The notes under the pieces are model-generated. The model saw only the letters and a list, made by a program, of their open reading frames with translations. It had not been told where the DNA came from and did no database searches. This document shows positions 1 to 64,000 of a stretch of 64,000 nt of DNA, piece after piece. This DNA is from a virus. The stretch is taken from positions 1 to 64,000 of the IMG/VR virus record IMGVR_UViG_3300010288_000001, one strand, 5' to 3'. Numbering within the stretch: position 1 is the first letter of the stretch; every line of letters starts with the position of its first letter. A program made the position numbers and the translations under genes.

Positions 1-1
1 C

Positions 2-1354
2 CCATCAGGTGTTATGAGTGCGGAGGCTTTCATCCCTAACACCACAAATATTGATGTTCACAACTTCTATCAGTATAAGACATTGCAACAAGGCACATAC
101 ACTTCAAGCATCTTTGCTAAGAAGGGCACTCGTCGTTACTTCATGTTGAGAACCGGCATCAACAATACTGACACTCGTTCAGTGTATGATTTTGACACCG
201 ACACCTTTGTGACTGTTGGGTCAGGTCATACTGTGGGACGAGAAGTTTTGACCAACGGTTGGGTTCGCTTGTGGGTGACCGCAACAGAGAACTCCAACAA
301 CGTGTCAAGATATTTTGCTTGGGGTCCAACAGGTTCGACAAACCCAACAACAAGCTGGGCTGGTAACGGAACTGAAGAAGCATGCTACGTTTGGGGTGCT
401 ATGTTGAATTCAGGCACAACACCTGGCACATATACACCTTCCGGTTCCCTTGAGAACATGTGGTTACAGGATAGTGAGAACTTCGGTGGCAACTGGCGCG
501 GTTTCCGTGGCTATATGAGCAACCTAAGAATCACAAAAGGTATCGACCGTTACAACGGCAACATCAGTCCTTTACCCAATAAGCCATTCCAGAATAGTGG
601 TAACGACTATTCGGGTGCTCGTTTGAAGTTCCCGGGTAACTACTTGCAAGGCGGAATCGTCGCCAGGAAAGAATTGGTTGGTGATTGGGTTGTGGTATTC
701 CGCGACATTCCATCATGGTTTAGAATGAGAGACTATGGGCGCCCATCATTGGTATTCGGTATCACTAGCGCACCTGTCATCAACAACCTGACAGACATCG
801 GCTATAGATTCTTGGCTGGTGCAAATGACACTCTATTATTCCAGAGATGGATGGATGTTTGGTCGAACGGAAACCTAGGATCGAACATAAATGCTGTTCG
901 GTTCCGTAAGGTTGGAACTAATATTTTCATTGATACTAGTACGACTAACGGTATTTTTTGGTCTAATAATCAGTTTAGTTACACCGACCATGCAGGTATT
1001 CACTATATTGCAATGTGGCAAGAAAGACCTTCATCCGATAAAATCAATAGACCATTGATTTCACCTTCAGTTGAAATTGTCCAAAACGGATCTGATTATA
1101 TCTCCAGGGTAGGGTCAGTGGCTTTTGCAAATGGTTCATTCCATCCTAAGTTCTTGGCGGTGGATTCATATTGGGGATCAGACTTCAAGATTCAATTGAA
1201 CGGAGTCCCGACAACGAAGAACCGCTCTAACTATCAAGCGGAAGCATTGCCACTACAAGGTGAGGTTTATTTGCATCAGCACGGAACATTAAGATTCCAT
1301 CCAGCTGACGTAGGCAAGACAATCACCGGAACCGTAATAGCGTTGCATGATTAA
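2..1354 (+). CDS. Tail-fibre-like structural protein, 3' part
   Basis: The frame is open from base 2, so the N-terminus lies outside the window; the first ATG inside is at 14. About 450 residues are visible. They are rich in Gly, Asn, Ser, Thr and aromatics, as in beta-structured phage fibres. A stretch near residues 165-180 reading GYMSNLRITKG resembles the strand seen in LamG/concanavalin-like domains of phage adhesins. It ends just before a strong terminator and converges on the minus-strand replication block. A role in host binding is inferred from composition and this motif only; the exact fibre component is unknown. Confidence 0.6.
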   Translation, partial: PSGVMSAEAFIPNTTNIDVHNFYQYKTLQQGTYTSSIFAKKGTRRYFMLRTGINNTDTRSVYDFDTDTFVTVGSGHTVGREVLTNGWVRLWVTATENSNNVSRYFAWGPTGSTNPTTSWAGNGTEEACYVWGAMLNSGTTPGTYTPSGSLENMWLQDSENFGGNWRGFRGYMSNLRITKGIDRYNGNISPLPNKPFQNSGNDYSGARLKFPGNYLQGGIVARKELVGDWVVVFRDIPSWFRMRDYGRPSLVFGITSAPVINNLTDIGYRFLAGANDTLLFQRWMDVWSNGNLGSNINAVRFRKVGTNIFIDTSTTNGIFWSNNQFSYTDHAGIHYIAMWQERPSSDKINRPLISPSVEIVQNGSDYISRVGSVAFANGSFHPKFLAVDSYWGSDFKIQLNGVPTTKNRSNYQAEALPLQGEVYLHQHGTLRFHPADVGKTITGTVIALHD

Positions 1355-1367
1355 GAAAGGGACGTAG

Positions 1368-1391
1368 AAAAAGCCCCGAAAGGGGCTTTTT
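1368..1391. terminator. Bidirectional rho-independent terminator
   Basis: A perfect stem AAAAAGCCCC / GGGGCTTTTT closes a GAAA tetraloop. The A-run and T-run make it work on both strands. It sits between two convergent genes, ending at 1354 and 1396. Confidence 0.9.
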
Positions 1392-1395
1392 GTTC

Positions 1396-1884
1396 TTACT
1401 CGGAATCGACAACAAACGTCTGACTTAGTGGTTCTGTTTCCTCTGTCGTCCTGATAACTTCTTTCTTCTTCTTGGGAGGGTAGAGAAAGGCTTTGACAGA
1501 TGCAACATCATATGCACCGGTGATCAATTTCATTATAGCCTCTGCTTCTACAAAGGTGACGCTTTCCAAAAGGATCGAGAGCTTTCGCCACTTTGTTTGC
1601 TCATCGGCGTAATAAGGCGAATCCACAGTAAAATATTTCAACTGCTTCAATGCCCTTTCCATAGACTGATAAGGCACCTTGGTAGTGCTGTTTTTATAAC
1701 TACCTTCTGGCAGTTCAATGAACTTGTATGAAAGGACCTCCTTCATCAAGCCAATCAAATACTCTGGATTCTTGGCCGTCTCAAAAGCCTTTTTGACTTG
1801 TGTTTCGCCGTATGAACCTAGCAATGCCACTAGGTCCTGGGAAATTCCATTACTGGAAAAAACTGCCTTCTGCACAAACGGCAT
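1396..1884 (-). CDS. Conserved-looking hypothetical protein
   Basis: A 162-residue protein whose start lies 35 nt inside the end of the upstream RNase H gene, so the two are probably translationally coupled. It is predicted mostly helical, with a lysine-rich patch (PPKKKKEV) near residue 137 and an acidic C-terminus. I do not recognise a family. Position next to rnh suggests a role in DNA metabolism, but nothing in the sequence proves it. Confidence 0.65.
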   Translation of the reverse strand: MPFVQKAVFSSNGISQDLVALLGSYGETQVKKAFETAKNPEYLIGLMKEVLSYKFIELPEGSYKNSTTKVPYQSMERALKQLKYFTVDSPYYADEQTKWRKLSILLESVTFVEAEAIMKLITGAYDVASVKAFLYPPKKKKEVIRTTEETEPLSQTFVVDSE

Positions 1885-2731
1885 AGTCTGATTCCTTCAC
1901 CTTAAAGAGTTCGATGTCTGATAGCATACGAGGCATTTTGTGTGCCACGAAAAGCTGATATAGTTTATTTATAGAGCCGACTGGCTTCTTGTCAAACTCT
2001 GCAAGGATGGCTTGTTGGATGTGCTCAGGGATTTTGGTGAAATCAATCAACTTTTCATTCAGGTCATATCGTTCCTTGTGGTCACGATAAATGCGTGCCG
2101 GGTTTGCATGGAACTCATCCTTGAACTTCTGAGAGATCGGCTTTTGACGTTTGCCCTTAACAATCGAATCTGCGTCAGAACGAATGTTAGGGATGCCGTC
2201 GCCTGCGTCACCCGTCAGAATCAGTTCAACCAAATCCTTCTTAGGATCATCGGTCGTAATCCATTTCTTCATAATGGGCGAATATTGTGCTACGCCTTTC
2301 TTGTAGTGCAGTTGTTTGTAATCCTTGTCCGATGACACAATCAAGGTGGGCATGTCGCCATACTTCATTGCCAGAACTGCAATGATGTCGTCTGCCTCTG
2401 CTTTGTCCACATAGATCGTTTTCCAAGGAATACACTCACGAATCTCGGCTGTCACCGTGTTTGCAATGTCAAAGAATGCATCCCAATCAATGTCTGAGGC
2501 CTCTCGTGCCTTCTTACGATGGGCCTTGTAATGCTCGAAAATTTCTCGACGCCAATATCCAGTCTTGGAGTCAATCGCTAGAACAGGGGCACCATACTTC
2601 GAACCGAACTGTTTGCGATATGAGAGCAACGTCATAAAGATCATGGAACGTGCCAAGTCTTTGTTGACGCCATTCTTCTGGTTCTGAAAAATAACCGAGA
2701 AAAGGGTCTGAGATAGGTCAATTAAGATCAA
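1850..2731 (-). CDS. rnh: RNase H / 5'-3' exonuclease, T4 Rnh type
   Basis: Removes lagging-strand RNA primers and adjacent DNA in the T4 replisome. At 293 residues it is close to T4 Rnh (305). FEN-family acidic sites are visible: the N-terminal MILIDLSQ, AIDSKTGYWR near residue 53, DKAEADDI near 108, SSDKDYKQL near 133 and the helix-hairpin metal site LTGDAGDGIPN near 175. It has its own early-type promoter at 2760-2788, between it and a broken homing endonuclease, so it need not depend on transcription from gp32. Confidence 0.93.
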   Translation of the reverse strand: MILIDLSQTLFSVIFQNQKNGVNKDLARSMIFMTLLSYRKQFGSKYGAPVLAIDSKTGYWRREIFEHYKAHRKKAREASDIDWDAFFDIANTVTAEIRECIPWKTIYVDKAEADDIIAVLAMKYGDMPTLIVSSDKDYKQLHYKKGVAQYSPIMKKWITTDDPKKDLVELILTGDAGDGIPNIRSDADSIVKGKRQKPISQKFKDEFHANPARIYRDHKERYDLNEKLIDFTKIPEHIQQAILAEFDKKPVGSINKLYQLFVAHKMPRMLSDIELFKVKESDYAVCAEGSFFQ

Positions 2732-2759
2732 GAGTCTACCCTCCGAAGTAATAGCCTAC

Positions 2760-2788
2760 ATTATAAAGCAAAAAGGGCTAGTTGCCTA
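2760..2788 (-). promoter_or_regulatory. Early-type promoter for rnh
   Basis: Read on the minus strand: -35 TAGGCA, 17-nt spacer, -10 TATAAT. It matches the TAGACA-N16/18-TATAAT pattern found at about ten other places in the window. Confidence 0.65.
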
Positions 2789-4215
2789 GCTTTCTCGCTT
2801 AGAGGAAAATTTCAGATTACCGCAATCAAAAACCTTAAACCACCCGAGTCTCCTGGCAGCGGCCTCCTGGGTTTCACCTTCATTTCTTACGATCTGATTG
2901 ATCAGTGTTAGTCGATTCCTGGTTTCTAGTTTACTATTTGCCCAAAAGAATCCAGGTGATGTTACGCCTTCAAATTTCATACCAAACACATCTCGGTAAA
3001 TGCTTCCTGTAGAGTACCTCAAATCCGCATAGGTCATTATATCAGACTCAAGAACAGATGTACAATGTTTCCACAATTTACTGGCCCGCCTCGAATTGTG
3101 GTGTTCATTTTTGAACAAAACCTAATCAATTCTAGCCCAGAACTCTTCGAAAATCTCGGCTTTGAAAAGGTCATGGTTGAAAGAATCTCGCCATCTTTGT
3201 TCTTTAAAAGAAACGCCCTTGAATAATGATGATAGCCCTTTAGATGGTTTTCGTCTAGGAATGTTCTAATGGTTTCTCTGTCGGCTTTGGTTGACTCCAC
3301 AACAATGCAGTCTCTGGCACTCAATTTTATTTCTGACCTACCAACAGCATTCCTAATCATAGAAAAGACCAATTTTTCCTTTTCTATGATTTCATGCTCC
3401 CAAAATTGAATCAATCTGACACCGTTGTTAAGACATGTCTTGGCTTTATCATGATAATATGTTTTGGGTCTTTTATGTTCGCTATGCCAATAGAGGCCGT
3501 TTATCTCTATTCCTAGTTTAGATTCGGGAATCCAGATGTCGATCTCTTTACCTTGTAGAAAATCGGGTTTGTAATTCCTCTTGAACTGCACGTCAAGGCC
3601 TTCTAGAAAGTCGCAAATTCTAGTCTCAAGAGAAGAACCACCCCAGTACATTTGTTCTATTGAGAACATCTTCAATCTATTCCAGATCGCCCTTTCGGTA
3701 ACACCCAGTTCGTTTGCAATCTCAACCAAATTTAGCTTCTTCTCATGATGCATTTCCCTCAGAACGGATTCGCTCAGCAATGAAGAAACATCCGCATTCT
3801 TGGAGACAGACGGAGAAACTAGACCCTTAGCTTTTCGGTCATTGTTAATCGTAGTAAAAGTACACTCGACGCCGTATCTTTTAAGATTGGTTTCTTTTCT
3901 TTTTTCTTTAGCCTGCTCGGCTGATCTCTTATTTGATTCTGAAATCTTTTTCTTTATCGAAGCATCATTCTTGTAAAAAGCAATGCTGCATTTCCTAGAG
4001 CAGAAACGATTGTATTTACCTAGCTGGAAATTTACCTCGGATCCACAAACCTCACATTTTGGCCTAGCTTTAAGTGAATTCTTCAAACAGTAATGTCGCT
4101 CTGATAGCGAAGAACCTTCTGGTAGGTAATCTGTAAAAAAGGCCAGAGCCTTTTGAGCATCTGGCCTTTTTGCAATTGAAGGCACACTTAAGTTAACAAG
4201 GGTATCTTTATCCAT
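2786..4215 (-). pseudogene. Homing endonuclease, frameshifted
   Basis: Residues 1-392 are encoded by 3037-4215 and the natural C-terminus continues in another frame in 2786-3118. One missing base in the GGCGGGCC run near 3085-3092 explains the break: restoring one G joins ...TTIRGG to ASKLWKHC.... The N-terminus has a zinc-ribbon (CxxC ... CxxxC, about residues 55-77) and a helix-turn-helix-like segment (~165-190). Then comes a Vsr/EDxHD-like nuclease core with IDIWIPESK and GIEINGLYWHSE (~225-245). It is a free-standing mobile gene between gp32 and rnh. Whether the frameshift is real or a sequence error cannot be told here. Confidence 0.8.
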
Positions 4216-4226
4216 ATGGCAGCTAA

Positions 4227-5174
4227 TTATTCGTCTTCAGCGAGCGACTTGAAGAATGCCAAATCATCGTCATCTTCAACAGCTGCCTTTGGCTTGGAGT
4301 CAACCTTAGCCTTAGGCTTTTCTTCATCATCCCACGGAGGAGTCTCGTCCTTATGTCTTGCAGCAGCGCCGTATTCACGACCTGTGCTACGAGGAGCGTC
4401 GTCTTCATCGTTGTCCTGTTTTGCAGGAGCATCTTCACCTAACACTTGTGAAAAACGAGTCTTCAACTGCTCATAGGACTTGAACTTCTTAGGATCGGTG
4501 AATTCACTGAGGTCATACATCTTCTCTAGGACTTCCATCAGCTTTTCTTCGTCACCGTCATACAAGTCTGATGCGGGTTCAACTGTAGTGTCATCATAAT
4601 TACGATAGCCGTCCTTGTTCTTGATTTTCAGCTTGACCACACAGCCATCGAAAAAGCCGAATGGGTCACGAGGATCCTCGCCGTATTCTTCTGGGGGATT
4701 CATGGCGGTCACTAGCTTGTCATAGATCTTCTGACCATAACCGAACAGGAAGATCTTGCCCTCGTTTTCAGGATTTTTGGGATCCTTGATAACCATGATA
4801 TTGCTCACGAAACGTAGGCGACGCTTGCGCTCACGAACCGTTTTCTTGTCGTTCTCATAACCGCTGTTCCAGAGTTCAGAGTTTGCATCACAAACGGGGC
4901 ACTTCTCGCCGATTGTAGTAGGGCATTCTTCAATGAACCACTTAGAGCCGACCTTGAAGCCATGGCTATAAGTCTTGACAAATGGAAGAGTGTCTTCTGT
5001 CTTTGATGGAAGGAAACGAATCACGGCGAAACCATTGCCGTTGCTATCAACAGTGGGTTGCCAAAAGCGGTCGTCTGAACCTTGAGATTCGCCTTTCTTA
5101 ACTGATGCTTCTTGAATTTTCTTTAGAAGGGTTTGAGCGGTACTGCGGCGAAGAGCTGAGCGATTGATTGTCAT
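4227..5174 (-). CDS. 32: Single-stranded DNA-binding protein gp32
   Basis: Coats ssDNA and organises the replication and recombination machinery. Zinc ligands H71, C84, C92 and C95 keep nearly the spacing of T4 gp32 (H64, C77, C87, C90). The N-terminal cooperativity region is basic (RSALRRSTAQTLLKKI). The C-terminus is acidic and ends DDLAFFKSLAEDE, the partner-binding tail of the family. Length 315 versus 301 in T4. Its partner gp59 lies upstream in the same orientation. Confidence 0.97.
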   Translation of the reverse strand: MTINRSALRRSTAQTLLKKIQEASVKKGESQGSDDRFWQPTVDSNGNGFAVIRFLPSKTEDTLPFVKTYSHGFKVGSKWFIEECPTTIGEKCPVCDANSELWNSGYENDKKTVRERKRRLRFVSNIMVIKDPKNPENEGKIFLFGYGQKIYDKLVTAMNPPEEYGEDPRDPFGFFDGCVVKLKIKNKDGYRNYDDTTVEPASDLYDGDEEKLMEVLEKMYDLSEFTDPKKFKSYEQLKTRFSQVLGEDAPAKQDNDEDDAPRSTGREYGAAARHKDETPPWDDEEKPKAKVDSKPKAAVEDDDDLAFFKSLAEDE

Positions 5175-5237
5175 AAATGTTTACTCCTTAAAAATTGAAT
5201 GATCCACGAAATGCATGATGTAAGCAACTGAATGTTT

Positions 5238-5266
5238 AGTGTAACATATTTTATCCACGTTTGCAA
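5238..5266 (-). promoter_or_regulatory. Promoter for gp32
   Basis: Minus-strand TTGCAA, 17-nt spacer, TACACT, ending about 64 nt before the gp32 start. This leaves an AT-rich leader where gp32 autoregulation could act. Confidence 0.5.
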
Positions 5267-5282
5267 TGATGTACCTAGATAT

Positions 5283-5852
5283 CTATGCGAAGAAAGGCTT
5301 GGCAATTTTCGCTATCTTGGCCTTATCTGGTGTGAAGAAAGCCTTGTATTTTTCAATCCTAAGTTTCTCTGCCTTCCAGACAAGATCGTTGATGTGTCTT
5401 GAAAAGTCCAACAGATAATCAAGTGCACAGTATGTCTCGATATTGATTTCCTTGTTCAGTAGCATCCTCCCAATAGGTGGAACCTCGAAGGCGTTGTTCA
5501 CTCGAACAACACTAATCATATCAGGATATTGCTCTTTAATCAAGGACAAGTGGTTCTCAAAATTGTACGAAAAACAGTTAAGGTCCGAGCGATGCTTGGC
5601 TTCAGCTTTTTCAGCTTCTGGCGTCGAGATTTCGTTCAGCCAGCAAACCTTGTTCTTGAACAATGCAATCAGACGAGTCTCTAGAGCTTCTCTCGTAGCA
5701 AACTTTCGTCCTAAGGCACTAGACAAGACATAATATTTGCCCATTGAAGCCGCATCAACCCGCTTAGGCCCATATGTCAAATAGTCATAGGACTTCTGGG
5801 TGAAATGGAGCTTCATTCCCAAAAAGATTTGATAAAGCTCTTGTCCCGTCAT
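5283..5852 (-). CDS. 59: Replicative helicase loader, gp59-like
   Basis: Loads the gp41 helicase onto gp32-covered forks in T4. The N-terminus (TGQELYQIFLGMKLHF, then KSYDYLTYGPKRV) has the typical gp59 opening, and the protein is basic and all-helical at 189 residues (T4: 217). Order 33-59-32 is the T4 order. The start overlaps the stop of gp33 (ATGA). Confidence 0.88.
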   Translation of the reverse strand: MTGQELYQIFLGMKLHFTQKSYDYLTYGPKRVDAASMGKYYVLSSALGRKFATREALETRLIALFKNKVCWLNEISTPEAEKAEAKHRSDLNCFSYNFENHLSLIKEQYPDMISVVRVNNAFEVPPIGRMLLNKEINIETYCALDYLLDFSRHINDLVWKAEKLRIEKYKAFFTPDKAKIAKIAKPFFA

Positions 5853-6115
5853 TCAAACAACACCTGGGGTCTACTGGTCCTTTTCAACAGCCCCTGTGCT
5901 TCACCTTCTACACGGATTTTCTCTTTGAGAGATCCGGTGATATAAGGAGCAATCCAAGCAGGGTCCCAATCCAATTTTCGAGCGAGTTCTAAGGCTGCGG
6001 AAATGTAGTCAATTTTCTTCTCAAGAGCCATCTTCTCAATCTCCTCGACTACTTGGATTTTGTCGATAGCCTGGTTTATAGAAAGTGTGTTTTCCAATTC
6101 TTGCTGTTCTGACAT
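5849..6115 (-). CDS. 33: Late-transcription coactivator gp33-like
   Basis: In T4, gp33 bridges RNA polymerase and the gp45 clamp so that gp55-directed late transcription is activated. The start at 6115 is chosen over the upstream ATG at 6148 because GGAG lies 8 nt before it. The 88-residue product has the gp33-like block ISAALELARKLDWDPAWIAP followed by a SLKEKIRVEGEAQGLL segment matching the T4 C-terminal half. The C-terminus ends in a hydrophobic clamp-binding-like tail (RPQVLFE). Synteny with gp59 and gp32 supports the call. Confidence 0.85.
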   Translation of the reverse strand: MSEQQELENTLSINQAIDKIQVVEEIEKMALEKKIDYISAALELARKLDWDPAWIAPYITGSLKEKIRVEGEAQGLLKRTSRPQVLFE

Positions 6116-6605
6116 ATGTTTTGCTCCATGGCGGTGATGTGGTATCATTGTGAAAGTGTGTTGCGCCTCGGGTTGGGTCTTTTACGTCCTTCAAAACCAA
6201 AACTCTATATGCTACATTCAAAGACTCGGCATCAAACTGCTTAGTCTTCTTTTTGCACATTCCGCTGAATTGACAAACGCCACGATGCTTTTGATATGCA
6301 ACGCCGCAGATTGTACCAGGGTAGTCTTGATGTTTTGCTCGATTCAAAACAACGTGGGCAACGGCTTGCATGCCACGAGGCGTTTCACCTCGTGCTTCAT
6401 CATAAATGACCTTAGCCAGACAAACCATTTCTTTGTTTGCATTTGACAGGGCTTCAATGGCGTCAATCGCTTTGTAGTTTGAAGCATGTGAAGGAATTAG
6501 AGAGCCCAATAGAAGAATCATAATGAGAAACAGTTTAGTAACCGTACTTTTCCCAAAAGTTTTTCCTGATAGCAACAAGCTCTGATCTAGGTGTTTCGTG
6601 TTCAT
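6036..6605 (-). CDS. SleB-like cell-wall hydrolase with signal peptide
   Basis: Resembles the SleB/CwlJ (Hydrolase_2) family that cuts peptidoglycan. The core LAKVIYDEARGE, AVAHVVLNRAK, YPGTICGVAYQK, VCQFSG is plain, and the domain ends near GKHTFYKPG. A hydrophobic segment (LFLIMILLLGSLIPSHA) looks like a signal peptide or anchor, so it is probably exported and could be the endolysin. The start is uncertain: ATGs lie at 6605 and 6635, inside the upstream gene, and an internal ATG occurs in the hydrophobic segment. The 3' end overlaps gp33 by 80 nt in another frame. Confidence 0.8.
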   Translation of the reverse strand: MNTKHLDQSLLLSGKTFGKSTVTKLFLIMILLLGSLIPSHASNYKAIDAIEALSNANKEMVCLAKVIYDEARGETPRGMQAVAHVVLNRAKHQDYPGTICGVAYQKHRGVCQFSGMCKKKTKQFDAESLNVAYRVLVLKDVKDPTRGATHFHNDTTSPPWSKTYVRTARIGKHTFYKPGYRQNPSSRGD

Positions 6606-7179
6606 AGAAGTTAAATACCTGTACGAAGCCTTCACGATTTACCATAAAGATCTTCTGTTCTTCAACGTCTATCCCCAACGTTTCCTTAATCATTCTAACA
6701 TAGAAGGCAAGTTGTAGTCTATAGGAGGAAATTTCTTCCTTAGACTTGCTACGCCTTGTATTCTTGTAATCTACCAGCGCAATCTTGCCTTCTTTCGTTC
6801 TGCATAGCATGTCAAACCTGCCAGCGATTCTGAACGTATCAGACCATACAGGTTCTTCCATGTAAAGAACTTGGTCAACAATTTTTAGCAGCTTGGGTTT
6901 GGCTACCTTGAACATTTGTTCTGCTTTCTTCTCTTCGGGCGTTTCCGACTTTTTGGCGTCAACTTTTCGCAGTAGACATTCAAAAAGATAGTGAAGATGA
7001 GAACCAATGTCCGTTGACTCTTTCACGATTCGATCTGCATTTTCAGCACCAATCTTATCGCGCCATTCTTGGAGCCCGGTGTCGTCACCATAAGCTCCAA
7101 GAACAGTAGTAACCGAGGGATAGTCTCCTTTAGGAGTAGAATAGAAACGGCCTATTCCATCCTTGTTATATGTATGCAT
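6535..7179 (-). CDS. PD-(D/E)XK nuclease (RecB/Cas4-like)
   Basis: A 214-residue exonuclease-like protein. The core is visible: a His in GSHLH (61), Asp123 in AGRFDML, Asp137-x-Lys139 in ALVDYKNTRR, and the QLAFY motif at 156-160. Proteins of this kind trim DNA ends in phage recombination and repair, which fits its position among replication genes. Substrate and polarity cannot be read from sequence. Confidence 0.85.
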   Translation of the reverse strand: MHTYNKDGIGRFYSTPKGDYPSVTTVLGAYGDDTGLQEWRDKIGAENADRIVKESTDIGSHLHYLFECLLRKVDAKKSETPEEKKAEQMFKVAKPKLLKIVDQVLYMEEPVWSDTFRIAGRFDMLCRTKEGKIALVDYKNTRRSKSKEEISSYRLQLAFYVRMIKETLGIDVEEQKIFMVNREGFVQVFNFYEHETPRSELVAIRKNFWEKYGY

Positions 7180-7183
7180 TAAA

Positions 7184-7660
7184 TCAGTAAATCAGGTAGT
7201 TTGTTTTGATGTTTTTGATGATGCGCCGGTTGTCCTTAGACATACTAGCAGAATCAAGAGTCACAGCGTCCCAAAAGGCATCCACAAGACCAACATAGCT
7301 AGGCGCGCTGTACCCAAAAACGATAGGATCGGTCTTCAGACGATCCTCAGCAAGTTTGCGACCCGTGGCCTTGTTGAAATTTTCCTTCAGAGAACACACC
7401 GCAATACCCACCTTGGCGGTTCGGTTCTTGTAGTTTAGTTCAAAGACGTATGTCACGCCGCCCCTGGCTTCCACCCCACCGAACCCATCAAAGTAACGTG
7501 AATGCCGAACAATCAGAGGACTCTTTTCGTCATTACGAACTTTAGCTACTGGCTTGGCCACACGATCCTCAAGGGCATTCATGCGAGCATCAAGATATTT
7601 GACCATACTAGCCAGCGATTCTAGGCTTTGGTTGATTGCTTGAAGGGCTTCGTTTTTCAT
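7184..7660 (-). CDS. Hypothetical protein with N-terminal coiled coil
   Basis: 158 residues. Residues 5-45 form a heptad-like helix (LQAINQSLESLASMVKYLDA). The rest looks like a small alpha/beta domain with GGVEARGGVTYVFELNYKNR. A TATAAT lies about 35 nt upstream (minus strand), so it probably begins its own transcript, together with the nuclease gene 4 nt downstream. No family recognised. Confidence 0.7.
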   Translation of the reverse strand: MKNEALQAINQSLESLASMVKYLDARMNALEDRVAKPVAKVRNDEKSPLIVRHSRYFDGFGGVEARGGVTYVFELNYKNRTAKVGIAVCSLKENFNKATGRKLAEDRLKTDPIVFGYSAPSYVGLVDAFWDAVTLDSASMSKDNRRIIKNIKTNYLIY

Positions 7661-7707
7661 ATAGGTGTTCCTTTTTGTCTACGTTGAAAATCCAATTATA
7701 AAACAAC

Positions 7708-8610
7708 TCAAAATTCAATGTAAGGGTTACCCACCTGAAGCACTTTCAGACCAATGCTGCGCCACATACGGGTGACCTGAGGACGGCCATCAATGACCAT
7801 TTTAACGTCATATTTCGGAGCAACATCACACCAGAAGATTTCTGATTTGATGACCGAATCCTTACGCATATCGCCTTCAGCACGCATGAAGAAGTCGCTG
7901 TACCGAATTTCGTGCCGTGCCAGCCACCGTTCGATTTGAGGACGGCAGACGCCATCGCGACCCGACAGAACAACAATCTTCCATTCTCCAGAGCTTTCCA
8001 GAGCTTTGACGATTGCTGCCACTTCTTCATCCAGCTTGTCTTGTTCAACCTTGTCCCATTCAAACGGGCCACGGTCACGATTCATTTGTGCCAACGTGCC
8101 GTCAATATCAACGATGATGGCCTTGGGAGCACCCTTAGTGCCTTCATACTGAGTGACGAATTGCTTGTTCCATTGCTCAAACTGAGATGCCAGAACAGAA
8201 ACGCCCACACCGTTCTTGCGCTTGGCGTCACGTTTAACAGCTTCCTCAAACGAGATAGGAAAGGGTCGAACGTCTACGGTGTAGCCAAATTCCTTGAGCT
8301 TCTGAATCAGACTCTTCCGTCGTTCTTTGTTCAGGTTGGTGTCAGAGATAATAACGTTGGCGCGTGATTGAGCAGCGGCTTCCAGTATTTTGTCTGCGCG
8401 CTCACTCACTTCCTTTTCCCATTTCCAATTCCATTTGTCCCATTCCAGTTCCGCAGCGATACCCTTTTCAATCAAGATACCCCTGCGGATACAATCTCGT
8501 TCAATGCGCTGCCAAATAACGCCCTTGGAGGCCTCAGCTTTGATAAAGTCCGACGCCCAAGTCGACTTACCCGAGGCCGAAACCCCCACGGTCACAATTG
8601 CTCGCATCAT
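7708..8610 (-). CDS. pseT: Polynucleotide 5'-kinase / 3'-phosphatase
   Basis: Repairs cleaved tRNA or nicked ends by adding 5' phosphate and removing 3' phosphate. The kinase P-loop GVSASGKST is at residues 8-16 and the HAD phosphatase nucleophile motif VDIDGTLAQ near 168, followed by SGRDG. The two-domain order and 300-residue length match T4 PseT (301). The RNA ligase partner is not in the window, although a ligase-like protein is encoded at 54216-55106. Confidence 0.95.
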   Translation of the reverse strand: MMRAIVTVGVSASGKSTWASDFIKAEASKGVIWQRIERDCIRRGILIEKGIAAELEWDKWNWKWEKEVSERADKILEAAAQSRANVIISDTNLNKERRKSLIQKLKEFGYTVDVRPFPISFEEAVKRDAKRKNGVGVSVLASQFEQWNKQFVTQYEGTKGAPKAIIVDIDGTLAQMNRDRGPFEWDKVEQDKLDEEVAAIVKALESSGEWKIVVLSGRDGVCRPQIERWLARHEIRYSDFFMRAEGDMRKDSVIKSEIFWCDVAPKYDVKMVIDGRPQVTRMWRSIGLKVLQVGNPYIEF

Positions 8611-8616
8611 GTTTCC

Positions 8617-8787
8617 TTACTTGAAAGCGTTCTGATATTCTACGCCCACACAACATTCAACCAGCTCGTCCAGAGTCAAACCTTCAGGTGCATTGTAGGC
8701 TTGGCGAACAAGCTCCGTGCCCTCGGCTTCGATATACTGACGAACTTCTTGTTCCAGTTCCATGGCAAAATTCTTAACGTTGTTCAC
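8617..8787 (-). CDS. Small acidic hypothetical protein
   Basis: A 56-residue product beginning with GTG and preceded at 6 nt by AAGGGG. It reads MNNVKNFAMELEQEVRQYIE and ends in ...YQNAFK. It lies 6 nt upstream of pseT and downstream of an early promoter at 8827-8856, so the two genes are probably co-transcribed. Function unknown. Confidence 0.65.
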   Translation of the reverse strand: MNNVKNFAMELEQEVRQYIEAEGTELVRQAYNAPEGLTLDELVECCVGVEYQNAFK

Positions 8788-8826
8788 TTCAAACCCCTTT
8801 TGATGTTTCGTTCACTGTATGCCTTC

Positions 8827-8856
8827 ATTATATGCATCAGCCAAAGAACACGTCTA
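8827..8856 (-). promoter_or_regulatory. Early-type promoter
   Basis: Minus strand TAGACG, 18-nt spacer, TATAAT, about 40 nt upstream of the small gene starting at 8787. Confidence 0.65.
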
Positions 8857-8872
8857 GAGAAATCAGCAAAGA

Positions 8873-8977
8873 TCAGTAAATATTCTTCAAGGATTGTTCC
8901 ACCCGCAGCTTGGTCTCACGGCGACCAGCGTCGAATCCTTGGTCATACGCTGTTTGGATTATCTTGTTCATGTTCAT
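8873..8977 (-). CDS. Very small hypothetical protein
   Basis: 34 codons (MNMNKIIQTAYDQGFDAG..., ending ...EQSLKNIY). The composition is protein-like and the frame has no better competitor, but the ribosome site is weak. The frame stays open another 20 codons upstream without a start, so this may be a remnant of a longer gene. Confidence 0.4.
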   Translation of the reverse strand: MNMNKIIQTAYDQGFDAGRRETKLRVEQSLKNIY

Positions 8978-9055
8978 ACAGTCTTTGCCAGTCTTGAACG
9001 ATTCATATAACCACGGTTCGCCCAGTAGCCAGACTCAGGCTACCCATGTTGTTCC

Positions 9056-9334
9056 TCAAGTTCCATAGGTACCCCAATCAGGCATAACAAATTCCCTGTC
9101 AATTTCCTTGAGCTTCATCTGAAGCTCATAAATCTCATCACCGAATTCTTCACGGTTCTCGGGGCCGCAAGTCCAAGCCCAATAACGTGCAGCGACTCCG
9201 GGGTAACCCGATTTACGCAGACGGCAGGCAACAAAGGATGATTCACTGTTGGAATAAGACCTGGTAGGGTTCTCAAGCTGAGCCTTCATAGCTTCGATAA
9301 GAATTTGACGAACTTCCGATTCGGTCTTGTCCAT
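9056..9334 (-). CDS. Hypothetical protein
   Basis: The start at 9334 (MDKTESEVRQ) is preferred over 9352 because GAGGGAAA lies directly upstream. The product of 92 residues has a helical N-terminus and a Trp/Cys-containing centre (ARYWAWTCGPEN). It has its own early promoter at 9359-9386. No family recognised. Confidence 0.6.
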   Translation of the reverse strand: MDKTESEVRQILIEAMKAQLENPTRSYSNSESSFVACRLRKSGYPGVAARYWAWTCGPENREEFGDEIYELQMKLKEIDREFVMPDWGTYGT

Positions 9335-9358
9335 AATGTTTCCCTCATTCATGCCTAC

Positions 9359-9386
9359 ATTATAACATAGGTTCTGTGCTTGTCTA
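9359..9386 (-). promoter_or_regulatory. Early-type promoter
   Basis: Minus strand TAGACA, 16-nt spacer, TATAAT. It drives the gene starting at 9334 and lies back to back with a late-type box on the plus strand at 9393-9400. Confidence 0.7.
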
Positions 9387-9392
9387 GTACCT

Positions 9393-9400
9393 CATAAATA
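9393..9400 (+). promoter_or_regulatory. T4-type late promoter box
   Basis: CATAAATA, one base from the T4 late consensus TATAAATA, 29 nt upstream of the start at 9430. It is the only plus-strand unit inside the minus-strand replication block. Confidence 0.5.
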
Positions 9401-9429
9401 TTCTGGTGAATTTATCTTAGGTCTTCTCA

Positions 9430-9798
9430 ATGGAACTTGCACTCGACTTAGGCAATACCTTACAACATCTGCCAGCATCTTTGAGCTTCATAGTCAGCCT
9501 CGGAATCTTAATTCTGGGTGTCTGGCTTAAGATTAAAAAAACCGATGTTGAAGAAAAGAAAAATCAAAGCGACATCCAGATTGCTCAAGTTGAAAGCTTG
9601 ATGCAACAAATTAAGCTTCTTAGCGACGAACTTGACAGAACTAGAAAACAGCTTTCAGATCTGCATATACAGAATCTTGAGCTTATGGAGCAACTACGCG
9701 AAGCAAACAAGCGCATCGACGAATTGGAGCGTGCCTTGGCACAAGCATATCGTCACGAATCAAACTTGGGGTTCCACCACAACAAATTGGCGGGTTAA
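9430..9798 (+). CDS. Membrane-anchored coiled-coil protein
   Basis: 122 residues: one transmembrane segment (residues ~13-34, LPASLSFIVSLGILILGVWL), then a long charged coiled coil (~38-108). The architecture, size and late promoter would suit an inner-membrane spanin or another late envelope protein, but there is no specific motif and no overlapping o-spanin gene. It is isolated on the plus strand and converges on, and overlaps by 39 nt, a minus-strand gene. Confidence 0.6.
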   Translation: MELALDLGNTLQHLPASLSFIVSLGILILGVWLKIKKTDVEEKKNQSDIQIAQVESLMQQIKLLSDELDRTRKQLSDLHIQNLELMEQLREANKRIDELERALAQAYRHESNLGFHHNKLAG

Positions 9799-9972
9799 TT
9801 CAAGCTTAGCAAGCTTGAATTGATATTTCGTAATAAGAGGATGATGGTCTGGATCGGCTACATTGTCACCAAACATCTCGACCATTTTCTCTATGATTTG
9901 ATCTAAGGTAAATGTGGGCTCTGGCTTAGGATCAACGATTTCAACCCAAGGATAAGGATTCGGTCTAAACAT
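9760..9972 (-). CDS. Small hypothetical protein
   Basis: A 70-residue product beginning MFRPNPYPWVEIVDPKPEP. The ATG at 9972 is preferred to an upstream in-frame TTG. Its last 13 codons overlap the end of the convergent plus-strand gene. Function unknown. Confidence 0.5.
   Translation of the reverse strand: MFRPNPYPWVEIVDPKPEPTFTLDQIIEKMVEMFGDNVADPDHHPLITKYQFKLAKLELTRQFVVVEPQV
9797..9821. repeat. Perfect palindrome in convergent gene ends
   Basis: AATTCAAGCTT, AGC loop, AAGCTTGAATT: an 11-bp stem without a clear T-run. It includes the stop region of the plus-strand gene and lies inside the minus-strand frame. It may terminate or separate convergent transcripts. Confidence 0.6.
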
Positions 9973-10013
9973 GTTCTTCAATGTGCTTATATTTTATCTC
10001 ACGTTTTTTGTCT

Positions 10014-10202
10014 TTATGTTTGCCCGCTTTTTTGGTTTTCGCTGGCACGACTAGATGGTTCCTTGGCTTGGGAACCTTCACCTTCATTGTTTCCTTTTGC
10101 TTTGCCACGTTTAGCTCCAAAGATTCGATCCCAACCTTCTGAATAGGCTTTGTCGTCTCGTACTTTACGAGGCGCATCGCCCTTTCCTGCTTCATGCACC
10201 AT
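10014..10202 (-). CDS. Small conserved phage protein (GKGDAPR type)
   Basis: 62 residues starting MVHEAGKGDAPRKVRDDKAY and containing EGWDRIFG, a motif common in short phage proteins of unknown role. The start is fixed by AGGAGG 8 nt upstream. The C-terminus is hydrophilic and low complexity. An overlapping alternative frame (9965-10195) is rejected. Confidence 0.7.
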   Translation of the reverse strand: MVHEAGKGDAPRKVRDDKAYSEGWDRIFGAKRGKAKGNNEGEGSQAKEPSSRASENQKSGQT

Positions 10203-10228
10203 CCTGCTTTCCTCCTTCAATCAATTTT

Positions 10229-10305
10229 TGGTGGGCCGACTGGGATTTGAACCCAGGATCAACGGCTTATGAGGCCGCTGCTTTAGGCCACTAAGCTATC
10301 GGCCC
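10229..10305 (-). tRNA. tRNA with CAT anticodon (Met or Ile2)
   Basis: A complete cloverleaf on the minus strand: acceptor GGGCCGA / TCGGCCC, D arm, anticodon arm GCGGC-CTCATAA-GCCGT, T arm CTGGG-TTCAAAT-CCCAG, discriminator A and an encoded CCA. CAT cannot separate elongator Met from lysidine-modified Ile by eye. Its first 10 bases are also the last codons of a small membrane protein gene. Confidence 0.93.
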
Positions 10306-10445
10306 ATTTTCCAAGCTTTACGCTTTTCAATCTTTTCGCAGACAATTATGCCGATCAAAGAAACAATAATAACCACACCGCAAATAACCATGACGTCATT
10401 CCATTTGCCGGGTTCTTGCATCCACATAATGAAGTCTTTCAGCAT
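10296..10445 (-). CDS. Small membrane protein overlapping tRNA 5' end
   Basis: 49 residues: MLKDFIMWMQEPGKWND, a transmembrane helix (VMVICGVVIIVSLIGIIVC), then a basic tail. ATG at 10445 has GAGG upstream. The last codons, GGC CGA TAG, are the first bases of the tRNA, so processing of the tRNA would destroy the mRNA end. Confidence 0.65.
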   Translation of the reverse strand: MLKDFIMWMQEPGKWNDVMVICGVVIIVSLIGIIVCEKIEKRKAWKMGR

Positions 10446-10477
10446 TTTACTGTCCTCGTTTGCTTGTTGACGTCTTT

Positions 10478-10505
10478 ATTATATGAAGTTTTTGCGACTT
10501 GTCTA
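10478..10505 (-). promoter_or_regulatory. Early-type promoter
   Basis: Minus strand TAGACA, 16-nt spacer, TATAAT, 33 nt upstream of the small membrane protein gene and the tRNA behind it. Confidence 0.7.
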
Positions 10506-10588
10506 CAAAAAATTAGATAGTTTGTAAAAATTCTTGTGACTGTTCTTGCACCTTGGCTTATGTTTCCTTGCCAACCTTCTTTTCTCGT

Positions 10589-10813
10589 TCAGATTTGACC
10601 TTCTGGAGTGTTTTGCACTACGAAACTTAGGTTCTTGTCCTTAGACATCGACATCGCCTTCTTTTTGGATTTACGCAGGTCTTTCTTGAACTTTGCCTTG
10701 GTGATGAAATTTGCAGGATGGCACAGATACTTTGTGCCCATCTGCTCAATCATTTGTTTGACACGCGCCTCGTTACGAGCTTGAAGTTCTTTGAGAGCTT
10801 CGTCTTGAAACAC
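10589..10813 (-). CDS. Small basic hypothetical protein
   Basis: 74 residues starting with GTG, with GGAGG 9 nt upstream. A helical N-terminus is followed by GTKYLCHPANFITKAKFKK and a lysine-rich stretch, so nucleic-acid contact is possible. Its promoter and leader form one copy of a duplicated cassette. Function unknown. Confidence 0.6.
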   Translation of the reverse strand: MFQDEALKELQARNEARVKQMIEQMGTKYLCHPANFITKAKFKKDLRKSKKKAMSMSKDKNLSFVVQNTPEGQI

Positions 10814-10877
10814 GATCTAGGTCCTCCGTTCAACAATGACTGCATTATAAGGCAAGAATCACATCATGTCTAGGATG
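10800..10877 (-). repeat. Duplicated promoter-leader cassette, copy 1
   Basis: Contains -35 TAGACA, 17-nt spacer, -10 TATAAT, leader, Shine-Dalgarno and start codon. It is nearly identical (about 70 of 78 positions) to 33135-33212 on the plus strand. The -35 box lies in the last codons of the upstream glycosyltransferase gene. Confidence 0.85.
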
Positions 10878-11719
10878 CTTGCGGATTTTTTCTTGGGGGC
10901 TAGAACTTGTCGTGGGATCTTGTAGCGATCGGCGAAACCTGCCCAATCTAGGTTCCCGTTCTTGGTTCCCACTCCCAAAGTCGGTAGGATCGCCTTCAGA
11001 GTTTCAAATGATTGCTTTCTGATTTCAGGGCTCTTGCACCAAGAGCTCGACGTCCACCCCATGTCCTTTCGGACGGCATTCATCAAAGAATAGACACCCT
11101 TGCCCTTTTTCGTGAGGTTAAGACCGAAGGCAACATCTTCTCCCATGATAACCTTACCTGTCTTTTCATCAAACCAATCATTATAGAAGAATGGCTCTTC
11201 ACCAAACTTCTTGAAATTTCTAATGAACAAACAACATCCTGAGATGTTCGGACGACGCTTGAAGATTAGGTTGTTAGCTAGCACATCCTTCTTTTCGGCA
11301 TAGAAAGCACTGAAAGGTGTTTGTGTAGGATTCAAAGGCTCAAATACATCTACACCTTCTAGGCTTTCAAGAGGAATGTCTTTTAAGATTTGAACAAGGT
11401 TGTCACTATCACAATACTTCTCACCCTCATAGAGAACAATGTCGTTGTCCATCAACAAACAAAAGTCTTCATCCGAATCATAAAAAGCACGGAGCAAGAC
11501 GTTACGAGCGGGCCCGGGCCTATCGGTTTCGCCTCGGGTATTGACGATATACTGGACGTCCTTTCGGAAGTCGTCTTGTTGATATCCTTGGGCATACACC
11601 AAGACGTTCAAACCCTTAGCCAGCCAATAGTCAACCTGTTTGTTATGAATCTCAAGGCGCCTGGCCTTGAGAGAATCATTAGGCAGGTATGAGATGATGT
11701 AAGCGGTATTAAACAACAT
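10859..11719 (-). CDS. Glycosyltransferase, GT-A-like
   Basis: 286 residues with a GT-A layout: the N-terminal strand AYIISYLPNDSLKARR, a DxD metal motif in LLMDNDIVLY (Asp91, Asp93), and a later GEDVAFGLNL acidic segment near 195. It starts 11 nt inside the end of the QueC-like gene, the last of five overlapping genes that begin with a DpdA-like base-exchange enzyme. A role in adding sugar to modified phage DNA is an inference from this context; donor and acceptor are unknown. Confidence 0.7.
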   Translation of the reverse strand: MLFNTAYIISYLPNDSLKARRLEIHNKQVDYWLAKGLNVLVYAQGYQQDDFRKDVQYIVNTRGETDRPGPARNVLLRAFYDSDEDFCLLMDNDIVLYEGEKYCDSDNLVQILKDIPLESLEGVDVFEPLNPTQTPFSAFYAEKKDVLANNLIFKRRPNISGCCLFIRNFKKFGEEPFFYNDWFDEKTGKVIMGEDVAFGLNLTKKGKGVYSLMNAVRKDMGWTSSSWCKSPEIRKQSFETLKAILPTLGVGTKNGNLDWAGFADRYKIPRQVLAPKKKSASILDMM

Positions 11720-12629
11720 GGGTGACTTGAGGAGGTGCGTCTGGATTGTGGGTGCTTGTCGAGGTCTGGTCTTGGTTCATTTCCGTTTGATTAGGCCCGG
11801 ATTCTTGAGGAGTTTCTTGTAGAACTTCTTCCTTAGCTTGAGTAGCCCCATCCGTATAAAGCTCCAAAATTTCCTGCAAAGATTTTCCGCTGTGGTTTCG
11901 GATTAGAGTGGGGATGATCTCTTCCCTACGGAAGCGGTCATAATGGGAATCGTCTTGATTGATTTCAGCAACAATCAAATCGTGGATCAGCTTGCGGTTC
12001 TCGGGGGCTGTCCAAGGATCAACGTTGTAGCTTTCTTCCATGTTTAATTGAGGGAAAATGCCTGCACGGCGCAAACAAACGCCGCAACGACCACAATTTC
12101 CTGCTTCACCGCTCATGCATGAACTCGATGCGAGAATCTCTTGTTGCATACCGTTTTGGCATGCCCACCTTGTTACTTGCAGCTTACCCCACTGGCGTTC
12201 TACGAAAGGAAACACCACCTTCACTTTTCCGAAGGGCGATAGAACATAACTAAGAATATCGTTCTGTCGATGGAGATATTCTAGGTTCTTGTCGGTTGCT
12301 TGGTCATGGATTTCACCCATGAGCGCGCCCATCCAAATCTCGTCAGGCAGATACTTACATGCAGCGATTGTAGCAAACATCATGTTCCTACCAGGAATGA
12401 AGATGTTATTCATGGCGTTGCCCGCCTTGCCTTTGCCTTCGGCTTTGAACCAAGTCATATCATGGATGTGTGCGCCCGGCGGCAATTGCGCCTTTTCTTT
12501 CCAAGCGTAGTCGTGTCCAATGTCAAAATATACGGCGATCACCTCATTGCGAATGTCCTCTTTCGCTAGACGCCACATCACTGTAGAGTCAAGACCACCA
12601 CTGTGCAAAACAACAATCTTCTTACCCAT
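11709..12629 (-). CDS. queC: 7-cyano-7-deazaguanine synthase, QueC-like
   Basis: Makes preQ0 from 7-carboxy-7-deazaguanine using ATP and ammonia. The PP-loop HSGGLDST is at residues 9-16 and the zinc site C171-x7-C179-x2-C182-x2-C185 matches QueC, with RNMMFATIAA between. At 306 residues it is longer than typical QueC (~230). The extra C-terminus ends in a Gln/Thr/Pro-rich low-complexity tail (from ~265). Operon neighbours point to DNA modification rather than tRNA queuosine. Confidence 0.9.
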   Translation of the reverse strand: MGKKIVVLHSGGLDSTVMWRLAKEDIRNEVIAVYFDIGHDYAWKEKAQLPPGAHIHDMTWFKAEGKGKAGNAMNNIFIPGRNMMFATIAACKYLPDEIWMGALMGEIHDQATDKNLEYLHRQNDILSYVLSPFGKVKVVFPFVERQWGKLQVTRWACQNGMQQEILASSSCMSGEAGNCGRCGVCLRRAGIFPQLNMEESYNVDPWTAPENRKLIHDLIVAEINQDDSHYDRFRREEIIPTLIRNHSGKSLQEILELYTDGATQAKEEVLQETPQESGPNQTEMNQDQTSTSTHNPDAPPQVTHVV

Positions 12630-13104
12630 TTGCTACCCCATAAACATCTGAATTCATCCGGAAAAGACCCCTGTCACCTTCCTGCATTTTATCATACTTT
12701 TCGTAGGGGAACACAATCCAGTCGTCTGTTTTCAAACACTGCATAAGGAAGTTCTTCTCATACTTCCCATCCACTAGCACTGGCATGAAATGCCAATCGA
12801 CTTCTGGAAAGCCCTTCATGAACTTATATAGCTCGGCATGAGTACGACCCTGCGCAACAAGGTCCTCCACAAACAACAGTTTGCCCGCCTTCTTCTTGGC
12901 TAGGATCAAACGAGGTGTAGAATATGCATCATTTGATGGGTAGTAAACACCCACAGGTAAGCGAAGTTGTTTTGCAATGTAGTGCGCAGCGGTCAAACCA
13001 CCACGAACCACAGCAACGATTTCATCAAACCCGTATGCTTCAATCTTGGGAATCTGCTCATCTAACAGAGCAGTCATTTCCTCATAGGTTATAAAACGTT
13101 TCAC
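12622..13104 (-). CDS. Type I phosphoribosyltransferase
   Basis: 160 residues. The PRPP-binding loop is LLFVEDLVAQGRTH (~96-109) and the N-terminal VAVVRGGLTAAHYIAKQL resembles the xanthine/guanine PRTase opening. It starts with GTG after GGGAG and overlaps the upstream HAD gene by 23 nt and queC by 8 nt. It may salvage a purine or handle a modified base or nucleotide in the deazaguanine pathway; the substrate is not predictable from sequence. Confidence 0.85.
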   Translation of the reverse strand: MKRFITYEEMTALLDEQIPKIEAYGFDEIVAVVRGGLTAAHYIAKQLRLPVGVYYPSNDAYSTPRLILAKKKAGKLLFVEDLVAQGRTHAELYKFMKGFPEVDWHFMPVLVDGKYEKNFLMQCLKTDDWIVFPYEKYDKMQEGDRGLFRMNSDVYGVANG

Positions 13105-13486
13105 TTAGAAAGCTCCCGAAATGATAAACACGACAATATGGGCAATGCTTTTTCAAATACTCAACCTGCTTTGCATCTGATTCAATGAAAATCCTGATGC
13201 CGTTCTGGTTAATTACACTTGCCTTGTACTCTGCGCCTTGCCTATGATCTGGACAATCATGAAACAAACGATACGGGGGATTGCTTGCAAGGTTTTTGCT
13301 AATCCATGCTTCAGTGTAGGGTCTATCTGATGAATTTCGACCAGTCACAATGACATAGCTTCCTTTTGGAACAAAATTGGCATACGGCTCTGAAGCACGC
13401 ATCTTAAGAAAATCTTCAAGAGACATGCCATCAGGCCAGTACAAATCGGAGATTAGAACTCCGTCAAGATCATATCCGATGCTCAT
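13082..13486 (-). CDS. HAD-superfamily hydrolase
   Basis: 134 residues. Motif I is GYDLDGVLI at the N-terminus, motif II Thr is in VIVTGRNSS (~46-54), and a late acidic site lies in FIESDAKQ. It is short, with little cap, like small nucleotide phosphatases. It shares an ATGA overlap with the DpdA-like gene upstream. It may dephosphorylate a nucleotide intermediate in the same pathway (inference). Confidence 0.8.
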   Translation of the reverse strand: MSIGYDLDGVLISDLYWPDGMSLEDFLKMRASEPYANFVPKGSYVIVTGRNSSDRPYTEAWISKNLASNPPYRLFHDCPDHRQGAEYKASVINQNGIRIFIESDAKQVEYLKKHCPYCRVYHFGSFLSETFYNL

Positions 13487-14808
13487 TCGAAAAAATCATC
13501 CAAGGTTGTATGACCGTTACGAGAAGGCTTGCTATTGAGGAAACGGCCAAGATGGGATTCCCAATATTTGTAATCCTCAAGGGTTTTTACTTTACCTAGC
13601 TCATTATAGACGTTCCGCTTGGTCTTGTCAATATACTTGATCTTAGACTTCGGCTCGGTTACTTCTTCATCAACCATCTCATATAGGATTTCGTCATCAT
13701 GAAGTGCATCTTCAACGTGCTTGGTGAAGTTGTAAATACATGAAATTGCATGCGCCACGGTTGACATGATTAGCGGAATCCGTGAAGGGTTCGTCTTGGT
13801 ATATTCTTTTGGCTTGGCGTTCATTAATGTGAAGAATTCATATCCGTTCTTACACCATTGGGTTAGCTCTGGTAGCAAAGACACAATGTCTTCATACACC
13901 TCATCATACGCTGGAGTGTATTCACGATTGTAGACGATCTGATATTGACGGCCTGGCTTCTTGCCGTAGTAATAGCGACCGTAGATGTTCATGCTGGTAT
14001 GGGTTGTTGAATCGTAGGACACTAAGGTATCCTTGAACAAACCCGATTTCACAAACACCAACGTAGGCACAAATCGCTTCATTGCACCCACACCCAACAT
14101 ATGAAGATGTTTCTCTTTAATGTCAAAGGGAATCTGGGTGAACCAGAACGCCTTCTTCACTTCTTCCAATTCACCGACGCCTAGAGCAGGTGAACCAATA
14201 GCGATACCTCCAATCACTTCATGCATGTTTTGTGGAATCTCCTTAAACAGGATATCCGACCAAATCATAGCAGTCTCTAGACAGTTCCCTTGAATGATCG
14301 CCAATGGGCGGGTCGATGACTTGTTATCAAGGAATGATTGGATCTGCTCGGTAATGTTTCGAGCGGTTGCCTTAGCGCAAGGCTCAAGACGAGACCTATC
14401 AAATACTTTATTGCTCGCATCTTTCAGCTCAGACTTCTGCACCAAGGTATAGACTGGGATTTCGTCAAAAGACATAGCCACATCTGAATACCTACCTTGG
14501 GTTTCATAGATTTCTTTTTTGATCTCAGGCGTCACAGCAAGGCCACGAGAAATCATCTGAAGGCCACCGGAGTCCGAATGAACATCATAGACATAAGGCT
14601 TGATGGTCTCTTGAATCTGTGGGCCCATCTTCTTCTCAGTGAATGCATTGAACAGCACACTGAAGCGATGGCCGTTGACGTTATCCAAACGCTTTAGCCA
14701 CTGGCCTGTCAGGTCAACAATTTCCTTGCTCTTAAGAGCATCCTTGTAGAGGAACTTGGCAAATTGAAGACCCGACGCCACATAGTTCATTCTATTATTG
14801 TGTAGCAT
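13483..14808 (-). CDS. dpdA: DpdA-like tRNA-guanine-transglycosylase-family protein
   Basis: Phage DpdA enzymes exchange guanine in DNA for a 7-deazaguanine. The transglycosylase fold is visible through DVHSDSGGLQM (residues ~75-85, catalytic-type DSGG), MSFDEIP near 111, IGGIAIGSPALG near 199-210 and the second-Asp region VSYDSTTH near 266. At 441 residues it is longer than bacterial Tgt. The start has AGGAGA just upstream. It opens an operon with HAD, PRTase, QueC and glycosyltransferase genes. Confidence 0.85.
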   Translation of the reverse strand: MLHNNRMNYVASGLQFAKFLYKDALKSKEIVDLTGQWLKRLDNVNGHRFSVLFNAFTEKKMGPQIQETIKPYVYDVHSDSGGLQMISRGLAVTPEIKKEIYETQGRYSDVAMSFDEIPVYTLVQKSELKDASNKVFDRSRLEPCAKATARNITEQIQSFLDNKSSTRPLAIIQGNCLETAMIWSDILFKEIPQNMHEVIGGIAIGSPALGVGELEEVKKAFWFTQIPFDIKEKHLHMLGVGAMKRFVPTLVFVKSGLFKDTLVSYDSTTHTSMNIYGRYYYGKKPGRQYQIVYNREYTPAYDEVYEDIVSLLPELTQWCKNGYEFFTLMNAKPKEYTKTNPSRIPLIMSTVAHAISCIYNFTKHVEDALHDDEILYEMVDEEVTEPKSKIKYIDKTKRNVYNELGKVKTLEDYKYWESHLGRFLNSKPSRNGHTTLDDFFE

Positions 14809-14821
14809 TGGGTCTCCTTGG

Positions 14822-15487
14822 TTAAGTGGCTTCTAGAGCCACGGCGTATTGCATTGTACCGTCTGCTTTCTTGAAAGACGAAATGCCTTTGTCTGAAATT
14901 TGAACAACATAATCACCCGGGATGAATTTCAGGTTCTCTTGCTTGAAGAAGAACTTGAATGGCTTTTCTTGAGCCTTGTCAGAGACCTGAATCTCAAAAT
15001 CGTTTGAAGAATCGTTTTTACGATCCTGAACGATTAGGCTGATGCCTTCATCATCACCCACAACCACAACGTCACTCACACCCAACACTCCTGCAGCGCG
15101 AGAGATTTTTGTCAGGATTGCCTCTGTAACGGTGAACTCCACAGAAATGTCATCAGGCATCTTGATGGACTTTGTGGGATGCACAATCAGAGCCTTGTTT
15201 GAATAGAAATACTTGACGCCCCCGCGCTTGGCACCCTTCTCACGAATCACGACCCACTTCTCGCCAAACTCCAATTCGGGATTCTCGAACAGTGACAACG
15301 CTGAAAGGAATTCGTTGAGGTTGTAAATCGCAAACTCTGATGGAAAAGTTTCCTCAACATCGGCCTCGGCTAGAATGTTTCGGGCTACTGCCATCGTCGC
15401 AAGCTTCTTACCAGGTTTGACAACAATTGACTGATTGATAGTTGCGAAATTCTTGAGAACTTCGATTGTACGCTTGGAAAGTTGCAT
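14822..15487 (-). CDS. 45: DNA sliding clamp gp45
   Basis: Trimeric processivity clamp and the mobile enhancer of T4 late transcription. 221 residues (T4: 228). It begins MQLSKRTIEVLKNFATIN, a recognisable gp45 opening, and has the IVVKPGKKLAT and YNLNEFLSAL blocks. Together with gp33 and gp55 in this window it completes the late-activation set. The clamp-loader genes 44/62 are not seen here. Confidence 0.95.
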   Translation of the reverse strand: MQLSKRTIEVLKNFATINQSIVVKPGKKLATMAVARNILAEADVEETFPSEFAIYNLNEFLSALSLFENPELEFGEKWVVIREKGAKRGGVKYFYSNKALIVHPTKSIKMPDDISVEFTVTEAILTKISRAAGVLGVSDVVVVGDDEGISLIVQDRKNDSSNDFEIQVSDKAQEKPFKFFFKQENLKFIPGDYVVQISDKGISSFKKADGTMQYAVALEAT

Positions 15488-15539
15488 TATGTTACCTCAT
15501 GAAAGATTTTTTGTACAACACTTTTGAACCTGTATTGTA

Positions 15540-16277
15540 TCAGGTATTTAGCTCGGGGTCAAGGACTTCTTCGACTGTCATTCTCTGTCTAACCAAACTT
15601 TTTAGCCAAGACATGCCTCTTGGAAGGAACCCGTCGCCGAGGCCATGTTCGATTGCATCGGCAGCGGACATGTAGACGTCATTATCACGCAACAGGTGCT
15701 TCTTGATATACTTCTCATCCTTGCCGGTGCATTCTTTGTAGACACGCATGATTCGGTCAATGATGAGCTTGAACTCTTGTTGGTGTGAAAGGTCATTCAC
15801 CCGAACAGAGTAACGAGCCGCATTGAAGGTTGCATTGTGCGAAAGGATTGAACAGTTCTCGGATATGAAACGTTCTGCGCCAGTCATGAAAATGATTAGA
15901 CCAGCGGATGCCACCTTACCCCATCCGATGGTGCGAATAGGAATTTCACTCATACGAATGGCATCAATCAATTTCATAGCCGAATGGAGGTCGCCGCCCT
16001 CGGTGTCAATGAAAAGGTTAATGACGTTCAAATCCAGTTTCTTGTCACTTGACAAATTTGCCCCGACAATGAAATCCACAATCGGATTGACCGTCTCAGC
16101 GCATACAGGGCCATTCAGTTGGATGATTGCAAACTTGTCAAACACCGAAACCGATGTCTGCTCATCTTCAGAAACAACTTCATCAAGAGTTTCTTCATCT
16201 TGATCTAGATTTTCATTTGTTGTTTTGATTCTATCCCACATGGTTCGGAGAATATATTCTGGTTGTTTGGAAATCAT
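15540..16277 (-). CDS. ClpP-like serine protease
   Basis: 245 residues with a ClpP fold: strand plus LFIDTEGGDLHSAMKLIDAI, catalytic Ser124 in GKVASAGLIIF and His147 in ILSHNAT. The Asp is probably in the LRDNDVYMSAADAIEHGLGD region. It lacks a signal peptide and has an acidic N-terminal extension of about 45 residues. It may work with a host or phage Clp ATPase, or be a regulatory or structural protease. Its start abuts the gp46 stop. Confidence 0.88.
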   Translation of the reverse strand: MISKQPEYILRTMWDRIKTTNENLDQDEETLDEVVSEDEQTSVSVFDKFAIIQLNGPVCAETVNPIVDFIVGANLSSDKKLDLNVINLFIDTEGGDLHSAMKLIDAIRMSEIPIRTIGWGKVASAGLIIFMTGAERFISENCSILSHNATFNAARYSVRVNDLSHQQEFKLIIDRIMRVYKECTGKDEKYIKKHLLRDNDVYMSAADAIEHGLGDGFLPRGMSWLKSLVRQRMTVEEVLDPELNT

Positions 16278-17977
16278 TATTCTATCCTTGAAAAGTTTGC
16301 AGATTTGACAATGCGGAGATTGCTCTCAAATTTGTCCACAACCTCGGGTCGATGACTAATTAGAAAAACGTTCGTATCACTTAGATGATATTTTAACAGA
16401 TTTATGAATGATTCTAGTCCCTGGTCGTCCAATACTGCATCAAAAATCTCGTCTAGGAAGAGCAGATTGCAATTAAGCGAGTTCTTTAATTTAGCTAACT
16501 CCCTCCAAGTGAAAAGAATTGCAATGTCAATTCTCGCACGTTCGCCCGCAGAGAAACTCATGTATGAAAGTTCGTCTTTGAAACGTGAAAGAATACGTTC
16601 TTCAAAATTCTCATTGATCTCGAATGAAATACCCAAATCCAATAGCTCTAGGAACTTGTTGATCTCTTGGTTCATTCGAGGCACATATTGCGCAATGATC
16701 TTGGACTTGATGCCGTTGTCCTTGATGATTGCACTGATGACCTCATTATATTGTTTTTCTTCAAGAAGTTCTAGACGACGAGCTTTTAATTCAGAAATAT
16801 CCTGAGAAGTTTTCTTAATTTCTGCTGTAAGGTCTGCCGAGCTGAAATGTTTTTTACCCAAGATCTTCTGTTGCTCTGAAATGTATGCCTGAAGGTCAGA
16901 GATGCGCTTTGTGTTTGTGTGGATGTTGTTTTCAAGAGAACGAATCTTCTTTAGGACTTCATCTAGCTTTTCGATTTCTGACTCGGTCTTTTGAAGTAGC
17001 GCATTAAGATTTTCAAGGCTACTCTGAAGTTCTGTTCTTTTATTTGCTTTAGCTTCGATGACTTGCGCCTTGAAGTCTTCAGTAATAGGTTGGGTGCAGG
17101 TTGGGCAAGTATCGTTATCTCGGAAGAATGAGATGAAGTCTGTAATCTTCTGAATCTTCTTCCTCATGTCCCGTCCATACTCTTGGAGCTTGGTCTTCTT
17201 GGCGATTTTTACTTCATAAGAGTCTGCTTGTGATTGGAGCTTTTCGATTTGAACATTCTGATCTCTTATCTCGTCATTGATGGCCTGAATCTTTGAGTTG
17301 GCTTTTTCAATGTTTTCTTCAATCGTTTTCCGATAGCCTTCTTCTTGCTCTGATAGGGTTTCAAGACCCTTCTTCAATGAAGCAAGCGATGCTTGTAGTT
17401 TCTCGATTTCGTTTTCTACTGATTGCAGATTTTCTTTCGTTTGTGCAATAGATGCAAGATGCATGATATACATCTTAGAGAACACCGTTAGGTTCAAAAG
17501 CTCTTCAACAATCTTTCTACGTTGCCCCGCAGATAGCAAAAGGAACGGGGTGTATGAACCGCCGCTGATTGAAACAACCTGGCGGAAGCTAGAGATGTTG
17601 AACCCCAGGATTTCTTCTTCAAATTGGGTTTGATAGTCTCTGGTAGACGCCTCTTGGTCAACCAATTTACCATCAATGAAGATTTCAAAGATGTTAGGCT
17701 TGATGCCTCGGCGAATCAGAATCTCTTTGCCCTTCGTTTCACATTCAATCTCTACGACAAGATCTTTCTTGTTGATTGTATTGACCAAGTCGTTTTTGTT
17801 GATGCCGTTGGACACTTTGCCGAACAGTGCGAATTCAATCGCCATCAAGATGGTAGATTTACCACTGCCATTAGGTGCAGTGATAACAGTGCTGCCACTC
17901 TTGATTAGGTTTATCTCTGTAAATTGATTGCCGTATGACCTGAAATTTTTGAATCGAATCTTTTTTACTAAGAACAT
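16277..17977 (-). CDS. 46: Recombination endonuclease subunit gp46 (Rad50/SbcC-like)
   Basis: ATPase of the end-resection complex that feeds recombination-dependent replication. Walker A is APNGSGKSTIL near residue 35. Long coiled coils flank a zinc hook (CPTC, ~residue 292). The signature SFSAGERARID and Walker B LLFLDEIFDAV are in the last quarter. 566 residues, as in T4 (560). Its partner gp47 ends 3 nt upstream. Confidence 0.95.
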   Translation of the reverse strand: MFLVKKIRFKNFRSYGNQFTEINLIKSGSTVITAPNGSGKSTILMAIEFALFGKVSNGINKNDLVNTINKKDLVVEIECETKGKEILIRRGIKPNIFEIFIDGKLVDQEASTRDYQTQFEEEILGFNISSFRQVVSISGGSYTPFLLLSAGQRRKIVEELLNLTVFSKMYIMHLASIAQTKENLQSVENEIEKLQASLASLKKGLETLSEQEEGYRKTIEENIEKANSKIQAINDEIRDQNVQIEKLQSQADSYEVKIAKKTKLQEYGRDMRKKIQKITDFISFFRDNDTCPTCTQPITEDFKAQVIEAKANKRTELQSSLENLNALLQKTESEIEKLDEVLKKIRSLENNIHTNTKRISDLQAYISEQQKILGKKHFSSADLTAEIKKTSQDISELKARRLELLEEKQYNEVISAIIKDNGIKSKIIAQYVPRMNQEINKFLELLDLGISFEINENFEERILSRFKDELSYMSFSAGERARIDIAILFTWRELAKLKNSLNCNLLFLDEIFDAVLDDQGLESFINLLKYHLSDTNVFLISHRPEVVDKFESNLRIVKSANFSRIE

Positions 17978-17980
17978 GTT

Positions 17981-19069
17981 TTACTCATCATCGGCTAACG
18001 CCTTTGCTGCGACATAAATTGTCTGTAGCTTTCGCATCAGACGCTCCTTAGACAAATCTGTCTCAAGATCATTATAAATGAAATTCTTGATAACCTCAAG
18101 GGTGTCTTTAGGAAGTTCGTCCCCGACCTCAGCCAGAACTTTGACAGAGTTTGTCTCGTCAATAATGTTTATGTCAGAAGGACCCGTCTCTGCAATCTTG
18201 TCTATGAATCGTTCAAATAAGATTGGTTGCTCCTTCCTCCGAATCACCACCTTGACGAATTTATCTTTAAAAGAACCTAGTTCCCCAATGTCCTTTTCAA
18301 TTTGCCTGGGGTTTATATCATCGTAAACCAAGCGAATGAAAATCTTTTCAGGATTCTCTACAAACGTCAATTTTTGTCCGTCAAAGGTATGAAAGCCCTT
18401 TGGGTCGTTGTAATCAGACCAATTCATCTCATAGGCGGTGCCTAGGTAATGAATGTTGCCTCGGCTTGAACGATGATGGTAGTGACCGGAGAACACATAC
18501 TCATATCTAGCAAGCAAATCGGCGTCACAGTGACCATGTTCAGACACCATGCCCCTATGGTATTCAAACCCCTTCATCTCCAAGTGACCGAACACAAAGC
18601 GAGCGTCTGAATGTTTGATTGCATCAATGGAACGACCATAGTTCTCAGAGTTGATCCAAGGTAGCATCAACACCTTAACATCATCAACCACAGTCGTTGT
18701 AGGTTCGGAATACACCGTCACGTTGTCATAATGATGTTCACTAACAAGCAAGTCCAAGCTATTGACGGCGTTTGTGTTCTTATACATTACATCATGATTG
18801 CCCACAATGGCATGAACTTTGATTCCCATTTCCTTTAAGGGGTCAAAGAATATTTCCCTTGACAATTTGAGAGTTTCAAAGTTGATGAATTTTCTGCGGT
18901 CAAAGAAGTCGCCCAAGACAAACAGAGTCTTGATTTCATTCTCCTTGAGAAACGGAATGAAAACTTCAGTGTAGAACTTCCTGAACAGCCTGTGGAAAAT
19001 TTTGCTATCAGATCTGCAGCCGAAGTGTTGATCTGTAATGAAAGCCCAGTTCAGTTTACGCTTCGTCAT
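17981..19069 (-). CDS. 47: Recombination endonuclease subunit gp47 (Mre11/SbcD-like)
   Basis: Nuclease partner of gp46. The calcineurin-like metal motifs run in order: ITDQHFGC, VLGDFFDRRKF, IVGNHDVMY, VFGHLEMKG, FSGHYHHRS. The ATG at 19069 has GGAGGG upstream and overlaps the end of gp55 by 14 nt; an upstream TTG at 19084 is less likely. 362 residues (T4: 339). Confidence 0.95.
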   Translation of the reverse strand: MTKRKLNWAFITDQHFGCRSDSKIFHRLFRKFYTEVFIPFLKENEIKTLFVLGDFFDRRKFINFETLKLSREIFFDPLKEMGIKVHAIVGNHDVMYKNTNAVNSLDLLVSEHHYDNVTVYSEPTTTVVDDVKVLMLPWINSENYGRSIDAIKHSDARFVFGHLEMKGFEYHRGMVSEHGHCDADLLARYEYVFSGHYHHRSSRGNIHYLGTAYEMNWSDYNDPKGFHTFDGQKLTFVENPEKIFIRLVYDDINPRQIEKDIGELGSFKDKFVKVVIRRKEQPILFERFIDKIAETGPSDINIIDETNSVKVLAEVGDELPKDTLEVIKNFIYNDLETDLSKERLMRKLQTIYVAAKALADDE

Positions 19070-19652
19070 CGGGGCCCTCCACAACTTCTTGCAGCTCTTC
19101 CTCTAGCAAGTCCTCAATCGATTTACCAATCTTCTTTGCCTTGACGCCTTTCTTTCTCTCGAAATATTCCTCAAGCTCAGGGCGAAGGTTCATCTTCATA
19201 GTCTCAACAATCGATACATGATAGTCGATACTGTCATCATGCTCTTGAGTGACGATGCTATCCAAGATGTCGCTGTTTTGAATCAGCTTATGCTTGATAT
19301 ATGATTGTTTCCTCTCTCGAAGGATCCTACGCAGGAAGGCGTAATAGGCGATCTGTGTGAAATATGCAAACGGATTCTTAGACTTTGTTGGGTCAAAGTT
19401 TCTGTAATATTGGATGATATTCTCAATAGCGTCTCCAATCATGTCCTCCTTGAATGAATAGCCCGAGAAATTTCCTTTGGACGCTAAACGTGTAGGTATA
19501 AGCACAATGCATTCCGAAATATACTTTGGTGGTTGCGGTTCTTCCAAACCTTGTTCAGCAGCCTCAGCACGTTTAGCATGCCACTCTAAAAAAGATTCAT
19601 ACAATTTTTCATTGTCCACATAATTGCGTCCAGCTTTTTTCTCTGTGCTCAT
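19056..19652 (-). CDS. 55: Late sigma factor gp55
   Basis: Phage sigma-like subunit that recognises TATAAATA late promoters. It has the gp55 pattern: NYVDNEKLYESFLEWHAK, then YSFKEDMIGDAIENIIQYYRNFDP and NPFAYFTQIAYYAFLRRI. Start 19652 has AGGAG 7 nt upstream; an upstream in-frame start at 19694 overlaps the promoter and is rejected. 198 residues (T4: 185). Many matching late boxes are in this window. Confidence 0.95.
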   Translation of the reverse strand: MSTEKKAGRNYVDNEKLYESFLEWHAKRAEAAEQGLEEPQPPKYISECIVLIPTRLASKGNFSGYSFKEDMIGDAIENIIQYYRNFDPTKSKNPFAYFTQIAYYAFLRRILRERKQSYIKHKLIQNSDILDSIVTQEHDDSIDYHVSIVETMKMNLRPELEEYFERKKGVKAKKIGKSIEDLLEEELQEVVEGPDDEA

Positions 19653-19682
19653 ACTAACTCCTGTTCTTATTCGAGATGTCTT

Positions 19683-19711
19683 ATTATAAGGCATGTTTCA
19701 AACAATATCAA
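19683..19711 (-). promoter_or_regulatory. Sigma70-like promoter for gp55-47-46
   Basis: Minus strand TTGATA, 17-nt spacer, TATAAT, about 31 nt upstream of the gp55 start. Confidence 0.7.
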
Positions 19712-19781
19712 GTCACAGCACGATCTAAGTTAACTTGTTGATTTTATTGAAGAATTTTCAAACTATAGCAGATTATCAATG

Positions 19782-19821
19782 GGGGATGGGGTGGGGATGA
19801 TATATTAGGTGACATAAGGGG
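19782..19821 (+). other. G-rich tract, possible G-quadruplex
   Basis: G-runs at 19782-19786, 19789-19792, 19794-19797 and 19818-19821 on the plus strand, in an otherwise AT-rich divergent intergenic region between gp55 and the nucleotidyltransferase gene. Confidence 0.4.
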
Positions 19822-19827
19822 ACCATT

Positions 19828-19835
19828 GATAAATA
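19828..19835 (+). promoter_or_regulatory. Late promoter-like box
   Basis: GATAAATA, 34 nt before the ATG at 19870. It nearly touches the alternative ATG at 19837, which favours 19870 as the start for a transcript from here. Confidence 0.45.
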
Positions 19836-19869
19836 AATGAAAAACATCAACCATGACTGGATAACACTA

Positions 19870-20472
19870 ATGAAAGATAAGATTGTATTTGCCTTTGGTA
19901 GGATGAATCCACCAACATCAGGTCATCAGTTACTTATAGACAAATTGGTTGCACATGCTAAGAAGATAGGTGGCATGCCTGTATTGTTCCTGTCTAGAAC
20001 CGTTGATAAGAAAAAGAACCCTTTGCCGTTTGATGTGAAAATCAAAATGGCAAAGAAGTTCTTTCCTGAAGTGACATTTGTGGATGATCCAAATGTCAAG
20101 ACACCTATCAATGCATTCACTTGGATTGCAAACAACGGATTCAAAGAAGTTTACTTCTTTGCTGGCTCTGACCGAATGGAAGGTTACAAAGACATAGCCG
20201 AACGTAACAAGACACGCTTTGATGTTGTTGAATTGATTAGCGCAGGCGAACGCGACCCTGACGCCGATGATGCAACAGGCATGAGTGCTTCCAAGATGAG
20301 AGGTTTTGTCAAGGTGGGTGATTATGCATCATTCAGAAAAGGCATGCCTAAGAAAGCATCGGAAAAGGACACCCAAGAATTGTATAAATTACTACAGGAC
20401 GTCCTAAACGAAGAATTGGATGAACTATTGGAAAACTTTCTAGGAGATATGCTAAATGAGGAATATTGTTAA
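19870..20472 (+). CDS. Cytidylyltransferase-like nucleotidyltransferase
   Basis: Adenylyl/cytidylyltransferase (HIGH superfamily) fold. The T/HxGH signature appears as FGRMNPPTSGHQLLIDKL at the N-terminus and the second motif as GMSASKMRG near residue 150. It could transfer a nucleotide to a phosphate acceptor (NMN, phosphopantetheine or sugar phosphate); none is specified by sequence. Such genes recur beside structural or regulatory genes of T4-like phages. ATG 19837 is an alternative start. It overlaps the next gene by 17 nt. Confidence 0.8.
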   Translation: MKDKIVFAFGRMNPPTSGHQLLIDKLVAHAKKIGGMPVLFLSRTVDKKKNPLPFDVKIKMAKKFFPEVTFVDDPNVKTPINAFTWIANNGFKEVYFFAGSDRMEGYKDIAERNKTRFDVVELISAGERDPDADDATGMSASKMRGFVKVGDYASFRKGMPKKASEKDTQELYKLLQDVLNEELDELLENFLGDMLNEEYC

Positions 20473-20767
20473 TTTTCCGCCAAGCTGGTGCCCCGATGCT
20501 GTGCCGAGCGACCGTGGCTGGCGTCATCCAGTAACAGGCGAATTGCTTGTTTCAGTTCGTGGCGGTGTTAAACCTCTTCCCAAAGTCGAAGAACAATTGG
20601 TCGAGGTCCCTACTGCTGAAGCCGTGATTTCAGAAGTCGTGGAAGATGCCGTGATTGATGAAACAGTCCAAGGGGAAGCCGCCATTGCAGACGAACAACC
20701 CGTAGAAGTAATTGCAGAAGAAGCACCAAAGGCTAAGCGTAGAGGTAGAGGTAAAAATGTTGCATGA
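20456..20767 (+). CDS. Hypothetical protein with acidic repeat tail
   Basis: 103 residues. A compact N-terminus (PSWCPDAVPSDRGWRHPVTGELLVSVRGG) is followed by an acidic Val/Glu/Ala-rich stretch and a basic end (KAKRRGRGKN). The N-terminal motif occurs in other T4-like phages, as far as I recall, without a known role. It overlaps both neighbours. Confidence 0.65.
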   Translation: MRNIVNFPPSWCPDAVPSDRGWRHPVTGELLVSVRGGVKPLPKVEEQLVEVPTAEAVISEVVEDAVIDETVQGEAAIADEQPVEVIAEEAPKAKRRGRGKNVA

Positions 20768-21152
20768 AACCTATGATCTTGATGATGATTTCAGTGACGA
20801 ACTAGACGCCATCAATGACCAACTAACCATTTTCTGTGAAAAGACATTCACTGATTATGGTGAGGTCATTAAGTTTATCGAGCATGCCGACTCATTGTTG
20901 AGGTCAAAGGGGTTGTATTTGAATTATGACGATGTGGAAAATATTCGCATCAATTTGGAAGATTCTTCAGCCCAAGAAGCAATTAGTTTCATTATCCCAG
21001 TCTATAAGGAAGGTGACCAAAGCGAATACAATTTGGTTGTCACCTATTACCGAGACTCTGAGGATGGTGAATATGAGATTGATATGGAGCTCCAATACGT
21101 TTGGGAAACGGAAATGGATGACGAATACTTCGAGGAACTAGACAAAGAATAA
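20757..21152 (+). CDS. Acidic hypothetical protein
   Basis: 131 residues from the ATG at 20757, chosen for AGAGGT just upstream and a short overlap with the previous gene. Very acidic overall (DLDDDFSDELDAIND; ETEMDDEYFEELDKE), predicted helix then strands. No family recognised. Its stop overlaps the next start. Confidence 0.65.
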   Translation: MLHETYDLDDDFSDELDAINDQLTIFCEKTFTDYGEVIKFIEHADSLLRSKGLYLNYDDVENIRINLEDSSAQEAISFIIPVYKEGDQSEYNLVVTYYRDSEDGEYEIDMELQYVWETEMDDEYFEELDKE

Positions 21153-21541
21153 TGCAAATCACTCTAAGCAGTTACAAGCTGACAGCGGCGAAATTATATA
21201 GAAATCCCGTTTTCTCGGATGAAGAATTTGAACAAGACCTTGCGCTTATCAAAAGAGTCGCGGGGAAAATTGAAAAATTTTCCGAGACTGGAAGGTTTTC
21301 TACTCGTCTTGTTTTCAATAATTTTATTATTGCATGTAATTGCTTCGGTGTGGAGTTTGTAGCAAAGAGTTTATTTCTTCTGTCACATCCTAACAACCAT
21401 GATTTAGTGATGACGTTTCTAAATACGGTTTGGGGTATTGAGAGCCATGTGGTTGTCAACCCCAATCTAAAAATCAAATTTGATCCGACACGAATCAACA
21501 AGTCATTTCAAAAAATAATTCTCAAAGATTTGGAATTATGA
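21152..21541 (+). CDS. Conserved T4-like phage protein (DUF7207-like)
   Basis: 129 residues beginning with LSSYKLTAAKLYRNPVFSDEEFEQDLALIKRV and containing FSTRLVFNNFIIACNCFG. I recall this pattern as a conserved unknown protein of T4-like and cyanophages; the DUF number is from memory. It overlaps the next gene by 4 nt. Role unknown. Confidence 0.65.
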   Translation: MQITLSSYKLTAAKLYRNPVFSDEEFEQDLALIKRVAGKIEKFSETGRFSTRLVFNNFIIACNCFGVEFVAKSLFLLSHPNNHDLVMTFLNTVWGIESHVVVNPNLKIKFDPTRINKSFQKIILKDLEL

Positions 21542-22002
21542 ACATTACAAGAATGGGCGACTTTATATACGCCTTAAGAATCATCAAACTTCTAACTACC
21601 CCTTGGGAACAGCAAGAAGCTTTCAAGTTTGGTATAATCGACAAGGACGGCAAACGCCTTCGTCGTTTCAGAGACTTGAAAACATCTGAAGAGAAAGATT
21701 CATTCACATATTTGCACCGAATAGTGTTCAACCTGAAGCGTTTGCTTGGAACGGTTCCAGGCGGCAAATCATGGCTTGCGGCAGCCACCGCATCATTGTT
21801 GCTATTGAAAGAAGGTTTGAAAGAGCTAGATATTTCTGAACGTGAATGGGCAATGATTGAGGAAGCAATCTTCAACATGCATGAGGAAACACCAACCAAC
21901 GTGACAGGCTCTGCTGTTTCAACAGACTCACCTAAGCCCTTAGGCATGGTTCGTCGCAAAAGGAAAGAAGAAGAAGAGACCTTGACAGACAAGGAAAAAT
22001 GA
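21538..22002 (+). CDS. Conserved T4-like phage hypothetical protein
   Basis: 154 residues: ITRMGDFIYALRIIKLLTTPWE, then YLHRIVFNLKRLLGTVPGGKSW and an Ala/Leu-rich helix. Near the C-terminus it has NMHEETPTNVTGSAVSTD, close to HEATPTNVTGG at the N-terminus of gp23 in this phage. That shared peptide hints at a virion link, but the role is unknown. Confidence 0.65.
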   Translation: MNITRMGDFIYALRIIKLLTTPWEQQEAFKFGIIDKDGKRLRRFRDLKTSEEKDSFTYLHRIVFNLKRLLGTVPGGKSWLAAATASLLLLKEGLKELDISEREWAMIEEAIFNMHEETPTNVTGSAVSTDSPKPLGMVRRKRKEEEETLTDKEK

Positions 22003-22036
22003 TGTATTCTCAAGGTTCATGTAGGAGTAGCGAACC

Positions 22037-23092
22037 TTGGAACATCTTTACATTCAGCAAAAGTTCTTATCGTTTGTAGCTTCACAATTAGATCGCTTTA
22101 AGCAAAAGGGCAATCTGTTGTGGAATTTCCGTTGTCCGTATTGCGGCGACTCTGAAAAGAGCGAAGCAAAGGCGCGTGGCTACATATACAAGGACAAGAC
22201 GGGTCTGTTGTCGTTTCAGTGTCACAATTGCGGAGAGAATCACAAATTCAAGACGTTCCTGAAATTCCTAAACCCGAGACTCTATAAGGAGTATGTACTC
22301 GAATCGTTCAAAGGCGAACGAGAAGAATCTAAGGTTGAGGAAAAGAAACAAGAGCCAGAAGAACTCAAAGATTGGACGAAATATCTTACTCCAATATCAG
22401 AGCTGTCCAAGATTCACCCTGCTGTTGAATATCTGAAGTCACGCAAAATTCCTAAAGAGAAATACAAGAAGTTTTGGTACACATCTAACTTTCGTGATTT
22501 TGTTGAGAAGATTGGTCTCGAGCAAACAGTCCCGGCCGACCCTCGAATCATCTTGACAGAAACAGATAAATTTGGCAACCTTAAGATTCTGATTGCCCGT
22601 GCTTTCAAAAGTTCAGAGCTTCGCTATATTACACTGAAGATTGACGAGAGCTATCCCAAGATATTTGGTTTGGGTGATCTGGATTACACAAAACCTGTTT
22701 ATGTAGTTGAGGGCGCCATTGATTCATTGTTCCTAGACAATTGCATTGCAACATTGGACGCAAACCTTCTGGCATATCAGAAATACAATCTTGGTATCAA
22801 GAATGCAATTCATATTTGGGACAACGAACCTCGTAATGTGAATATTTGCAGATACATGGCTAATGCAATTCGGCAAAATGAAAGGGTTGTTATTTTTCCG
22901 AATGACATTCAGCAAAAGGATATAAATAGAATGGTGGAAGACGGCATTGATGTTAATGCCTTAATCAAGAAAAGAACTTTCCATCATGTTAGAGCAATGA
23001 TGGAGTATGCCAAATGGAAAAGGATTAATTCCGATGTTAATAGACAAACTCGTGTATCTGCGTCGTATAAAAAGAGAACTTGGGTTAGATGA
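22037..23092 (+). CDS. 61: DNA primase gp61
   Basis: Synthesises RNA primers with the gp41 helicase. An N-terminal zinc finger (CPYCGD ... CHNCGENHKF, residues ~33-70) precedes a Toprim-like core with YVVEGAIDSLFLDN near 230. 351 residues (T4: 342). The start is TTG, with GGAG about 11 nt upstream. No gp41 gene is in the window. Confidence 0.93.
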   Translation: MEHLYIQQKFLSFVASQLDRFKQKGNLLWNFRCPYCGDSEKSEAKARGYIYKDKTGLLSFQCHNCGENHKFKTFLKFLNPRLYKEYVLESFKGEREESKVEEKKQEPEELKDWTKYLTPISELSKIHPAVEYLKSRKIPKEKYKKFWYTSNFRDFVEKIGLEQTVPADPRIILTETDKFGNLKILIARAFKSSELRYITLKIDESYPKIFGLGDLDYTKPVYVVEGAIDSLFLDNCIATLDANLLAYQKYNLGIKNAIHIWDNEPRNVNICRYMANAIRQNERVVIFPNDIQQKDINRMVEDGIDVNALIKKRTFHHVRAMMEYAKWKRINSDVNRQTRVSASYKKRTWVR

Positions 23093-23366
23093 AGATTATA
23101 CTTCAGGACCATGGACGCCTCCGAATGATACTTCATATGTGGAATTCTTTTTTGAGAAAGATGTGAATTCATTCCCTGCTCGGGTGCGCAAGGAATACGA
23201 AAAACTCAAACAAGCTATTCTCCAACGTGAAGAAGAATTTCGTGAAAAGTACGGTGACGATTGGCGTAACGTCGCTGTGTTCCAAGCCTATCGACTGATG
23301 AAAGAAGCATCCGAGTCTCTTGACGAAAAGGGAGAGCTTCTTGCTGAATCACTGAAAGAAAAATGA
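23034..23366 (+). CDS. Hypothetical protein
   Basis: 110 residues if begun at the ATG at 23034 (MLIDKLVYLRRIKREL), which overlaps the primase end by 59 nt. The centre (SGPWTPPNDTSYVEFFFEKD) and the charged helical tail look like real coding sequence. It overlaps the RuvC-like gene by 4 nt. No family recognised. Confidence 0.6.
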   Translation: MLIDKLVYLRRIKRELGLDEDYTSGPWTPPNDTSYVEFFFEKDVNSFPARVRKEYEKLKQAILQREEEFREKYGDDWRNVAVFQAYRLMKEASESLDEKGELLAESLKEK

Positions 23367-23899
23367 AGATATTTGGTATAGACTATTCTTATACCAGTCC
23401 ATCAATTTGCGTTCTAGGGGATGACTTCAAATCATCCTTTTTCTATTTTGCAAATGCAAACAAGAAGGTCTGTGTAAAGGCTCTGAATTATGAGGGTACG
23501 CTTATCCAAAAGGACTGGGCAGATAACGTTGATCGCTATGAAACCCTAGCAAAATGGTCTGTTGAGAAAATACAACAGCATTGGGAAGCTGGCTCTAAGA
23601 TCATCCTAGAAGGTTACGCTTTCGGGGCACGAGGTAGCATGTTGTTCAACATTGCAGAGAATGCTGGCTTGTTGAAATATCACCTCAAGAAGTCGTTTGG
23701 GTTGCATCCTGAAATCATTGCACCCACGGCGGTCAAGAAGCACTGGACAGGAAAGGGCAACGCCAACAAGGAAGCCATGGTGCAAACCCTACTTGACAAA
23801 GAAGGCATAGATATTGTAAAATGGATGCAAATGAGCAAACTTGCTTCCCCTGCGCATGATATAGTAGACAGTTACGCAATAGCAAGAACGGGGTTGTAG
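23363..23899 (+). CDS. RuvC-like Holliday junction resolvase
   Basis: RNase H-fold nuclease. An Asp in IFGIDYSYTSPSIC (N-terminus), a Glu in IILEGYAFGARG (~80) and an acidic pair in AHDIVDSYAIA (C-terminus) fit the RuvC catalytic set. 178 residues, the usual length. It would resolve branched replication or recombination DNA before packaging. T4 uses the unrelated gp49, so this is likely a functional replacement. Confidence 0.85.
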   Translation: MKIFGIDYSYTSPSICVLGDDFKSSFFYFANANKKVCVKALNYEGTLIQKDWADNVDRYETLAKWSVEKIQQHWEAGSKIILEGYAFGARGSMLFNIAENAGLLKYHLKKSFGLHPEIIAPTAVKKHWTGKGNANKEAMVQTLLDKEGIDIVKWMQMSKLASPAHDIVDSYAIARTGL

Positions 23900-23925
23900 A
23901 CAAAGCAACTTTTGTGCCGCATAAT
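23897..23925 (+). promoter_or_regulatory. Early-type promoter
   Basis: TAGACA, 17-nt spacer, CATAAT. The -35 box overlaps the stop codon of the resolvase gene. Confidence 0.6.
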
Positions 23926-23953
23926 AGAGGCATTGGAGCACATTGAATACAAA

Positions 23954-24208
23954 ATGATCGACAAAGCAGTTAAGGTTGAGTACAAGTTTGTTCCTAAGTC
24001 TCGTTGGGAAGGTCCCGAAGACACTTGGTATGTCTATGAGTTTGAACCTGCTTACCGCAAAGATAGAAGCATGTATCCTTTTATTATCGACGTGAAGTCT
24101 ATTAATGGTAAGTCCAAGAAGAAGGTGTTGGAACGATACATTAAGAATAACTACTCCAACATCGTCGAAGAACTCGATGAAACGCCTTTGATTGCTCAAA
24201 TGTTTTAA
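23954..24208 (+). CDS. Hypothetical protein
   Basis: 84 residues from the ATG at 23954 (MIDKAVKVEYKFVPKSRW). Upstream in-frame codons reach a GTG/TTG near 23912, but the promoter overlaps them. Basic, mixed alpha/beta. Function unknown. Confidence 0.55.
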   Translation: MIDKAVKVEYKFVPKSRWEGPEDTWYVYEFEPAYRKDRSMYPFIIDVKSINGKSKKKVLERYIKNNYSNIVEELDETPLIAQMF

Positions 24209-24291
24209 AGAAGATATAGTAAGAAGAACAATGCGTCTATGGTGAAACGAATATCATAAAACTTAGTTGTATGAATACCTTTGTAAATTAA

Positions 24292-24375
24292 ACCCCCTGT
24301 CCCTTCAACGGTCTTCTAAACCGTTCCTTAGTGAAGGATGGACGGCACGAGGTTCGATTCCTCCAGGGGGTGCCA
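24292..24375 (+). tRNA. tRNA-Arg(TCT)-like RNA lacking a D arm
   Basis: Acceptor ACCCCCT / AGGGGGT, G discriminator and CCA; anticodon arm ACGGT-CTTCTAA-ACCGT (TCT, Arg); T arm GAGG-TTCGATT-CCTC. Only 9 nt separate acceptor and anticodon stems, so no D arm fits, while the variable region is about 23 nt. A second pairing, CCTTC with GAAGG, encloses the anticodon arm. The whole element is bracketed by AATACCTTTGT and ACAAAGGTATT. Either an aberrant tRNA or a tRNA-like RNA. Confidence 0.5.
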
Positions 24376-24411
24376 TTCACAAAGGTATTTGCATGAGGGA
24401 CAGAAACACAA

Positions 24412-24684
24412 ATGCAAGAACCAATCAAGACAGGTGATGTATGTGAAGTAATCGGCGGCGCTTTCGGGACAGATAGTCCCAATCGAGGAAAGATCGTCAC
24501 CGTTCGTGCATTGAAAGGTGAGCATCCGGAGTTTGGACGAATCTGGCAATGTGAAGGTCAAGGTTTGGTGACTGAATTTGGAGGCTCGGGAAAATTTGCA
24601 GACTTTTCGGCATCATGGCTTCGTAAGATTCCACCAAAACAAAAAAGTGACTCCACAAAACGTGAAAAAGACTTGACCGCCTAA
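24412..24684 (+). CDS. Small hypothetical protein, KOW-like beta barrel
   Basis: 90 residues: KTGDVCEVIGGAFGTDSPNRG followed by KIVTVRALKG resembles the short KOW/SH3-like barrels seen in many phages. Basic C-terminal tail. Function unknown. Confidence 0.6.
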   Translation: MQEPIKTGDVCEVIGGAFGTDSPNRGKIVTVRALKGEHPEFGRIWQCEGQGLVTEFGGSGKFADFSASWLRKIPPKQKSDSTKREKDLTA

Positions 24685-24728
24685 TTGTCCGTCATCTTGA
24701 ACAAAATTGCGTATTTTGCACATTCCTA

Positions 24729-25145
24729 ATGAAACGGAAATTCGTAGACCTTTACATTGAGATTGCAGAGGTTGTTGCCAAGACTTCAACCGCTACAAGG
24801 CTCAAGGTCGGTGCTGTTGCTGTGAAAGACCATCGTATTCTTAGCGTGGGTTACAACGGCACACCGCCGGGGTTTGATAACGTCTGTGAGACACAGAATG
24901 AAGACGGTTCTACTGTAACAAGGCCTGAGGTCATTCATGCAGAACAAAACGCAATCTACAAAATGGCACGGGACGGTCAGAGTGCTCTCGGTGCGGATTT
25001 GTTTGTGACCCATGCGCCTTGCGTCGAATGTGCCAAAGCCATCAAGACGTCAGGGTTCAGGAAGGTATGGTACAGAAATCAGTATCGTTCTGATGATGGT
25101 ATCAAGTTTCTTCAGCAGCTAGGTGTCGAGGTAGAAAAGATTTAG
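24729..25145 (+). CDS. cd: dCMP deaminase
   Basis: Converts dCMP to dUMP, feeding thymidylate synthesis (ThyX is encoded at 32168-33094). The zinc site is HAEQNAIY plus APCVECAKAI, and the N-terminal GAVAVKDHRILSVGYNGTPPGF is diagnostic. 138 residues, shorter than T4 Cd (193) and near the bacterial size. Confidence 0.95.
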   Translation: MKRKFVDLYIEIAEVVAKTSTATRLKVGAVAVKDHRILSVGYNGTPPGFDNVCETQNEDGSTVTRPEVIHAEQNAIYKMARDGQSALGADLFVTHAPCVECAKAIKTSGFRKVWYRNQYRSDDGIKFLQQLGVEVEKI

Positions 25146-25211
25146 GTTAGAGATTGGATGGGGTGTGGGTCTTGGTGGTTCAAATGAATGTCTAAGAACC
25201 CCGTATGGTTT

Positions 25212-25241
25212 TTGTTGTGAAGCGAAAATTGCCCCTATAAT
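25212..25241 (+). promoter_or_regulatory. Sigma70-like promoter
   Basis: TTGTTG, 18-nt spacer, TATAAT, 40 nt upstream of the small gene at 25281, which also has AAGGAG. Confidence 0.6.
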
Positions 25242-25280
25242 AGGGTTCAATGGGTCTCCGACGTACAAGGAGAAAGATAT

Positions 25281-25568
25281 ATGAGCGATGTAGAACAAAG
25301 GTTGAAACACAGCAAGCGTCTTGCAAACGATGAACGCCATATCGCAAGACAGATGAAGATCGCCAAGTGGCTGGGGTTGAAAGGTAAGCGTGTCGGGCAT
25401 AGACTTCATAAGCTAAATACTGTAACCTGTGGGAATAGCAATTGTGTCTTGTGTGGCAACCCGCGTAAGTTCTTCGGCAAACTTACGATTCAGGAAAAGC
25501 GACACGTGATTGGGGAAAAAGAATTTTTCAAGAATCAGCAAGAAGTTGTTGTCAGCGAAGAATTCTGA
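25281..25568 (+). CDS. Small basic phage protein with CxxC pair
   Basis: 95 residues. The centre, TCGNSNCVLCGNPRKFFGKLTIQEKR, is a pattern repeatedly seen in short phage proteins of unknown role. The N-terminus is lysine/arginine rich. Cys in CGNSNC and VLCG could bind zinc. A promoter for the tRNA array lies within its last codons. Confidence 0.65.
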   Translation: MSDVEQRLKHSKRLANDERHIARQMKIAKWLGLKGKRVGHRLHKLNTVTCGNSNCVLCGNPRKFFGKLTIQEKRHVIGEKEFFKNQQEVVVSEEF

Positions 25569-25574
25569 TATAAT
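25546..25574 (+). promoter_or_regulatory. Promoter for tRNA array
   Basis: TTGTTG, 17-nt spacer, TATAAT, 73 nt before the first tRNA. Confidence 0.6.
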
Positions 25575-25588
25575 GGGATACATGTTGA

Positions 25589-25606
25589 GGACGTTAACAA
25601 ACGTCC
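25589..25606 (+). other. Leader hairpin of tRNA transcript
   Basis: GGACGTT-AACA-AACGTCC, a perfect 7-bp stem and tetraloop a few bases after the predicted transcription start. It could stabilise or guide processing of the tRNA precursor. Confidence 0.5.
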
Positions 25607-25646
25607 GAGACGAAACGTTCTTTAAAAGTCTAGAGGTTGTTTTGTT

Positions 25647-25731
25647 GCCCCTATGGAGGAACTGGTAGACTCGGCGGACTCAAAATCCGCTTCCGAAAGG
25701 AGTGCAGGTTCGAACCCTGCTAGGGGCACCA
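25647..25731 (+). tRNA. tRNA-Leu(CAA)
   Basis: Acceptor GCCCCTA / TAGGGGC, anticodon arm GCGGA-CTCAAAA-TCCGC (CAA), long variable arm, T arm GCAGG-TTCGAAC-CCTGC, A discriminator, CCA encoded. 85 nt, class II as expected for Leu. Confidence 0.95.
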
Positions 25732-25793
25732 TTTCAAAACACAAAATTAGAAATGGGTTAGAATCCCGGACCGATATTGTGTTTTGAAATGGT
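25728..25793 (+). repeat. Inverted repeat spanning Leu-Tyr tRNA spacer
   Basis: ACCATTTCAAAACACAA (25728-25744) pairs perfectly with 25777-25793. The 17-bp arm includes the 3' ACCA of tRNA-Leu. The enclosed 32 nt carry GGGTTAGAATCCCGG, which looks like a relic T arm. Confidence 0.8.
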
Positions 25794-25805
25794 GACGACA
25801 AAGAT

Positions 25806-25898
25806 GCGGTAGTTGATGCTATGGCGTGTGCATCCCCGGACTGTAAATCCGGTCCCTCGTGGTAAACACTGTTGGTTCGAATCCAACCTACCGCACCA
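25806..25898 (+). tRNA. tRNA-Tyr(GTA)
   Basis: Acceptor GCGGTAG / CTACCGC, anticodon arm CCGGA-CTGTAAA-TCCGG (GTA), long variable region, T arm GTTGG-TTCGAAT-CCAAC, CCA encoded. The D-arm region is unusually long. Confidence 0.9.
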
Positions 25899-25989
25899 CT
25901 GATTAAAAGTATCATATGCAGTGATCCAACTAACTGTGATACAACTCAGTAGCGAGTTGGTAGCGGTCACCGTAGAAAAATGGAAATCA

Positions 25990-26060
25990 CTCCGAGTGGT
26001 GTAATGGTAGCGTGCGTGGTTTGGGGCCATGAGGCGAAGGTTCGATTCCTTCTTCGGAGA
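25990..26060 (+). tRNA. tRNA-Pro(TGG)
   Basis: Acceptor CTCCGAG / TTCGGAG, anticodon arm CGTGG-TTTGGGG-CCATG (TGG), T arm GAAGG-TTCGATT-CCTTC, A discriminator. CCA is not fully encoded (CAA follows). The D arm is compact. Confidence 0.85.
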
Positions 26061-26070
26061 CAAAAATTTA

Positions 26071-26153
26071 AGGATGGTTACAGCAGTTATTTTAAGATAT
26101 ACTGGTTGAGAGTTTCGATTTCTCTCTTTAATCAAAAAGTAGGAGCCATCCTG
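26071..26153 (+). other. tRNA-like remnant or structured spacer
   Basis: AGGATGG (26071-26077) pairs with CCATCCT (26146-26152) like an acceptor stem. Inside are GAGAG-TTTCGATTT-CTCTC, similar to a T arm, and a weak CAGT...ACTG arm. There are 19 extra nt between the T-like arm and the closing stem and no D arm. A decayed tRNA or a structured precursor spacer. Confidence 0.45.
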
Positions 26154-26164
26154 TTATATTCAAT

Positions 26165-26241
26165 GCGGTTATAGTGTTTAACGGCTAGCACGCGGGTCTT
26201 CCAAATCCGAAGTGTCAGTTCGAATCTGACTAACCGTTCCA
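26165..26241 (+). tRNA. tRNA-Gly(TCC)
   Basis: Acceptor GCGGTTA / TAACCGT, anticodon arm CGGGT-CTTCCAA-ATCCG (TCC), T arm GTCAG-TTCGAAT-CTGAC, T discriminator, CCA encoded. Confidence 0.92.
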
Positions 26242-26252
26242 AAACGCTTAGT

Positions 26253-26328
26253 GGTGACTTTAGTGTAATGATTAGAACTCTATGTTGTGACCTTGGCAGT
26301 ATGGGTTCAAATCCCGTGGGTCATCCCA
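26253..26328 (+). tRNA. tRNA-His(GTG)
   Basis: An extra 5' G at 26253 opposite discriminator C73 is the His identity mark. Acceptor GTGACTT / GGGTCAT with wobbles, anticodon loop TTGTGAC (GTG), T arm ATGGG-TTCAAAT-CCCGT, CCA encoded. The anticodon stem has one T-T mismatch. Confidence 0.85.
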
Positions 26329-26364
26329 AACGTTTTGAATATATACAAAACAATGTAGATTTTT

Positions 26365-26439
26365 GGGGTTGTGGTATAATTGGGAACACAGCGCCCTTGC
26401 AAGGCGCAGTTCGGGGTTCGATTCCCCGCAGCTCCACCA
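26365..26439 (+). tRNA. tRNA-Ala(TGC)
   Basis: Acceptor GGGGTTG / CAGCTCC, anticodon arm GCGCC-CTTGCAA-GGCGC (TGC), T arm CGGGG-TTCGATT-CCCCG, A discriminator, CCA encoded. Confidence 0.93.
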
Positions 26440-26449
26440 AAATTCATTC

Positions 26450-26530
26450 TTTTAACTCAGTTGGTAGAGCAGCCGCCTATGGCATATTGTGCTGGATTAG
26501 CCAAGTGGTCTACGGCAACGAATTTACAAA
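26450..26530 (+). pseudogene. Two truncated tRNA 5' halves
   Basis: TTTAACTCAGTTGGTAGAGC followed by AGCCGCC looks like a tRNA D arm and the start of an anticodon stem, then breaks off. After it, GGATTAGCCAAGTGGTCTAC with GGCAACGAATTTACAAAATG looks like a second 5' half ending in its anticodon loop. No matching 3' halves follow; a homing endonuclease remnant begins 20 nt later. Confidence 0.5.
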
Positions 26531-26552
26531 ATGTAATTATAAGAATAATAAA

Positions 26553-27018
26553 ATGCTAATATGTAATTTTTGCAACAAAGAATGTAAGAATAATAATTCA
26601 AAAATAAATCATGAGAGATATTGTAAACAAAATCCGAATAGAAGAATTTCAAATTTTGAAAAGGAATCTTTCCATAACAGTGTAAACAAGCACCCACCCG
26701 GTGCTAAAAAAGTAATCAATACATTAAAGCAAGAGAATTAGGTATTGATATTCCAATTAACCCAAATAAGGGTAAATCAATAAAAGGGCATCCCTACACA
26801 GAAGAATTTAAAATACGACAGAGTAAATTAGCAAAAGAACGAGGACTAGATGGGGTTACCCCATCTAGGTGGATAAAATATAAAGGTTATACTTTAGGTT
26901 CAACATGGTAAAAGAAGGAATTACCCATCTATCAGTGGATTGGGTAGAGTACGGTAAATCGGTGAATGTTAAATTATATAGTGCTCCTGCACTTGGAGCA
27001 GTTTTCCCCATGAGATGA
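26553..27018 (+). pseudogene. Decayed homing endonuclease in tRNA array
   Basis: Starts MLICNFCNKECKNNNSKINH, the C2H2-finger opening of a common phage homing-endonuclease family. The frame stops at 26741 after AKKVINTLKQEN. Adding one A in the A6 run near 26706-26711 restores SNQYIKARELGIDIPINPN and continues to KYKGYTLGSTW. A second one-base gain would extend it to VDWVEYGKSVNV before the end at 27018. The nuclease core is missing. AT content is higher than in neighbours, as usual for such elements. Confidence 0.75.
26982..27005 (+). terminator. Terminator of tRNA array
   Basis: TGCTCC (26982-26987) pairs with GGAGCA (26995-27000), followed by GTTTTC. Confidence 0.6.
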
Positions 27019-27060
27019 AACTTGAAAAAGAACTAGTAATCAATGTGTGAATAGTACAAG

Positions 27061-27114
27061 TTATTCAAGTTATACAAGTTATTCAAGTTATTCAAGTTAT
27101 ACAAGTTATACAAG
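27061..27114 (+). repeat. Six 9-bp tandem repeats
   Basis: Consecutive TTATTCAAG or TTATACAAG units with a partial unit before them, about 90 nt upstream of the gene at 27208. The T/A variant order is T, A, T, T, A, A. Possible protein-binding or replication-slippage array. Confidence 0.9.
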
Positions 27115-27207
27115 AAACCAGCAACAACCTCTAGACTTCCCAAGGACCTTCCTATAAAATAAATTTTCGTTGGTTGTTATTGCTCTGAACTCTGAAAGGA
27201 ATGTGAA

Positions 27208-27681
27208 ATGGCTCTTATCCCTGTTAACTCTTTGGAAGGTTTCCGTCAAATCTCTGATGGTTACTTTTTCAACACTGAAACAAGTCAACTGCTGAGCAAT
27301 AAGAAGGACGGTTCCTTCGCTATCCTGTCTGGTAGCGTTCGGAATGGTACTCGCCGTTACAACCTGCAACTCAAGCGTGAGTATAAAACCAATTGGGTCA
27401 AGTCTGATTATGTGAAGCATGAAGATTTGGCAAAAAAAGCAATCGAAGCTTCTAAGCTTATTGAGACTGCTAAGGCTCAAGCACGAGGGCAAAAGAAGGG
27501 TTGGGTGATTGGATTTATCCAAGATGGCTACATCAGACTAGATATTTTTCCCGAGGTATATGAAACCGAAGCTGAAGTGAACGCCGAGATCGAGCGTCAG
27601 GCTCATGATGACGAGGGTATGACCTTTGTGAAGCTGAAAGTTGAGAACTTTGTCGTTAGCGGCGGGGTTCAATGGTCGTGA
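27208..27681 (+). CDS. Hypothetical protein
   Basis: 157 residues with AAGGAA before the ATG. The N-terminal half looks like a small beta domain (VNSLEGFRQISDGYFFNTET). The middle is a Lys/Ala helix and the C-terminal half has GWVIGFIQDGYIRLDIFPEV. It is the first gene after the tandem repeats. No family recognised. Confidence 0.65.
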   Translation: MALIPVNSLEGFRQISDGYFFNTETSQLLSNKKDGSFAILSGSVRNGTRRYNLQLKREYKTNWVKSDYVKHEDLAKKAIEASKLIETAKAQARGQKKGWVIGFIQDGYIRLDIFPEVYETEAEVNAEIERQAHDDEGMTFVKLKVENFVVSGGVQWS

Positions 27682-27699
27682 AATTTTTTGACAAAGAGG

Positions 27700-27727
27700 C
27701 TAGACGGCCCTTTTGTTTGCTGTACAA
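27700..27727 (+). promoter_or_regulatory. Early-type promoter
   Basis: TAGACG, 16-nt spacer, TACAAT, 28 nt upstream of the moron gene at 27756. Confidence 0.6.
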
Positions 27728-27755
27728 TGTAGTCATACGGTAAACGAAAGGAAAC

Positions 27756-27995
27756 ATGATGAACACCGGTGATTTTATCGAGATGTGCATGAAGGACGTT
27801 GATGCCAAGATTCTGATGGCAGAGCGTGACGCGCTGGAAGCCGAGAATGAGCGGCTGCGAAAGGCCTTGGCTGCGATGGTTTCGTGGTTTCCATCAGCGG
27901 ACACGTATCGCCGCCTGGGGTTTGACCCCGAGACGCCGATGCAAGTGCTGAAGGAGGCCAAAGCTGTACTGTTCAAGGAGAACCGCAATGGCTGA
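27756..27995 (+). CDS. GC-rich moron protein with leucine-zipper helix
   Basis: 79 residues with AAAGGAAAC before two adjacent ATGs. Residues 18-42 form a charged coiled coil (AERDALEAENERLRKALAAM). GC content is clearly above the phage average, so recent transfer from a bacterial or prophage source is likely. It overlaps the next gene start by 8 nt. Function unknown. Confidence 0.6.
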   Translation: MMNTGDFIEMCMKDVDAKILMAERDALEAENERLRKALAAMVSWFPSADTYRRLGFDPETPMQVLKEAKAVLFKENRNG

Positions 27996-28630
27996 CCGTT
28001 ACGAGGAAATCCGCAAGGCACTAGCGAAGGGGCCGACGCCGGGCCCGTGGCGGGTTTGCCCTACCAATAGCGGGACGTTTGTAAAGAGCGAACGGGTTTC
28101 TGGCCGAAGTCCGCCATTGCCGAACCGCCCAAGACGTTAAGGCAGACGCCCATCTGATCGCCGCTTGCAACCCCGACACGATCCGCGAGCTGCTTGAAGA
28201 GCGGGATGCACTTGCACGCGAAAACGAAACATTGAAGCGCTGTGCTATTATGTACTTGGGGTGGCAGGCTAGGTCTGGCTGGTCCAATTTTGACACCGTG
28301 CAACGCATCCGGACATCATATGACATGCCTCACATCACTCCTGCTCCCGCCGAAATCCATACGGCGCTGCAGGCTATTCAAGATGCCGCTCACGCCGCCC
28401 GAAAAGGGCGGCTCGTTGCCCAGTATAAGCGTCGCTCAGATGACTATGGCCCTTGGGTACGAACGAAGTTACCAGCGGATGTTGGGAGCCCGGAGTCTTT
28501 GATTTACGATCGTGGGGCCACCCACGTAGCGGTTGACCACATTGAGTTGTGGTCGGTTTTCCGAGGCTGGAACAACTTGGACAAAGTGCTCCGCGGTCTT
28601 CACCTCATCTATGGCAATGCTCTCGGATAA
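27988..28630 (+). pseudogene. Ea22-like moron gene, frameshifted
   Basis: Starts MADRYEEIRKALAKGPTPGPW, the opening of a prophage-type protein family. The frame ends at 28137, but the expected continuation (EVRHCRTAQDVKADAHLIAA, then CNPDTIRELLEERDALAREN) lies in another frame and runs on through 28232-28630. The junction is near 28076-28095 and needs one base lost or two gained; it is not a homopolymer. GC-rich, like its upstream neighbour. Confidence 0.65.
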
Positions 28631-28637
28631 AAAGTCC

Positions 28638-28665
28638 TAGACATCGTCTGAAACCATGTTATAAT
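28638..28665 (+). promoter_or_regulatory. Early-type promoter
   Basis: TAGACA, 16-nt spacer, TATAAT, directly upstream of the operon 28681-30261. The expected start of transcription falls near 28672, so the ATG at 28672 would be almost leaderless. Confidence 0.7.
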
Positions 28666-28680
28666 GGAGGCATGAAGACG

Positions 28681-28872
28681 ATGAACAACAACGAAAATCT
28701 ATTCATGGAACAAGTTCAGAAAGATCCTATGCCCTTCACTCTGATTACCGAAAAGGGTAAGATCATGCATTTCTACATCAAAGAGACTGCCGAGTTGTAT
28801 CAACGACTTGAAGGCGGAGTCATTGTGACTGAAGGTGTTCTCAAAGTTTCTGATTGTAAGGAAATCACTTGA
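28681..28872 (+). CDS. Small hypothetical protein
   Basis: 63 residues from ATG 28681 (MNNNENLFMEQVQKDPMPF); an in-frame ATG lies at 28672. Likely a small beta domain (FTLITEKGKIMHFYIKET). First gene of a chain of overlapping small genes. Confidence 0.6.
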   Translation: MNNNENLFMEQVQKDPMPFTLITEKGKIMHFYIKETAELYQRLEGGVIVTEGVLKVSDCKEIT

Positions 28873-29084
28873 ATTCGTTTTTGAAGTGGAGCGCTACAGT
28901 CTTGACGATTGCGGGTGCTCTTTTGACATCCTTGAACACCTATCCTTTGAATGTTTGGGCTTTCAATGCGGGTAGCGTCCTGTGGTTGATTTTTGCAGTC
29001 AGGATCAAAGAAAATTCCTTGATTGTTGTCAATACGGGTTTGCTTGCGATTTATATGCTTGGTGCCGCTAAGGCACTATTCTAA
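28869..29084 (+). CDS. Small membrane protein
   Basis: 71 residues beginning with TTG in a TTGA overlap with the upstream stop. Two to three hydrophobic helices (WSATVLTIAGALLTS; WAFNAGSVLWLIFAV; LIVVNTGLLAIYMLGAA). Early inner-membrane protein of unknown role. Confidence 0.6.
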   Translation: MNSFLKWSATVLTIAGALLTSLNTYPLNVWAFNAGSVLWLIFAVRIKENSLIVVNTGLLAIYMLGAAKALF

Positions 29085-29095
29085 GTAAGAATATC

Positions 29096-29236
29096 ATGTT
29101 TGAAATTGTTGCTAGCGTTATATGTTTCGTTTTGTTTATTGTCACTATGTACCATATATCTGAAAAAACTGACGGTTGTAGTGGCGATTGCAACCAAGGT
29201 CGTAGCGAATGCAATTGTGAAAGGAAACAGCGATGA
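29096..29236 (+). CDS. Small membrane protein with Cys-rich tail
   Basis: 46 residues: one N-terminal transmembrane helix (IVASVICFVLFIVTMY) and a cytoplasmic or periplasmic tail GCSGDCNQGRSECNCERK. Cys-Gln-Gly-Arg tails of this sort are common in short phage membrane proteins. The stop overlaps the next ATG (ATGA). An overlapping frame (29100-29348) is rejected. Confidence 0.65.
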   Translation: MFEIVASVICFVLFIVTMYHISEKTDGCSGDCNQGRSECNCERKQR

Positions 29237-29379
29237 GTGGATGGCTTATTATTCTAACGGGCATCATTTATGCCTACGTTGCTCTAGAGCAAGGCATGAA
29301 AGGCAATACCGGCATGTTGCTCGCATATGCGGGTTATGCTTTCGCTAACATCGGACTTTATATGGTGGCATCAAAATGA
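29233..29379 (+). CDS. Small membrane protein
   Basis: 48 residues with two hydrophobic helices (GWLIILTGIIYAYVALEQ and MLLAYAGYAFANIGLYMV). ATGA overlaps at both ends indicate translational coupling. Unknown role. Confidence 0.6.
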   Translation: MSGWLIILTGIIYAYVALEQGMKGNTGMLLAYAGYAFANIGLYMVASK

Positions 29380-30065
29380 AAGTAGAAATTGGCCCTTATG
29401 TAAATTGGGTTGGACCTTATCAAATTGCTGAGAAGCTTTGCTTTTGGGTTAAGAAGGTTCCTGATGAATATGGAATCATGCGTCATCCAGACTGGGTGCA
29501 TGATTTTGGCACTTGGCTTGCAGAAGATAAGGACGGAAACGATTCTTGGCTTATGAAACTCTGCCAGTGGATTAACTCCAAGAGAAAACGTAAGGTCAAG
29601 GTTCGTATTGACAAGTATGACACATGGAATATGGATGCCAATCTAGCCCTCATCATTCTACCTATGCTGAAACAACTGAAGGCTACCAAACATGGTTCAC
29701 CTCACGTTGATGATGAGGATGTTCCGGAAGAACTCCGTTCAACTTCAGCGCCTGCCAAAGAGAATGAATATGACATTGACGCCAATCACCATAAGCGCTG
29801 GGATTGGGTTCTTGATGAAATGATTTGGGCGTTTGAGCAACTTCACCCAGACAACGACTGGGAAGAACATTATCGCTCTGGTGAGTTTGACATTAAGTGG
29901 GAGCCCTGTGAATGGAACGAGAACGGCAAGCCCAAGCTGTTCAAAATGGAACGCGGCCCTAACCATACATACAAGTGCGACTATGAAGGAATTCGTAAGC
30001 ATGAAGAACGCATTCGACGTGGAACGACCCTGTTCGGAAAATATTACCGAAGCCTCTGGGACTGA
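29376..30065 (+). CDS. Conserved phage hypothetical protein
   Basis: 229 residues, soluble, Trp-rich. VRIDKYDTWNMDANLALIIL followed by PMLKQLKATKHGSP matches a protein I recall from many large marine and freshwater phages, without known function. It overlaps the upstream gene by 4 nt and the next start by 65 nt. Confidence 0.75.
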   Translation: MKVEIGPYVNWVGPYQIAEKLCFWVKKVPDEYGIMRHPDWVHDFGTWLAEDKDGNDSWLMKLCQWINSKRKRKVKVRIDKYDTWNMDANLALIILPMLKQLKATKHGSPHVDDEDVPEELRSTSAPAKENEYDIDANHHKRWDWVLDEMIWAFEQLHPDNDWEEHYRSGEFDIKWEPCEWNENGKPKLFKMERGPNHTYKCDYEGIRKHEERIRRGTTLFGKYYRSLWD

Positions 30066-30261
30066 TTTCTTCAGGTGGTTTCACGAAATTGAAGGATTCG
30101 GATTTAGGTCAGAGCGTTTCTATGATGACATTCTGATCTACATGTTTGACGGAGCAAAGGACTTTCAAGCTGCCACTAGAATGATGGTAAAGTGGCTGGA
30201 AGCTGCTTTTGAAGCAGGTGTTAATCAACAAAAAAATTCTTTTTATAAGGCACAAGATTGA
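30001..30261 (+). CDS. Small hypothetical protein
   Basis: 86 residues from ATG 30001 (MKNAFDVERPCSENITEASG), starting inside the previous gene. Helical C-terminal half (DFQAATRMMVKWLEAAFEAG). Function unknown. Confidence 0.6.
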   Translation: MKNAFDVERPCSENITEASGTDFFRWFHEIEGFGFRSERFYDDILIYMFDGAKDFQAATRMMVKWLEAAFEAGVNQQKNSFYKAQD

Positions 30262-30283
30262 TATATAATGAACTAATACCCGG

Positions 30284-30307
30284 TTAAAGATCGTGTATTT
30301 TTCACGC
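30284..30307 (+). repeat. Left arm of 24-nt inverted repeat
   Basis: The reverse complement of this segment matches 32000-32023 at 22 of 24 positions. The two copies bracket the Ro60-like gene. Confidence 0.85.
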
Positions 30308-30311
30308 AATA

Positions 30312-30430
30312 AGGAACGTTTCAGCAAGCAGATCAAGAACCCGACATATTAAAACTTAGATCTAGCATGCCTTTGTATGCTTTTGGGTTAGAGCGTGAGC
30401 CCTCATGAGTGCTTAGTGCACAGCGTTCCT
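30312..30430 (+). ncRNA. Candidate structured RNA upstream of Ro60-like gene
   Basis: AGGAACG (30312-30318) pairs with CGTTCCT (30424-30430), closing a region with internal stems AACCC/GGGTT (30338-30342 with 30385-30389) and AGCAT/ATGCT (30364-30368 with 30377-30381), plus GTGC/GCAC near the 3' side. End-to-end closure and ~120 nt resemble Y RNAs that Ro proteins bind, or it may be a 5' UTR regulator. No coding frame of note. Pairings were found by eye only. Confidence 0.45.
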
Positions 30431-30492
30431 GTATAAAAGGTTGCTTTCAGCAATTCATCTCTTGAAATCATAAACAACCTGCGGAGATTATT

Positions 30493-31932
30493 ATGTCAAA
30501 CGTGGCTTTCACTGCCAATGGAGCAAAGACTCTGGCAACTTCCCTAAACCGTAACGTTGACTTGTTCGCTGTTATCGGTTCTGCACGAAACAATCCTAAC
30601 GACGCACTAGAGAAGTTCATTCTGGCATATGCCGAGGACCCTGTCACTGCGCTACGTATCTTGCTATGGGCGCGTGACGCTCGTGGCGGCCCAGGCGAAC
30701 GTTTGGTATTCCGTACAATCATGGATTGGTTGGCTAAGAACGATAAGCGCGCAGTCGCTTCAATCATGTTGAGCGGTAAGATCCCCGAGCTAGGTCGTTT
30801 TGACGATTTGGTTCCTCTGTTGTGTCATGATGCAATCCCAACCCAAATCCGTTTCCACTTGGCTGAACAACTTAAGGTTGCTATGGAAACCAAATCTGTC
30901 AATGCAGGGTTGATTGCAAAGTGGTTGCCTCGCAAAGGTAAAGAAGCTGCCATCATCCGTGGTTTGATGAAGTTGAGCCCTAAAGCATATCGTAAGCTGT
31001 TGGTTGAAACTTCCAACACTGTTGAGACTAAGATGTGCGCTAAACAATGGGATGAAATCAATTTCTCCCAAGTGCCTTCTGTTGCAATGGCTCGCTATAC
31101 AAACGCTTTTGCCCGTAACGCTAAAGAGAGGTTCTCTGCATACAAGGAAGCTCTTGCAAACGGCAAGGTGAAAGCCAAAGCCTCGGCGTTGTACCCTTAT
31201 GATGTTATTCGAACTGCACAATTCGGCGATGCTGAAGTTGCAGACGCACAATGGAAGGAACTGCCAGACTATCTGGATGGTGCATCCAAGATGCTTCCTA
31301 TGATTGACGTTTCTGGTTCTATGAACTGTCCTGCAGGTGGTTTTGGTAAAGTGTCATGCATGGACGTTGCAATCTCCTTGGGTATCTACTTGGCTGAACG
31401 TCAAGAAGGTCACTTCAAGAACTTGGCGATGACGTTTGAGACTGCTCCGAAGTGGGCAAACATCGATCAGAAGACCATCAAGGAAAAAGTGGATTATGTT
31501 CGTAAATTGCCTTGGGGAGGTTCTACTGATATTCAAGCAGCATTTGATTTGCTGTTGAACTCTGCTGTAGAGAACAATGTACCTCAAAGCGACATGCCTG
31601 AGTACATCATCATCATCTCAGATATGGAATTCAACGCCGCTACGAGTTCGGAAGATTGCTCTGGTAGGAAGAAGATGGTAACAAACTACCAAGCTATCAA
31701 TGAGAAGTTTGAAAGGGCGGGTTATGTTCGTCCTAACATCATCTTCTGGAACGTGAACGCTCGTAGTCAAAACATCCAAGTTAAGTCTGATGAGAACGGA
31801 ACAACTATGATTACTGGGTTCAGCCCTGCAATCATGCAAAGCGTTCTTAAGGCAGAGGAAATCACGCCAGAAAGCGTGATGCTGAAGACAATCAGCTCTC
31901 CTCGTTATGACATTGATGGGCTGACGGTATAA
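30493..31932 (+). CDS. Ro60-related TROVE/vWA-like protein
   Basis: 479 residues. The N-terminal two-thirds look like helical repeats of the TROVE/DUF2828 kind (LLWARDARGGPGERLVFRTI, SGKIPELGRFDDLVPLL, PYDVIRTA). The C-terminal part is a vWA domain with a complete-looking MIDAS: Asp272-x-Ser274-x-Ser276 (DVSGSM), Thr345 (GGSTD) and Asp377 (IIISDMEF). Ro60/Rsr proteins bind Y RNA and misfolded or cleaved RNA. In this phage the gene could serve tRNA or RNA quality control alongside PseT. TROVE versus DUF2828 assignment needs a profile search. Confidence 0.75.
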   Translation: MSNVAFTANGAKTLATSLNRNVDLFAVIGSARNNPNDALEKFILAYAEDPVTALRILLWARDARGGPGERLVFRTIMDWLAKNDKRAVASIMLSGKIPELGRFDDLVPLLCHDAIPTQIRFHLAEQLKVAMETKSVNAGLIAKWLPRKGKEAAIIRGLMKLSPKAYRKLLVETSNTVETKMCAKQWDEINFSQVPSVAMARYTNAFARNAKERFSAYKEALANGKVKAKASALYPYDVIRTAQFGDAEVADAQWKELPDYLDGASKMLPMIDVSGSMNCPAGGFGKVSCMDVAISLGIYLAERQEGHFKNLAMTFETAPKWANIDQKTIKEKVDYVRKLPWGGSTDIQAAFDLLLNSAVENNVPQSDMPEYIIIISDMEFNAATSSEDCSGRKKMVTNYQAINEKFERAGYVRPNIIFWNVNARSQNIQVKSDENGTTMITGFSPAIMQSVLKAEEITPESVMLKTISSPRYDIDGLTV

Positions 31933-31999
31933 GAATAAAATCTTGATTTTAGGAAGGTTGTCTGATATGATGTCTGACAGCCTTTTATAATAAGAGTTA

Positions 32000-32023
32000 G
32001 CGAGAAAAATACACGATCTTTAG
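32000..32023 (+). repeat. Right arm of 24-nt inverted repeat
   Basis: Inverted partner of 30284-30307, 68 nt after the stop of the Ro60-like gene and overlapping the first hairpin of the downstream structured region. Confidence 0.85.
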
Positions 32024-32140
32024 TCGTATATTAAGTCTGGTTTGGGAACCAAGTCGGACTCTAAACAAAAACGGATGGAGGCGTCTGTTGGTAAAACAGA
32101 GTCTACGAAGTCCGAAACCACGAAATCTTTAGTTTCGTGG
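32010..32140 (+). ncRNA. Candidate structured RNA or riboswitch before thyX
   Basis: Ordered stems seen by eye: ACGA-TCTTTAG-TCGT near 32014-32026; GGTT-TGGG-AACC (32039-32050); TCGGACT (32054-32060) with AGTCCGA (32109-32115) enclosing TCTGTT/AACAGA (32084-32100); and a perfect 8-bp hairpin CCACGAAA-TCTTTAG-TTTCGTGG (32118-32140). The loop TCTTTAG occurs twice. No coding frame is convincing. It could be a thyX 5' regulator, a 3' RNA partner of the Ro-like protein, or a processed small RNA. Confidence 0.5.
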
Positions 32141-32167
32141 TAGTTCATTTTGTTACCAAGGAGTTTT

Positions 32168-33094
32168 ATGATTAAAGCAAACATCATCGCAGATTCAATT
32201 TCACCCGCAGGTGTTCGGCTTACAACCTTTGAGTTGGAGTATCCCCGTTTCATTCACGCGGAGCTCCTTACCCACCGAATGTTCTCACGAAACGCAGCAT
32301 CAAGCCGAGCCATTCCCGTCAAGTCTATGATTGAGCTGGTGCAAACAAATCCAGCAAAGCCGGTTCATTGGGGCAAGAACCAACCAGGCATGCAAGCCAA
32401 TGAGGAACTTCAAGAACCCAATCTTGCTCGAGTAAAGTCCCTTTGGGATGAAGCAAGGGGTGAGGCCTGCAGAATTGCCGCTTTAATGAATGAAGAAGGC
32501 GCACATAAGCAAATCATCAATCGTATCCTAGAACCGTTCCAAATCATCAAGGTTGTGATGACGACAACCGAAATTGGTAACTTCTTCTATCTCCGTGCTC
32601 ACAAAGACGCACAACCTGAAATCAAGGCTCTTGCAGAAGCCATGCTAGAAGCTGTAGCTAATTCAGACCCATTTGAACTCGGATACAATGATTGGCATGT
32701 CCCGTATTACATGCAAGGTCATTGGACTGATTCACAAGATCATAGCCTAGAAGAAGCGTTGGCTATCTCCTCATCGTGTTGCGCTCAGGTTTCGTATCGT
32801 AAGCTAGACAAAAGTCTTGAAAAAGCACAAGACATCTATCGTCGTCTAGTGGAGACAAAACCTGTTCATGCTTCTCCTTTTGAACATCAAGCTAAGCCTA
32901 TGGATAAGACTTGTTCCCCATATGAACCAGAGCATTGGAAGGAGTTGGGAGTCACTCATATGACCGCAGACATGCAACTGTGGTCAGGTAACTTCCGTGG
33001 TTGGATTCAACATCGTCAGCTAATCCCGGGTCACGTTTATAATGGAGAACAAGAGTCAACCACTGGGTTGAAGAATGGGTCTTGTGAGGAGTAG
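32168..33094 (+). CDS. thyX: Flavin-dependent thymidylate synthase ThyX
   Basis: Makes dTMP from dUMP with FAD and methylene-THF. The signature is at residues 35-47: THRMFSRNAASSR, equivalent to RHRxxSxNxxSxR with Thr in the first position. Start 32168 (MIKANIIADS) has AAGGAG upstream; the ATG at 32150 is less likely. 308 residues, longer than many ThyX. It complements the dCMP deaminase and RNR genes. Confidence 0.93.
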   Translation: MIKANIIADSISPAGVRLTTFELEYPRFIHAELLTHRMFSRNAASSRAIPVKSMIELVQTNPAKPVHWGKNQPGMQANEELQEPNLARVKSLWDEARGEACRIAALMNEEGAHKQIINRILEPFQIIKVVMTTTEIGNFFYLRAHKDAQPEIKALAEAMLEAVANSDPFELGYNDWHVPYYMQGHWTDSQDHSLEEALAISSSCCAQVSYRKLDKSLEKAQDIYRRLVETKPVHASPFEHQAKPMDKTCSPYEPEHWKELGVTHMTADMQLWSGNFRGWIQHRQLIPGHVYNGEQESTTGLKNGSCEE

Positions 33095-33096
33095 AC

Positions 33097-33153
33097 ATGT
33101 CAAACTTTGATATTCGAGTAAAAATTCTCAAAAACATACTAGACATGGTATGA
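33097..33153 (+). CDS. 18-codon ORF, possible leader or remnant
   Basis: MSNFDIRVKILKNILDMV with GAGGAG just upstream. Its last codons (ILDMV-stop) correspond to ILDMM-stop at the end of the glycosyltransferase gene, because both overlap the duplicated promoter cassette. Probably a remnant trimmed by recombination at the cassette. Confidence 0.3.
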   Translation: MSNFDIRVKILKNILDMV

Positions 33154-33212
33154 TTCTTGCCTTATAATGCGTTCATTGTTGAACGGAGAACCTAGATCAT
33201 GATTCAAGACGA
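33135..33212 (+). repeat. Duplicated promoter-leader cassette, copy 2
   Basis: TAGACA (33140-33145), 17-nt spacer, TATAAT (33163-33168), leader, GGAGA and ATG. About 70 of 78 positions match 10800-10877 in opposite orientation, including the first codons of the downstream gene. Confidence 0.85.
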
Positions 33213-33282
33213 ACGCACTGGAGATCTGATGATGAACAAGGTAGACGTTGAGGCTGTGGTGGAGGCTGTGGTGGGGCTTTAG
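33199..33282 (+). CDS. Short ORF after cassette, possibly truncated
   Basis: 27 residues: MIQDERTGDLMMNKVDVEAV ending in a VEAVVGL repeat. The start and leader come from the duplicated cassette, the rest from GC-rich moron DNA. Expression is likely; function is doubtful. Confidence 0.35.
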   Translation: MIQDERTGDLMMNKVDVEAVVEAVVGL

Positions 33283-33351
33283 AGCTGCGCTTTGATGTGA
33301 AGTGGTTTCCACGCTGAGCGCCGTACTTTGTGTGCTTGAGGAGCAGAAGAC

Positions 33352-33597
33352 ATGACGATAACCGATGTCATCGAGATGGCGCGAAAAGCTGGCGGGTATG
33401 ACGGATTCACAAGCCCACCAACTGACTGGGACGAGGGCAATTTTGTTATTTCTCCGGAGGAACTCTTGAAGTTCGCTGCCCTCGTCCGCAACGTCACGCT
33501 TGAGGAGTGTGCGTTCGAGTTCGAGGGGCAGTACACGGACAGTTGTCCGGGTACCAACATTTCCGCCGCCATCCTGGCGATGAAGGAGCAAGCATGA
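33352..33597 (+). CDS. GC-rich moron protein
   Basis: 81 residues: [20 protein letters not shown] followed by [20 protein letters not shown]. The pattern resembles short prophage proteins of betaproteobacteria. Overlaps the next start by 4 nt. Function unknown. Confidence 0.6.
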
Positions 33598-34288
33598 AAG
33601 AGCGTCCCATCCTCTTCAGCGCGCCGATGGTCCGGGTGATTCTGGCGGGCGCCAAGACCCAAACGAGGCGGGTTGTGAAGCGCTATTCAGCAGACTGCAT
33701 CGGTTGGTTCGATGATGGAGACGGGTTGTGGGCCCAGCGGTTCATCGACCTATCAAGCGGAAGCCCTTACCTGAAGTCCTGGAGACCGCTGCCCCCTACG
33801 GGCGGCCCGGAGACAGGCTGTGGGTGAGGGAGGCGTTCATCCACGAGCCAGCCGACTACTGCTGGGAGGCGAGCGTCAGCATTCCTTGCCGACCCGCCAA
33901 GACGGTGTATCGGGCCGATGCAGACGATCCGAGTGGTGGGCGCTGGTCGCCAAGCATCCACATGCCTCGCAGACTGTCGCGCATCACCCTCGAAGTGACC
34001 GGCGTGCGTGTGGAGCGGTTGCAGGACATCAGCGAGGCGGACGCTGTAGCGGAGGGTGTGCGGCGAGTGGACGGCAAATGGCACGCCTTCGGCGACGGTG
34101 AAGCCGTGTTTTTTGATGAGTTTGGGTGGTTTGCGCCCGAGCGATACACGCGACACAACGCACCTTGGCACGCCTTCCGAGAAGCCTGGGAGATGATCAA
34201 CGGCCCCGAAAGCTGGGTCGCCAACCCTTGGGTATGGGTGATCGAGTTCAAGAGGCTGGAGCAGCAGGAGGCCGCTATTCGTGAGTGA
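33594..34288 (+). pseudogene. Prophage-type moron gene, frameshifted
   Basis: Starts [20 protein letters not shown] with KTQTRRV, a widespread prophage protein of unknown role. The frame runs to 33827, but the expected continuation, [19 protein letters not shown], lies in another frame through 34288. Restoring one C in the C5 run near 33787-33795 joins PLP to PYGRPGD. GC-rich. Real decay or homopolymer error. Confidence 0.7.
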
Positions 34289-34321
34289 CTTGGGTGAAAG
34301 TGGCATAAAGGAGAAACAACG

Positions 34322-34930
34322 ATGAAAATTTGTTTCAGCGGCGCTCATCGTACAGGCAAGACTACTCTTGCAGAGCGTATTGCAGTAGACCATGATCTCA
34401 TCATGTATTATACTAGGGTCGAGAAGACCTTTAAGAAACGCTCTGTCAAGGAAGCAGAAAGTCTCCGAGGCAAGGATGGGTTTTATTGGCGCATTGTTCA
34501 GCAAAACGTGATTTGCAACCATGTGACCCAGCAGATTATGCGAGGCGAACAATACTCTGTTTTTGACCGTTCAGCGTTTGACGTCTACTGTTACTCAGAG
34601 TTCTTCCTTAGCAACCTCTTGGGTGACTTCAAGGCAGGACGAGAAGACTTTCGTGCCTTTGAGTCACACCTTGGCATGATTCGTCAACATTTCGATTCTA
34701 TCGACTTCACCTTTATCATTCAGCCAGGGATTCCTTTTGAAGATGATGCGGGTAGCTGCTCTCTAGACATCCAAGAGTCTCTGAACGAGGTGTTCCTGAA
34801 CGTCGCAGACAGGTATTTGCCGAAAGATAAGTACTTCGTCATGCCGAAAGAAGTAACAGATTTTGAGGAACGCGTCAAGATTTGTTCTGACATTCTCAAA
34901 GAAAAATTTGACCTTGCATTGATGGCTTAA
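34322..34930 (+). CDS. P-loop nucleotide kinase / ATPase
   Basis: 202 residues with Walker A FSGAHRTGKTTLAERI at the N-terminus and FDRSAFDVYCYSEFF near 80, as in NadR- or deoxynucleotide-kinase-like proteins. It may phosphorylate a deoxynucleotide or a pathway intermediate. Substrate not predictable. AAGGAG precedes the start. The queE gene follows after a promoter. Confidence 0.75.
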   Translation: MKICFSGAHRTGKTTLAERIAVDHDLIMYYTRVEKTFKKRSVKEAESLRGKDGFYWRIVQQNVICNHVTQQIMRGEQYSVFDRSAFDVYCYSEFFLSNLLGDFKAGREDFRAFESHLGMIRQHFDSIDFTFIIQPGIPFEDDAGSCSLDIQESLNEVFLNVADRYLPKDKYFVMPKEVTDFEERVKICSDILKEKFDLALMA

Positions 34931-34933
34931 GTC

Positions 34934-34942
34934 TGCTATAAT
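34934..34942 (+). promoter_or_regulatory. Extended -10 promoter before queE
   Basis: TGCTATAAT, an extended -10 element, 22 nt before the ATG. No well-spaced -35; TTGACC lies 23 nt upstream. Confidence 0.5.
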
Positions 34943-34963
34943 GCAGTTTTCAAGGAGTCTTTC

Positions 34964-35848
34964 ATGGATATCAAGTACAGTGAAATCTTCACATCTTTTC
35001 AAGGCGAAGCGGGTTTCGCTGGCATGCCCACAATCTGGGTTCGGTTCTTCGGCTGCAACCTAGAATGCAACGGGTTCGGTCAGAAGAATCCTATGGACGA
35101 ATCAACCTACGTTCTTCCGTACAAGACAATTGATATCAGCAAGTACAAGACCCTTGAAGAACTGCCTGTTTTCGAGCATGGGTGTGATTCGTCATACTCG
35201 TGGTCTAAGAGGTTTGATTCTCTTGTTCACAAGAAGTCCGTCAGAGAGCTTGTGGACAAACTGATCGCTTTGGGTGAAGCAAACCTTGGTCTCAAGGCCG
35301 ATAATAAAAACGGCTTTTGGAGGCATCCCGTAACCAATCAAAAAGTTCAGCTATGTTTTACAGGTGGCGAACCCATGCTCTGGCAAAAACAGATGAAGGC
35401 GATTTGTGATGAATTCAAGGAGCGTGACATGTCTCCGCTTCAGATCACAATCGAGACGAATGGAACAAAGCCTTTCAAAGACTTCCATAGCATGTCAACA
35501 ACCGCAGACCTCTATCTTAGCGTGTCGCCTAAGCTGTTCTCCGTTTCAGGCGAACGTAATGCAGTGAACGTCAAGCTCTTGGAGGATTATTTTGAGGAAG
35601 CCTCGGGTTGGTTGAAGTTTGTGGTGAACGGCACTGATGCATGTTGGGAAGAGTTAGACATGTATATGAAGCAGATTATCCCCATAATTCCTAGTGATTG
35701 GCACATCTGGGTAATGCCTGTTGGTGCAACGAAGGAACAACAAGAAGGTTCTACCATTGCGAAAATCTCGAATGAGGCAATGAAGCGTGGCTATATGGTC
35801 GCAACTAGAAACCATACATACGTATTTGGGAATGTTATCGGCTCATGA
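34964..35848 (+). CDS. queE: QueE-like radical SAM enzyme, unusual cysteine spacing
   Basis: 7-carboxy-7-deazaguanine synthase family. The N-terminus (SEIFTSFQGEAGFAGMPTIWVRFFGCNLECN) is typical QueE. The Fe-S cysteines appear to be C31, C35 and C74 (HGCDSSYSW, equivalent to the usual WCDTxYxW), so the third ligand is displaced by an insertion of about 36 residues. The SAM-binding GGEP is in LCFTGGEPMLW near 132. 294 residues, longer than E. coli QueE. Works with FolE and QueC to supply preQ0. Confidence 0.88.
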   Translation: MDIKYSEIFTSFQGEAGFAGMPTIWVRFFGCNLECNGFGQKNPMDESTYVLPYKTIDISKYKTLEELPVFEHGCDSSYSWSKRFDSLVHKKSVRELVDKLIALGEANLGLKADNKNGFWRHPVTNQKVQLCFTGGEPMLWQKQMKAICDEFKERDMSPLQITIETNGTKPFKDFHSMSTTADLYLSVSPKLFSVSGERNAVNVKLLEDYFEEASGWLKFVVNGTDACWEELDMYMKQIIPIIPSDWHIWVMPVGATKEQQEGSTIAKISNEAMKRGYMVATRNHTYVFGNVIGS

Positions 35849-36339
35849 TTGAGGAAAAGTCAATGCAGATTGTAGAAAAGCTGATTCGTAATGGTTGGAC
35901 GGGAAAATCTGGACTTTATGTGAGCGTTGTGCCAAACAAACGTTCCAAAGACATCATCACGGCAGTTGCTGATGTCTTGGGAACAGAATGCAATTATGAT
36001 GATCTACATTGCATTGTGATGTATAGCAAGTACGACTCGCCCGCTGAAAAATCATACCCGAAAACAAAAACCTTCAGAGCAAGAATGAAGGACATCCAGC
36101 TCTACGGTAAGAACGAAGACTCTCTCGTTATTACCTTGGAAAGCGCCGATTTACAGGCGGAACATGAAAGGCTTAAGAAACTAGGGGCGAAACACTCCCG
36201 GGAATTCTATTCACCCCACGTTACAATTCAAACAGGCAAGCCTTGGGACGACTATTACCTTGAGAACGTCATTGATTCAATCAACGGGCGTGAGCTTGTT
36301 TTCAATGGGTATAGTTGGAACGATGTTGTCGAGGATTGA
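35845..36339 (+). CDS. 2H phosphoesterase, Acb1-like candidate
   Basis: 164 residues. Two His motifs 70 residues apart, H55-C-I57 in DDLHCIVMYSKY and H125-V-T127 in YSPHVTIQTG, match the spacing of T4 Acb1 (gene 57B; H44 and H113). Acb1 degrades cyclic nucleotide signals of CBASS defence. The first motif has Ile where HxT/S is usual, so activity or specificity may differ. Start 35845 overlaps queE (ATGA), but ATG 35863 has a better ribosome site. Confidence 0.7.
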   Translation: MIEEKSMQIVEKLIRNGWTGKSGLYVSVVPNKRSKDIITAVADVLGTECNYDDLHCIVMYSKYDSPAEKSYPKTKTFRARMKDIQLYGKNEDSLVITLESADLQAEHERLKKLGAKHSREFYSPHVTIQTGKPWDDYYLENVIDSINGRELVFNGYSWNDVVED

Positions 36340-36345
36340 TTTTCT

Positions 36346-36876
36346 ATGAGTTTTAGTCATTTGAATGGCGTGATGTTTGACATTGAAACCTTGGGCAAAG
36401 AGCCGGGGTGTGCTATTTTGAGCATTGGCGCGTGCCGTTTCAACATCGACCAAAAGCGGATCTATGATGAATTCTATGTGACCATTGATGCACAAGATTC
36501 TCTACGTCATGGTTTGACATACGACAAAGATACACTTCAATGATGGCGAGAGCAAAACCCTGCGGCGTTGAGAGGTATTCAGAAAACCGCAAAACCTGCA
36601 GCAGAAGCCCTCAATATGTTCTTCGAGTATCTGTCCAAGAAGCGCAATGAACCCCTATGGGCCAGGGGACCTCATTTTGATGTACCTATCACTCAGGTAG
36701 CAATGATGAAGGTTTTAGGGATTGGCAAGATGCCATGGAAATATTACAATGTCTATGATGGACGGACAGTGTGTAATGTTTTCGGTGTGGACATTGAGCG
36801 TGATGAAGGCGTTCACCACAATGCGCTAGACGATTCAATCGCCCAAGCTAAATACCTCATAGATTTTTTTCACTAG
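36346..36876 (+). pseudogene. dexA: DexA-like 3'-5' exonuclease with in-frame TGA
   Basis: DnaQ-fold exonuclease. The first acidic motif is GVMFDIETLGKEPGCAILSIG; later motifs are GPHFDVPI and HHNALDDSIAQAKYL. A single TGA at 36541-36543 splits the frame after KDTLQ; the next residues are WREQNP, where relatives have W-W. A TGG to TGA change is the simplest reading. 176 residues if read through. May be a nonsense mutation, an error or a readthrough site. Confidence 0.8.
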
Positions 36877-36902
36877 CATGTCCGTGTAAATTGTGTTACA
36901 AT
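36874..36902 (+). promoter_or_regulatory. Promoter for folE-dsbA
   Basis: TAGCAT, 17-nt spacer, TACAAT, 30 nt before the folE start. Confidence 0.55.
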
Positions 36903-36931
36903 AATGTTTCTCGTTTAAGGAAAGGGAACAA

Positions 36932-37612
36932 ATGGCATTTAACAAAACAAAGACGGACCCAAGTCTGGGCCAAGCAGTAGAGAATCATCTACGTTCATTG
37001 GGTATTCATACGCCTACCACAAACAAACTGCAAATTTCCGAACAAGACAAGATTTCAGTCATCGAACCTCTCATTCGAGATGTTATGATTTTCCTCGGTC
37101 TTGATTTGACCGATGACAGTCTAGTCGATACTCCTAAGCGAGTGGCTAAGATGTTTGTCCTCGAGAAGTTTTGGGGTCTCAAGCCAGAGAACTTCCCGAA
37201 ATGTACGACAATCGAAAACAAGATGCACTATGATGAAATGGTCGTGGAACGCAACATCCGAGTCATGTCTGATTGTGAGCATCACCTTGTGCAAATTGAC
37301 GGTCTGGCAACTGTAGCATACATTCCCGACAAGAAGGTTCTGGGTCTATCGAAGATGAACCGTATTGTGGAATATTTCAGCCGCCGTCCTCAGGTTCAAG
37401 AACGCCTGACCCAACAGATTGCGGAAACTCTGAAATTCATTCTGGAAACAGATGATGTGGCAGTTGCAATCAAAGCACGTCACTATTGTGTCATTAGTCG
37501 TGGAGTCGAGGATCAAAACTCTGAAACTGTGACTAGTTACATTAGCGGTGCCTTCAAGAGCAATCCGACGGTGCGCGCTGAATTCATGGCGATTGCAAAC
37601 GGCATGAACTAA
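36932..37612 (+). CDS. folE: GTP cyclohydrolase I
   Basis: Makes dihydroneopterin triphosphate, the first step toward preQ0. Zinc ligands are C115 and H118 in SDCEHHLV and C186 in HYCVISRGVED. DTPKRVAKM and GLSKMNRIVEYFSRRPQVQE are diagnostic. 226 residues, the normal bacterial size. With QueE, QueC and DpdA in the same genome its product most likely goes to deazaguanine synthesis rather than folate. Confidence 0.95.
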   Translation: MAFNKTKTDPSLGQAVENHLRSLGIHTPTTNKLQISEQDKISVIEPLIRDVMIFLGLDLTDDSLVDTPKRVAKMFVLEKFWGLKPENFPKCTTIENKMHYDEMVVERNIRVMSDCEHHLVQIDGLATVAYIPDKKVLGLSKMNRIVEYFSRRPQVQERLTQQIAETLKFILETDDVAVAIKARHYCVISRGVEDQNSETVTSYISGAFKSNPTVRAEFMAIANGMN

Positions 37613-37627
37613 TCAAGGGGAATCATT

Positions 37628-37909
37628 ATGAGCACCAAGCAAGTTATTATCCCATCCAGCCCCGCAGATCGTGAGAAGATTCGCCGTGTTATGCGAACGG
37701 TATCAGAGTCAATGACTCGTATTGAGGCCGAGAAGGATCTCATCAAAGACGAGATTGCAGCTCTGGCAGAAGAGTTTGAAATTCCCAAGAAGTTTCTGAA
37801 TCGAATGGCTCGAACATATCATCGCCAGAACTTCAAGGATGTGGTTGATGAACAAAACAATTTCGAGACGCTCTATGAAACAGTCGTGGAGCTAAACGTC
37901 AAGGAATGA
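37628..37909 (+). CDS. dsbA: dsDNA-binding protein DsbA-like
   Basis: 93 residues, helical, with IKDEIAALAEEFEIPKKFLN followed by RMARTYHRQNF and a C-terminal ETLYETVVEL, matching the T4 DsbA layout (89 residues). T4 DsbA binds DNA near late promoters. In T4 it sits next to gene 33; here it precedes the late structural block. Confidence 0.7.
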   Translation: MSTKQVIIPSSPADREKIRRVMRTVSESMTRIEAEKDLIKDEIAALAEEFEIPKKFLNRMARTYHRQNFKDVVDEQNNFETLYETVVELNVKE

Positions 37910-37917
37910 GAATAAAC

Positions 37918-37937
37918 AAAGGGGCTTAGGCCCCTTT
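37918..37937 (+). terminator. Terminator 1 after dsbA
   Basis: AAAGGGGC / GCCCCTTT-type hairpin with a short loop, 8 nt after the stop. Confidence 0.75.
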
Positions 37938-37953
37938 CACTACATATGCAAAC

Positions 37954-37973
37954 GAAGGGGCTTGGGCCCCTTC
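37954..37973 (+). terminator. Terminator 2 after dsbA
   Basis: GAAGGGGC-TTGG-GCCCCTTC, a near copy of the first hairpin 16 nt earlier. The tandem pair separates early transcription from the late promoter at 37976. Confidence 0.75.
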
Positions 37974-37975
37974 CT

Positions 37976-37983
37976 CATAAATA
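37976..37983 (+). promoter_or_regulatory. Late promoter
   Basis: CATAAATA, 30 nt before the gp8-like start, directly after tandem terminators. Confidence 0.7.
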
Positions 37984-38013
37984 TCTACATGGAACGAATC
38001 TCTGGATATTAGG

Positions 38014-39285
38014 ATGAAAAATTACAAACTATCTCTTATCTCAGCAAGAAATTTTCTTCAGTATTGCTTAGACAGACGCATTTATGCATTTCTAGGTAGG
38101 ACCTTCAGTTGGGGTTCTCCTGATCTTGCGCCTACGGGTATTCAAGAGTCAGCATACAACCTTGTAAATGACTTCAATGAGACGGTGTTCGCTAAAAAGG
38201 TTCTTGAGTCAAACTTCTCTTTGGTGATTCGTAGAGTCAATTGGGAAGAAAAGGTTTTCACCCAATGGAATGACCGAGACCCTCTCATTGCGAATAAAGA
38301 CTTCTACTGTTTGACAAGTTCCAATCACGTCTACAAGTGCATTTCAAACAATAACGGTGCGGTTTCTACAGTTGAACCCAACCTGGTGAATACCGTTCCC
38401 TTTCAGACAGCAGATGGTTATGTCTGGCGCTATATGTTCTCAGTTAACGGTGACGACCTATTGAAGTTCCTAACACCTGATTGGATTCCAGTGAAGGAAA
38501 TCTTCACATCTGAGGTCGGATACGAAAATCAATATGCTTCACAGGTTGCGGCTGTCCCCGGAACAATAGACAGAATTGATCTTGTCCAAGGTGGTTCTAA
38601 ATATGGCGTGGGAACAACCGTTACGATTGTAGGCGACGGAACAGGCGCAACAGCATCACTCACAATTCACCCAACAACAGGCGCAATCACTTCGATTTCA
38701 GTAACTAATAAAGGCCGAGGTTACACTTGGGCAAATGTTATCATCACCGACCCCCAAGCAGTTCCTGGAACAGGTGCATTTGCAACAGCCGTGCTATCTC
38801 CCGTATTCGGCCACGGTTACAATCCTGCCGAAGAGCTCTATGCTTCACATGTAATGGCAACCTGTACAATTGAAGGCAACGAAGGTGGTCTCATCAAAGG
38901 CGATTTGACCTTTAGAAAACTTCTGTTGGTTGCTGACCCCCAATTGATGAACAATTCTTTCGCAACCGATTATAGATATGCAAACACTTCTACAGTTGTG
39001 CTGACGGGTGTAAGCGGATCATTTGTAGTAGGCGAAAGGGTAACGTTCTCTGGTGGATACGGATATATCACTTACATTGAAGCAGATACTCTTTACCTAA
39101 CAGGCCTTGATGGTGTTCCTTCAGGAGTAGTGACAGGTGAGACAAGTTCAGCAACGGGGACTGTATCAACAGTGACGAATGAGACATTTAAGATTAGCGG
39201 GTCCGTGATATTCAAGGCATATTTCGATCCGAGAACGAAGTCGATTGCGGACAATGTGGAAGCAAGACCAATTTTCAGTTTCTGA
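38014..39285 (+). CDS. 8: Baseplate wedge protein, gp8-like
   Basis: 423 residues. The N-terminus (SARNFLQYCLDRRIYAFLGR) and ADGYVWRYMFSV ... DWIPVKEIF resemble gp8 baseplate wedge proteins. It is longer than T4 gp8 (334) because of Gly/Thr-rich insertions around residues 190-260 and 330-390 that look like decoration domains. Follows a late promoter and precedes another structural gene. Confidence 0.75.
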   Translation: MKNYKLSLISARNFLQYCLDRRIYAFLGRTFSWGSPDLAPTGIQESAYNLVNDFNETVFAKKVLESNFSLVIRRVNWEEKVFTQWNDRDPLIANKDFYCLTSSNHVYKCISNNNGAVSTVEPNLVNTVPFQTADGYVWRYMFSVNGDDLLKFLTPDWIPVKEIFTSEVGYENQYASQVAAVPGTIDRIDLVQGGSKYGVGTTVTIVGDGTGATASLTIHPTTGAITSISVTNKGRGYTWANVIITDPQAVPGTGAFATAVLSPVFGHGYNPAEELYASHVMATCTIEGNEGGLIKGDLTFRKLLLVADPQLMNNSFATDYRYANTSTVVLTGVSGSFVVGERVTFSGGYGYITYIEADTLYLTGLDGVPSGVVTGETSSATGTVSTVTNETFKISGSVIFKAYFDPRTKSIADNVEARPIFSF

Positions 39286-39288
39286 GCC

Positions 39289-39296
39289 AATAAATA
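39289..39296 (+). promoter_or_regulatory. Late promoter-like box
   Basis: AATAAATA, 34 nt upstream of the next gene. Confidence 0.5.
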
Positions 39297-39330
39297 AAAG
39301 CAACGGTTAGATATTAGAAAAGGACATACG

Positions 39331-42300
39331 ATGGCAGTAGATTTTTCAGCAAAGCCATATTTCGATGACTACTCTAAGGAAAAGGGTTTCCATAAAATCC
39401 TTTTCAAGCCTGGCGTGTCGGTTCAGGCAAGAGAAATGAACCAAATGCAAGAGATTCTCCAACAGCAAATTGCTCGCTTGGGTTCTCATATGTTCAAGAA
39501 TGGTTCAATGGTTATCCCTGGTCAATCAAAATTGAACCGCAATGCATCCTACGTCATCTTGAACAACTTGGATAACGACCCCGAATTGCTTACAAAATTG
39601 GTAGGCAAGAAACTTCTTCAGACAGTTGGTGCTACCAACCTAGAAGCCACTGTTTTGATGACACAGGCACTGGGTAGTCAAATTCTTGCCATCATTTCAT
39701 ATACCAATTCAGCCACAAAGACCGTTGCCGGTGAGGTGGTAAACGTTACAGTGTTTTCATCAGACCTAACCATCGCTGTTGAAGGCGAACCTACAATTTC
39801 AATTGCCGTTGCTGCTCAAGGACCAGGTGGAGAACCTAGTACAGGTCGTGCAACATTTTTGACTGTTGAATCGGGTGTGTTCTATGTGGATGGGTATTTC
39901 GTCCACACTGAAACCCAATCTACTTTGATTGGTTGGAACTATACTAACCTAAATGCCAAGGCGGGTTTCATTGTCAAGAAAGAGATTGTTACTGCTTACG
40001 ATGATCCTTCATTGTTTGACAATGCAACGGGTGCCCCTAATGAAGGTGCTCCCGGTGCTGACCGTATGTCAATTCACCTTGAGCTTTCAACCCTTGCTCT
40101 GGACGATGAAGATACAGACTTCCTAGAGCTGGTTCGTATTGAGAACAACTGGTTGAAGGTTTCAAAGACAAACTCCCAATACAACGTTCTAGAAGAAACC
40201 CTTGCTCGTCGCACTTACGATGAATCAGGCGACTACGCCGTATTCGGCTTAGACATCAAGGTTATCGACCATTTGAAAGATGACCGTAACCCAACAGGTT
40301 TCCGTAGCGCAGCGGATGGCGGCGATGACAACCTAATGGCTATTGAAATCAGTGAAGGCAAGGCGTATATCAAGGGATTTGAAGTAGAGAACCATTCAAG
40401 CCTTTACCTTGAAGTAGACAAGGCCCGCACCCCAGACGCTATCAAGTTCTCAAACAATGTTATTCAGGTCAACGAAAACGGAGAATGCATCTACCTTGCT
40501 CCTGGTAACGAATTCATCGACATTTCTCGTCACCCAATCCTTTGGCTAACGACGGGTCAAGAAAACACTGCACCTATCATAGGCTATTGCATTCCAAAGC
40601 ACATGGAAGCAATCAACATCTCGGGTCGGACGATCTTCAAGCTATTCGGTTCATTCTTCCTATCACAAAGCTCGACATACGGTTGGCAGCATTTAGGTGG
40701 TTGGAAGCTAAATGATCTAAAGAACGGTCCCGTTTTGCAGAAGGTGACTCTAGACAACGTGGTGTCAAACTTCAACGTTACTGATGGCATGCCACTAACA
40801 TCTCATGCAGGATATGCGCCTTATGCGTGGGATGGCGCAAACAAGATTCTCTACGTCAAGAAAGCATCATCAGCCCCTGTGTTCAACACCGCAACCCAGG
40901 TTGTGAAGGGTGCAGCTTCAGGTTATGTGGCAAAAATTGAATTCAAGGAAACCTTCCCTGGCGGCGCAGGTGATTTGATTCCTTTGAGCATCTCTAACAT
41001 CAAAACAACAAGGGATGCTTCGGGTAACCTTGAATTGTCAACAGACGTTGCCTTCAACGTGACAATCACCACAAACGCTTCAGGCTACGGCGTTTATGAT
41101 TACCTAGGAAACGGTGTTTTCACGGGCCAACCCGTTGCAGCACATACAGCAATTGACAACGCCTACTTCTCAAACATCGTAAATATTGAGAACGAAGGTA
41201 AGCGTCTTGTCATCAACAACGTCTCTTATCCAAACGCGATCTTCTCTGTAAGCGCGACATTGAACAAGACTATTTCTGTTAAGACAAAGACTTTGGCTGA
41301 AGGTAGCACCGCAATCGCTGTCCCATCAGCACGTCATATTGCATTGGCACACAAGGACGTCTACAAGCTGAAACATGTCTATGTCTCAGCTAACCTTTCA
41401 ACACCCGCAACAACCTCAGACACGGACATTGGTCAATATTTTGAGTTGGTGAACAACGACACTCTTGACTTCTATCAGAACACCCTATTGAAGGCAAAAT
41501 CGGGCTTCGCTGTTCCATCAGGTCAATTGCTTGTGGTGTATGATTATTTCCTACACAGCCCAGGTGAAGTGTTCACGGTTGACTCATATACATCATTGAG
41601 GGATAATCCTGTTGATGAAAACGACACAACTCATATCGGTCGTATCCCAACATTCTCAACAAAAGAGAAAACCTACATCCTATCAGACTATTTGGACTTC
41701 CGTCAAACCCCACGCGATGGATTCTTCATCCTACGTGGCCGAGTTACAAGCGGTTCACCTAACATCCTCTTGGAGCACGATTATTCAAACGTCATTGCTC
41801 CATTGTCACGGGTTCATTGCAATGGATTTGCTGCGGGCACGACAGTTACATCAATTGACTCCCAGAAGATTGTAGCATCTGCTAACTCTACATACACTGG
41901 CACAGTTTACGCTGTTATTAACGTGAATACTGCAGTGTCTGCCGCAGAGCCTTTCTTCCCAGAAGTAAGAAACGTTTGGGCCCCGCAATCAGGACAGGCG
42001 ATCATCTATGACGCTGCATATTTCGTAGACCGTTGGGATCGTATCGTTTACTACAAGAACGGTGAAATCAGGTATATCTACGGTGTTCCGGGTGTCACTC
42101 GTTACCCTGAAACCCCTGTGGATGCAATGTCATTGGCGACATTGATTGTCCCTGCTTACACTCGTCAGGCTGCTTTCGTCAAGTATAAGAAAGATGATAA
42201 CCGCCGCTACACAATGAGAGACATTGGTAAGCTAGAGCGCCGTATCGAAAACCTAGAATACTACACAACATTGACATTGAAGGAACTAGAGACAAAGGAG

Positions 42301-44901
42301 ATGAAGATCACCGACGCAAACGGTCTAGATCGCTTCAAGTCGGGTTTCTTTGTATCCGACTTCCAAGACTTTGGTGTATTCAGTCCATTTGACGGTGGAT
42401 TTCAGGCTACTTTGGTTCCTGAGCAGAACAAGGTCATTCCACTAGAATATTCAGATAACATTAATCTCGTTTTGAATCAAACCAGATCATCTAACTTTGT
42501 TATCAAGGGCGACAAGGTGTTCCTACCATACACCGAAGTCGTTGAAATTCAGCAGCCATTCGCCACTGCAACAGAAACAATCAACCCATACCTTATCATC
42601 AAATGGAATCCAAGCATGAATTTGACTCCATCAAATGATACTTGGATTGAAACAGAGTGGGCGCCTTCTGTTACAAACATCACTAACCTATCTCGAACCA
42701 TCGTGAATGAGAGCACTGTGGTGAACAATACCATTAACGTGGTTAATTCTTCACGTTCGGTTTCAGGCTTCTTCGGATGGTCAGCACCTGCTCCAGAGAC
42801 AGTGATTGTGGGCCAATCAACTCGTGATGTTGGATCCGACACTACAACCACAACATCATCAGTAACAACCTCAACTGAAGCACGTTCAACCCGTTTGATT
42901 GGTACCAGTGTTATTCCTTTCATGCGTTCAAGAACTGTTCGTTTTGAAGTGAAAGCATCCAAGCCAAACACTCGTTATTGGGCTTCATTTGATGCGGTTG
43001 ATGTGAACGAATTCTGCAGGCCAGTTAACCCTGTGACCCAGGTTGCGGGTGCATGGGGCGATCCTTTGGTATCAGACCCTATGGGTCGCCTAATGGGTGA
43101 CTTCCAAATTCCTCCGGGTCGGTTCTCAACTGGCTCAAAGACTTTCGCTATCGCCGATACTAACGTTCTTCAGTTCCCCGATGCGGCAGTAGAGTGTGAA
43201 GCATCTGCTACATACACCGCAAACGGCACATTGAGAACAATGCAGGAAGTTATTGACATTACAAACACCACGGTCAACACTATCAATCGTGTTACTACAG
43301 TGAACCGTGTCACTACAGTGAACCGTCAAACAACAACCTTCACAAACCTAGGCTTTCAACCAGTCTTCGACGGCGGTGGCGGCGACGACCCATTGGCACA
43401 ATCATTCTTCACTGGCAACGTACCAGCCGCTGGCATGTTCATTACCAAGGTTGAACTATTCTTCTGGAAGAAAGACCCCGTGGCGCCAGTGTTCCTTGAA
43501 CTCCGTGAAATGTATAACGGTTATCCCGTCAATGAGAGAATTCCTGGTTCTCTAGTGGGATTGAGTCCAGACCAAGTTAACGTTTCCGATGATTCAACCG
43601 CAGCAACCGCCTTTGTATTCGACAAGCCAATCTGGATTCCAGCAGGCAAAGAGTTCTGTTTCGTGGTCTTCGGTAAGTCTTCAAGATATCATGTATGGAT
43701 ATCACGCTTGGGAGAAAAGGTTGTGAACGAGGATCGGGTTGTTGGCGAACAACCATCATTGGGTTCATTGTTTAAGTCTCAGAACGCTTCAACATGGACA
43801 CCGTTCCAATTGGAAGACATTAAGTTCCGCATTTACCGAGCCAAGTTCAATACTTCTGTTTCAGCGGATTGGATTTTCGAGAACGACGGTCGTGCAGCAC
43901 GTCGCCGTGTTCAATTGTCAAACTTCTATACAACATCAGGTAGTCGTTTCATTACTGTGAGACACGACAACCATGGCATGGAAGTGAATGGCATTGTTAA
44001 GATTCAACCAGAGAACGCAGTTGGTTCAACAAGCAATTCAGCAAGCCCCGCAACGGCGTTCAACAACATCCCAATGAGCGAGATCTACGGCAATCACGTT
44101 GTCAAGGAAGTTGTAGACATCAATCATTACAAAATTGAAGTGACAACACCTGCAAACAAGACAGGTTACTTTGAAGATGTGGGTCGCTATGTCTATATTG
44201 ATTCCAACATCAATTATTACATGTATCGTCTATTGGCTGATGAGTTCGTTCCACCAGAGTCAAATGTTCGTTATTTTGCGAACCTAATTACTGGTAAGGA
44301 TTTTGATGGCGGTCAAACGCCTAAAGTTCAGATTAAAGAACAACAAGTGAAGAACAAGGACTCGAATGCGCTGCAAGAAGTGGCCTTGGTTCAAACTGCT
44401 GAGAACGAAACATCTAAGAGCATTCAGATCAAAGCCACCATTACAACAGCAAACGACTATGTTGCTCCTGTACTAAGCTTGAGTGAGAACTCTGTGGTTG
44501 TTGCATCATTGGCATTGAACAAACCTTCAAATGACAATGAAAACGCTGCAAATATGGCAGATGGCAAGGCTGCAAGTAAGATCGTTACCCGGACAATTCG
44601 TTTGAAGACTGCTGCTGATTCGTTGAGAATCTTCACAACCGAAAACAAGCTAGAAGCAGACGATATTGAGGTTTATTACAGAACAGCAAAAAATAGAGAT
44701 CTGGAAACAAAAACATGGACTAAGATAGCTCCTTTGAATGTTGCGGTGTCATATGACAATGAGACATATACTGAACACGAAAGACGAGTTGACGATATTC
44801 CAGAATTTGATGAATTCCAGATCAAAATTGTTCTAAAAGGAAGGAATAGCGTCAGACGACCTTCAATCAAAGAACTAAGAGCTATTGCAGTTGCGAGTTG
44901 A
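39331..44901 (+). CDS. Very large structural protein, DUF4815-like N-terminus
   Basis: 1856 residues, the largest gene here. The N-terminus (YSKEKGFHKILFKPGVSVQA followed by REMNQMQEIL) matches DUF4815-type phage baseplate or fibre proteins. Residues ~800-866 carry a module also present in gp18 and gp23. Around 1310-1335 are short Asn/Thr/Val repeats (TVNRVT-like). The mid-part looks like fibre or wedge material (RRIENLEYYTTLTLKELETKEM near 969-990). Placed between gp8 and the tail sheath, it probably belongs to the baseplate or forms a fibre base, perhaps replacing gp10-like parts. Confidence 0.75.
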   Translation: MAVDFSAKPYFDDYSKEKGFHKILFKPGVSVQAREMNQMQEILQQQIARLGSHMFKNGSMVIPGQSKLNRNASYVILNNLDNDPELLTKLVGKKLLQTVGATNLEATVLMTQALGSQILAIISYTNSATKTVAGEVVNVTVFSSDLTIAVEGEPTISIAVAAQGPGGEPSTGRATFLTVESGVFYVDGYFVHTETQSTLIGWNYTNLNAKAGFIVKKEIVTAYDDPSLFDNATGAPNEGAPGADRMSIHLELSTLALDDEDTDFLELVRIENNWLKVSKTNSQYNVLEETLARRTYDESGDYAVFGLDIKVIDHLKDDRNPTGFRSAADGGDDNLMAIEISEGKAYIKGFEVENHSSLYLEVDKARTPDAIKFSNNVIQVNENGECIYLAPGNEFIDISRHPILWLTTGQENTAPIIGYCIPKHMEAINISGRTIFKLFGSFFLSQSSTYGWQHLGGWKLNDLKNGPVLQKVTLDNVVSNFNVTDGMPLTSHAGYAPYAWDGANKILYVKKASSAPVFNTATQVVKGAASGYVAKIEFKETFPGGAGDLIPLSISNIKTTRDASGNLELSTDVAFNVTITTNASGYGVYDYLGNGVFTGQPVAAHTAIDNAYFSNIVNIENEGKRLVINNVSYPNAIFSVSATLNKTISVKTKTLAEGSTAIAVPSARHIALAHKDVYKLKHVYVSANLSTPATTSDTDIGQYFELVNNDTLDFYQNTLLKAKSGFAVPSGQLLVVYDYFLHSPGEVFTVDSYTSLRDNPVDENDTTHIGRIPTFSTKEKTYILSDYLDFRQTPRDGFFILRGRVTSGSPNILLEHDYSNVIAPLSRVHCNGFAAGTTVTSIDSQKIVASANSTYTGTVYAVINVNTAVSAAEPFFPEVRNVWAPQSGQAIIYDAAYFVDRWDRIVYYKNGEIRYIYGVPGVTRYPETPVDAMSLATLIVPAYTRQAAFVKYKKDDNRRYTMRDIGKLERRIENLEYYTTLTLKELETKEMKITDANGLDRFKSGFFVSDFQDFGVFSPFDGGFQATLVPEQNKVIPLEYSDNINLVLNQTRSSNFVIKGDKVFLPYTEVVEIQQPFATATETINPYLIIKWNPSMNLTPSNDTWIETEWAPSVTNITNLSRTIVNESTVVNNTINVVNSSRSVSGFFGWSAPAPETVIVGQSTRDVGSDTTTTTSSVTTSTEARSTRLIGTSVIPFMRSRTVRFEVKASKPNTRYWASFDAVDVNEFCRPVNPVTQVAGAWGDPLVSDPMGRLMGDFQIPPGRFSTGSKTFAIADTNVLQFPDAAVECEASATYTANGTLRTMQEVIDITNTTVNTINRVTTVNRVTTVNRQTTTFTNLGFQPVFDGGGGDDPLAQSFFTGNVPAAGMFITKVELFFWKKDPVAPVFLELREMYNGYPVNERIPGSLVGLSPDQVNVSDDSTAATAFVFDKPIWIPAGKEFCFVVFGKSSRYHVWISRLGEKVVNEDRVVGEQPSLGSLFKSQNASTWTPFQLEDIKFRIYRAKFNTSVSADWIFENDGRAARRRVQLSNFYTTSGSRFITVRHDNHGMEVNGIVKIQPENAVGSTSNSASPATAFNNIPMSEIYGNHVVKEVVDINHYKIEVTTPANKTGYFEDVGRYVYIDSNINYYMYRLLADEFVPPESNVRYFANLITGKDFDGGQTPKVQIKEQQVKNKDSNALQEVALVQTAENETSKSIQIKATITTANDYVAPVLSLSENSVVVASLALNKPSNDNENAANMADGKAASKIVTRTIRLKTAADSLRIFTTENKLEADDIEVYYRTAKNRDLETKTWTKIAPLNVAVSYDNETYTEHERRVDDIPEFDEFQIKIVLKGRNSVRRPSIKELRAIAVAS

Positions 44902-44919
44902 TAGTTTTGGGGGTTCATA

Positions 44920-45141
44920 ATGGAATTAAAAGTTAAAGGAAATGAGAGTTTAGTTAGGGATAGCATAACAGGAGCCATCCTTAACAAAGACGAACAAGAA
45001 TTGCTACGTTATCGAAAGCGCAAACTCGATCTAATGAGAGAGCGAGATAGGGAACGCGAATTCAATTCACTAAAGAACGAAGTGAAAGACCTAAGGGCGC
45101 TTATTGTTGAGATTTACGAAAAAGTGGTAAACAATAAATAA
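44920..45141 (+). CDS. Small coiled-coil protein
   Basis: 73 residues, highly charged helix (YRKRKLDLMRERDREREFNS). N-terminal LKVKGNESLVRDSITGAILN. It lies between baseplate and sheath genes, so it is probably a minor virion or assembly factor. Its end overlaps the late box for gp18. Confidence 0.65.
   Translation: MELKVKGNESLVRDSITGAILNKDEQELLRYRKRKLDLMRERDREREFNSLKNEVKDLRALIVEIYEKVVNNK
45133..45140 (+). promoter_or_regulatory. Late promoter-like box
   Basis: AATAAATA, 44 nt before the tail sheath start. Confidence 0.55.
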
Positions 45142-45184
45142 CCCAGTAGGATTTCACTATAATCAACATTAAACGAGGTAAACA

Positions 45185-47095
45185 ATGGCAATTTTCAGTC
45201 TTTCTCCGTCAGTGGAAGTAAGGGAAACCGACCTTACACTGATTGTGCCAGCCGTAGCCACTTCTATCGGGGCTTTCTCTGGTGTATTCAAATGGGGCCC
45301 GGTGAACGAGGCAACAATCGTTGACTCCGAAAAGACTTTGGTTTCTATCTTCGGAGAACCCGATGCAGACACTGCCACAGACTTTTTCACTGCAGCATCT
45401 TTCTTGGCATATTCAAACAACCTTCGCGTTGTTCGTGTGGTTGGGAATTCAGCCACAAACGCTTATAATGGTGGCACTGTTGCGCCTGTTATCGAAAACA
45501 GCATTGACTATGAATCAAAGGTTTCGGGTCTAACTGGCGTGAAGTTTATCGCCAAATATCCAGGCACTCTCGGCAATTCAATTCGTGTTTCATTTGCAGA
45601 CTCTGCAACCTTTGAAACGTGGGAATATCGTTCATTGTTCGGTTCTTCAGTAACCTTGAATAAGACCGCTTCTACCACCAATAATTCTGATGTGGTGACT
45701 TTTGTTTCTCCACAAAGCACAGCCAACCTAGTGGTTGGCATGTCAGTAACAGGTGTTGGCATCCCTTCGGGCGCAAAGATTCTATCAATTGACTCTGCAA
45801 CCAAAATCACTTTGACCGCTCCTGCTACAGCAACCGGCGCAAATGTGGCGTTGACCTTCACATCTTACACCGGTGTTCCCGGTACAAGCTCATACGTTGC
45901 ATCCAAGGGTGGTTCAAACGATGAGTTGCACTTGGTTGTTGTTGACGAACTAGGTCTTTGGACAGGCACTGCTGGTACAGTTCTAGAGCGTTATGTTGGT
46001 CTATCAAAGGCTTACGACGCCAAGGATTATACAGGCGCTTCTTCTTACTACTCAGATGTTCTAAATCGCAATTCCAAGTATGTTTGGTTCGGCGGTACCC
46101 ACGAGGTTTCAGGCTGGGGTGGTGATTCAAGTTCAAACTTCTCATCACTAAGCGCTCCAGTTAGCGTGGTTCTAACAGGCGGTGTTTCTGATAACACCAC
46201 AGGCGTGACAGTTGGCAAGCGCATGGCTGGTTACGAAGTGTTCAGCAGGGCAGAGGCAATCGACGTTTCACTGGTGATCGTTGCTGGTCTAGACAACCAA
46301 GATGACCAGCAAGCCCTTTCAAACTACGTTATCGAAAACGTGGCGAACGTTCGTAAGGATTGCATTGCACTGATTTCACCCCCACGTAATGCTGTGGTGA
46401 ACAATAAGGGGAATGAACTACAAGCAATCTTGAACTTCCGCAATTTACTAACATCAAGCTCATATGCCGTTCTAGATAGCGGCTGGAAGCTAATGTATGA
46501 CCGTTACAATGACCAGATGCGTTGGGTTCCACTATCAGGTGACATTGCAGGTTTGTGTGCATACACTGACAGTGTTGCCGATCCTTGGTACTCACCAGCA
46601 GGCTTGAACCGTGGCTTCATCAAGAACGTTATCAAGCTGGCTTACAACCCAGGTGCTAAGGCAGAACGCGACACCTTGTATGTGAATGGCGTTAACCCAG
46701 TAACCAGCCAAGTTGGTGAAGGTGTTATCCTATTCGGTGACAAGACATTGCAGGCTAAGCCAAGTGCATTCGACCGCATCAACGTGCGCCGTTTGTTTAT
46801 CGTTCTAGAGAAGGCAATCGCTACTGCTGCCAAGTATCAAATGTTTGAATTCAACGACACCTTCACCCGTGGTCGTTTCGTTGGTATGGTTGAGCCATTC
46901 CTTCGTGACATTCAAGGACGCCGTGGTGTAACGGGCTTCAAAGTTGTTTGCGATACAACAAACAACACTCCAGAAGTTATTGATTCAAACGGGTTTGTCG
47001 CTGATATCTACATCAAGCCTGCACGTTCAATCAACTTTATTCAGTTGAATTTTGTGGCAACCCCAACAGGTGTTGCCTTCGAAGAGATTGCTTAA
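45185..47095 (+). CDS. 18: Tail sheath protein gp18
   Basis: Contractile sheath subunit, 636 residues (T4: 659). The N-terminus (LSPSVEVRETDLTLIVPAVA, GAFSGVFKWGPVNE) and the C-terminal half (YNDQMRWVPLSGDIAGLCAY, KAIATAAKYQMFEFND) are typical. Residues ~165-227 are an inserted Val/Gly/Thr module (VVGMSVTGVGIPSGAKILSI) with close relatives in gp23 and in the giant protein upstream. Confidence 0.95.
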   Translation: MAIFSLSPSVEVRETDLTLIVPAVATSIGAFSGVFKWGPVNEATIVDSEKTLVSIFGEPDADTATDFFTAASFLAYSNNLRVVRVVGNSATNAYNGGTVAPVIENSIDYESKVSGLTGVKFIAKYPGTLGNSIRVSFADSATFETWEYRSLFGSSVTLNKTASTTNNSDVVTFVSPQSTANLVVGMSVTGVGIPSGAKILSIDSATKITLTAPATATGANVALTFTSYTGVPGTSSYVASKGGSNDELHLVVVDELGLWTGTAGTVLERYVGLSKAYDAKDYTGASSYYSDVLNRNSKYVWFGGTHEVSGWGGDSSSNFSSLSAPVSVVLTGGVSDNTTGVTVGKRMAGYEVFSRAEAIDVSLVIVAGLDNQDDQQALSNYVIENVANVRKDCIALISPPRNAVVNNKGNELQAILNFRNLLTSSSYAVLDSGWKLMYDRYNDQMRWVPLSGDIAGLCAYTDSVADPWYSPAGLNRGFIKNVIKLAYNPGAKAERDTLYVNGVNPVTSQVGEGVILFGDKTLQAKPSAFDRINVRRLFIVLEKAIATAAKYQMFEFNDTFTRGRFVGMVEPFLRDIQGRRGVTGFKVVCDTTNNTPEVIDSNGFVADIYIKPARSINFIQLNFVATPTGVAFEEIA

Positions 47096-47119
47096 TAATC
47101 AGGAAATTAGGAAGGTAAA

Positions 47120-47638
47120 ATGAACATCAACGACTTCAAAGCAAACTTCCAGGGTGGTGCACGTCCTTCCCTTTTCAGAGTCACACAAATTTTCCCAGGG
47201 GCGGTTGGCGGTGACGCTGGTCGTAAAATGGAATACCTATGCAAAGGCGCACAATTGCCTGCAGACGTGGTAAACCCAATCGACGTCTATTACATGGGCC
47301 GTCAAATCAAAGTTGCAGGTGATCGGACATTTGAAGAAATGACCTTGACCATCATCAACGATGTTGACTTCTCAATCCGTAATGCTTTCGAGCGTTGGAT
47401 GGCTCTATTGAACACCCACGAAGGCAACTTAGGGGTCGTGAATCCTAACAACTATTGGGCTGATCTATACATTACTCAATTGGGCCGTGATGGCAGTGCG
47501 CTAAAAACTTATCAGTTGATTGGCGCATTTCCGACAAACGTTTCTCCAGTTGACTTGTCTTTTGATTCCACAGACCAGGTTGAAGAGTTTACTGTAACTT
47601 TGGCCTACCAGTACTGGCAGACAGATGAGGTCAAGTGA
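47120..47638 (+). CDS. 19: Tail tube protein gp19
   Basis: 172 residues (T4: 163). KGAQLPADVVNPIDVYYMGR, FERWMALLNTHEGNL and QLIGAFPTNVSPVDLSFDST are typical. Directly follows gp18, as in T4. A paralogue is encoded at 61324-61851. Confidence 0.95.
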   Translation: MNINDFKANFQGGARPSLFRVTQIFPGAVGGDAGRKMEYLCKGAQLPADVVNPIDVYYMGRQIKVAGDRTFEEMTLTIINDVDFSIRNAFERWMALLNTHEGNLGVVNPNNYWADLYITQLGRDGSALKTYQLIGAFPTNVSPVDLSFDSTDQVEEFTVTLAYQYWQTDEVK

Positions 47639-47660
47639 TCTCTGAATGATCTATCTCTGA

Positions 47661-47700
47661 AATAAATAGATTGGAGGGAACAAATCCCCTCCAATCTATT
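47661..47700 (+). promoter_or_regulatory. Late box overlapping a strong 5'-UTR hairpin
   Basis: AATAAATA (47661-47668), then AATAGATTGGAGGG (47665-47678) pairing perfectly with CCCTCCAATCTATT (47687-47700), loop of 8 nt. It ends right before GGAG-ACACT-ATG of the portal gene. It could terminate or attenuate readthrough from gp19, or regulate portal dosage. Confidence 0.65.
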
Positions 47701-47709
47701 GGAGACACT

Positions 47710-49251
47710 ATGGCATTATTTGATTTTTTCAGTCAATTTGATAAAAAAAGCGAAAAAGAAATTCAGATTCCTGAAAAGAAGGAAGAATCATTTGCGCCTC
47801 CAAATTTGGATGATACCATTGTTTTGAACTCGGGTGGTATTATCAGTCAAGCAATACAATTTGTTGATCAAGGTAATACAAATGAGAAAGAACTAATTGA
47901 ATCTTGGAGAGAATTGGCCTCAAGACCAGAGGTGGATTGGGCCATCCAGGAAATTGTGAATGAAGCAATTGTAACTGATTTTGTGAATTTTCCCGTTTCA
48001 TTGCAAGTTCCTAAATCAACCAAGTTGCCTGAAAAAATCGCAGTAAGGCTACGAGAAGAATTTAATTACATTCTTGGCTTGATGAATTTCAACAGAACAG
48101 CAACTGATAAATTCCGCCAATGGTATATAGACGGCAAACATTATTATCATGGCATTGTGGATTCAAAAAACCCAGCAAACGGGCTAATTGGTGTTAGATG
48201 GATTGATCCTCGTACAATCAAAAAGGTTGTTGAAACCGAGAAGATTCGTAATGAGCAAGGTATTGAAATTGAACGCATTAAAGACGTTTATTACCTTTAC
48301 AATTCCTATATTGCAGGCAGAGGCAATTATGGTAACTCCGTAACCCAAACAAAGCAAGCAATTAAGGTTCATCCTGATGCAATCGCTTATTCAAATAGCG
48401 GTCTATTCAGAGAAAAAGAAGACGGAACCAACATTGCAATTTCACACCTAGACAAAGCACTTAAGGCAGCAAATCAATTGCGCCTTTTGGAAGATTCGCT
48501 TGTCATTTATCGCCTAGCAAGAGCACCTGAACGTAGAATCTTCTATGTAGATGTTGGTAACTTGCCTAAGACCAAGGCAGAGCAATATTTACAAGGTATT
48601 ATGAACCGCTTTAAGAACAAGATGGTTTATGATACTAATACAGGTGAAATTAAGAATCAAAGAAATGTTCTTTCAATGTTGGAAGACTATTGGTTGCCTC
48701 GTCGTGAAGGTGGCAGAGGTACAGAAGTCACTACATTGCAAGGCGGTCAAAACTTAGGCGAATTGGAAGACGTAGAATACTTCTACAAAAAGCTGTTCAA
48801 ATCATTGAACATTCCAATATCTCGCCTACAAAGTGAAGCAACGTTCAATTTGGGACGTTCCGCCGAAATCACTAGAGAAGAAGTTAAGTTCTCAAAATTC
48901 ATCAATTACCTACGCTCTAAGTTCTCTGAGACGTTCGTTCAATTGTTGAAGATTCAGGTCATCACTAAGAAGATTATGGATGACTCTGATTTTGATGAAA
49001 TTTCTGCTCATTTGTCATTCAAGTGGCAGACAGACTCTTATTGGGATGAGTTGATGTTTAATGAGATGTGGCAGTCCCGCGCTGCATTGATGCAACAGCT
49101 TGACCCATATGTTGGTAAATACTTCTCTCAAGAATGGATTAAGAAGAACGTCCTTTCACTAACGGATGAAGAAATCAAAGATATTGATTCTCAAATCAAG
49201 AATGAACCTAAACCCGATCCTGAAGAAGGAATGGGTGGAGGCAGATTCTAA
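47710..49251 (+). CDS. 20: Portal vertex protein gp20
   Basis: 513 residues (T4: 524) from the ATG at 47710, which has GGAG upstream; an earlier in-frame TTG lies within the hairpin and is rejected. VIYRLARAPERRIFYVDVGN, MNRFKNKMVYD and GQNLGELEDVEYFYKKLFKS are diagnostic of T4-like portals. The dodecamer forms the DNA entry vertex. Confidence 0.96.
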   Translation: MALFDFFSQFDKKSEKEIQIPEKKEESFAPPNLDDTIVLNSGGIISQAIQFVDQGNTNEKELIESWRELASRPEVDWAIQEIVNEAIVTDFVNFPVSLQVPKSTKLPEKIAVRLREEFNYILGLMNFNRTATDKFRQWYIDGKHYYHGIVDSKNPANGLIGVRWIDPRTIKKVVETEKIRNEQGIEIERIKDVYYLYNSYIAGRGNYGNSVTQTKQAIKVHPDAIAYSNSGLFREKEDGTNIAISHLDKALKAANQLRLLEDSLVIYRLARAPERRIFYVDVGNLPKTKAEQYLQGIMNRFKNKMVYDTNTGEIKNQRNVLSMLEDYWLPRREGGRGTEVTTLQGGQNLGELEDVEYFYKKLFKSLNIPISRLQSEATFNLGRSAEITREEVKFSKFINYLRSKFSETFVQLLKIQVITKKIMDDSDFDEISAHLSFKWQTDSYWDELMFNEMWQSRAALMQQLDPYVGKYFSQEWIKKNVLSLTDEEIKDIDSQIKNEPKPDPEEGMGGGRF

Positions 49252-49263
49252 TTTTGTCTTTGA

Positions 49264-49271
49264 TATAAATA
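49264..49271 (+). promoter_or_regulatory. Late promoter
   Basis: Exact TATAAATA, 28 nt upstream of the prohead core gene. Confidence 0.75.
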
Positions 49272-49299
49272 AACAAAAAATTGAACTAAGGAATTACGC

Positions 49300-49767
49300 A
49301 TGCTATTCAACAAAGAACAACTTGTTTTGAGCCTTCAAGAAAAAGCTCACGAGAAGATTGAGATGTTGCGCCACGAAATGGCCCAGGCAATGTTTGATTC
49401 GCTAAACGAAGAAGCTTTCTTCGTGTTTGACAAAGAAACTGAAGATGTTGTGGGTGGCCCATTTGCATCAAAGGCTAAAGCACAGGCTTTCGTTAAGGAA
49501 ATGGGTTCTAAGGATTTGGTGGTCGTGACCGAGAAAGCCCTTGAAAAGATGTTGGGAGTCAAGGAAAGCGAAGCACCTCTCCAACTGAAGGACATGGATG
49601 CTGTTTTGAATTGGTTTGCTGACAACAATTATCTAGATCAAGAATTTGATTTTGACAACGAAACGGGCGTTCTAAAAATGAACGGCAAAGTTGTTGCAAC
49701 TAAGGGCCAAGATGGTTCATATTCAGTTGACGTTACAGCTTGCGGAAACGTAGGGTTGAAGAAATAA
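49300..49767 (+). CDS. 67: Prohead core protein, gp67-like by position
   Basis: 155 residues, acidic, helical N-terminus (QLVLSLQEKAHEKIEMLRHE). It lies between portal and gp21, where T4 has the core proteins gp67 and gp68. Sequence similarity to T4 gp67 is not evident by eye, so the assignment is mainly synteny. Longer than T4 gp67 (80). Confidence 0.55.
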   Translation: MLFNKEQLVLSLQEKAHEKIEMLRHEMAQAMFDSLNEEAFFVFDKETEDVVGGPFASKAKAQAFVKEMGSKDLVVVTEKALEKMLGVKESEAPLQLKDMDAVLNWFADNNYLDQEFDFDNETGVLKMNGKVVATKGQDGSYSVDVTACGNVGLKK

Positions 49768-49768
49768 T

Positions 49769-50101
49769 ATGTTCGACAAATCAGAAATTCTTGCTAAACT
49801 GGATGCTCTTTTAGAAAACTGGAAGGCTTCACATCATCTCGAATTTCTTGATGAAGTTGCAATGAAGCGAGTTGTTCGCAAGGGCAAGATTGTCCGTAAA
49901 GTGAAAGTGAAACGAAAAGGCTATAAGGTTGTTCGCCAAGGCAATCGAATCAAATTCGTTAGGATGACCCAAAAAGAAAAAAGAGCGAGAAGAAGAGCCG
50001 CTCGTAAGGCTTGGCGTGTTGGTAAATCGGCACGCAAAATAAAAGCCAAGAGATCGATGATTCGCTCTAAGGTTCGCATGAAAACACTATACGGAAAATA
50101 A
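49769..50101 (+). CDS. 68: Prohead core protein, gp68-like
   Basis: 110 residues, strongly basic (KRVVRKGKIVRKVKVKRKGY; EKRARRRAARKAW). Arg/Lys-rich proteins at this position are gp68-type prohead core components of T4-like phages. It may bind DNA or the acidic scaffold inside the prohead. Confidence 0.65.
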   Translation: MFDKSEILAKLDALLENWKASHHLEFLDEVAMKRVVRKGKIVRKVKVKRKGYKVVRQGNRIKFVRMTQKEKRARRRAARKAWRVGKSARKIKAKRSMIRSKVRMKTLYGK

Positions 50102-50103
50102 AA

Positions 50104-50763
50104 ATGCTATTAATCGAAAACGAACTAATTGCAGAAAGCAAGAAAGAAGGACAAGCTTGGTTTATCGAAGGCGTGTTTGCACAAGCCGAAGTGATAAACA
50201 AGAACAGGCGTATCTACAGAGAAAGCATCCTTGATAGAGAAGTAAATTCCTTCGTTTCCGAATATGTAAATACTAAGAGAGCGGTTGGTGAATTGTCTCA
50301 CCCCAATAGCCCTCAAATCAATCCAGACCGTGTAGCGATCTTGATTGAATCAATGACAAAACAAGGCAAAGATTACATCGGTCGAGCTAAAGTGCTGGAT
50401 ACCCCATGCGGTAAAATCATGCAAGCCATGTTGGAAGGTGGCGTGGTGTTGGGTGTATCTACCAGAGGTTCGGGTTCAGTAAGAACCCTGAAAGAAGGCG
50501 TTTCAGAGGTTTGTGAAGATTTCAAATTACACACTGTTGATGCAGTTATGAACCCTTCAGCCCCCAAGGCTCTGGTTACAGCAGTTTATGAAAATGAACA
50601 GGCATTGGATGCACTTTTGCATGATACGTTGCTTTATGAGGAATTTGTTTCTTTCTTGCAAGCCAAGAAACGAGCAAAGCGCATTGCTAATCGCGCTGAA
50701 AGAGAAAAAGCAATGCTTGAGTCAGTTAAGAATGTTTTAGCACAATTGATAAATAAACATTGA
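50104..50763 (+). CDS. 21: Prohead protease gp21
   Basis: Serine protease that cuts scaffold and capsid precursors at LxE/IxE sites. Catalytic His is in AVGELSHPNSPQINP and Ser in GVVLGVSTRGSGSV; AVMNPSAPKALV follows. 219 residues (T4: 212). Confidence 0.95.
   Translation: MLLIENELIAESKKEGQAWFIEGVFAQAEVINKNRRIYRESILDREVNSFVSEYVNTKRAVGELSHPNSPQINPDRVAILIESMTKQGKDYIGRAKVLDTPCGKIMQAMLEGGVVLGVSTRGSGSVRTLKEGVSEVCEDFKLHTVDAVMNPSAPKALVTAVYENEQALDALLHDTLLYEEFVSFLQAKKRAKRIANRAEREKAMLESVKNVLAQLINKH
50748..50755 (+). promoter_or_regulatory. Late promoter-like box
   Basis: GATAAATA within the last codons of gp21, 39 nt before gp22. Confidence 0.55.
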
Positions 50764-50794
50764 ACGGAATTTCTAACTTTTGAGGATACACCAA

Positions 50795-51658
50795 ATGCAA
50801 CTATCTGAAGACGAAAAGCAAAAAAGACTTCAAGCGTTGAAGGAACTCCTATCTGAAGAGGAAGCAAAAACTTCCGATACTGAAGATATGGAAGATGACG
50901 AAGACGATGAAGACGATGAAGAAGAAAAAGAGTTGAAAGAAGAAGGCTATCAACAGCACTTGGTTGCTATGTTTGAAGGCACTCAACTTTCAGAGGAGGC
51001 ACAGGACAAGCTAAAGATTCTATTCGAGGCTGCTGTAGGCTACGAAACAGATAAGAGAGTTTCTGAAATCAAGGCAAAACTTGAAGAAGAAATGAAGTCT
51101 GCAATCGACGCCAAAGAAGCCGAGTTGAAGGAAGAAGCTGATGCTTACTTGAGCTATGTTGTTGAAGAATGGGCTTCCAAGAATGAAGTTGCTTTGAAAC
51201 AACAAGTGAAACTTGACATTATGGAAAGTTTCATCGGTGGTTTGCGTGACCTATTCCTTGAGCACAATTTCAACATTCCAGAAGAACAAACCTCTATGGT
51301 TGACGAACTAATGGAAAAGGTTGCAGCTTTGGAAGAGGACGTCAAAGCACTTGCAAGGAAGAATGTGGTAATTAGCGAAGAGCTAGACCAAGCTCGACGC
51401 CAATTGGCATTCAAGAAGATTACTGAAGGCATGACGGAACTTGACGTTGAAAAACTAAAGGGTCTTGTTGAATCAAAGAAATTTGAAACCGCCGAGGAAT
51501 TCGAGAAAGGTGTCACCCTAATTAAGGAGGCATACTTCAAGAATGATGCGTCTGTTTCAGAAGAACAGAAAGAAGAGATTATCTCTGAACAGAAACAAGA
51601 AATTCCTGCAAGCATCCAAGCATATGCAAGCATGATTTCAAAATCTGTTAAGAAATAA
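50795..51658 (+). CDS. 22: Prohead scaffold protein gp22
   Basis: 287 residues, acidic and coiled-coil rich, from ATG 50795 (GAGG upstream). An Asp/Glu-rich stretch lies near residues 30-50. VEEWASKNEVALKQQVKLDIMESF and FIGGLRDLFLEHNFNIPEE are typical gp22. Degraded by gp21 during head maturation. Confidence 0.93.
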   Translation: MQLSEDEKQKRLQALKELLSEEEAKTSDTEDMEDDEDDEDDEEEKELKEEGYQQHLVAMFEGTQLSEEAQDKLKILFEAAVGYETDKRVSEIKAKLEEEMKSAIDAKEAELKEEADAYLSYVVEEWASKNEVALKQQVKLDIMESFIGGLRDLFLEHNFNIPEEQTSMVDELMEKVAALEEDVKALARKNVVISEELDQARRQLAFKKITEGMTELDVEKLKGLVESKKFETAEEFEKGVTLIKEAYFKNDASVSEEQKEEIISEQKQEIPASIQAYASMISKSVKK

Positions 51659-51665
51659 TTGAAAC

Positions 51666-51673
51666 TATAAATA
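51666..51673 (+). promoter_or_regulatory. Late promoter for gp23
   Basis: Exact TATAAATA, 36 nt before the major capsid start. Confidence 0.8.
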
Positions 51674-51709
51674 ACATAGAATTCATTTTTTTAACATAGG
51701 AAGGTAAAA

Positions 51710-53098
51710 ATGGAAAATTTTCTTCAAGAAGATGCTCTAGTGAAAAAGTGGGCACCAGTGTTGGAACATGCTGACCTAGCACCAATTAGCGATCCTTATC
51801 GTAAAGCCGTCACTGCTGTTCTACTAGAGAACCAAGAGAACAACAAGCACCTACATGAGGCAACCCCAACCAACGTGACCGGCGGTGTGTCAAAGTGGGA
51901 TCCAGTCCTAATCGGTCTAGTACGCCGTGCAATGCCATCAATGATCGCTTTCGACATTGCCGGTGTTCAGCCAATGTCAATGCCTACTGGTTTGGTGTTC
52001 GCTCTACGTAGCCGTTACAACAACCAATCAGGCCCAGAAGCACTGTTCAATGAAGCATTGACCAACTTCTCAGGTCAAGGCACTCACAGCGAAGGTATGT
52101 TTGCAGGCGTTAAGGCTGCTGCTACAACCGCTGGCGATGCAACGGTTACCGTGGCTGACACTTCCGACCTACGTGTTGGTATGTTGGTTTACGGTGCGGG
52201 TGTTCCAGATGGCGCAACAGTGGCATCTATCACCAACGGTACAACTTTTGAACTAAGCGCAAACGCTACTGCTACCGCTACTGCAGTGAACCTCGCGTTC
52301 GCGGCAAACACCGGCGGCGGCGTCGATGTTGCAACAGGCGAAGGTGACATTTCTGCTCAAATGGCAGTGTCAATCGAAAAGATCAGCGTTACTGCAGTGA
52401 CTCGTGCATTGAAGGCTGAGTATTCAGTTGAATTGGCACAAGACATGCAAGCAGTTCATGGTCTTGATGCAGAAACTGAATTGGCAAACGTTCTAAGCAA
52501 CGAGATCCTTGCAGAAATCAACCGGGAATTCCTACGTACCCTATATGCTCAGGCTAAGCTAGGTGCAGTTGAAGATACCACAATGCCTGGTGTGTTCGAC
52601 CTACAAGCCGATGCAGATGGTCGTTGGTCAGCAGAACGTTTCAAGGGCCTACACTTCCAGATCGAGCGCGATGCAAACAAGATCGCCACTGACACTCGTC
52701 GTGGTAAAGGCAACATCCTAGTGGTTTCCGCAGACGTGGCATCCGCTCTAGCGATGGCAAACATCCTTTCAACAAGCGCTCTAGAAGTGAACGTTACTTC
52801 CGATTGGACCCAGTCAACTTTCGTTGGTACCATCGGTGGCCGTATGAAGGTGTATGTTGATCCTTATGCACAAGCTAACTTCTTCATGGTTGGCTACAAA
52901 GGCGACAGCCCATTCGATGCAGGTTACTTCTACTGCCCATACGTTCCACTACAAATGTACCGTGCAGTTGACCAAGCCAGCTTCCAGCCAAAGCTAGCCT
53001 TCAAAACTCGTTATGGTAAGGTCGCAAACCCATTCTACAATGGTGGGACTCGTCAGAACGGTTACTACCGTATCGCTGCAGTCAAGAACATCATGTAA
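51710..53098 (+). CDS. 23: Major capsid protein gp23
   Basis: 462 residues (T4: 521). PVLIGLVRRAMPSMIAFDIA followed by GVQPMSMPTGLVFALR and the C-terminal YGKVANPFYNGGTRQNGYYR are typical. A likely gp21 site is HLHE/ATPTN (Glu50). Residues ~136-199 are a Val/Gly/Ala/Thr module (LRVGMLVYGAGVPDGATVAS) that resembles the insert in gp18. Follows a perfect late promoter and ends at a strong terminator. Confidence 0.97.
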   Translation: MENFLQEDALVKKWAPVLEHADLAPISDPYRKAVTAVLLENQENNKHLHEATPTNVTGGVSKWDPVLIGLVRRAMPSMIAFDIAGVQPMSMPTGLVFALRSRYNNQSGPEALFNEALTNFSGQGTHSEGMFAGVKAAATTAGDATVTVADTSDLRVGMLVYGAGVPDGATVASITNGTTFELSANATATATAVNLAFAANTGGGVDVATGEGDISAQMAVSIEKISVTAVTRALKAEYSVELAQDMQAVHGLDAETELANVLSNEILAEINREFLRTLYAQAKLGAVEDTTMPGVFDLQADADGRWSAERFKGLHFQIERDANKIATDTRRGKGNILVVSADVASALAMANILSTSALEVNVTSDWTQSTFVGTIGGRMKVYVDPYAQANFFMVGYKGDSPFDAGYFYCPYVPLQMYRAVDQASFQPKLAFKTRYGKVANPFYNGGTRQNGYYRIAAVKNIM

Positions 53099-53116
53099 TT
53101 TGCATGTTGTTTCATC

Positions 53117-53143
53117 AAAAAGAGCCCGCAAGGGCTCTTTTTT
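53117..53143 (+). terminator. Terminator after gp23
   Basis: AAAAAGAGCCC-GCAA-GGGCTCTTTTT hairpin with T-run, 18 nt after the stop. Confidence 0.9.
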
Positions 53144-53192
53144 GTCTAGAAATGGATATTGAGAAGCCCTTAGATAAGAACGGAAGACGAAA

Positions 53193-53621
53193 ATGAAAAG
53201 CTTTACAAGGTTTTTGAATGAAGAAAGAGATGCGTCTAAAAAACTATCTTCAATTTTGACTAAATTAGAGGATATTAGAAGAGCATCGCAATCAGCGCAT
53301 TGGAACGTTAGGGGAAAGAACTTCTTAGAACTTCATGCTCTTTTTGGAGAGATTTGCGACTATTCAAATGAGCAAATTGACGTGATAGCAGAAAGAATTA
53401 TGGCTATCAACGATAAAGCATTAATTAGTATCGAGGGGTCTAAAATACCTTCACCCTCATCAGATGAAGATAGAAACATTGATATGGTATTGAAATTGTT
53501 ATCCACTGAAGATCTTACTAAGCTTTTGAATTCTCTAGACGAAACGTCCTCAAACATGGTTCAAGAAATCATCTCACAATTGGATAAATTTGCGTGGAAA
53601 CTTAAATCAACCAAGACATGA
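53193..53621 (+). CDS. Dps-like ferritin with capsid-targeting-like N-terminus
   Basis: 142 residues. Dps ferroxidase ligands align with E. coli H51, H63, D78 and E82 as H36 (SAHWNVRG), H48 (ELHALFGE), D63 and E67 (IDVIAERIM). Dps proteins bind iron, protect DNA from oxidation and may bind DNA. The first residues, MKSFTRFLNEE, resemble T4 capsid-targeting sequences (MKTYQEFIAEA in IPI), with an LNE gp21-type site. It may therefore be packaged in the head. Located directly after the capsid gene. Confidence 0.75.
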   Translation: MKSFTRFLNEERDASKKLSSILTKLEDIRRASQSAHWNVRGKNFLELHALFGEICDYSNEQIDVIAERIMAINDKALISIEGSKIPSPSSDEDRNIDMVLKLLSTEDLTKLLNSLDETSSNMVQEIISQLDKFAWKLKSTKT

Positions 53622-53631
53622 TTCAAAAAGA

Positions 53632-53653
53632 GAAAGCTCCTTTCGGAGCTTTC
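53632..53653. terminator. Bidirectional terminator
   Basis: GAAAGCTCC-TTTC-GGAGCTTTC with A-rich and T-rich flanks, between convergent genes ending at 53621 and 53705. Confidence 0.85.
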
Positions 53654-53704
53654 CTTTTGTCTAGACAAAATGCAGGCAAACCAAACGAATCATATACCAT
53701 TCCT

Positions 53705-54214
53705 TTAATCGTTGTCATTTTTCATTGTTCTCCAGAATTCTATTAGCTCTTCCAACTCAACAGGCGCATAATCCCAACAATCCACACCTACGTCAATTTG
53801 ACCTTTGTTCCACGTACCCAATGTTCCGTGGCAATGGCCGTGCAAGTACAAATGCCCTGGGTTCATCTTGACCCACGGCACATGTTGCATATGAACATCT
53901 ATGCCTTTGTAGTTGAAATTGAAGTTCTCACAAACCTTCTTCCAACATCCGAGGTTCTGAATTGATTTTCTGTCATGATTCCCTGCAATCAGAATCTTTT
54001 TACCGTTCAGACGATTAAGAAGATCGCCGCACCTATCAGGACCAGCAAGTGTAACATCACCAAGATGAAAAACAATGTCTTCAGGGCCGACCAAGCTATT
54101 CCAAATAGACTCCAAGGCATAATCCATCTCCTCTACTGATTTAAACGGTCTATTACAATACTTAATGATATTTCGGTGCCCGAAGTGCGAGTCGGACGTC
54201 ACAAATGTTTTCAT
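53705..54214 (-). CDS. Calcineurin-like metallophosphoesterase
   Basis: 169 residues with the full metal set: VTSDSHFGH, VFHLGDVTLAG, LIAGNHDRKS, LYLHGHCHG. Close to small phage and bacterial phosphoesterases of unknown substrate. It follows the ligase-like gene with a 1-nt gap, so the two are co-expressed; end-processing before ligation is a possible role (inference). Confidence 0.85.
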   Translation of the reverse strand: MKTFVTSDSHFGHRNIIKYCNRPFKSVEEMDYALESIWNSLVGPEDIVFHLGDVTLAGPDRCGDLLNRLNGKKILIAGNHDRKSIQNLGCWKKVCENFNFNYKGIDVHMQHVPWVKMNPGHLYLHGHCHGTLGTWNKGQIDVGVDCWDYAPVELEELIEFWRTMKNDND

Positions 54215-54215
54215 G

Positions 54216-55106
54216 TTATACCTTTTGCTTCGATGCCTTAAATGCTGAAGTCGTCACCTTGAATTGTCTATTACCCAAGTCAAGAACCAAACCTTCAATC
54301 TCTGGGCCGAATTTATCCTTTCCTACAATCTCAGGGTGATTCAAGATGAATTTAGCCAATTGATCCTTGACATTTTGAATCACGATCTGATAGAGTTCTT
54401 TCTTCGCTTTGTCGCTAGCCTTACGAGAAGCCAGAACGCTATCAATGTCTGAACCAAGTGCAAAGATTGGCTTGAGGATTGTTTCGACATTAAGCGTTGT
54501 TCCTTGTAGGTTCGCACTTTCGACCTTGATTTCAGAATTCGATTTCTTCAAGAGACCTTCGATGATCTTGTCTTTGTCATCATGCGTCTTGCCCGTGGAT
54601 GAGACAACAACATCAAGCGGGATGATGGTCATTAGAGAACCCAACTTGCTCTTGTCATAGGCGACAGAAACAAACTTGATCTTATCCTGTAGAATCTCTG
54701 CCATCGGATTATACAATATTTCAGCCACAACCTTCGTATCTGGAGGCAAATCTTTCCAGAGATTCGAAGCTTCGATGTGGTCATACATATCATCATAATG
54801 GTTGGCTCTGGTTAGGTCTACGCCATCCTTTTGTGAAGCGTGCGCTGTAAATGCCTTCTTCTGTTGAATAGGGCCAGAGCGTGATGTTTCAAAGAAGAAT
54901 CGACCTTGAGAGTCTTTGCCGAAACGAATACCAGCACCGTCAACCTTCAAGCTGATTTTCACGTCTTTCATTTGCCCGTTGCCTGATTTCATAATGTCAC
55001 GGGCGAGCTCTAAGAACTCCGATGGCTTGGCTTTTTCTAGATGCATTATGCCTTTGCGTTTTGATGCTGCAATCTCAGCCTCTTGTAGATACTTCTCGAA
55101 TCCCAT
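54216..55106 (-). CDS. Ligase-like nucleotidyltransferase
   Basis: 296 residues. Motif I, KVDG (Lys54), sits in ISLKVDGAGIRF. Motif III-like FFFETSRSG and VVAEILYNP follow, and EIEGLVLDLGNRQFKVTT near 280 matches motifs IV-V. These are the covalent nucleotidyltransferase motifs of DNA/RNA ligases. The N-terminus MGFEKYLQEAE resembles a capsid-targeting sequence with an LQE site. Transcribed from a late box at 55215-55222. DNA versus RNA ligase cannot be decided. Confidence 0.7.
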   Translation of the reverse strand: MGFEKYLQEAEIAASKRKGIMHLEKAKPSEFLELARDIMKSGNGQMKDVKISLKVDGAGIRFGKDSQGRFFFETSRSGPIQQKKAFTAHASQKDGVDLTRANHYDDMYDHIEASNLWKDLPPDTKVVAEILYNPMAEILQDKIKFVSVAYDKSKLGSLMTIIPLDVVVSSTGKTHDDKDKIIEGLLKKSNSEIKVESANLQGTTLNVETILKPIFALGSDIDSVLASRKASDKAKKELYQIVIQNVKDQLAKFILNHPEIVGKDKFGPEIEGLVLDLGNRQFKVTTSAFKASKQKV

Positions 55107-55214
55107 TACTGTACCCCTAAGTCTCTTGGTGCGCCAACATCCAGACTAATGTCAACATCCTTTCTTATAGACATTATAACGGAAACTACTAGGTTGAATC
55201 TATAAGATTTTGAA

Positions 55215-55222
55215 TATTTATA
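55215..55222 (-). promoter_or_regulatory. Late promoter, minus strand
   Basis: TATAAATA on the minus strand, about 109 nt before the ligase-like start and back to back with the plus-strand box at 55244. Confidence 0.65.
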
Positions 55223-55243
55223 CCGGAATAAAGAGATTTCTTG

Positions 55244-55251
55244 TATAAATA
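55244..55251 (+). promoter_or_regulatory. Late promoter, plus strand
   Basis: Exact TATAAATA, 76 nt upstream of the Hsp20 start. Confidence 0.65.
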
Positions 55252-55327
55252 TGTGTATCAGGTTCATTTAGAACTGATTGGCTGCGATGACCATTTCATC
55301 GTAACTATCTTGCTCAAAGGAGGAGAT

Positions 55328-55762
55328 ATGTCTCTATATAAATCACCTTTTGAAACCTTTAGCGCGCTTGACGAGTTTTTAAATCAGGCAGTGTTCATTC
55401 CTTCCAAACAGTCGTTTCCTCCTTACAACATCCTTCGATCTAAAGATGGTAATGAAGTGATAATTGAAGTCGCTGTGGCAGGATACGACCAAGATGAATT
55501 AGATGTTGAATTTACGGACGACAATCTTCGCATTAAAGGTTCCGTAAAAGAACGCCCTACAGATTATGACTTTATTCAGCATGGCATCGCTCGCAGAAAA
55601 TTCCAGTTGGATTTCCGTATTAGCAAACACCTAGAAGCAGAATCGGCAGATTTGGATAACGGTATGTTGACCGTAAAACTAAAGCGCGTTTCTGGTTTTT
55701 CTAAGAAGTTGGTTGTGAACGGCTCAAAGAAGGTTGATTCACCGAAACTGCTGAACGAATGA
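55328..55762 (+). CDS. Small heat-shock protein, Hsp20/IbpA-like
   Basis: 144 residues from ATG 55328, which has a strong AAGGAGGAG site. The alpha-crystallin domain is visible: PPYNILRSKDGNEVIIEVAV, AGYDQDELDVEF, LRIKGSVKER, HGIARRKFQLDFRI and DNGMLTVKLKR. Holdase chaperone; common in T4-like cyanophages, where a virion-assembly role is suggested but unproven. Confidence 0.92.
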   Translation: MSLYKSPFETFSALDEFLNQAVFIPSKQSFPPYNILRSKDGNEVIIEVAVAGYDQDELDVEFTDDNLRIKGSVKERPTDYDFIQHGIARRKFQLDFRISKHLEAESADLDNGMLTVKLKRVSGFSKKLVVNGSKKVDSPKLLNE

Positions 55763-55874
55763 TATAAGAATTCGGTGGTCGTGTGCTACAATGACCACCA
55801 AGAATGATTCTTCTTAAGACTTGGCCCATCTAAAACATTTTTAAAGAGTGTGCTGGGTGGGCCAGTTCTGCTCT
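55763..55874 (+). other. Intergenic hairpins after hsp20
   Basis: GGTGGTC / GACCACC (near 55774-55799) and TGGCCCA / TGGGCCA (near 55824-55864). No long T-run. Probably ends the converging hsp20 and 55875-57191 transcripts. Confidence 0.5.
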
Positions 55875-57191
55875 TCATCCAACGGTTAGTCGATAATTGA
55901 TCATTCCCTGCTTCGCTTCAACGTCATTCATAGCAGCCTTTGAGCCGATGATTTGTAGCTTGGCTGAACCTGAATTGACCAGCTTGAATTTCACCTTACC
56001 ATTCTCCCAATCGTTCATCTGAAGGTTGGCCTGCCAATAACTCTTACCTGCAAGGATTTCCTTCATAGTGTCCATGCTAACCTTGTCGCCTTCCAACATA
56101 TCGGCAATCTCTCGACAGAAAAAGGCGGTAACCGAATCTTCAAGCAAATCTACGATACGTTTGTCTACACCTCGGCGATTGGCAATAGCTGAAATGACGA
56201 GGTTTTTCTCATCAAAATTCTTTTTCATTTTGATGGCCGTGAAAACTTCGTAGGTGTCTCTAACCTGCTGCTTGTTCAAACCCAATACATGACGAATGCC
56301 GTACTCATAAAGAATTGGCTTTGCTTTTTGTTTCTTCTCAAGGTGTTGAATCGTTACACCAATGTCCAAAGCGGTCTCTACAATGTCTTTGAAGATACAC
56401 TTGGGGAGTTTCTTGTGATATTGCAAACCCTTGATTAGGAGGTTGCTGAAGAATGAAGCAGCAGCACCTGTACCGAATTTGTTTGAGATCGGAACAATCT
56501 CTCCATCTTCCAACTCGATGAACGAATCAACGCCGGAGAATGAAGGGTCGGTTGGCATCAAGAATCGTTTGACCTTACCACGCCACGGAGTGGGTGTAAC
56601 ATGATTCGCGGTCTTGTTTGCAAGAGCAAATAGTCCGATGAACAATTCGCCGAAGTATACGCCGAATTTGTTTTTCTCTTCAGGCGCCACGCCAGTAACC
56701 CAATGAAAGTCACCCAAGTTGCCCTTTAGCCAAGGTTCAAAAGTTTCTCTAACCTCGTCACTGACACCTCGAACTTTCTTCATCGAATCAATGATGGAAT
56801 TCGCAAGCTGATCCTTTGAAATGAATTCCATGCATTCGACTTCTTGGTCGATGAACTTGAATTTGACGGACTTCCCGCCTCCGATGAAGTCGCTTGCGGT
56901 AATTCGTGAAAGCTCTGCATTCACCTTTGACTTGGAAGGGATGGGCTTACCCGTGTTATTGTCACTGATGTAACCCATCCCGCCCTTGTATTTGATGAAG
57001 TAACGCTTCTGAAACTCCTTTCCCACAATAACGGTAATGGGCGTACCGTCTTTCAAGGTATCTACTTTCTTGTTGCCATCAACAGATTCATAGACGGTGA
57101 CGTCTTTGCCTTTTTCACCCTTAGCAAAGGTTTCAACCTCGCCTTTACCCCTGAAGTATTTGTTGAATTTGGTTAGACCAGTTGATGCCAT
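55875..57191 (-). CDS. Large hypothetical protein, late-expressed
   Basis: 438 residues. Residues ~20-75 look like an SH3-type barrel (VTVYESVDGNKKVDTLKDGT, then PITVIVGKEFQKRYFIKYKG). The middle is a globular domain (NLGDFHWVTGVAPEEKNKFG; FGTGAAASFFSNLLIKGL) and the end a small beta region. No family recognised. It starts directly after the stop of the Pol-beta-like NTase and is probably its operon partner. Confidence 0.7.
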   Translation of the reverse strand: MASTGLTKFNKYFRGKGEVETFAKGEKGKDVTVYESVDGNKKVDTLKDGTPITVIVGKEFQKRYFIKYKGGMGYISDNNTGKPIPSKSKVNAELSRITASDFIGGGKSVKFKFIDQEVECMEFISKDQLANSIIDSMKKVRGVSDEVRETFEPWLKGNLGDFHWVTGVAPEEKNKFGVYFGELFIGLFALANKTANHVTPTPWRGKVKRFLMPTDPSFSGVDSFIELEDGEIVPISNKFGTGAAASFFSNLLIKGLQYHKKLPKCIFKDIVETALDIGVTIQHLEKKQKAKPILYEYGIRHVLGLNKQQVRDTYEVFTAIKMKKNFDEKNLVISAIANRRGVDKRIVDLLEDSVTAFFCREIADMLEGDKVSMDTMKEILAGKSYWQANLQMNDWENGKVKFKLVNSGSAKLQIIGSKAAMNDVEAKQGMINYRLTVG

Positions 57192-58262
57192 TTACTTGTA
57201 AGCTTTGTAGTAAGAATCAATCATTGCGTCTACTTCCTTGGGTTGTTTTCTACCCAATTCCTTCAACATCATATCATAGGCTACCTTTTTTGTCTCAAAA
57301 TCTTCTTCTGGATTTCCACGAACTAGGCCTTGTGCGCCTTGGCCCCATAGAAGCAAAGAGAATCCTAGAATTACGTTATCAATTTCTGACGGGGTAAAAT
57401 ACTTCTTGATAAGTTTCAAAACGCCTACATAAGATTCAAATTGCTCCAGCTCTGAAGCATTGGGCAAATGACCGAATAGAGTCTTGAAGATTTCCTGCAG
57501 GTCGGTAATGTATTTTGAGTCTTTGGTTGCAATCTCACGATACACGCCAGGAGTTTCTGTTTGTTGGAGTTTCCGACGAAGACCCAATGCAACGGAGAAT
57601 GAATGTTCGCCTGTCATTATTTTTGTAGGCGTTTCCTTCTTACCCTTCAACAAAGTAATTTCTCTCATGTTCTTGCTTGTCAAAGCACGGAGAATGTACT
57701 TGTGGAACACGCCCTTAATTGATGCCTGAATGTCTGCCCAAGATGAGCTATGAGAGAATGAGCTCCATGCAGTAGGCATATTGTTTTCATAATCAACCAG
57801 CTCTAGGTCAATCTGAATGTTCAGGTTATATTTGTCAATCGTCCACAAAGTGATATATTGGCCCGCAGAAGATTTGTAGCCAACGAATGTTAGATACCCT
57901 AGCTTGGTGCCATGCAATGAATCGAGCCACTTCTTTACCTGTTCAGCCATGGACTTGTTGATTTGAGTATCAATGTCACCAACAGTAGGTTTCTTTTCAA
58001 CGAATACTTTGTCTGGAATCTTACGGTCGAAGAAATGCAAAGAAGAACCAGATAGGAACTTCTTTGACTTGAATAGTTCTTTGACCCAAAGAGGCTCACC
58101 CGAAAAACGTTTGTAGTGAGCGTTGATAACGGCAAGAGACCTTTCAAGCATCCTTACGATGTCTTTTCGGTCTACTTCCTTGAGATTGATACGGGTGGCT
58201 TCCACGTCACCGATTTTGACGTTGCCACCCTCGTTTAGAAATTCGCCGAATGATATTAGCAT
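57192..58262 (-). CDS. Pol-beta-like nucleotidyltransferase with LxE leader
   Basis: 356 residues. FLSGSSLHFF (70-79), then VGDIDTQI (Asp96, Asp98) and IQIDLELVDY (Asp152) form the hG[GS]-DxD-D signature of Pol-beta-type NTases. EHSFSVALGLRRKL follows. Such folds add nucleotides to RNA, proteins or small molecules; the acceptor is unknown. The N-terminus MLISFGEFLNEGG resembles a capsid-targeting segment with an LNE/G cleavage-type site. Late box GATAAATA lies 29 nt upstream. Confidence 0.65.
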   Translation of the reverse strand: MLISFGEFLNEGGNVKIGDVEATRINLKEVDRKDIVRMLERSLAVINAHYKRFSGEPLWVKELFKSKKFLSGSSLHFFDRKIPDKVFVEKKPTVGDIDTQINKSMAEQVKKWLDSLHGTKLGYLTFVGYKSSAGQYITLWTIDKYNLNIQIDLELVDYENNMPTAWSSFSHSSSWADIQASIKGVFHKYILRALTSKNMREITLLKGKKETPTKIMTGEHSFSVALGLRRKLQQTETPGVYREIATKDSKYITDLQEIFKTLFGHLPNASELEQFESYVGVLKLIKKYFTPSEIDNVILGFSLLLWGQGAQGLVRGNPEEDFETKKVAYDMMLKELGRKQPKEVDAMIDSYYKAYK

Positions 58263-58290
58263 GTGAAATACTCCTAAAGAGTTCTAAGAA

Positions 58291-58298
58291 TATTTATC
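58291..58298 (-). promoter_or_regulatory. Late promoter, minus strand
   Basis: GATAAATA on the minus strand, just before the start at 58262 and just inside the region downstream of the thioredoxin-like stop. Confidence 0.55.
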
Positions 58299-58300
58299 AG

Positions 58301-58552
58301 TCAACCCTCTAGGAATTTCAGAATTTGGGACTCACTCATGTAACCAAATTGGCGCTTCACTTCTTTGCCTTCATCATCATTCAAGATCAAAGTAGGGACA
58401 CCCCGAATATGGTATTGCTTGGCTTTCCCCATGTCCTCGTCAATATCAATCTCTTGTTTGCTTTCAATTAGAGGATGGTTGATGCCTTCCATCGTCTTAG
58501 AAAGCATCTTGTAAGGTTGACACCATGAGGCTTGAAACTTTAGCAATTGCAT
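58301..58552 (-). CDS. Thioredoxin-like protein with CQPY site
   Basis: 83 residues with the thioredoxin opening LLKFQASWCQPYKMLSKTME and the cis-Pro loop GVPTLIL. The active site reads Cys11-Gln-Pro-Ty14 (C-Q-P-Y): the second, resolving cysteine is replaced by Tyr. Next to nrdA/nrdB it would be expected to reduce RNR, but a monothiol site should not do so in the standard way. Compact, near the size of T4 NrdC (87). Confidence 0.8.
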   Translation of the reverse strand: MQLLKFQASWCQPYKMLSKTMEGINHPLIESKQEIDIDEDMGKAKQYHIRGVPTLILNDDEGKEVKRQFGYMSESQILKFLEG

Positions 58553-58587
58553 TTAACAAACTCCTTTATTTTAAAACCTATACCAAC

Positions 58588-60294
58588 TCACATACAAGCC
58601 TCGCATTCCCCCTTTGAGGCTTGGACACCCGCTTGAGTGTAGATGTAATATAGTCCAAGAATATTGGGGTCGCGGAAAGCTTCGCTATGAACTTCTGCAA
58701 TCCAAGCAGGGTCTTCGTCCGCTGCAAAGAACAGATTCAATGATTGCCATTGGTCGATGTAGCGACCGCGAGCTGACGCCATACGAATGATAGCCTTTTG
58801 GTTGATTTCAAAGGCGGTCTTGAATACAGCTTTTTCCTCATCTGTTAGCCAAGACACATGCTGCACAGAACCTTGTTTGTCAGTGATCTCTTGAACATGC
58901 TTCTTGGTATAGACGCCTTTCTCTTTCATTAGCTTTAGCAATACTGGGTTCAAGCGATCAACTTCACCACCAGCAGTGTTTTGTGTGAATGACATTGCAG
59001 GATCAGGATTGATACCTTCTGAAACGCCACCCATTAGGAGGGCTGTTGACTTTGTTGGGGCCACAGCGATACGATGAGTGTTGCGAAGACCTGTTCCTTT
59101 GCACCATTCAGGCTCACCTAACTCGATTGCCATATCACGGGAAGCCTTTTCAGATTCTTCCCAAATGTGTCTTGCAATCTCCTGACTAAGCATATGGGCT
59201 TCAAAACTTTCAAACGGAATCATCTTCTCTTGCAACAGAGTATGGAAACCGCATTGGCCAAGACCCAAGGCCCGTCCCTTTTGGGTGAAGCGAATTGCTT
59301 TCTCTAGACCAGGGATGTTCTGACCTCGTTCAATGAGTTCAGCCGCGACACAATCCAAGAACACCGTTGCCCAGAATACAGCATCTGTATCTTTCCACTC
59401 TGGATACTTAGCAACATTCATTGATGAAAGAACACAGGTGAACGTGTGCTCGTCATCAGCAAACAGGGTGATTTCGTCGCAAAGATTGGATGCCTTGACA
59501 AACAAACCTAGACGCTTATACATCTCGGGACGCTTGGCATTGATCTTGTCGATGAAACAAAAATAACCCTTGCCCGTAACCATCTTGAGCTTCATTGCCT
59601 TTTGGAAACGGCGAATAGCGTCTGGTTCTTTTGCCTCTAGCGCATCCACAAATGAATTGGGAATAATCCATCCAACGTTCGCATCATCAGGTTCCGCCAT
59701 GATGTAATCTGCAAGCTCATCAAAGTCACCGTGGGTGATTTCAAGATAGCCGGCCCATGCGCCACGGCGAGCTGTCCCTTGAGCAACATCACGCATATCA
59801 GCAACGTGACCCTTGAAAACAGGAACAACGCCAGAGGCCTTGCCGCCGACGCTGATCTTAGAACCTCTTGGACGAATGTTACCTAGATATGAGCTTGTAC
59901 CGAAACCCATCTTGGTTAGAATAGCAGTCTCTAGGCGATTTGAATAGAATCCATAGATGCTGTCATGAATGACTCCGCCTGAACATGAAACGGGTAGGCC
60001 CCGATTTGTACCCATGTTCGCTAGAACTGGGGTTGAAGGGCTTAGCCAACCCTTCCAAAACAGGTCAAAGAATTTTTGCTCGGCCTCAGCCTCATATTTT
60101 GTACCTTTGAGGTGCTTTGCCGCCGTCTTGGCAATACGTTCAAATTGACCCCTTACAGAACGACCTTCGGTTTGATATTCATACTTTTCTTTGAATAATT
60201 GGTATCCGCCCGTACTATACCATGCAGGGACAAGACCTTTAGCTTGAAGTTCTTTTCGTTCTTCACTCAGTTTGTCATAAATGCTTGTGCTCAT
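58588..60294 (-). CDS. nrdA: Ribonucleotide reductase large subunit NrdA
   Basis: 568 residues, much shorter than T4 NrdA (754): there is no N-terminal ATP cone. Substrate cysteines are visible in LPVSCSGG and TCVLSSMNV, the radical Cys and Glu in SNLCDEITLF, and the C-terminal redox pair in GECEACM. Makes dNDPs from NDPs. The missing cone suggests loss of overall dATP inhibition. Shares an ATGA overlap with nrdB. Confidence 0.95.
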   Translation of the reverse strand: MSTSIYDKLSEERKELQAKGLVPAWYSTGGYQLFKEKYEYQTEGRSVRGQFERIAKTAAKHLKGTKYEAEAEQKFFDLFWKGWLSPSTPVLANMGTNRGLPVSCSGGVIHDSIYGFYSNRLETAILTKMGFGTSSYLGNIRPRGSKISVGGKASGVVPVFKGHVADMRDVAQGTARRGAWAGYLEITHGDFDELADYIMAEPDDANVGWIIPNSFVDALEAKEPDAIRRFQKAMKLKMVTGKGYFCFIDKINAKRPEMYKRLGLFVKASNLCDEITLFADDEHTFTCVLSSMNVAKYPEWKDTDAVFWATVFLDCVAAELIERGQNIPGLEKAIRFTQKGRALGLGQCGFHTLLQEKMIPFESFEAHMLSQEIARHIWEESEKASRDMAIELGEPEWCKGTGLRNTHRIAVAPTKSTALLMGGVSEGINPDPAMSFTQNTAGGEVDRLNPVLLKLMKEKGVYTKKHVQEITDKQGSVQHVSWLTDEEKAVFKTAFEINQKAIIRMASARGRYIDQWQSLNLFFAADEDPAWIAEVHSEAFRDPNILGLYYIYTQAGVQASKGECEACM

Positions 60295-61265
60295 GCCGTA
60301 ACCTCTTCTGCTGATTTCCAGACGAATGCCGTTTCATCCCAATTTCTATGATATTGATTCCCCATACCACTGAAGAAATCGTTGAATGAATAATCATTTA
60401 TGGCTTTATAGAACCATTCAGCAATTGGATTATATTTTACATCAAAGAGCTTCTTGAAGCCCAGCTGTTTCAGACATTCATTAATGCGCGACTCAACAAA
60501 ATGAGTTAGCTGTTTTTCGGTGATTCCTTCAATCGTTCCCTTCTCAAAGATCATCTTGATGATTTCAACCTCATGCTCGTACAGCTTCTTGGCACCCTCG
60601 ATGATCTTGGCTTCTACCTCTTCTAGTTGTTCCTTGGTGTAGTCTTTGGTCTTTTGTCTGAAGCACCACGCGCCCGCAACAGCATGTAGGTTTTCGTCAC
60701 GTAAAGAGAAATTGATACCACGGACAAGGTTCATTAGTTTGTTCTTGCCCTGAGACTGGAAGTGTTTTAGGAAAGCGAATGATGAATACAAGATCACGCC
60801 TTCAACCATAGAGAACATTGCCAGTGAAACGGCATCGTCCTTGTCATTGATGATTTGATCAATGTGCTCGATACGGGATTTTAGAATTTCATTGTCCTGA
60901 TAAGATAGGTAGAATTCTGGAGTATCAATGTGTAATAGCTGATTAATCTTATTATAGAACGGAGCATGAACTGCCAACTCAAACATGGAAAAAACCGATG
61001 CCATACGATGGAACTCCGCTCCATGAAACATTTTCTTGAATCTTCCACCCCAGTATTCGTCACCTGCATGGGTTTCGTACAACGAGAAAAGCTTTAGTGT
61101 AGAAATTACACCGTGCCTCTCAGATTCTGAAAAGTTTACCAAAACGTCTTGAATGTCCTTCTCAACCTTCACTTCATCAGGTAGCCAAAAAATCTTGAGT
61201 TGTTGATTTGCAAACTCAACTGGTTCCTTGTGTTCTTCTACTGGCAGCAAATGCTTCTTAAGCAT
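60291..61265 (-). CDS. nrdB: Ribonucleotide reductase small subunit NrdB
   Basis: 324 residues. Metal-ligand regions: ETHAGDEYWG, FELAVHAPFY (His with Tyr at +4, as H118/Y122), EGVILYSSFAFLKHF and RDENLHAVAG (ExxH). In the first pair the Glu lies four residues before the His rather than three, which deserves an alignment check. It provides the tyrosyl radical for NrdA. Confidence 0.93.
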   Translation of the reverse strand: MLKKHLLPVEEHKEPVEFANQQLKIFWLPDEVKVEKDIQDVLVNFSESERHGVISTLKLFSLYETHAGDEYWGGRFKKMFHGAEFHRMASVFSMFELAVHAPFYNKINQLLHIDTPEFYLSYQDNEILKSRIEHIDQIINDKDDAVSLAMFSMVEGVILYSSFAFLKHFQSQGKNKLMNLVRGINFSLRDENLHAVAGAWCFRQKTKDYTKEQLEEVEAKIIEGAKKLYEHEVEIIKMIFEKGTIEGITEKQLTHFVESRINECLKQLGFKKLFDVKYNPIAEWFYKAINDYSFNDFFSGMGNQYHRNWDETAFVWKSAEEVTA

Positions 61266-61323
61266 AAAAACTCCTTAAATATAGTACAAATACATCAAAT
61301 TCTCTCTAAGGAACATCATATAT

Positions 61324-61851
61324 ATGGAACTGAATCAGCTAAACATCAACGGATTTGTCATGGAAGTGGCAAGAATCCCCGTGCTGAAATACGCCATCCA
61401 AGAGGTAACTTTCCCTGACATTTCATTGCCAGAAGTTAAACAACCTACGCCATTTCAGGCTATCAATCAAGTAGGCGACCACATCATCCATGAAGACCTA
61501 TCTTTCACGTTCTTGGTTGATGAACAAATGAACAATTACAGAGCTATCTATCATTGGATGAGAGGGCTCGCTTTCCCTGAGAAGTTTGAGGAATTTGAAC
61601 GCTTTGTCCGAGGCATTACAGGTGATGATAACATTGAAACCTTTGGTTCGTCTAGGCGTTTGAACCAGTTCTCAGACGTCACCATCACCATCTTGTCAAA
61701 CCACAAAAATCCTATCTTCAAATATAGACTTCTTGACGCTTTTCCTGTATCATTGACGGGGTTTAGTGTAAGTGTTACCGAATCTGATACACAACCTATC
61801 ACAGCAACTTGCTCTATGAAATTCACTGGCTTTGAAATTGAACCTGCATAA
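61324..61851 (+). CDS. Tail-tube-like structural protein (gp19 fold)
   Basis: 175 residues. The pattern AIYHWMRGLAFPEKF, SDVTITILSNHKNP and YRLLDAFPVSLTGFSVSVTE parallels FERWMALLNT, ADLYITQLGR and YQLIGAFPTNVSPVDLSFDS of gp19 in this phage. It is probably a tube-like baseplate or tail-terminus component (gp54/gp48 type is possible). AAGGA precedes the ATG. It stands next to uvsY, away from the other tail genes. Confidence 0.65.
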   Translation: MELNQLNINGFVMEVARIPVLKYAIQEVTFPDISLPEVKQPTPFQAINQVGDHIIHEDLSFTFLVDEQMNNYRAIYHWMRGLAFPEKFEEFERFVRGITGDDNIETFGSSRRLNQFSDVTITILSNHKNPIFKYRLLDAFPVSLTGFSVSVTESDTQPITATCSMKFTGFEIEPA

Positions 61852-61863
61852 AAGGAGTTTGCT

Positions 61864-62292
61864 TTGAAGTTAGAAGATATTATGGATGAAGCAGAAAAGT
61901 ATCTGCAGATTGATGAAACAAATTTGGCGAAGGAGTCTCTTGAAACGCCCAAGATGTATGGCAAGCTCCTTCGTATAAGAACAAACGAATCGATGCTATT
62001 GCAGCGTTATCGTTTTCAATTAAAAAAGCTCTATCAAGACAAACGTGATTATTACCTTGGTCGAGCCGATCCTGAAGTCTATAAAGCAAAACCGTTCGAT
62101 CTCAAGATTCTGAAATCTGAGGTTGATTCGTACATTGAAGCTGATGATGAAATTCAGGATTTGACCTTGAAGATTGAAGTGCAAACTGAAAAATTGAATT
62201 ATCTAGATAATGCTTTGAAGCAGGTTGCTAATCGAGGTTTCACTATTAGAAATGCCTTGGATTTCCAGAAGATGATGAATGGGGGCTATTGA
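61864..62292 (+). CDS. uvsY: Recombination mediator UvsY
   Basis: Loads UvsX on gp32-covered ssDNA. 142 residues (T4: 137), all-helical, with RDYYLGRADPEVYKAKPFDL, LKSEVDSYIEADDEIQD and ANRGFTIRNALDFQKM. Start is TTG with AAGGAG 6 nt upstream. UvsX is not in the window. Confidence 0.92.
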   Translation: MKLEDIMDEAEKYLQIDETNLAKESLETPKMYGKLLRIRTNESMLLQRYRFQLKKLYQDKRDYYLGRADPEVYKAKPFDLKILKSEVDSYIEADDEIQDLTLKIEVQTEKLNYLDNALKQVANRGFTIRNALDFQKMMNGGY

Positions 62293-62293
62293 T

Positions 62294-62565
62294 ATGGCTA
62301 GTATAAATAGAAACAAAGTTGGAAAATTTAAGATTCAGGATATAGTGATTGAAACCCAACCTGAGATCGTTCTTGACGTTATGTCTCGAGTAATTGTGCT
62401 TAATGCAAAGTATCTCGAAATTGAAGGCGCTTATGAATATTATGGATATAGTGAAATGTTTGACGAGATCGCCAGGGGGGTGAAATTGTGCCCGAGTATG
62501 AATTCATCATAACTAGGCACCCTAGATTGGGATTTTACTTGACAGATGTTCGACGTAGAAATTAG
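62294..62565 (+). pseudogene. Small conserved gene before uvsW, frameshifted
   Basis: Begins MASINRNKVGKFKIQDIVIE and reads well to FDEIARG, then ends RGVKLCPSMNSS at 62512. In the next frame the sequence continues GEIVPEYEFIITRHPRLGFY to a stop at 62563-62565, the ending expected for this small T4-like family. One extra G in the G6 run at about 62474-62479 would restore it. A TATAAATA at 62302-62309 lies inside the gene and could be a late promoter for uvsW. Confidence 0.65.
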
Positions 62566-64000
62566 AAAAGTAAATAATGTATTCATTCAAGTCATTGCCG
62601 ATGCGAGTATTCGTATGGGCATGTCTGAACACTTCGCTCGTTATGTCAAAGGGTATCAATTCCAACCCAAATACAAGGCCAGGATTTGGGACGGCAAAAT
62701 CCGTTTCTTCCAATATCAAAACGGCTTCATCTATTGCGGTTTGATTAAGGACGTCCTCGAATATTGCAAAGAGAACGGTCTTAAGGTTAAAGTTGATGAT
62801 GAAGTCAAAAGCCTATTCTATTTCAAGAACAATTGTTCTGAATACATTGACAGGCTTGAATTGTCGGCCCACGGAAACAAAATCGAATTCCGTGACTATC
62901 AGAAAAAGGCTATTGTGGCCGCAATCTCCCAAAAGCGAAAGCTAATCCAATCACCTACCAGTTCAGGTAAATCGTCTATCATCTACGGCATCACAAGATA
63001 TCTGCTTGATAACGTTTTTGAGCATGAGCGTATCCTAATTGTTGTGCCTACTATTGGCTTGGTGACACAGCTCAAATCCGATTTCAAAGATTACTCTACG
63101 CTGAACGGATGGGACGTAGATGAATATGTCAGCACGTCCACTGAAAGACACAGCAACAGAAACAAACGTGTTCTGATTACAACATGGCAATCAATCTACA
63201 AGAACGACCCTGAATGGTTCTTGCCGTTCCGTGCCTTGATTGTGGATGAGGTGCATCAAGCGACTGCAAACAGCTTGGTTGGCATTGGCAAGAAATGTGA
63301 TGCCGAATTCCGAATTGGTTTGTCTGGCTCAATCAACGATGAAGACGAAACCTCAGAGATGACCTTGAGGGGTCTGTTCGGATTCAAAATGGTTACGACA
63401 ACCACCAAGCAATTGATGGAAGATGGAACCATCGCTAAGCTTAAGGTGAATTGTGTTCATATCAAATATGACACAACGGTTAGACTACCTAAAGATTATC
63501 AGAAAGAGATAGACTGGCTTATCAAACAAAATGAGCGCAACAAATTTATCATAGAGCTTGCCAATAATCTAGATGGCAACGTTTTGATTCTGTTCAGCTT
63601 GGTCGAGAAGCACGGCAAGGTCCTAAGAGAATTGGCTAAGAAATATGACAAGGAACTTTTCTTCGTCTACGGTGGAACAGATGCAGATCAACGTGAGAAA
63701 ATTCGTCAGATCGCTGAAACCCACAAAGGATGTATTATCCTTGCATCATATCAGACTTTCTCAACGGGTGTCAACATCCGGAACATAAGACACATCGTTT
63801 TTGCTTCACCCACAAAGTCTTTCTCTAGAGTGATCCAATCAATCGGTCGTGGTCTTCGCATCAGCGCAACAAAGACCGAATGTGATGTCTATGATCTGTT
63901 TGACGAAATCTATGGATCATCAAAAGACCCTAATACATATAATTTTTCATTCAAGCATTTCATTGAGCGAGTGAAAATCTATATCAAAGAAGGTTTTGAG
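62546..64000 (+). CDS. uvsW: UvsW helicase, 3' end outside window
   Basis: 485 codons are open to the window edge. The N-terminus (MFDVEIRKVNNVFIQVIADA) leads to the UvsW domain and QPKYKARIWDGKIRFF. Then Walker A SPTSSGKSSII, LIVDEVHQAT (DEAH-like box), LSGSI, ILASYQTFSTGVNIRN and QSIGRGLRI. It unwinds D-loops, R-loops and stalled forks and helps switch origin to recombination replication. Confidence 0.95.
   Translation, partial: MFDVEIRKVNNVFIQVIADASIRMGMSEHFARYVKGYQFQPKYKARIWDGKIRFFQYQNGFIYCGLIKDVLEYCKENGLKVKVDDEVKSLFYFKNNCSEYIDRLELSAHGNKIEFRDYQKKAIVAAISQKRKLIQSPTSSGKSSIIYGITRYLLDNVFEHERILIVVPTIGLVTQLKSDFKDYSTLNGWDVDEYVSTSTERHSNRNKRVLITTWQSIYKNDPEWFLPFRALIVDEVHQATANSLVGIGKKCDAEFRIGLSGSINDEDETSEMTLRGLFGFKMVTTTTKQLMEDGTIAKLKVNCVHIKYDTTVRLPKDYQKEIDWLIKQNERNKFIIELANNLDGNVLILFSLVEKHGKVLRELAKKYDKELFFVYGGTDADQREKIRQIAETHKGCIILASYQTFSTGVNIRNIRHIVFASPTKSFSRVIQSIGRGLRISATKTECDVYDLFDEIYGSSKDPNTYNFSFKHFIERVKIYIKEGFE

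Follow-up and report, generated by a model that had tools for sequence, protein, structure and literature searches.

Gene content and features of the locus

The window, the whole 64,000-nucleotide stretch of viral DNA that was analysed, carries a gene for a predicted Ro-like protein, which is preceded by hairpin RNA elements. The features considered here are as follows (coordinates, strand, description and basis).

7708..8610, minus strand: polynucleotide kinase, a possible RNA-repair partner (PHROG 505, 6.4e-88)
25647..26439, plus strand: cluster of six tRNAs, enclosing the second hairpin (tRNA search)
26071..26153, plus strand: hairpin RNA element with a UUACAGCAG motif, between tRNA-Pro and tRNA-Gly (model R1)
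30242..30269, plus strand: site resembling a promoter, ahead of the 5' hairpins (10/12 consensus matches)
30274..30307, no strand assigned: left inverted-repeat arm, outside the conserved system (repeat search)
30312..30430, plus strand: longer candidate hairpin, a 9-bp stem followed by UUUCAGCAA (candidate only)
30438..30481, plus strand: hairpin RNA element with a UUUCAGCAA motif, directly upstream of the start region of the gene (model R1)
30493..31932, plus strand: Ro-like gene, DUF2828 and DUF7788 (vWA), 479 aa (Pfam, PHROG, predicted Ro60 fold)
31995..32170, plus strand: well-folding 3' segment lacking the family motif (fold test)
32000..32033, no strand assigned: right inverted-repeat arm, outside the conserved system (repeat search)

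The Ro-like protein

The product of 30493–31932 was matched in Pfam by PF25043 (DUF7788, 9.3e-46) and by PF11443 (DUF2828, 7.7e-29), the latter at 101.2 bits and thus over its curated cut-off of 29, so that the DUF2828 check proposed in an earlier note on this DNA came out positive. The protein was also assigned to PHROG 850, "RNA-binding protein" (3.5e-145). The Ro60 vWA family PF25045 remained below its threshold (E 0.0068, 16.8 bits, cut-off 27.7), and TROVE was absent from the four Pfam families with E<=0.1. A search for TROVE (PF05731) across the 70,651-base record gave no match, with Deinobacterium chartae as a positive control. By its sequence matches the gene is a member of DUF2828/DUF7788 (PHROG 850) and not of Pfam TROVE. 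The earlier description of a TROVE/vWA-like gene is therefore retained in part: the gene is real, has a vWA domain and is Ro60-shaped by prediction, but its Pfam families are DUF2828/DUF7788 instead of TROVE. The complete-looking MIDAS read from the sequence was borne out by an alignment of 18 homologues, in which D272, S274, S276, T345 and D377 are invariant; these we take to be the MIDAS positions (DxSxS, T, D).

A structure model of the protein was obtained with a pLDDT of 78.3. The top ten Foldseek matches of this model against the PDB were all Ro60/TROVE, the outcome sought by the suggested structural comparison with Ro60/Rsr. VIA-align gave a Z of 17.4 over 400 residues for 9kop and 13.7 for Deinococcus radiodurans Rsr (2nvo), with the first non-Ro chain at 10.1. 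No Ro60 was recovered from the PDB by a sequence search with the profile of the protein, and the link to Ro60 consequently rests on fold, not sequence. The protein is predicted from this model to have the whole Ro60 architecture, a helical ring and a vWA fold.

Relatives of the protein are contained in 682 phage records, and mycobacteriophage records label a family member "Ro-like RNA binding protein". The available text of a 2025 paper already points out that the mycobacteriophage protein resembles Ro60 in structure (PMC12363180), jumbo-phage TROVE proteins have been described previously according to the excerpts available, and PDB entry 9l5y is the Ro60 of Thermus phage phiLo, for which no publication was found in the literature searched. 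The earlier note took a phage-borne Ro ribonucleoprotein to be new; the protein itself is not new in phages, being preceded by these records, this annotation and the 2025 paper. These earlier proteins (PHROG 850, mycobacteriophage, jumbo-phage TROVE and 9l5y) have their fold in common with the window protein, and those of mycobacteriophages also their protein family. The UUACAGCAA RNAs dealt with below distinguish the window system from these accounts, the available portions of which do not describe them.

A conserved hairpin RNA module beside DUF2828 genes

The RNA module consists of a covarying 7-bp terminal stem, the 5' strand of which runs into UUACAGCAA while the 3' strand ends in CUG(U). 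A covariance model of it, R1, was built without the window. As the training hairpins were selected by helix search, their own covariation is partly circular. When the stem was tested with no prior choice of helices, 109 of 165 motifs at 79 bacterial loci could pair in full with the 7-nt 5' strand belonging to them, against 10.7% for swapped strands, and at ten held-out phage loci 18 of 26 did so against 5.8%. UGU stood at the stem end in at least 71 of the 127 paired motifs. The bacterial set was drawn from at least 461 confirmed stretches, of which the best 80 were taken, minus one (L047). The protein encoded by L047 is identical to that of the window, and another locus, L001, is the same as the window in all but 1 of 11,437 bases, so neither counts as independent evidence.

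The motif and the model were both concentrated at the gene. Across 36 loci, the density of ACAGCAA was 1.27 per kb on the gene's strand at distances of up to 1 kb (90 copies, with 2 antisense) and 0.18 per kb elsewhere. In whole records, all 31 R1 matches at E<=0.01 shared the strand of the gene and were at most 12 kb away from it, where 3.5 were expected, and 23 of them were at most 2 kb away, where 0.6 were expected; eight of the 31 came from the phage that supplied seven training sequences, and the placement counts omit three bacterial genomes (1 of 41 rows, E 0.054) whose contig numbers were unmatched to loci. None of four phages lacking the gene, picked for sharing the thyX region of the window, had an R1 match. 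At the bacterial loci, 111 of 114 matches (E<=1) shared the gene's strand and were no more than 1 kb away, and 59 of the 79 loci had a match.

Hairpins with UUACAGCAA adjoin DUF2828 genes in gut bacteria and in phages of both Gram-negative and Gram-positive hosts, nearly always on the strand of the gene and in several copies per locus, often as arrays. Thirteen of 42 sources had no R1 match of at least 20 bits, three of these being fragments that start inside the gene; among the whole records, W13 had none at E<=0.1, and in W15 the sole match was 186 kb away from the gene. A sequence-only model, R2, gave 11 matches at E<=0.01 in 36 sources. A direct MAFFT alignment (A2) of diverse hairpins was discarded, as the 3' strand was misplaced. 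No Rfam annotation of UUACAGCAA RNAs was found in the loci scanned.

Within the window, R1 detected the hairpins at 30438–30481 (30.3 bits, E 0.00028) and 26071–26153 (29.2 bits, E 0.00048), the third-best match having an E of 0.41. Both carry motifs one base off UUACAGCAA, and the second is bounded by AAGG on its 5' side and CCUGUU on its 3' side. Folding of 30436–30482 and 26062–26164 gave z values of −1.41 and −1.84 against shuffles. The candidate at 30312–30430 (z −2.24) received no R1 score, and no tRNA-like arms were recognised in it. In a simple helix test the motifs at 30322 and 30448 did not stand out, 15 and 5 of 20 shuffles, respectively, doing equally well. It should also be noted that promoter-like sites in the region numbered 19 against 11.5 in shuffles, by consensus match only.

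From these sequence matches, the likely RNA partners of the Ro-like protein are 30438–30481 and 26071–26153. The suggestion that foldable noncoding segments on both sides of the gene are its RNA partners thus receives partial support for the 5' flank, which has the R1-supported hairpin, but not for the 3' flank, where R1 had no match. Similarly, the covariation looked for in the flanks was found for one 5' stretch and otherwise for the RNA at 26071–26153, outside the region first named.

Resemblance to dictyostelid Class I RNAs

Of the 16 best matches of the Rfam Class I RNA model (RF01414, E<=0.01), 15 had a DUF2828 gene no more than 2 kb away; the 16 came from 8 of 21 records and were all below the gathering score. 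Of the kept rows, 23 of 27 at E<=0.1 and 30 of 52 at E<=1 were within 2 kb and on the same strand, omitting three bacterial genomes (4 of 56 rows, best E 0.078) with contig numbers unmatched to loci. The gathering score of 41.5 was reached in none of the 21 records, the best match having 31.2 bits, and the window hairpin at 30438–30481 scored 16.2 bits (E 0.114). Matches at E<=1, all under the cut-off, were also obtained in 7 of 14 control genomes, so single weak matches mean little and the argument rests on placement.

The model alignments and a further alignment, A6, contain the terminal stem, the CUUACAGCAA motif and the CUGU end, with the window copies one base off the motif. By these alignments and the available text on Class I RNAs (PMC7919456), the two groups have in common a short terminal stem, CCUUACAGCAA by the 5' strand, an A-rich variable interior and a CUG(U) end. 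The reported protein partner of the Class I RNAs is the RRM protein Rnp1A, whereas a Ro-like protein is proposed here, and the authors report these RNAs as confined to Dictyostelia (PMC7919456). The sequences described here, in contrast, are from phages and bacteria and remain below the RF01414 gathering score.

tRNA-like relatives, RNA-repair neighbours and comparison with Rsr/YrlA

Most RNAs of the family are short hairpins devoid of tRNA features. Two other layouts were seen in relatives: in the first, a tRNA with its parts in inside-out order (T-arm, capped acceptor, D-arm) is enclosed by the module, which makes up the RNA ends, and in the second the tRNA ends are normal and the module replaces the anticodon arm. 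Per-class counts, made with permissive rules, carry no weight here. No tRNA-like module enclosed by the stem was recognised in the window. Seventeen pattern matches for such an RNA there were unconvincing by eye, and the junction of tRNA-Ala with a stray D-arm was rejected, its scores for YrlA (19.8 bits) and for a permuted tmRNA (24.5 bits) being weak. Among relatives, the best YrlA (RF02553) scores were 41.4 and 40.1 bits against a gathering score of 69.

The bacterial Rsr/YrlA system (rsr-yrlBA-rtcBA) is comparable in having, by prediction, the Ro60 fold in common and RNA genes beside the protein gene. The permuted tRNA module of YrlA is matched in the inside-out RNAs of DUF2828 relatives, and the RtcB of the Rsr operon likewise adjoins the DUF2828 gene in many bacteria: an RtcB-like gene was present in the flanks of 30 of the 79 bacterial loci, always (30/30) on the same strand as the DUF2828 gene. 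The systems differ in that Rsr is a TROVE (PF05731) protein and the window protein is DUF2828/DUF7788; the printed YrlA consensus (RF02553) lacks CAGCAA, unlike the family hairpins, and YrlA is tRNA-like whereas DUF2828-linked RNAs are mostly short hairpins, often in arrays.

Only one of 17 named phage records had RtcB, and none of RtcB and the PF09414 and PF09511 ligases was found in the record of the window, itself possibly incomplete. The PseT named earlier was confirmed as a PseT-like polynucleotide kinase of PHROG 505, encoded at 7708–8610 on the minus strand, and could possibly be an RNA-repair partner of the Ro-like protein. The ligase-like protein (35845–36339) is less clear-cut, being an "RNA ligase" by its PHROG 755 label but an anti-CBASS Acb1 in Pfam (3.4e-15). 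The reported tRNA array is present as the six clustered tRNAs at 25647–26439, with one further tRNA elsewhere.

The tight mixing with tRNA genes, together with tRNA-shaped members in which the anticodon arm is replaced, would also suit RNAs that act as tRNA decoys or sponges, absorbing host anticodon nucleases or tRNA-handling enzymes, with the Ro-like protein only stabilising them and no RNA repair taking place. A related role has been suggested for YrlA, the tRNA-like domain of which may competitively inhibit an anticodon nuclease according to the available text (PMC7790460). This explanation is considered unlikely, since most members are hairpins that lack tRNA features and no tRNA-like one was recognised in the window, and since RtcB lies beside the gene at 30 of the 79 bacterial loci.

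Interpretation of the locus

It is very probable that the locus encodes a Ro-like protein with the hairpin RNAs as its partners. A second explanation for the hairpins is that they are cis-acting leaders only, with the protein binding the hairpin of its own 5' UTR and repressing translation in the absence of any free RNA partner. The hairpin nearest to the gene does end at 30481, 12 nt ahead of the start codon at 30493, and 109 of the 114 bacterial R1 matches precede the gene by no more than 1 kb. This is nevertheless improbable, as there are several copies per locus; Felixounavirus, Staphylococcus and Mycobacterium phages have copies downstream of the gene; in the window and Straboviridae copies lie 3–11 kb from it (the R1 matches of the latter being 7–11 kb upstream); and the module is fused to tRNA-like RNAs; moreover, the look-alike Class I RNAs are freely expressed in amoebae, as the available text has it (PMC7919456).

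The inverted repeats and the segment 32010–32140 are very doubtful as working parts of the system, despite an exact 19-nt repeat core (shuffled maximum 12) and a strong fold of 31995–32170 (z −3.50), given that nothing above own shuffles was found within 300 nt either side of the gene in 26 other loci and that the segment is partly terminator-like (hairpin at 32117–32141), with no CAGCAA and no R1 match. The 24-nt repeats of the earlier note are real, and extend to 34 nt at 85% (30274–30307 and 32000–32033), but with presence in 1 of 27 loci they were rejected as a conserved boundary, and 32010–32140 was likewise dropped as a partner RNA.

The reading preferred here, that of a Ro-like protein with hairpin RNA partners, is held with reasonable rather than firm confidence in its full form: the locus would be a Ro-like RNP of a DUF2828 branch, a second Ro-RNP branch that would use Class I-like RNAs for the surveillance or repair of RNA. 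The case for that role, taken by itself, is evenly poised. The module may dock on the Ro-like ring by analogy with the Y RNA stem on Ro60, and the RNAs would therefore occupy or gate the ring, with tRNA-like versions supplying a tRNA-shaped handle. A free ring could collect damaged or misfolded RNA, for example tRNAs cut by host defence nucleases, which would then be degraded or else repaired, by RtcB in bacteria and by kinase and ligases in phages. The hairpin at the gene start may also provide autoregulation. The predicted fold, the conserved hairpins and the bacterial RtcB neighbours are in keeping with the idea first proposed, of a Ro-like RNP in a phage that has RNA partners and is tied to RNA repair; TROVE, the repeat and 32010–32140 fall away.

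At the level of titles and abstract openings, the literature searched held nothing connecting DUF2828 with an RNA family or Class I RNA with Ro60, and mentions of DUF2828 were in plant papers, judging by title. Chen et al., writing in RNA in 2014, reportedly noted Y RNAs near Ro60 in more than 250 bacterial and phage species. The UUACAGCAA RNA partners are accordingly called new relative to the literature that could be searched, and the coverage of Chen et al. may overlap with them.

More broadly, DUF2828 proteins and UUACAGCAA hairpins may constitute a second Ro-RNP lineage in phages, bacteria and eukaryotes, parallel to TROVE/Y RNA, in which the dictyostelid Class I RNAs would be the RNA branch of eukaryotes and would serve a Ro-like protein as Y-like RNAs; we regard this as an even proposition. 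If true, hundreds of phage "hypothetical" or "RNA-binding" proteins would gain a defined RNA partner, odd phage "pseudo-tRNAs" would be re-read as hybrids of the Ro-RNA module and tRNA, and the DUF2828 Ro branch would be placed beside RtcB in bacterial genomes. It would also offer a testable answer on the role and origin of the dictyostelid Class I RNAs.

The Ro-like protein

The Ro-like gene and the hairpins discussed below are listed here, with scores from R1, a covariance model of the hairpin RNA module (a 7-bp stem, then a CAGCAA-type motif and a CUG(U) end).

Features of the window
30493-31932, + strand: Ro-like gene, intact ORF, 479 aa
30438-30481, + strand: R1 hairpin adjoining the 5' side of the gene (30.3 bits, E 0.00028)
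26071-26153, + strand: R1 hairpin between tRNA-Pro and tRNA-Gly (29.2 bits, E 0.00048)
30312-30430, + strand: longer hairpin of 119 nt with the same variant motif, a candidate only

The protein was found to match DUF7788, a vWA-type domain (9.3e-46), DUF2828 (7.7e-29) and PHROG 850, labelled 'RNA-binding protein' (3.5e-145), with a sub-threshold match to the vWA_Ro60 profile and none to the TROVE profile. An AlphaFold2 model based on 18 homologues (pLDDT 78.3, pTM 0.74) was submitted to Foldseek, for which the top ten matches were all Ro60/TROVE structures, led by 9kop and 9l5y, the latter being the Ro60 of a Thermus phage. VIA-align gave Z scores of 17.4 across 400 residues to 9kop and 13.7 to Rsr, the Ro60 of D. 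radiodurans, with the best-placed non-Ro chain at 10.1. A sequence search of PDB chains did not recover the Ro60 chains. Because Ro60 folds are the top structure matches, yet neither the TROVE profile nor the Ro60 chains are matched by sequence, the predicted structure indicates a Ro60-shaped protein from another sequence family. Such proteins are common in phages, with relatives in 682 of 50,697 phage records, every one below 60% identity and 680 of them aligning over 80% or more of the query. A 128,635-base contig catalogued under an Anaerolineae MAG codes for the identical protein and is perhaps a larger assembly of the window phage binned with a bacterium.

It should also be noted that the window carries QueC-like (11709-12629, -), QueE-like (34964-35848, +) and GTP cyclohydrolase I (36932-37612, +) genes, possibly a 7-deazaguanine DNA-modification pathway judging by their predicted functions.

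A hairpin RNA family beside DUF2828 genes

In the flanks of relatives of the gene, CAGCA(A) recurs near the gene and the majority of copies are capable of forming a hairpin. R1 was trained on 36 such hairpins from IMG/VR contigs and Aeromonas phage 4_4572, with the window left out. Compensatory changes were present in 7/7 of its pairs, a result which is partly circular since the training hairpins were picked by helix search; three further checks (motif density, strand-swap pairing and whole-record placement) are free of this circularity. Across 36 loci, the density of ACAGCAA was 1.27 per kb on the gene's strand within 1 kb of the gene and 0.18 per kb elsewhere in those loci, with 90 copies within 1 kb on the gene's strand and 2 antisense. 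Among the 79 best bacterial loci, unused for R1, the 7 nt preceding the motif paired fully with a downstream stretch for 109 of 165 motifs, compared with 10.7% when strands were swapped between loci; for ten held-out phage loci the values were 18 of 26 and 5.8%. All 31 whole-record R1 matches at E<=0.01 lay on the gene's strand within 12 kb (3.5 expected) and 23 within 2 kb (0.6 expected), eight of the 31 coming from the phage that supplied seven training sequences. Four phages without a DUF2828 gene gave 0 matches.

Matches of at least 20 bits were detected in 29 of 42 sources, with held-out phages of Escherichia, Campylobacter, Vibrio, Enterococcus, Bacillus, Listeria, Staphylococcus and Mycobacterium represented. 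The 13 sources lacking one include DLP_6, Munch, KVP40, Aeh1 and phiAS5, with KVP40, Aeh1 and phiAS5 showing a weaker whole-record match 7-11 kb upstream, on the same strand as the gene. In the 79 best bacterial loci, 111 of 114 matches (E<=1) were on the gene's strand within 1 kb (59 loci). These loci are the best of the matches listed for bacterial genome collections, by record title mostly Clostridia, Erysipelotrichaceae and Synergistaceae, with a few spirochaetes and one Lokiarchaeota MAG; some lie on short contigs that may belong to phages. In Listeria phage LMSP-25, a ROOL-like large RNA (88.5 bits, gathering 99.1) was seen at 922-1473 of the fetched locus, with the DUF2828 gene 1 kb downstream of it.

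Within the window, matches following the two R1 hairpins drop to 16 bits, and a near-identical 90,767-base contig contained the same two hairpins and none besides. Both motifs are one base off UUACAGCAA, the fold z-scores are modest (-1.41 for 30438-30481, -1.84 for 26071-26153), and the motifs at 30322 and 30448 did not stand out in a simple helix test. The window locus is read as a variant of the Ro RNP. The idea of the earlier note, a phage Ro-like RNP with RNA partners, is partly supported, although the supporting RNAs are mostly not those it named (30312-30430 and 32010-32140). Folding of the 3' segment (31995-32170) is strong, at z -3.50, but the segment is partly terminator-like, and neither an R1 match nor CAGCAA was found in it. 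The inverted repeats also described there are real, extending to 34 nt at 85% (30274-30307 and 32000-32033) with an exact core of 19 nt where shuffled sequence reached at most 12. At 26 other loci, by contrast, no repeat above shuffles was found within 300 nt of the gene; among the loci compared, a repeat of this kind encloses the gene in the window alone.

A strong hairpin with T-arm-like GGGUUAGAAUCCC inside was also observed in the tRNA-Leu/tRNA-Tyr gap (25732-25795, +; fold z -2.93 for 25732-25806).

tRNA-like relatives

In relatives the module is fused to a tRNA in two layouts. The permuted layout, found in phages EC6, Wigglewiggle and KP2025 and in Blautia, has the Ro stem as its RNA ends and an interior order of T-arm, capped acceptor and D-arm. 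The model of YrlA, a bacterial Y RNA, matches these permuted relatives below threshold (40.1 and 41.4 bits vs 69), and the printed YrlA consensus differs in being without CAGCAA. In the second layout, acceptor, D-arm and T-arm keep their usual order and the module replaces the anticodon arm. Sixteen Rfam tRNA matches exceeded 100 nt; counted by eye, the CAGCA core lies immediately 3' of such a hairpin in 12 of these, one has a variant (Aeh1, ACCGCAA, annotated tRNA-Val) and three lack the core. In the Aeh1 RNA (7657-7775 of its fetched locus), which is tRNA-like, the anticodon arm is replaced by the variant module (UUUACCGCAA), and the motif may have diverged in this phage group. Cronobacter phage S13 has two module-bearing tRNA-like RNAs, annotated tRNA-Ser and tRNA-OTHER, and Citrobacter phage Ci1 one, annotated as a pseudo-tRNA. 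No tRNA-like member of the family was recognised within the window. A D-arm-like stretch 3' of tRNA-Ala (26440-26530, +), with weak YrlA and permuted-tmRNA matches, is perhaps a decayed tRNA.

Proposed role and link to RNA repair

By analogy with Ro60 and Y RNA, the module would most likely dock on the Ro-like ring and govern access to the ring, the tRNA-like part serving as a tether or tRNA mimic; the analogy draws on Rsr, PNPase and YrlA as covered in extracts of PMC7790460 and PMC8058203. In bacteria, the genomic tie of the Ro-like gene to repair is direct: the RNA ligase RtcB was found for 4/10 tested downstream neighbours of DUF2828 genes, and 30 of the 79 best loci had an RtcB-like gene within the flanks that were fetched, on the gene's strand in 30/30. 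The tie is looser in phages, where RtcB was present in 1 of 17 named records and an above-cut-off PF09414 or PF09511 ligase in 13 of 17, ligases of these types being frequent in large phages regardless. The window's record encodes a polynucleotide kinase, and a search for RtcB, PF09414 and PF09511 detected no ligase of those families. An Acb1-like 2H phosphoesterase (35845-36339, +; PF23474, 3.4e-15), labelled RNA ligase by PHROG 755, is likely an anti-CBASS protein and not a ligase.

Resemblance to amoebal Class I RNAs

According to extracts of Kjellin et al. (2021; PMC7919456), the Class I RNAs of D. discoideum are 42-65 nt long, with AAG and CUGU termini joined by a short stem adjoining an 11-nt motif, and one is bound by the RRM protein Rnp1A; none are reported there to have been found outside Dictyostelia, the prokaryote named being Myxococcus xanthus. 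The consensus of the Rfam family for Dictyostelium Class I RNA, RF01414, is GaUcuCCUUACAGCAAU...GagAuCUG. In a scan of 21 whole records its gathering score was never reached (best 31.2 vs 41.5), and the window RNA at 30438-30481 scored 16.2 (E 0.114). Of the matches at E<=0.01, from eight records, 15/16 were on the same strand within 2 kb of a DUF2828 gene (0.45 expected) and 16/16 within 5 kb (1.1 expected). The window RNA at 26071-26153 has AAGG at 26070 and CCUGUU on its 3' edge, and no fewer than 71 of the 127 paired motifs in the phage and bacterial hairpins end in UGU. Convergence on a Ro-like docking site is a possible explanation of this likeness. Since the RF01414 matches cluster at DUF2828 genes and motif and ends are alike, sequence comparison suggests that the module hairpins are likely homologous to the dictyostelid Class I RNAs. 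Such a bridge to amoebal RNAs is unexpected and, should binding be confirmed, would be highly interesting.
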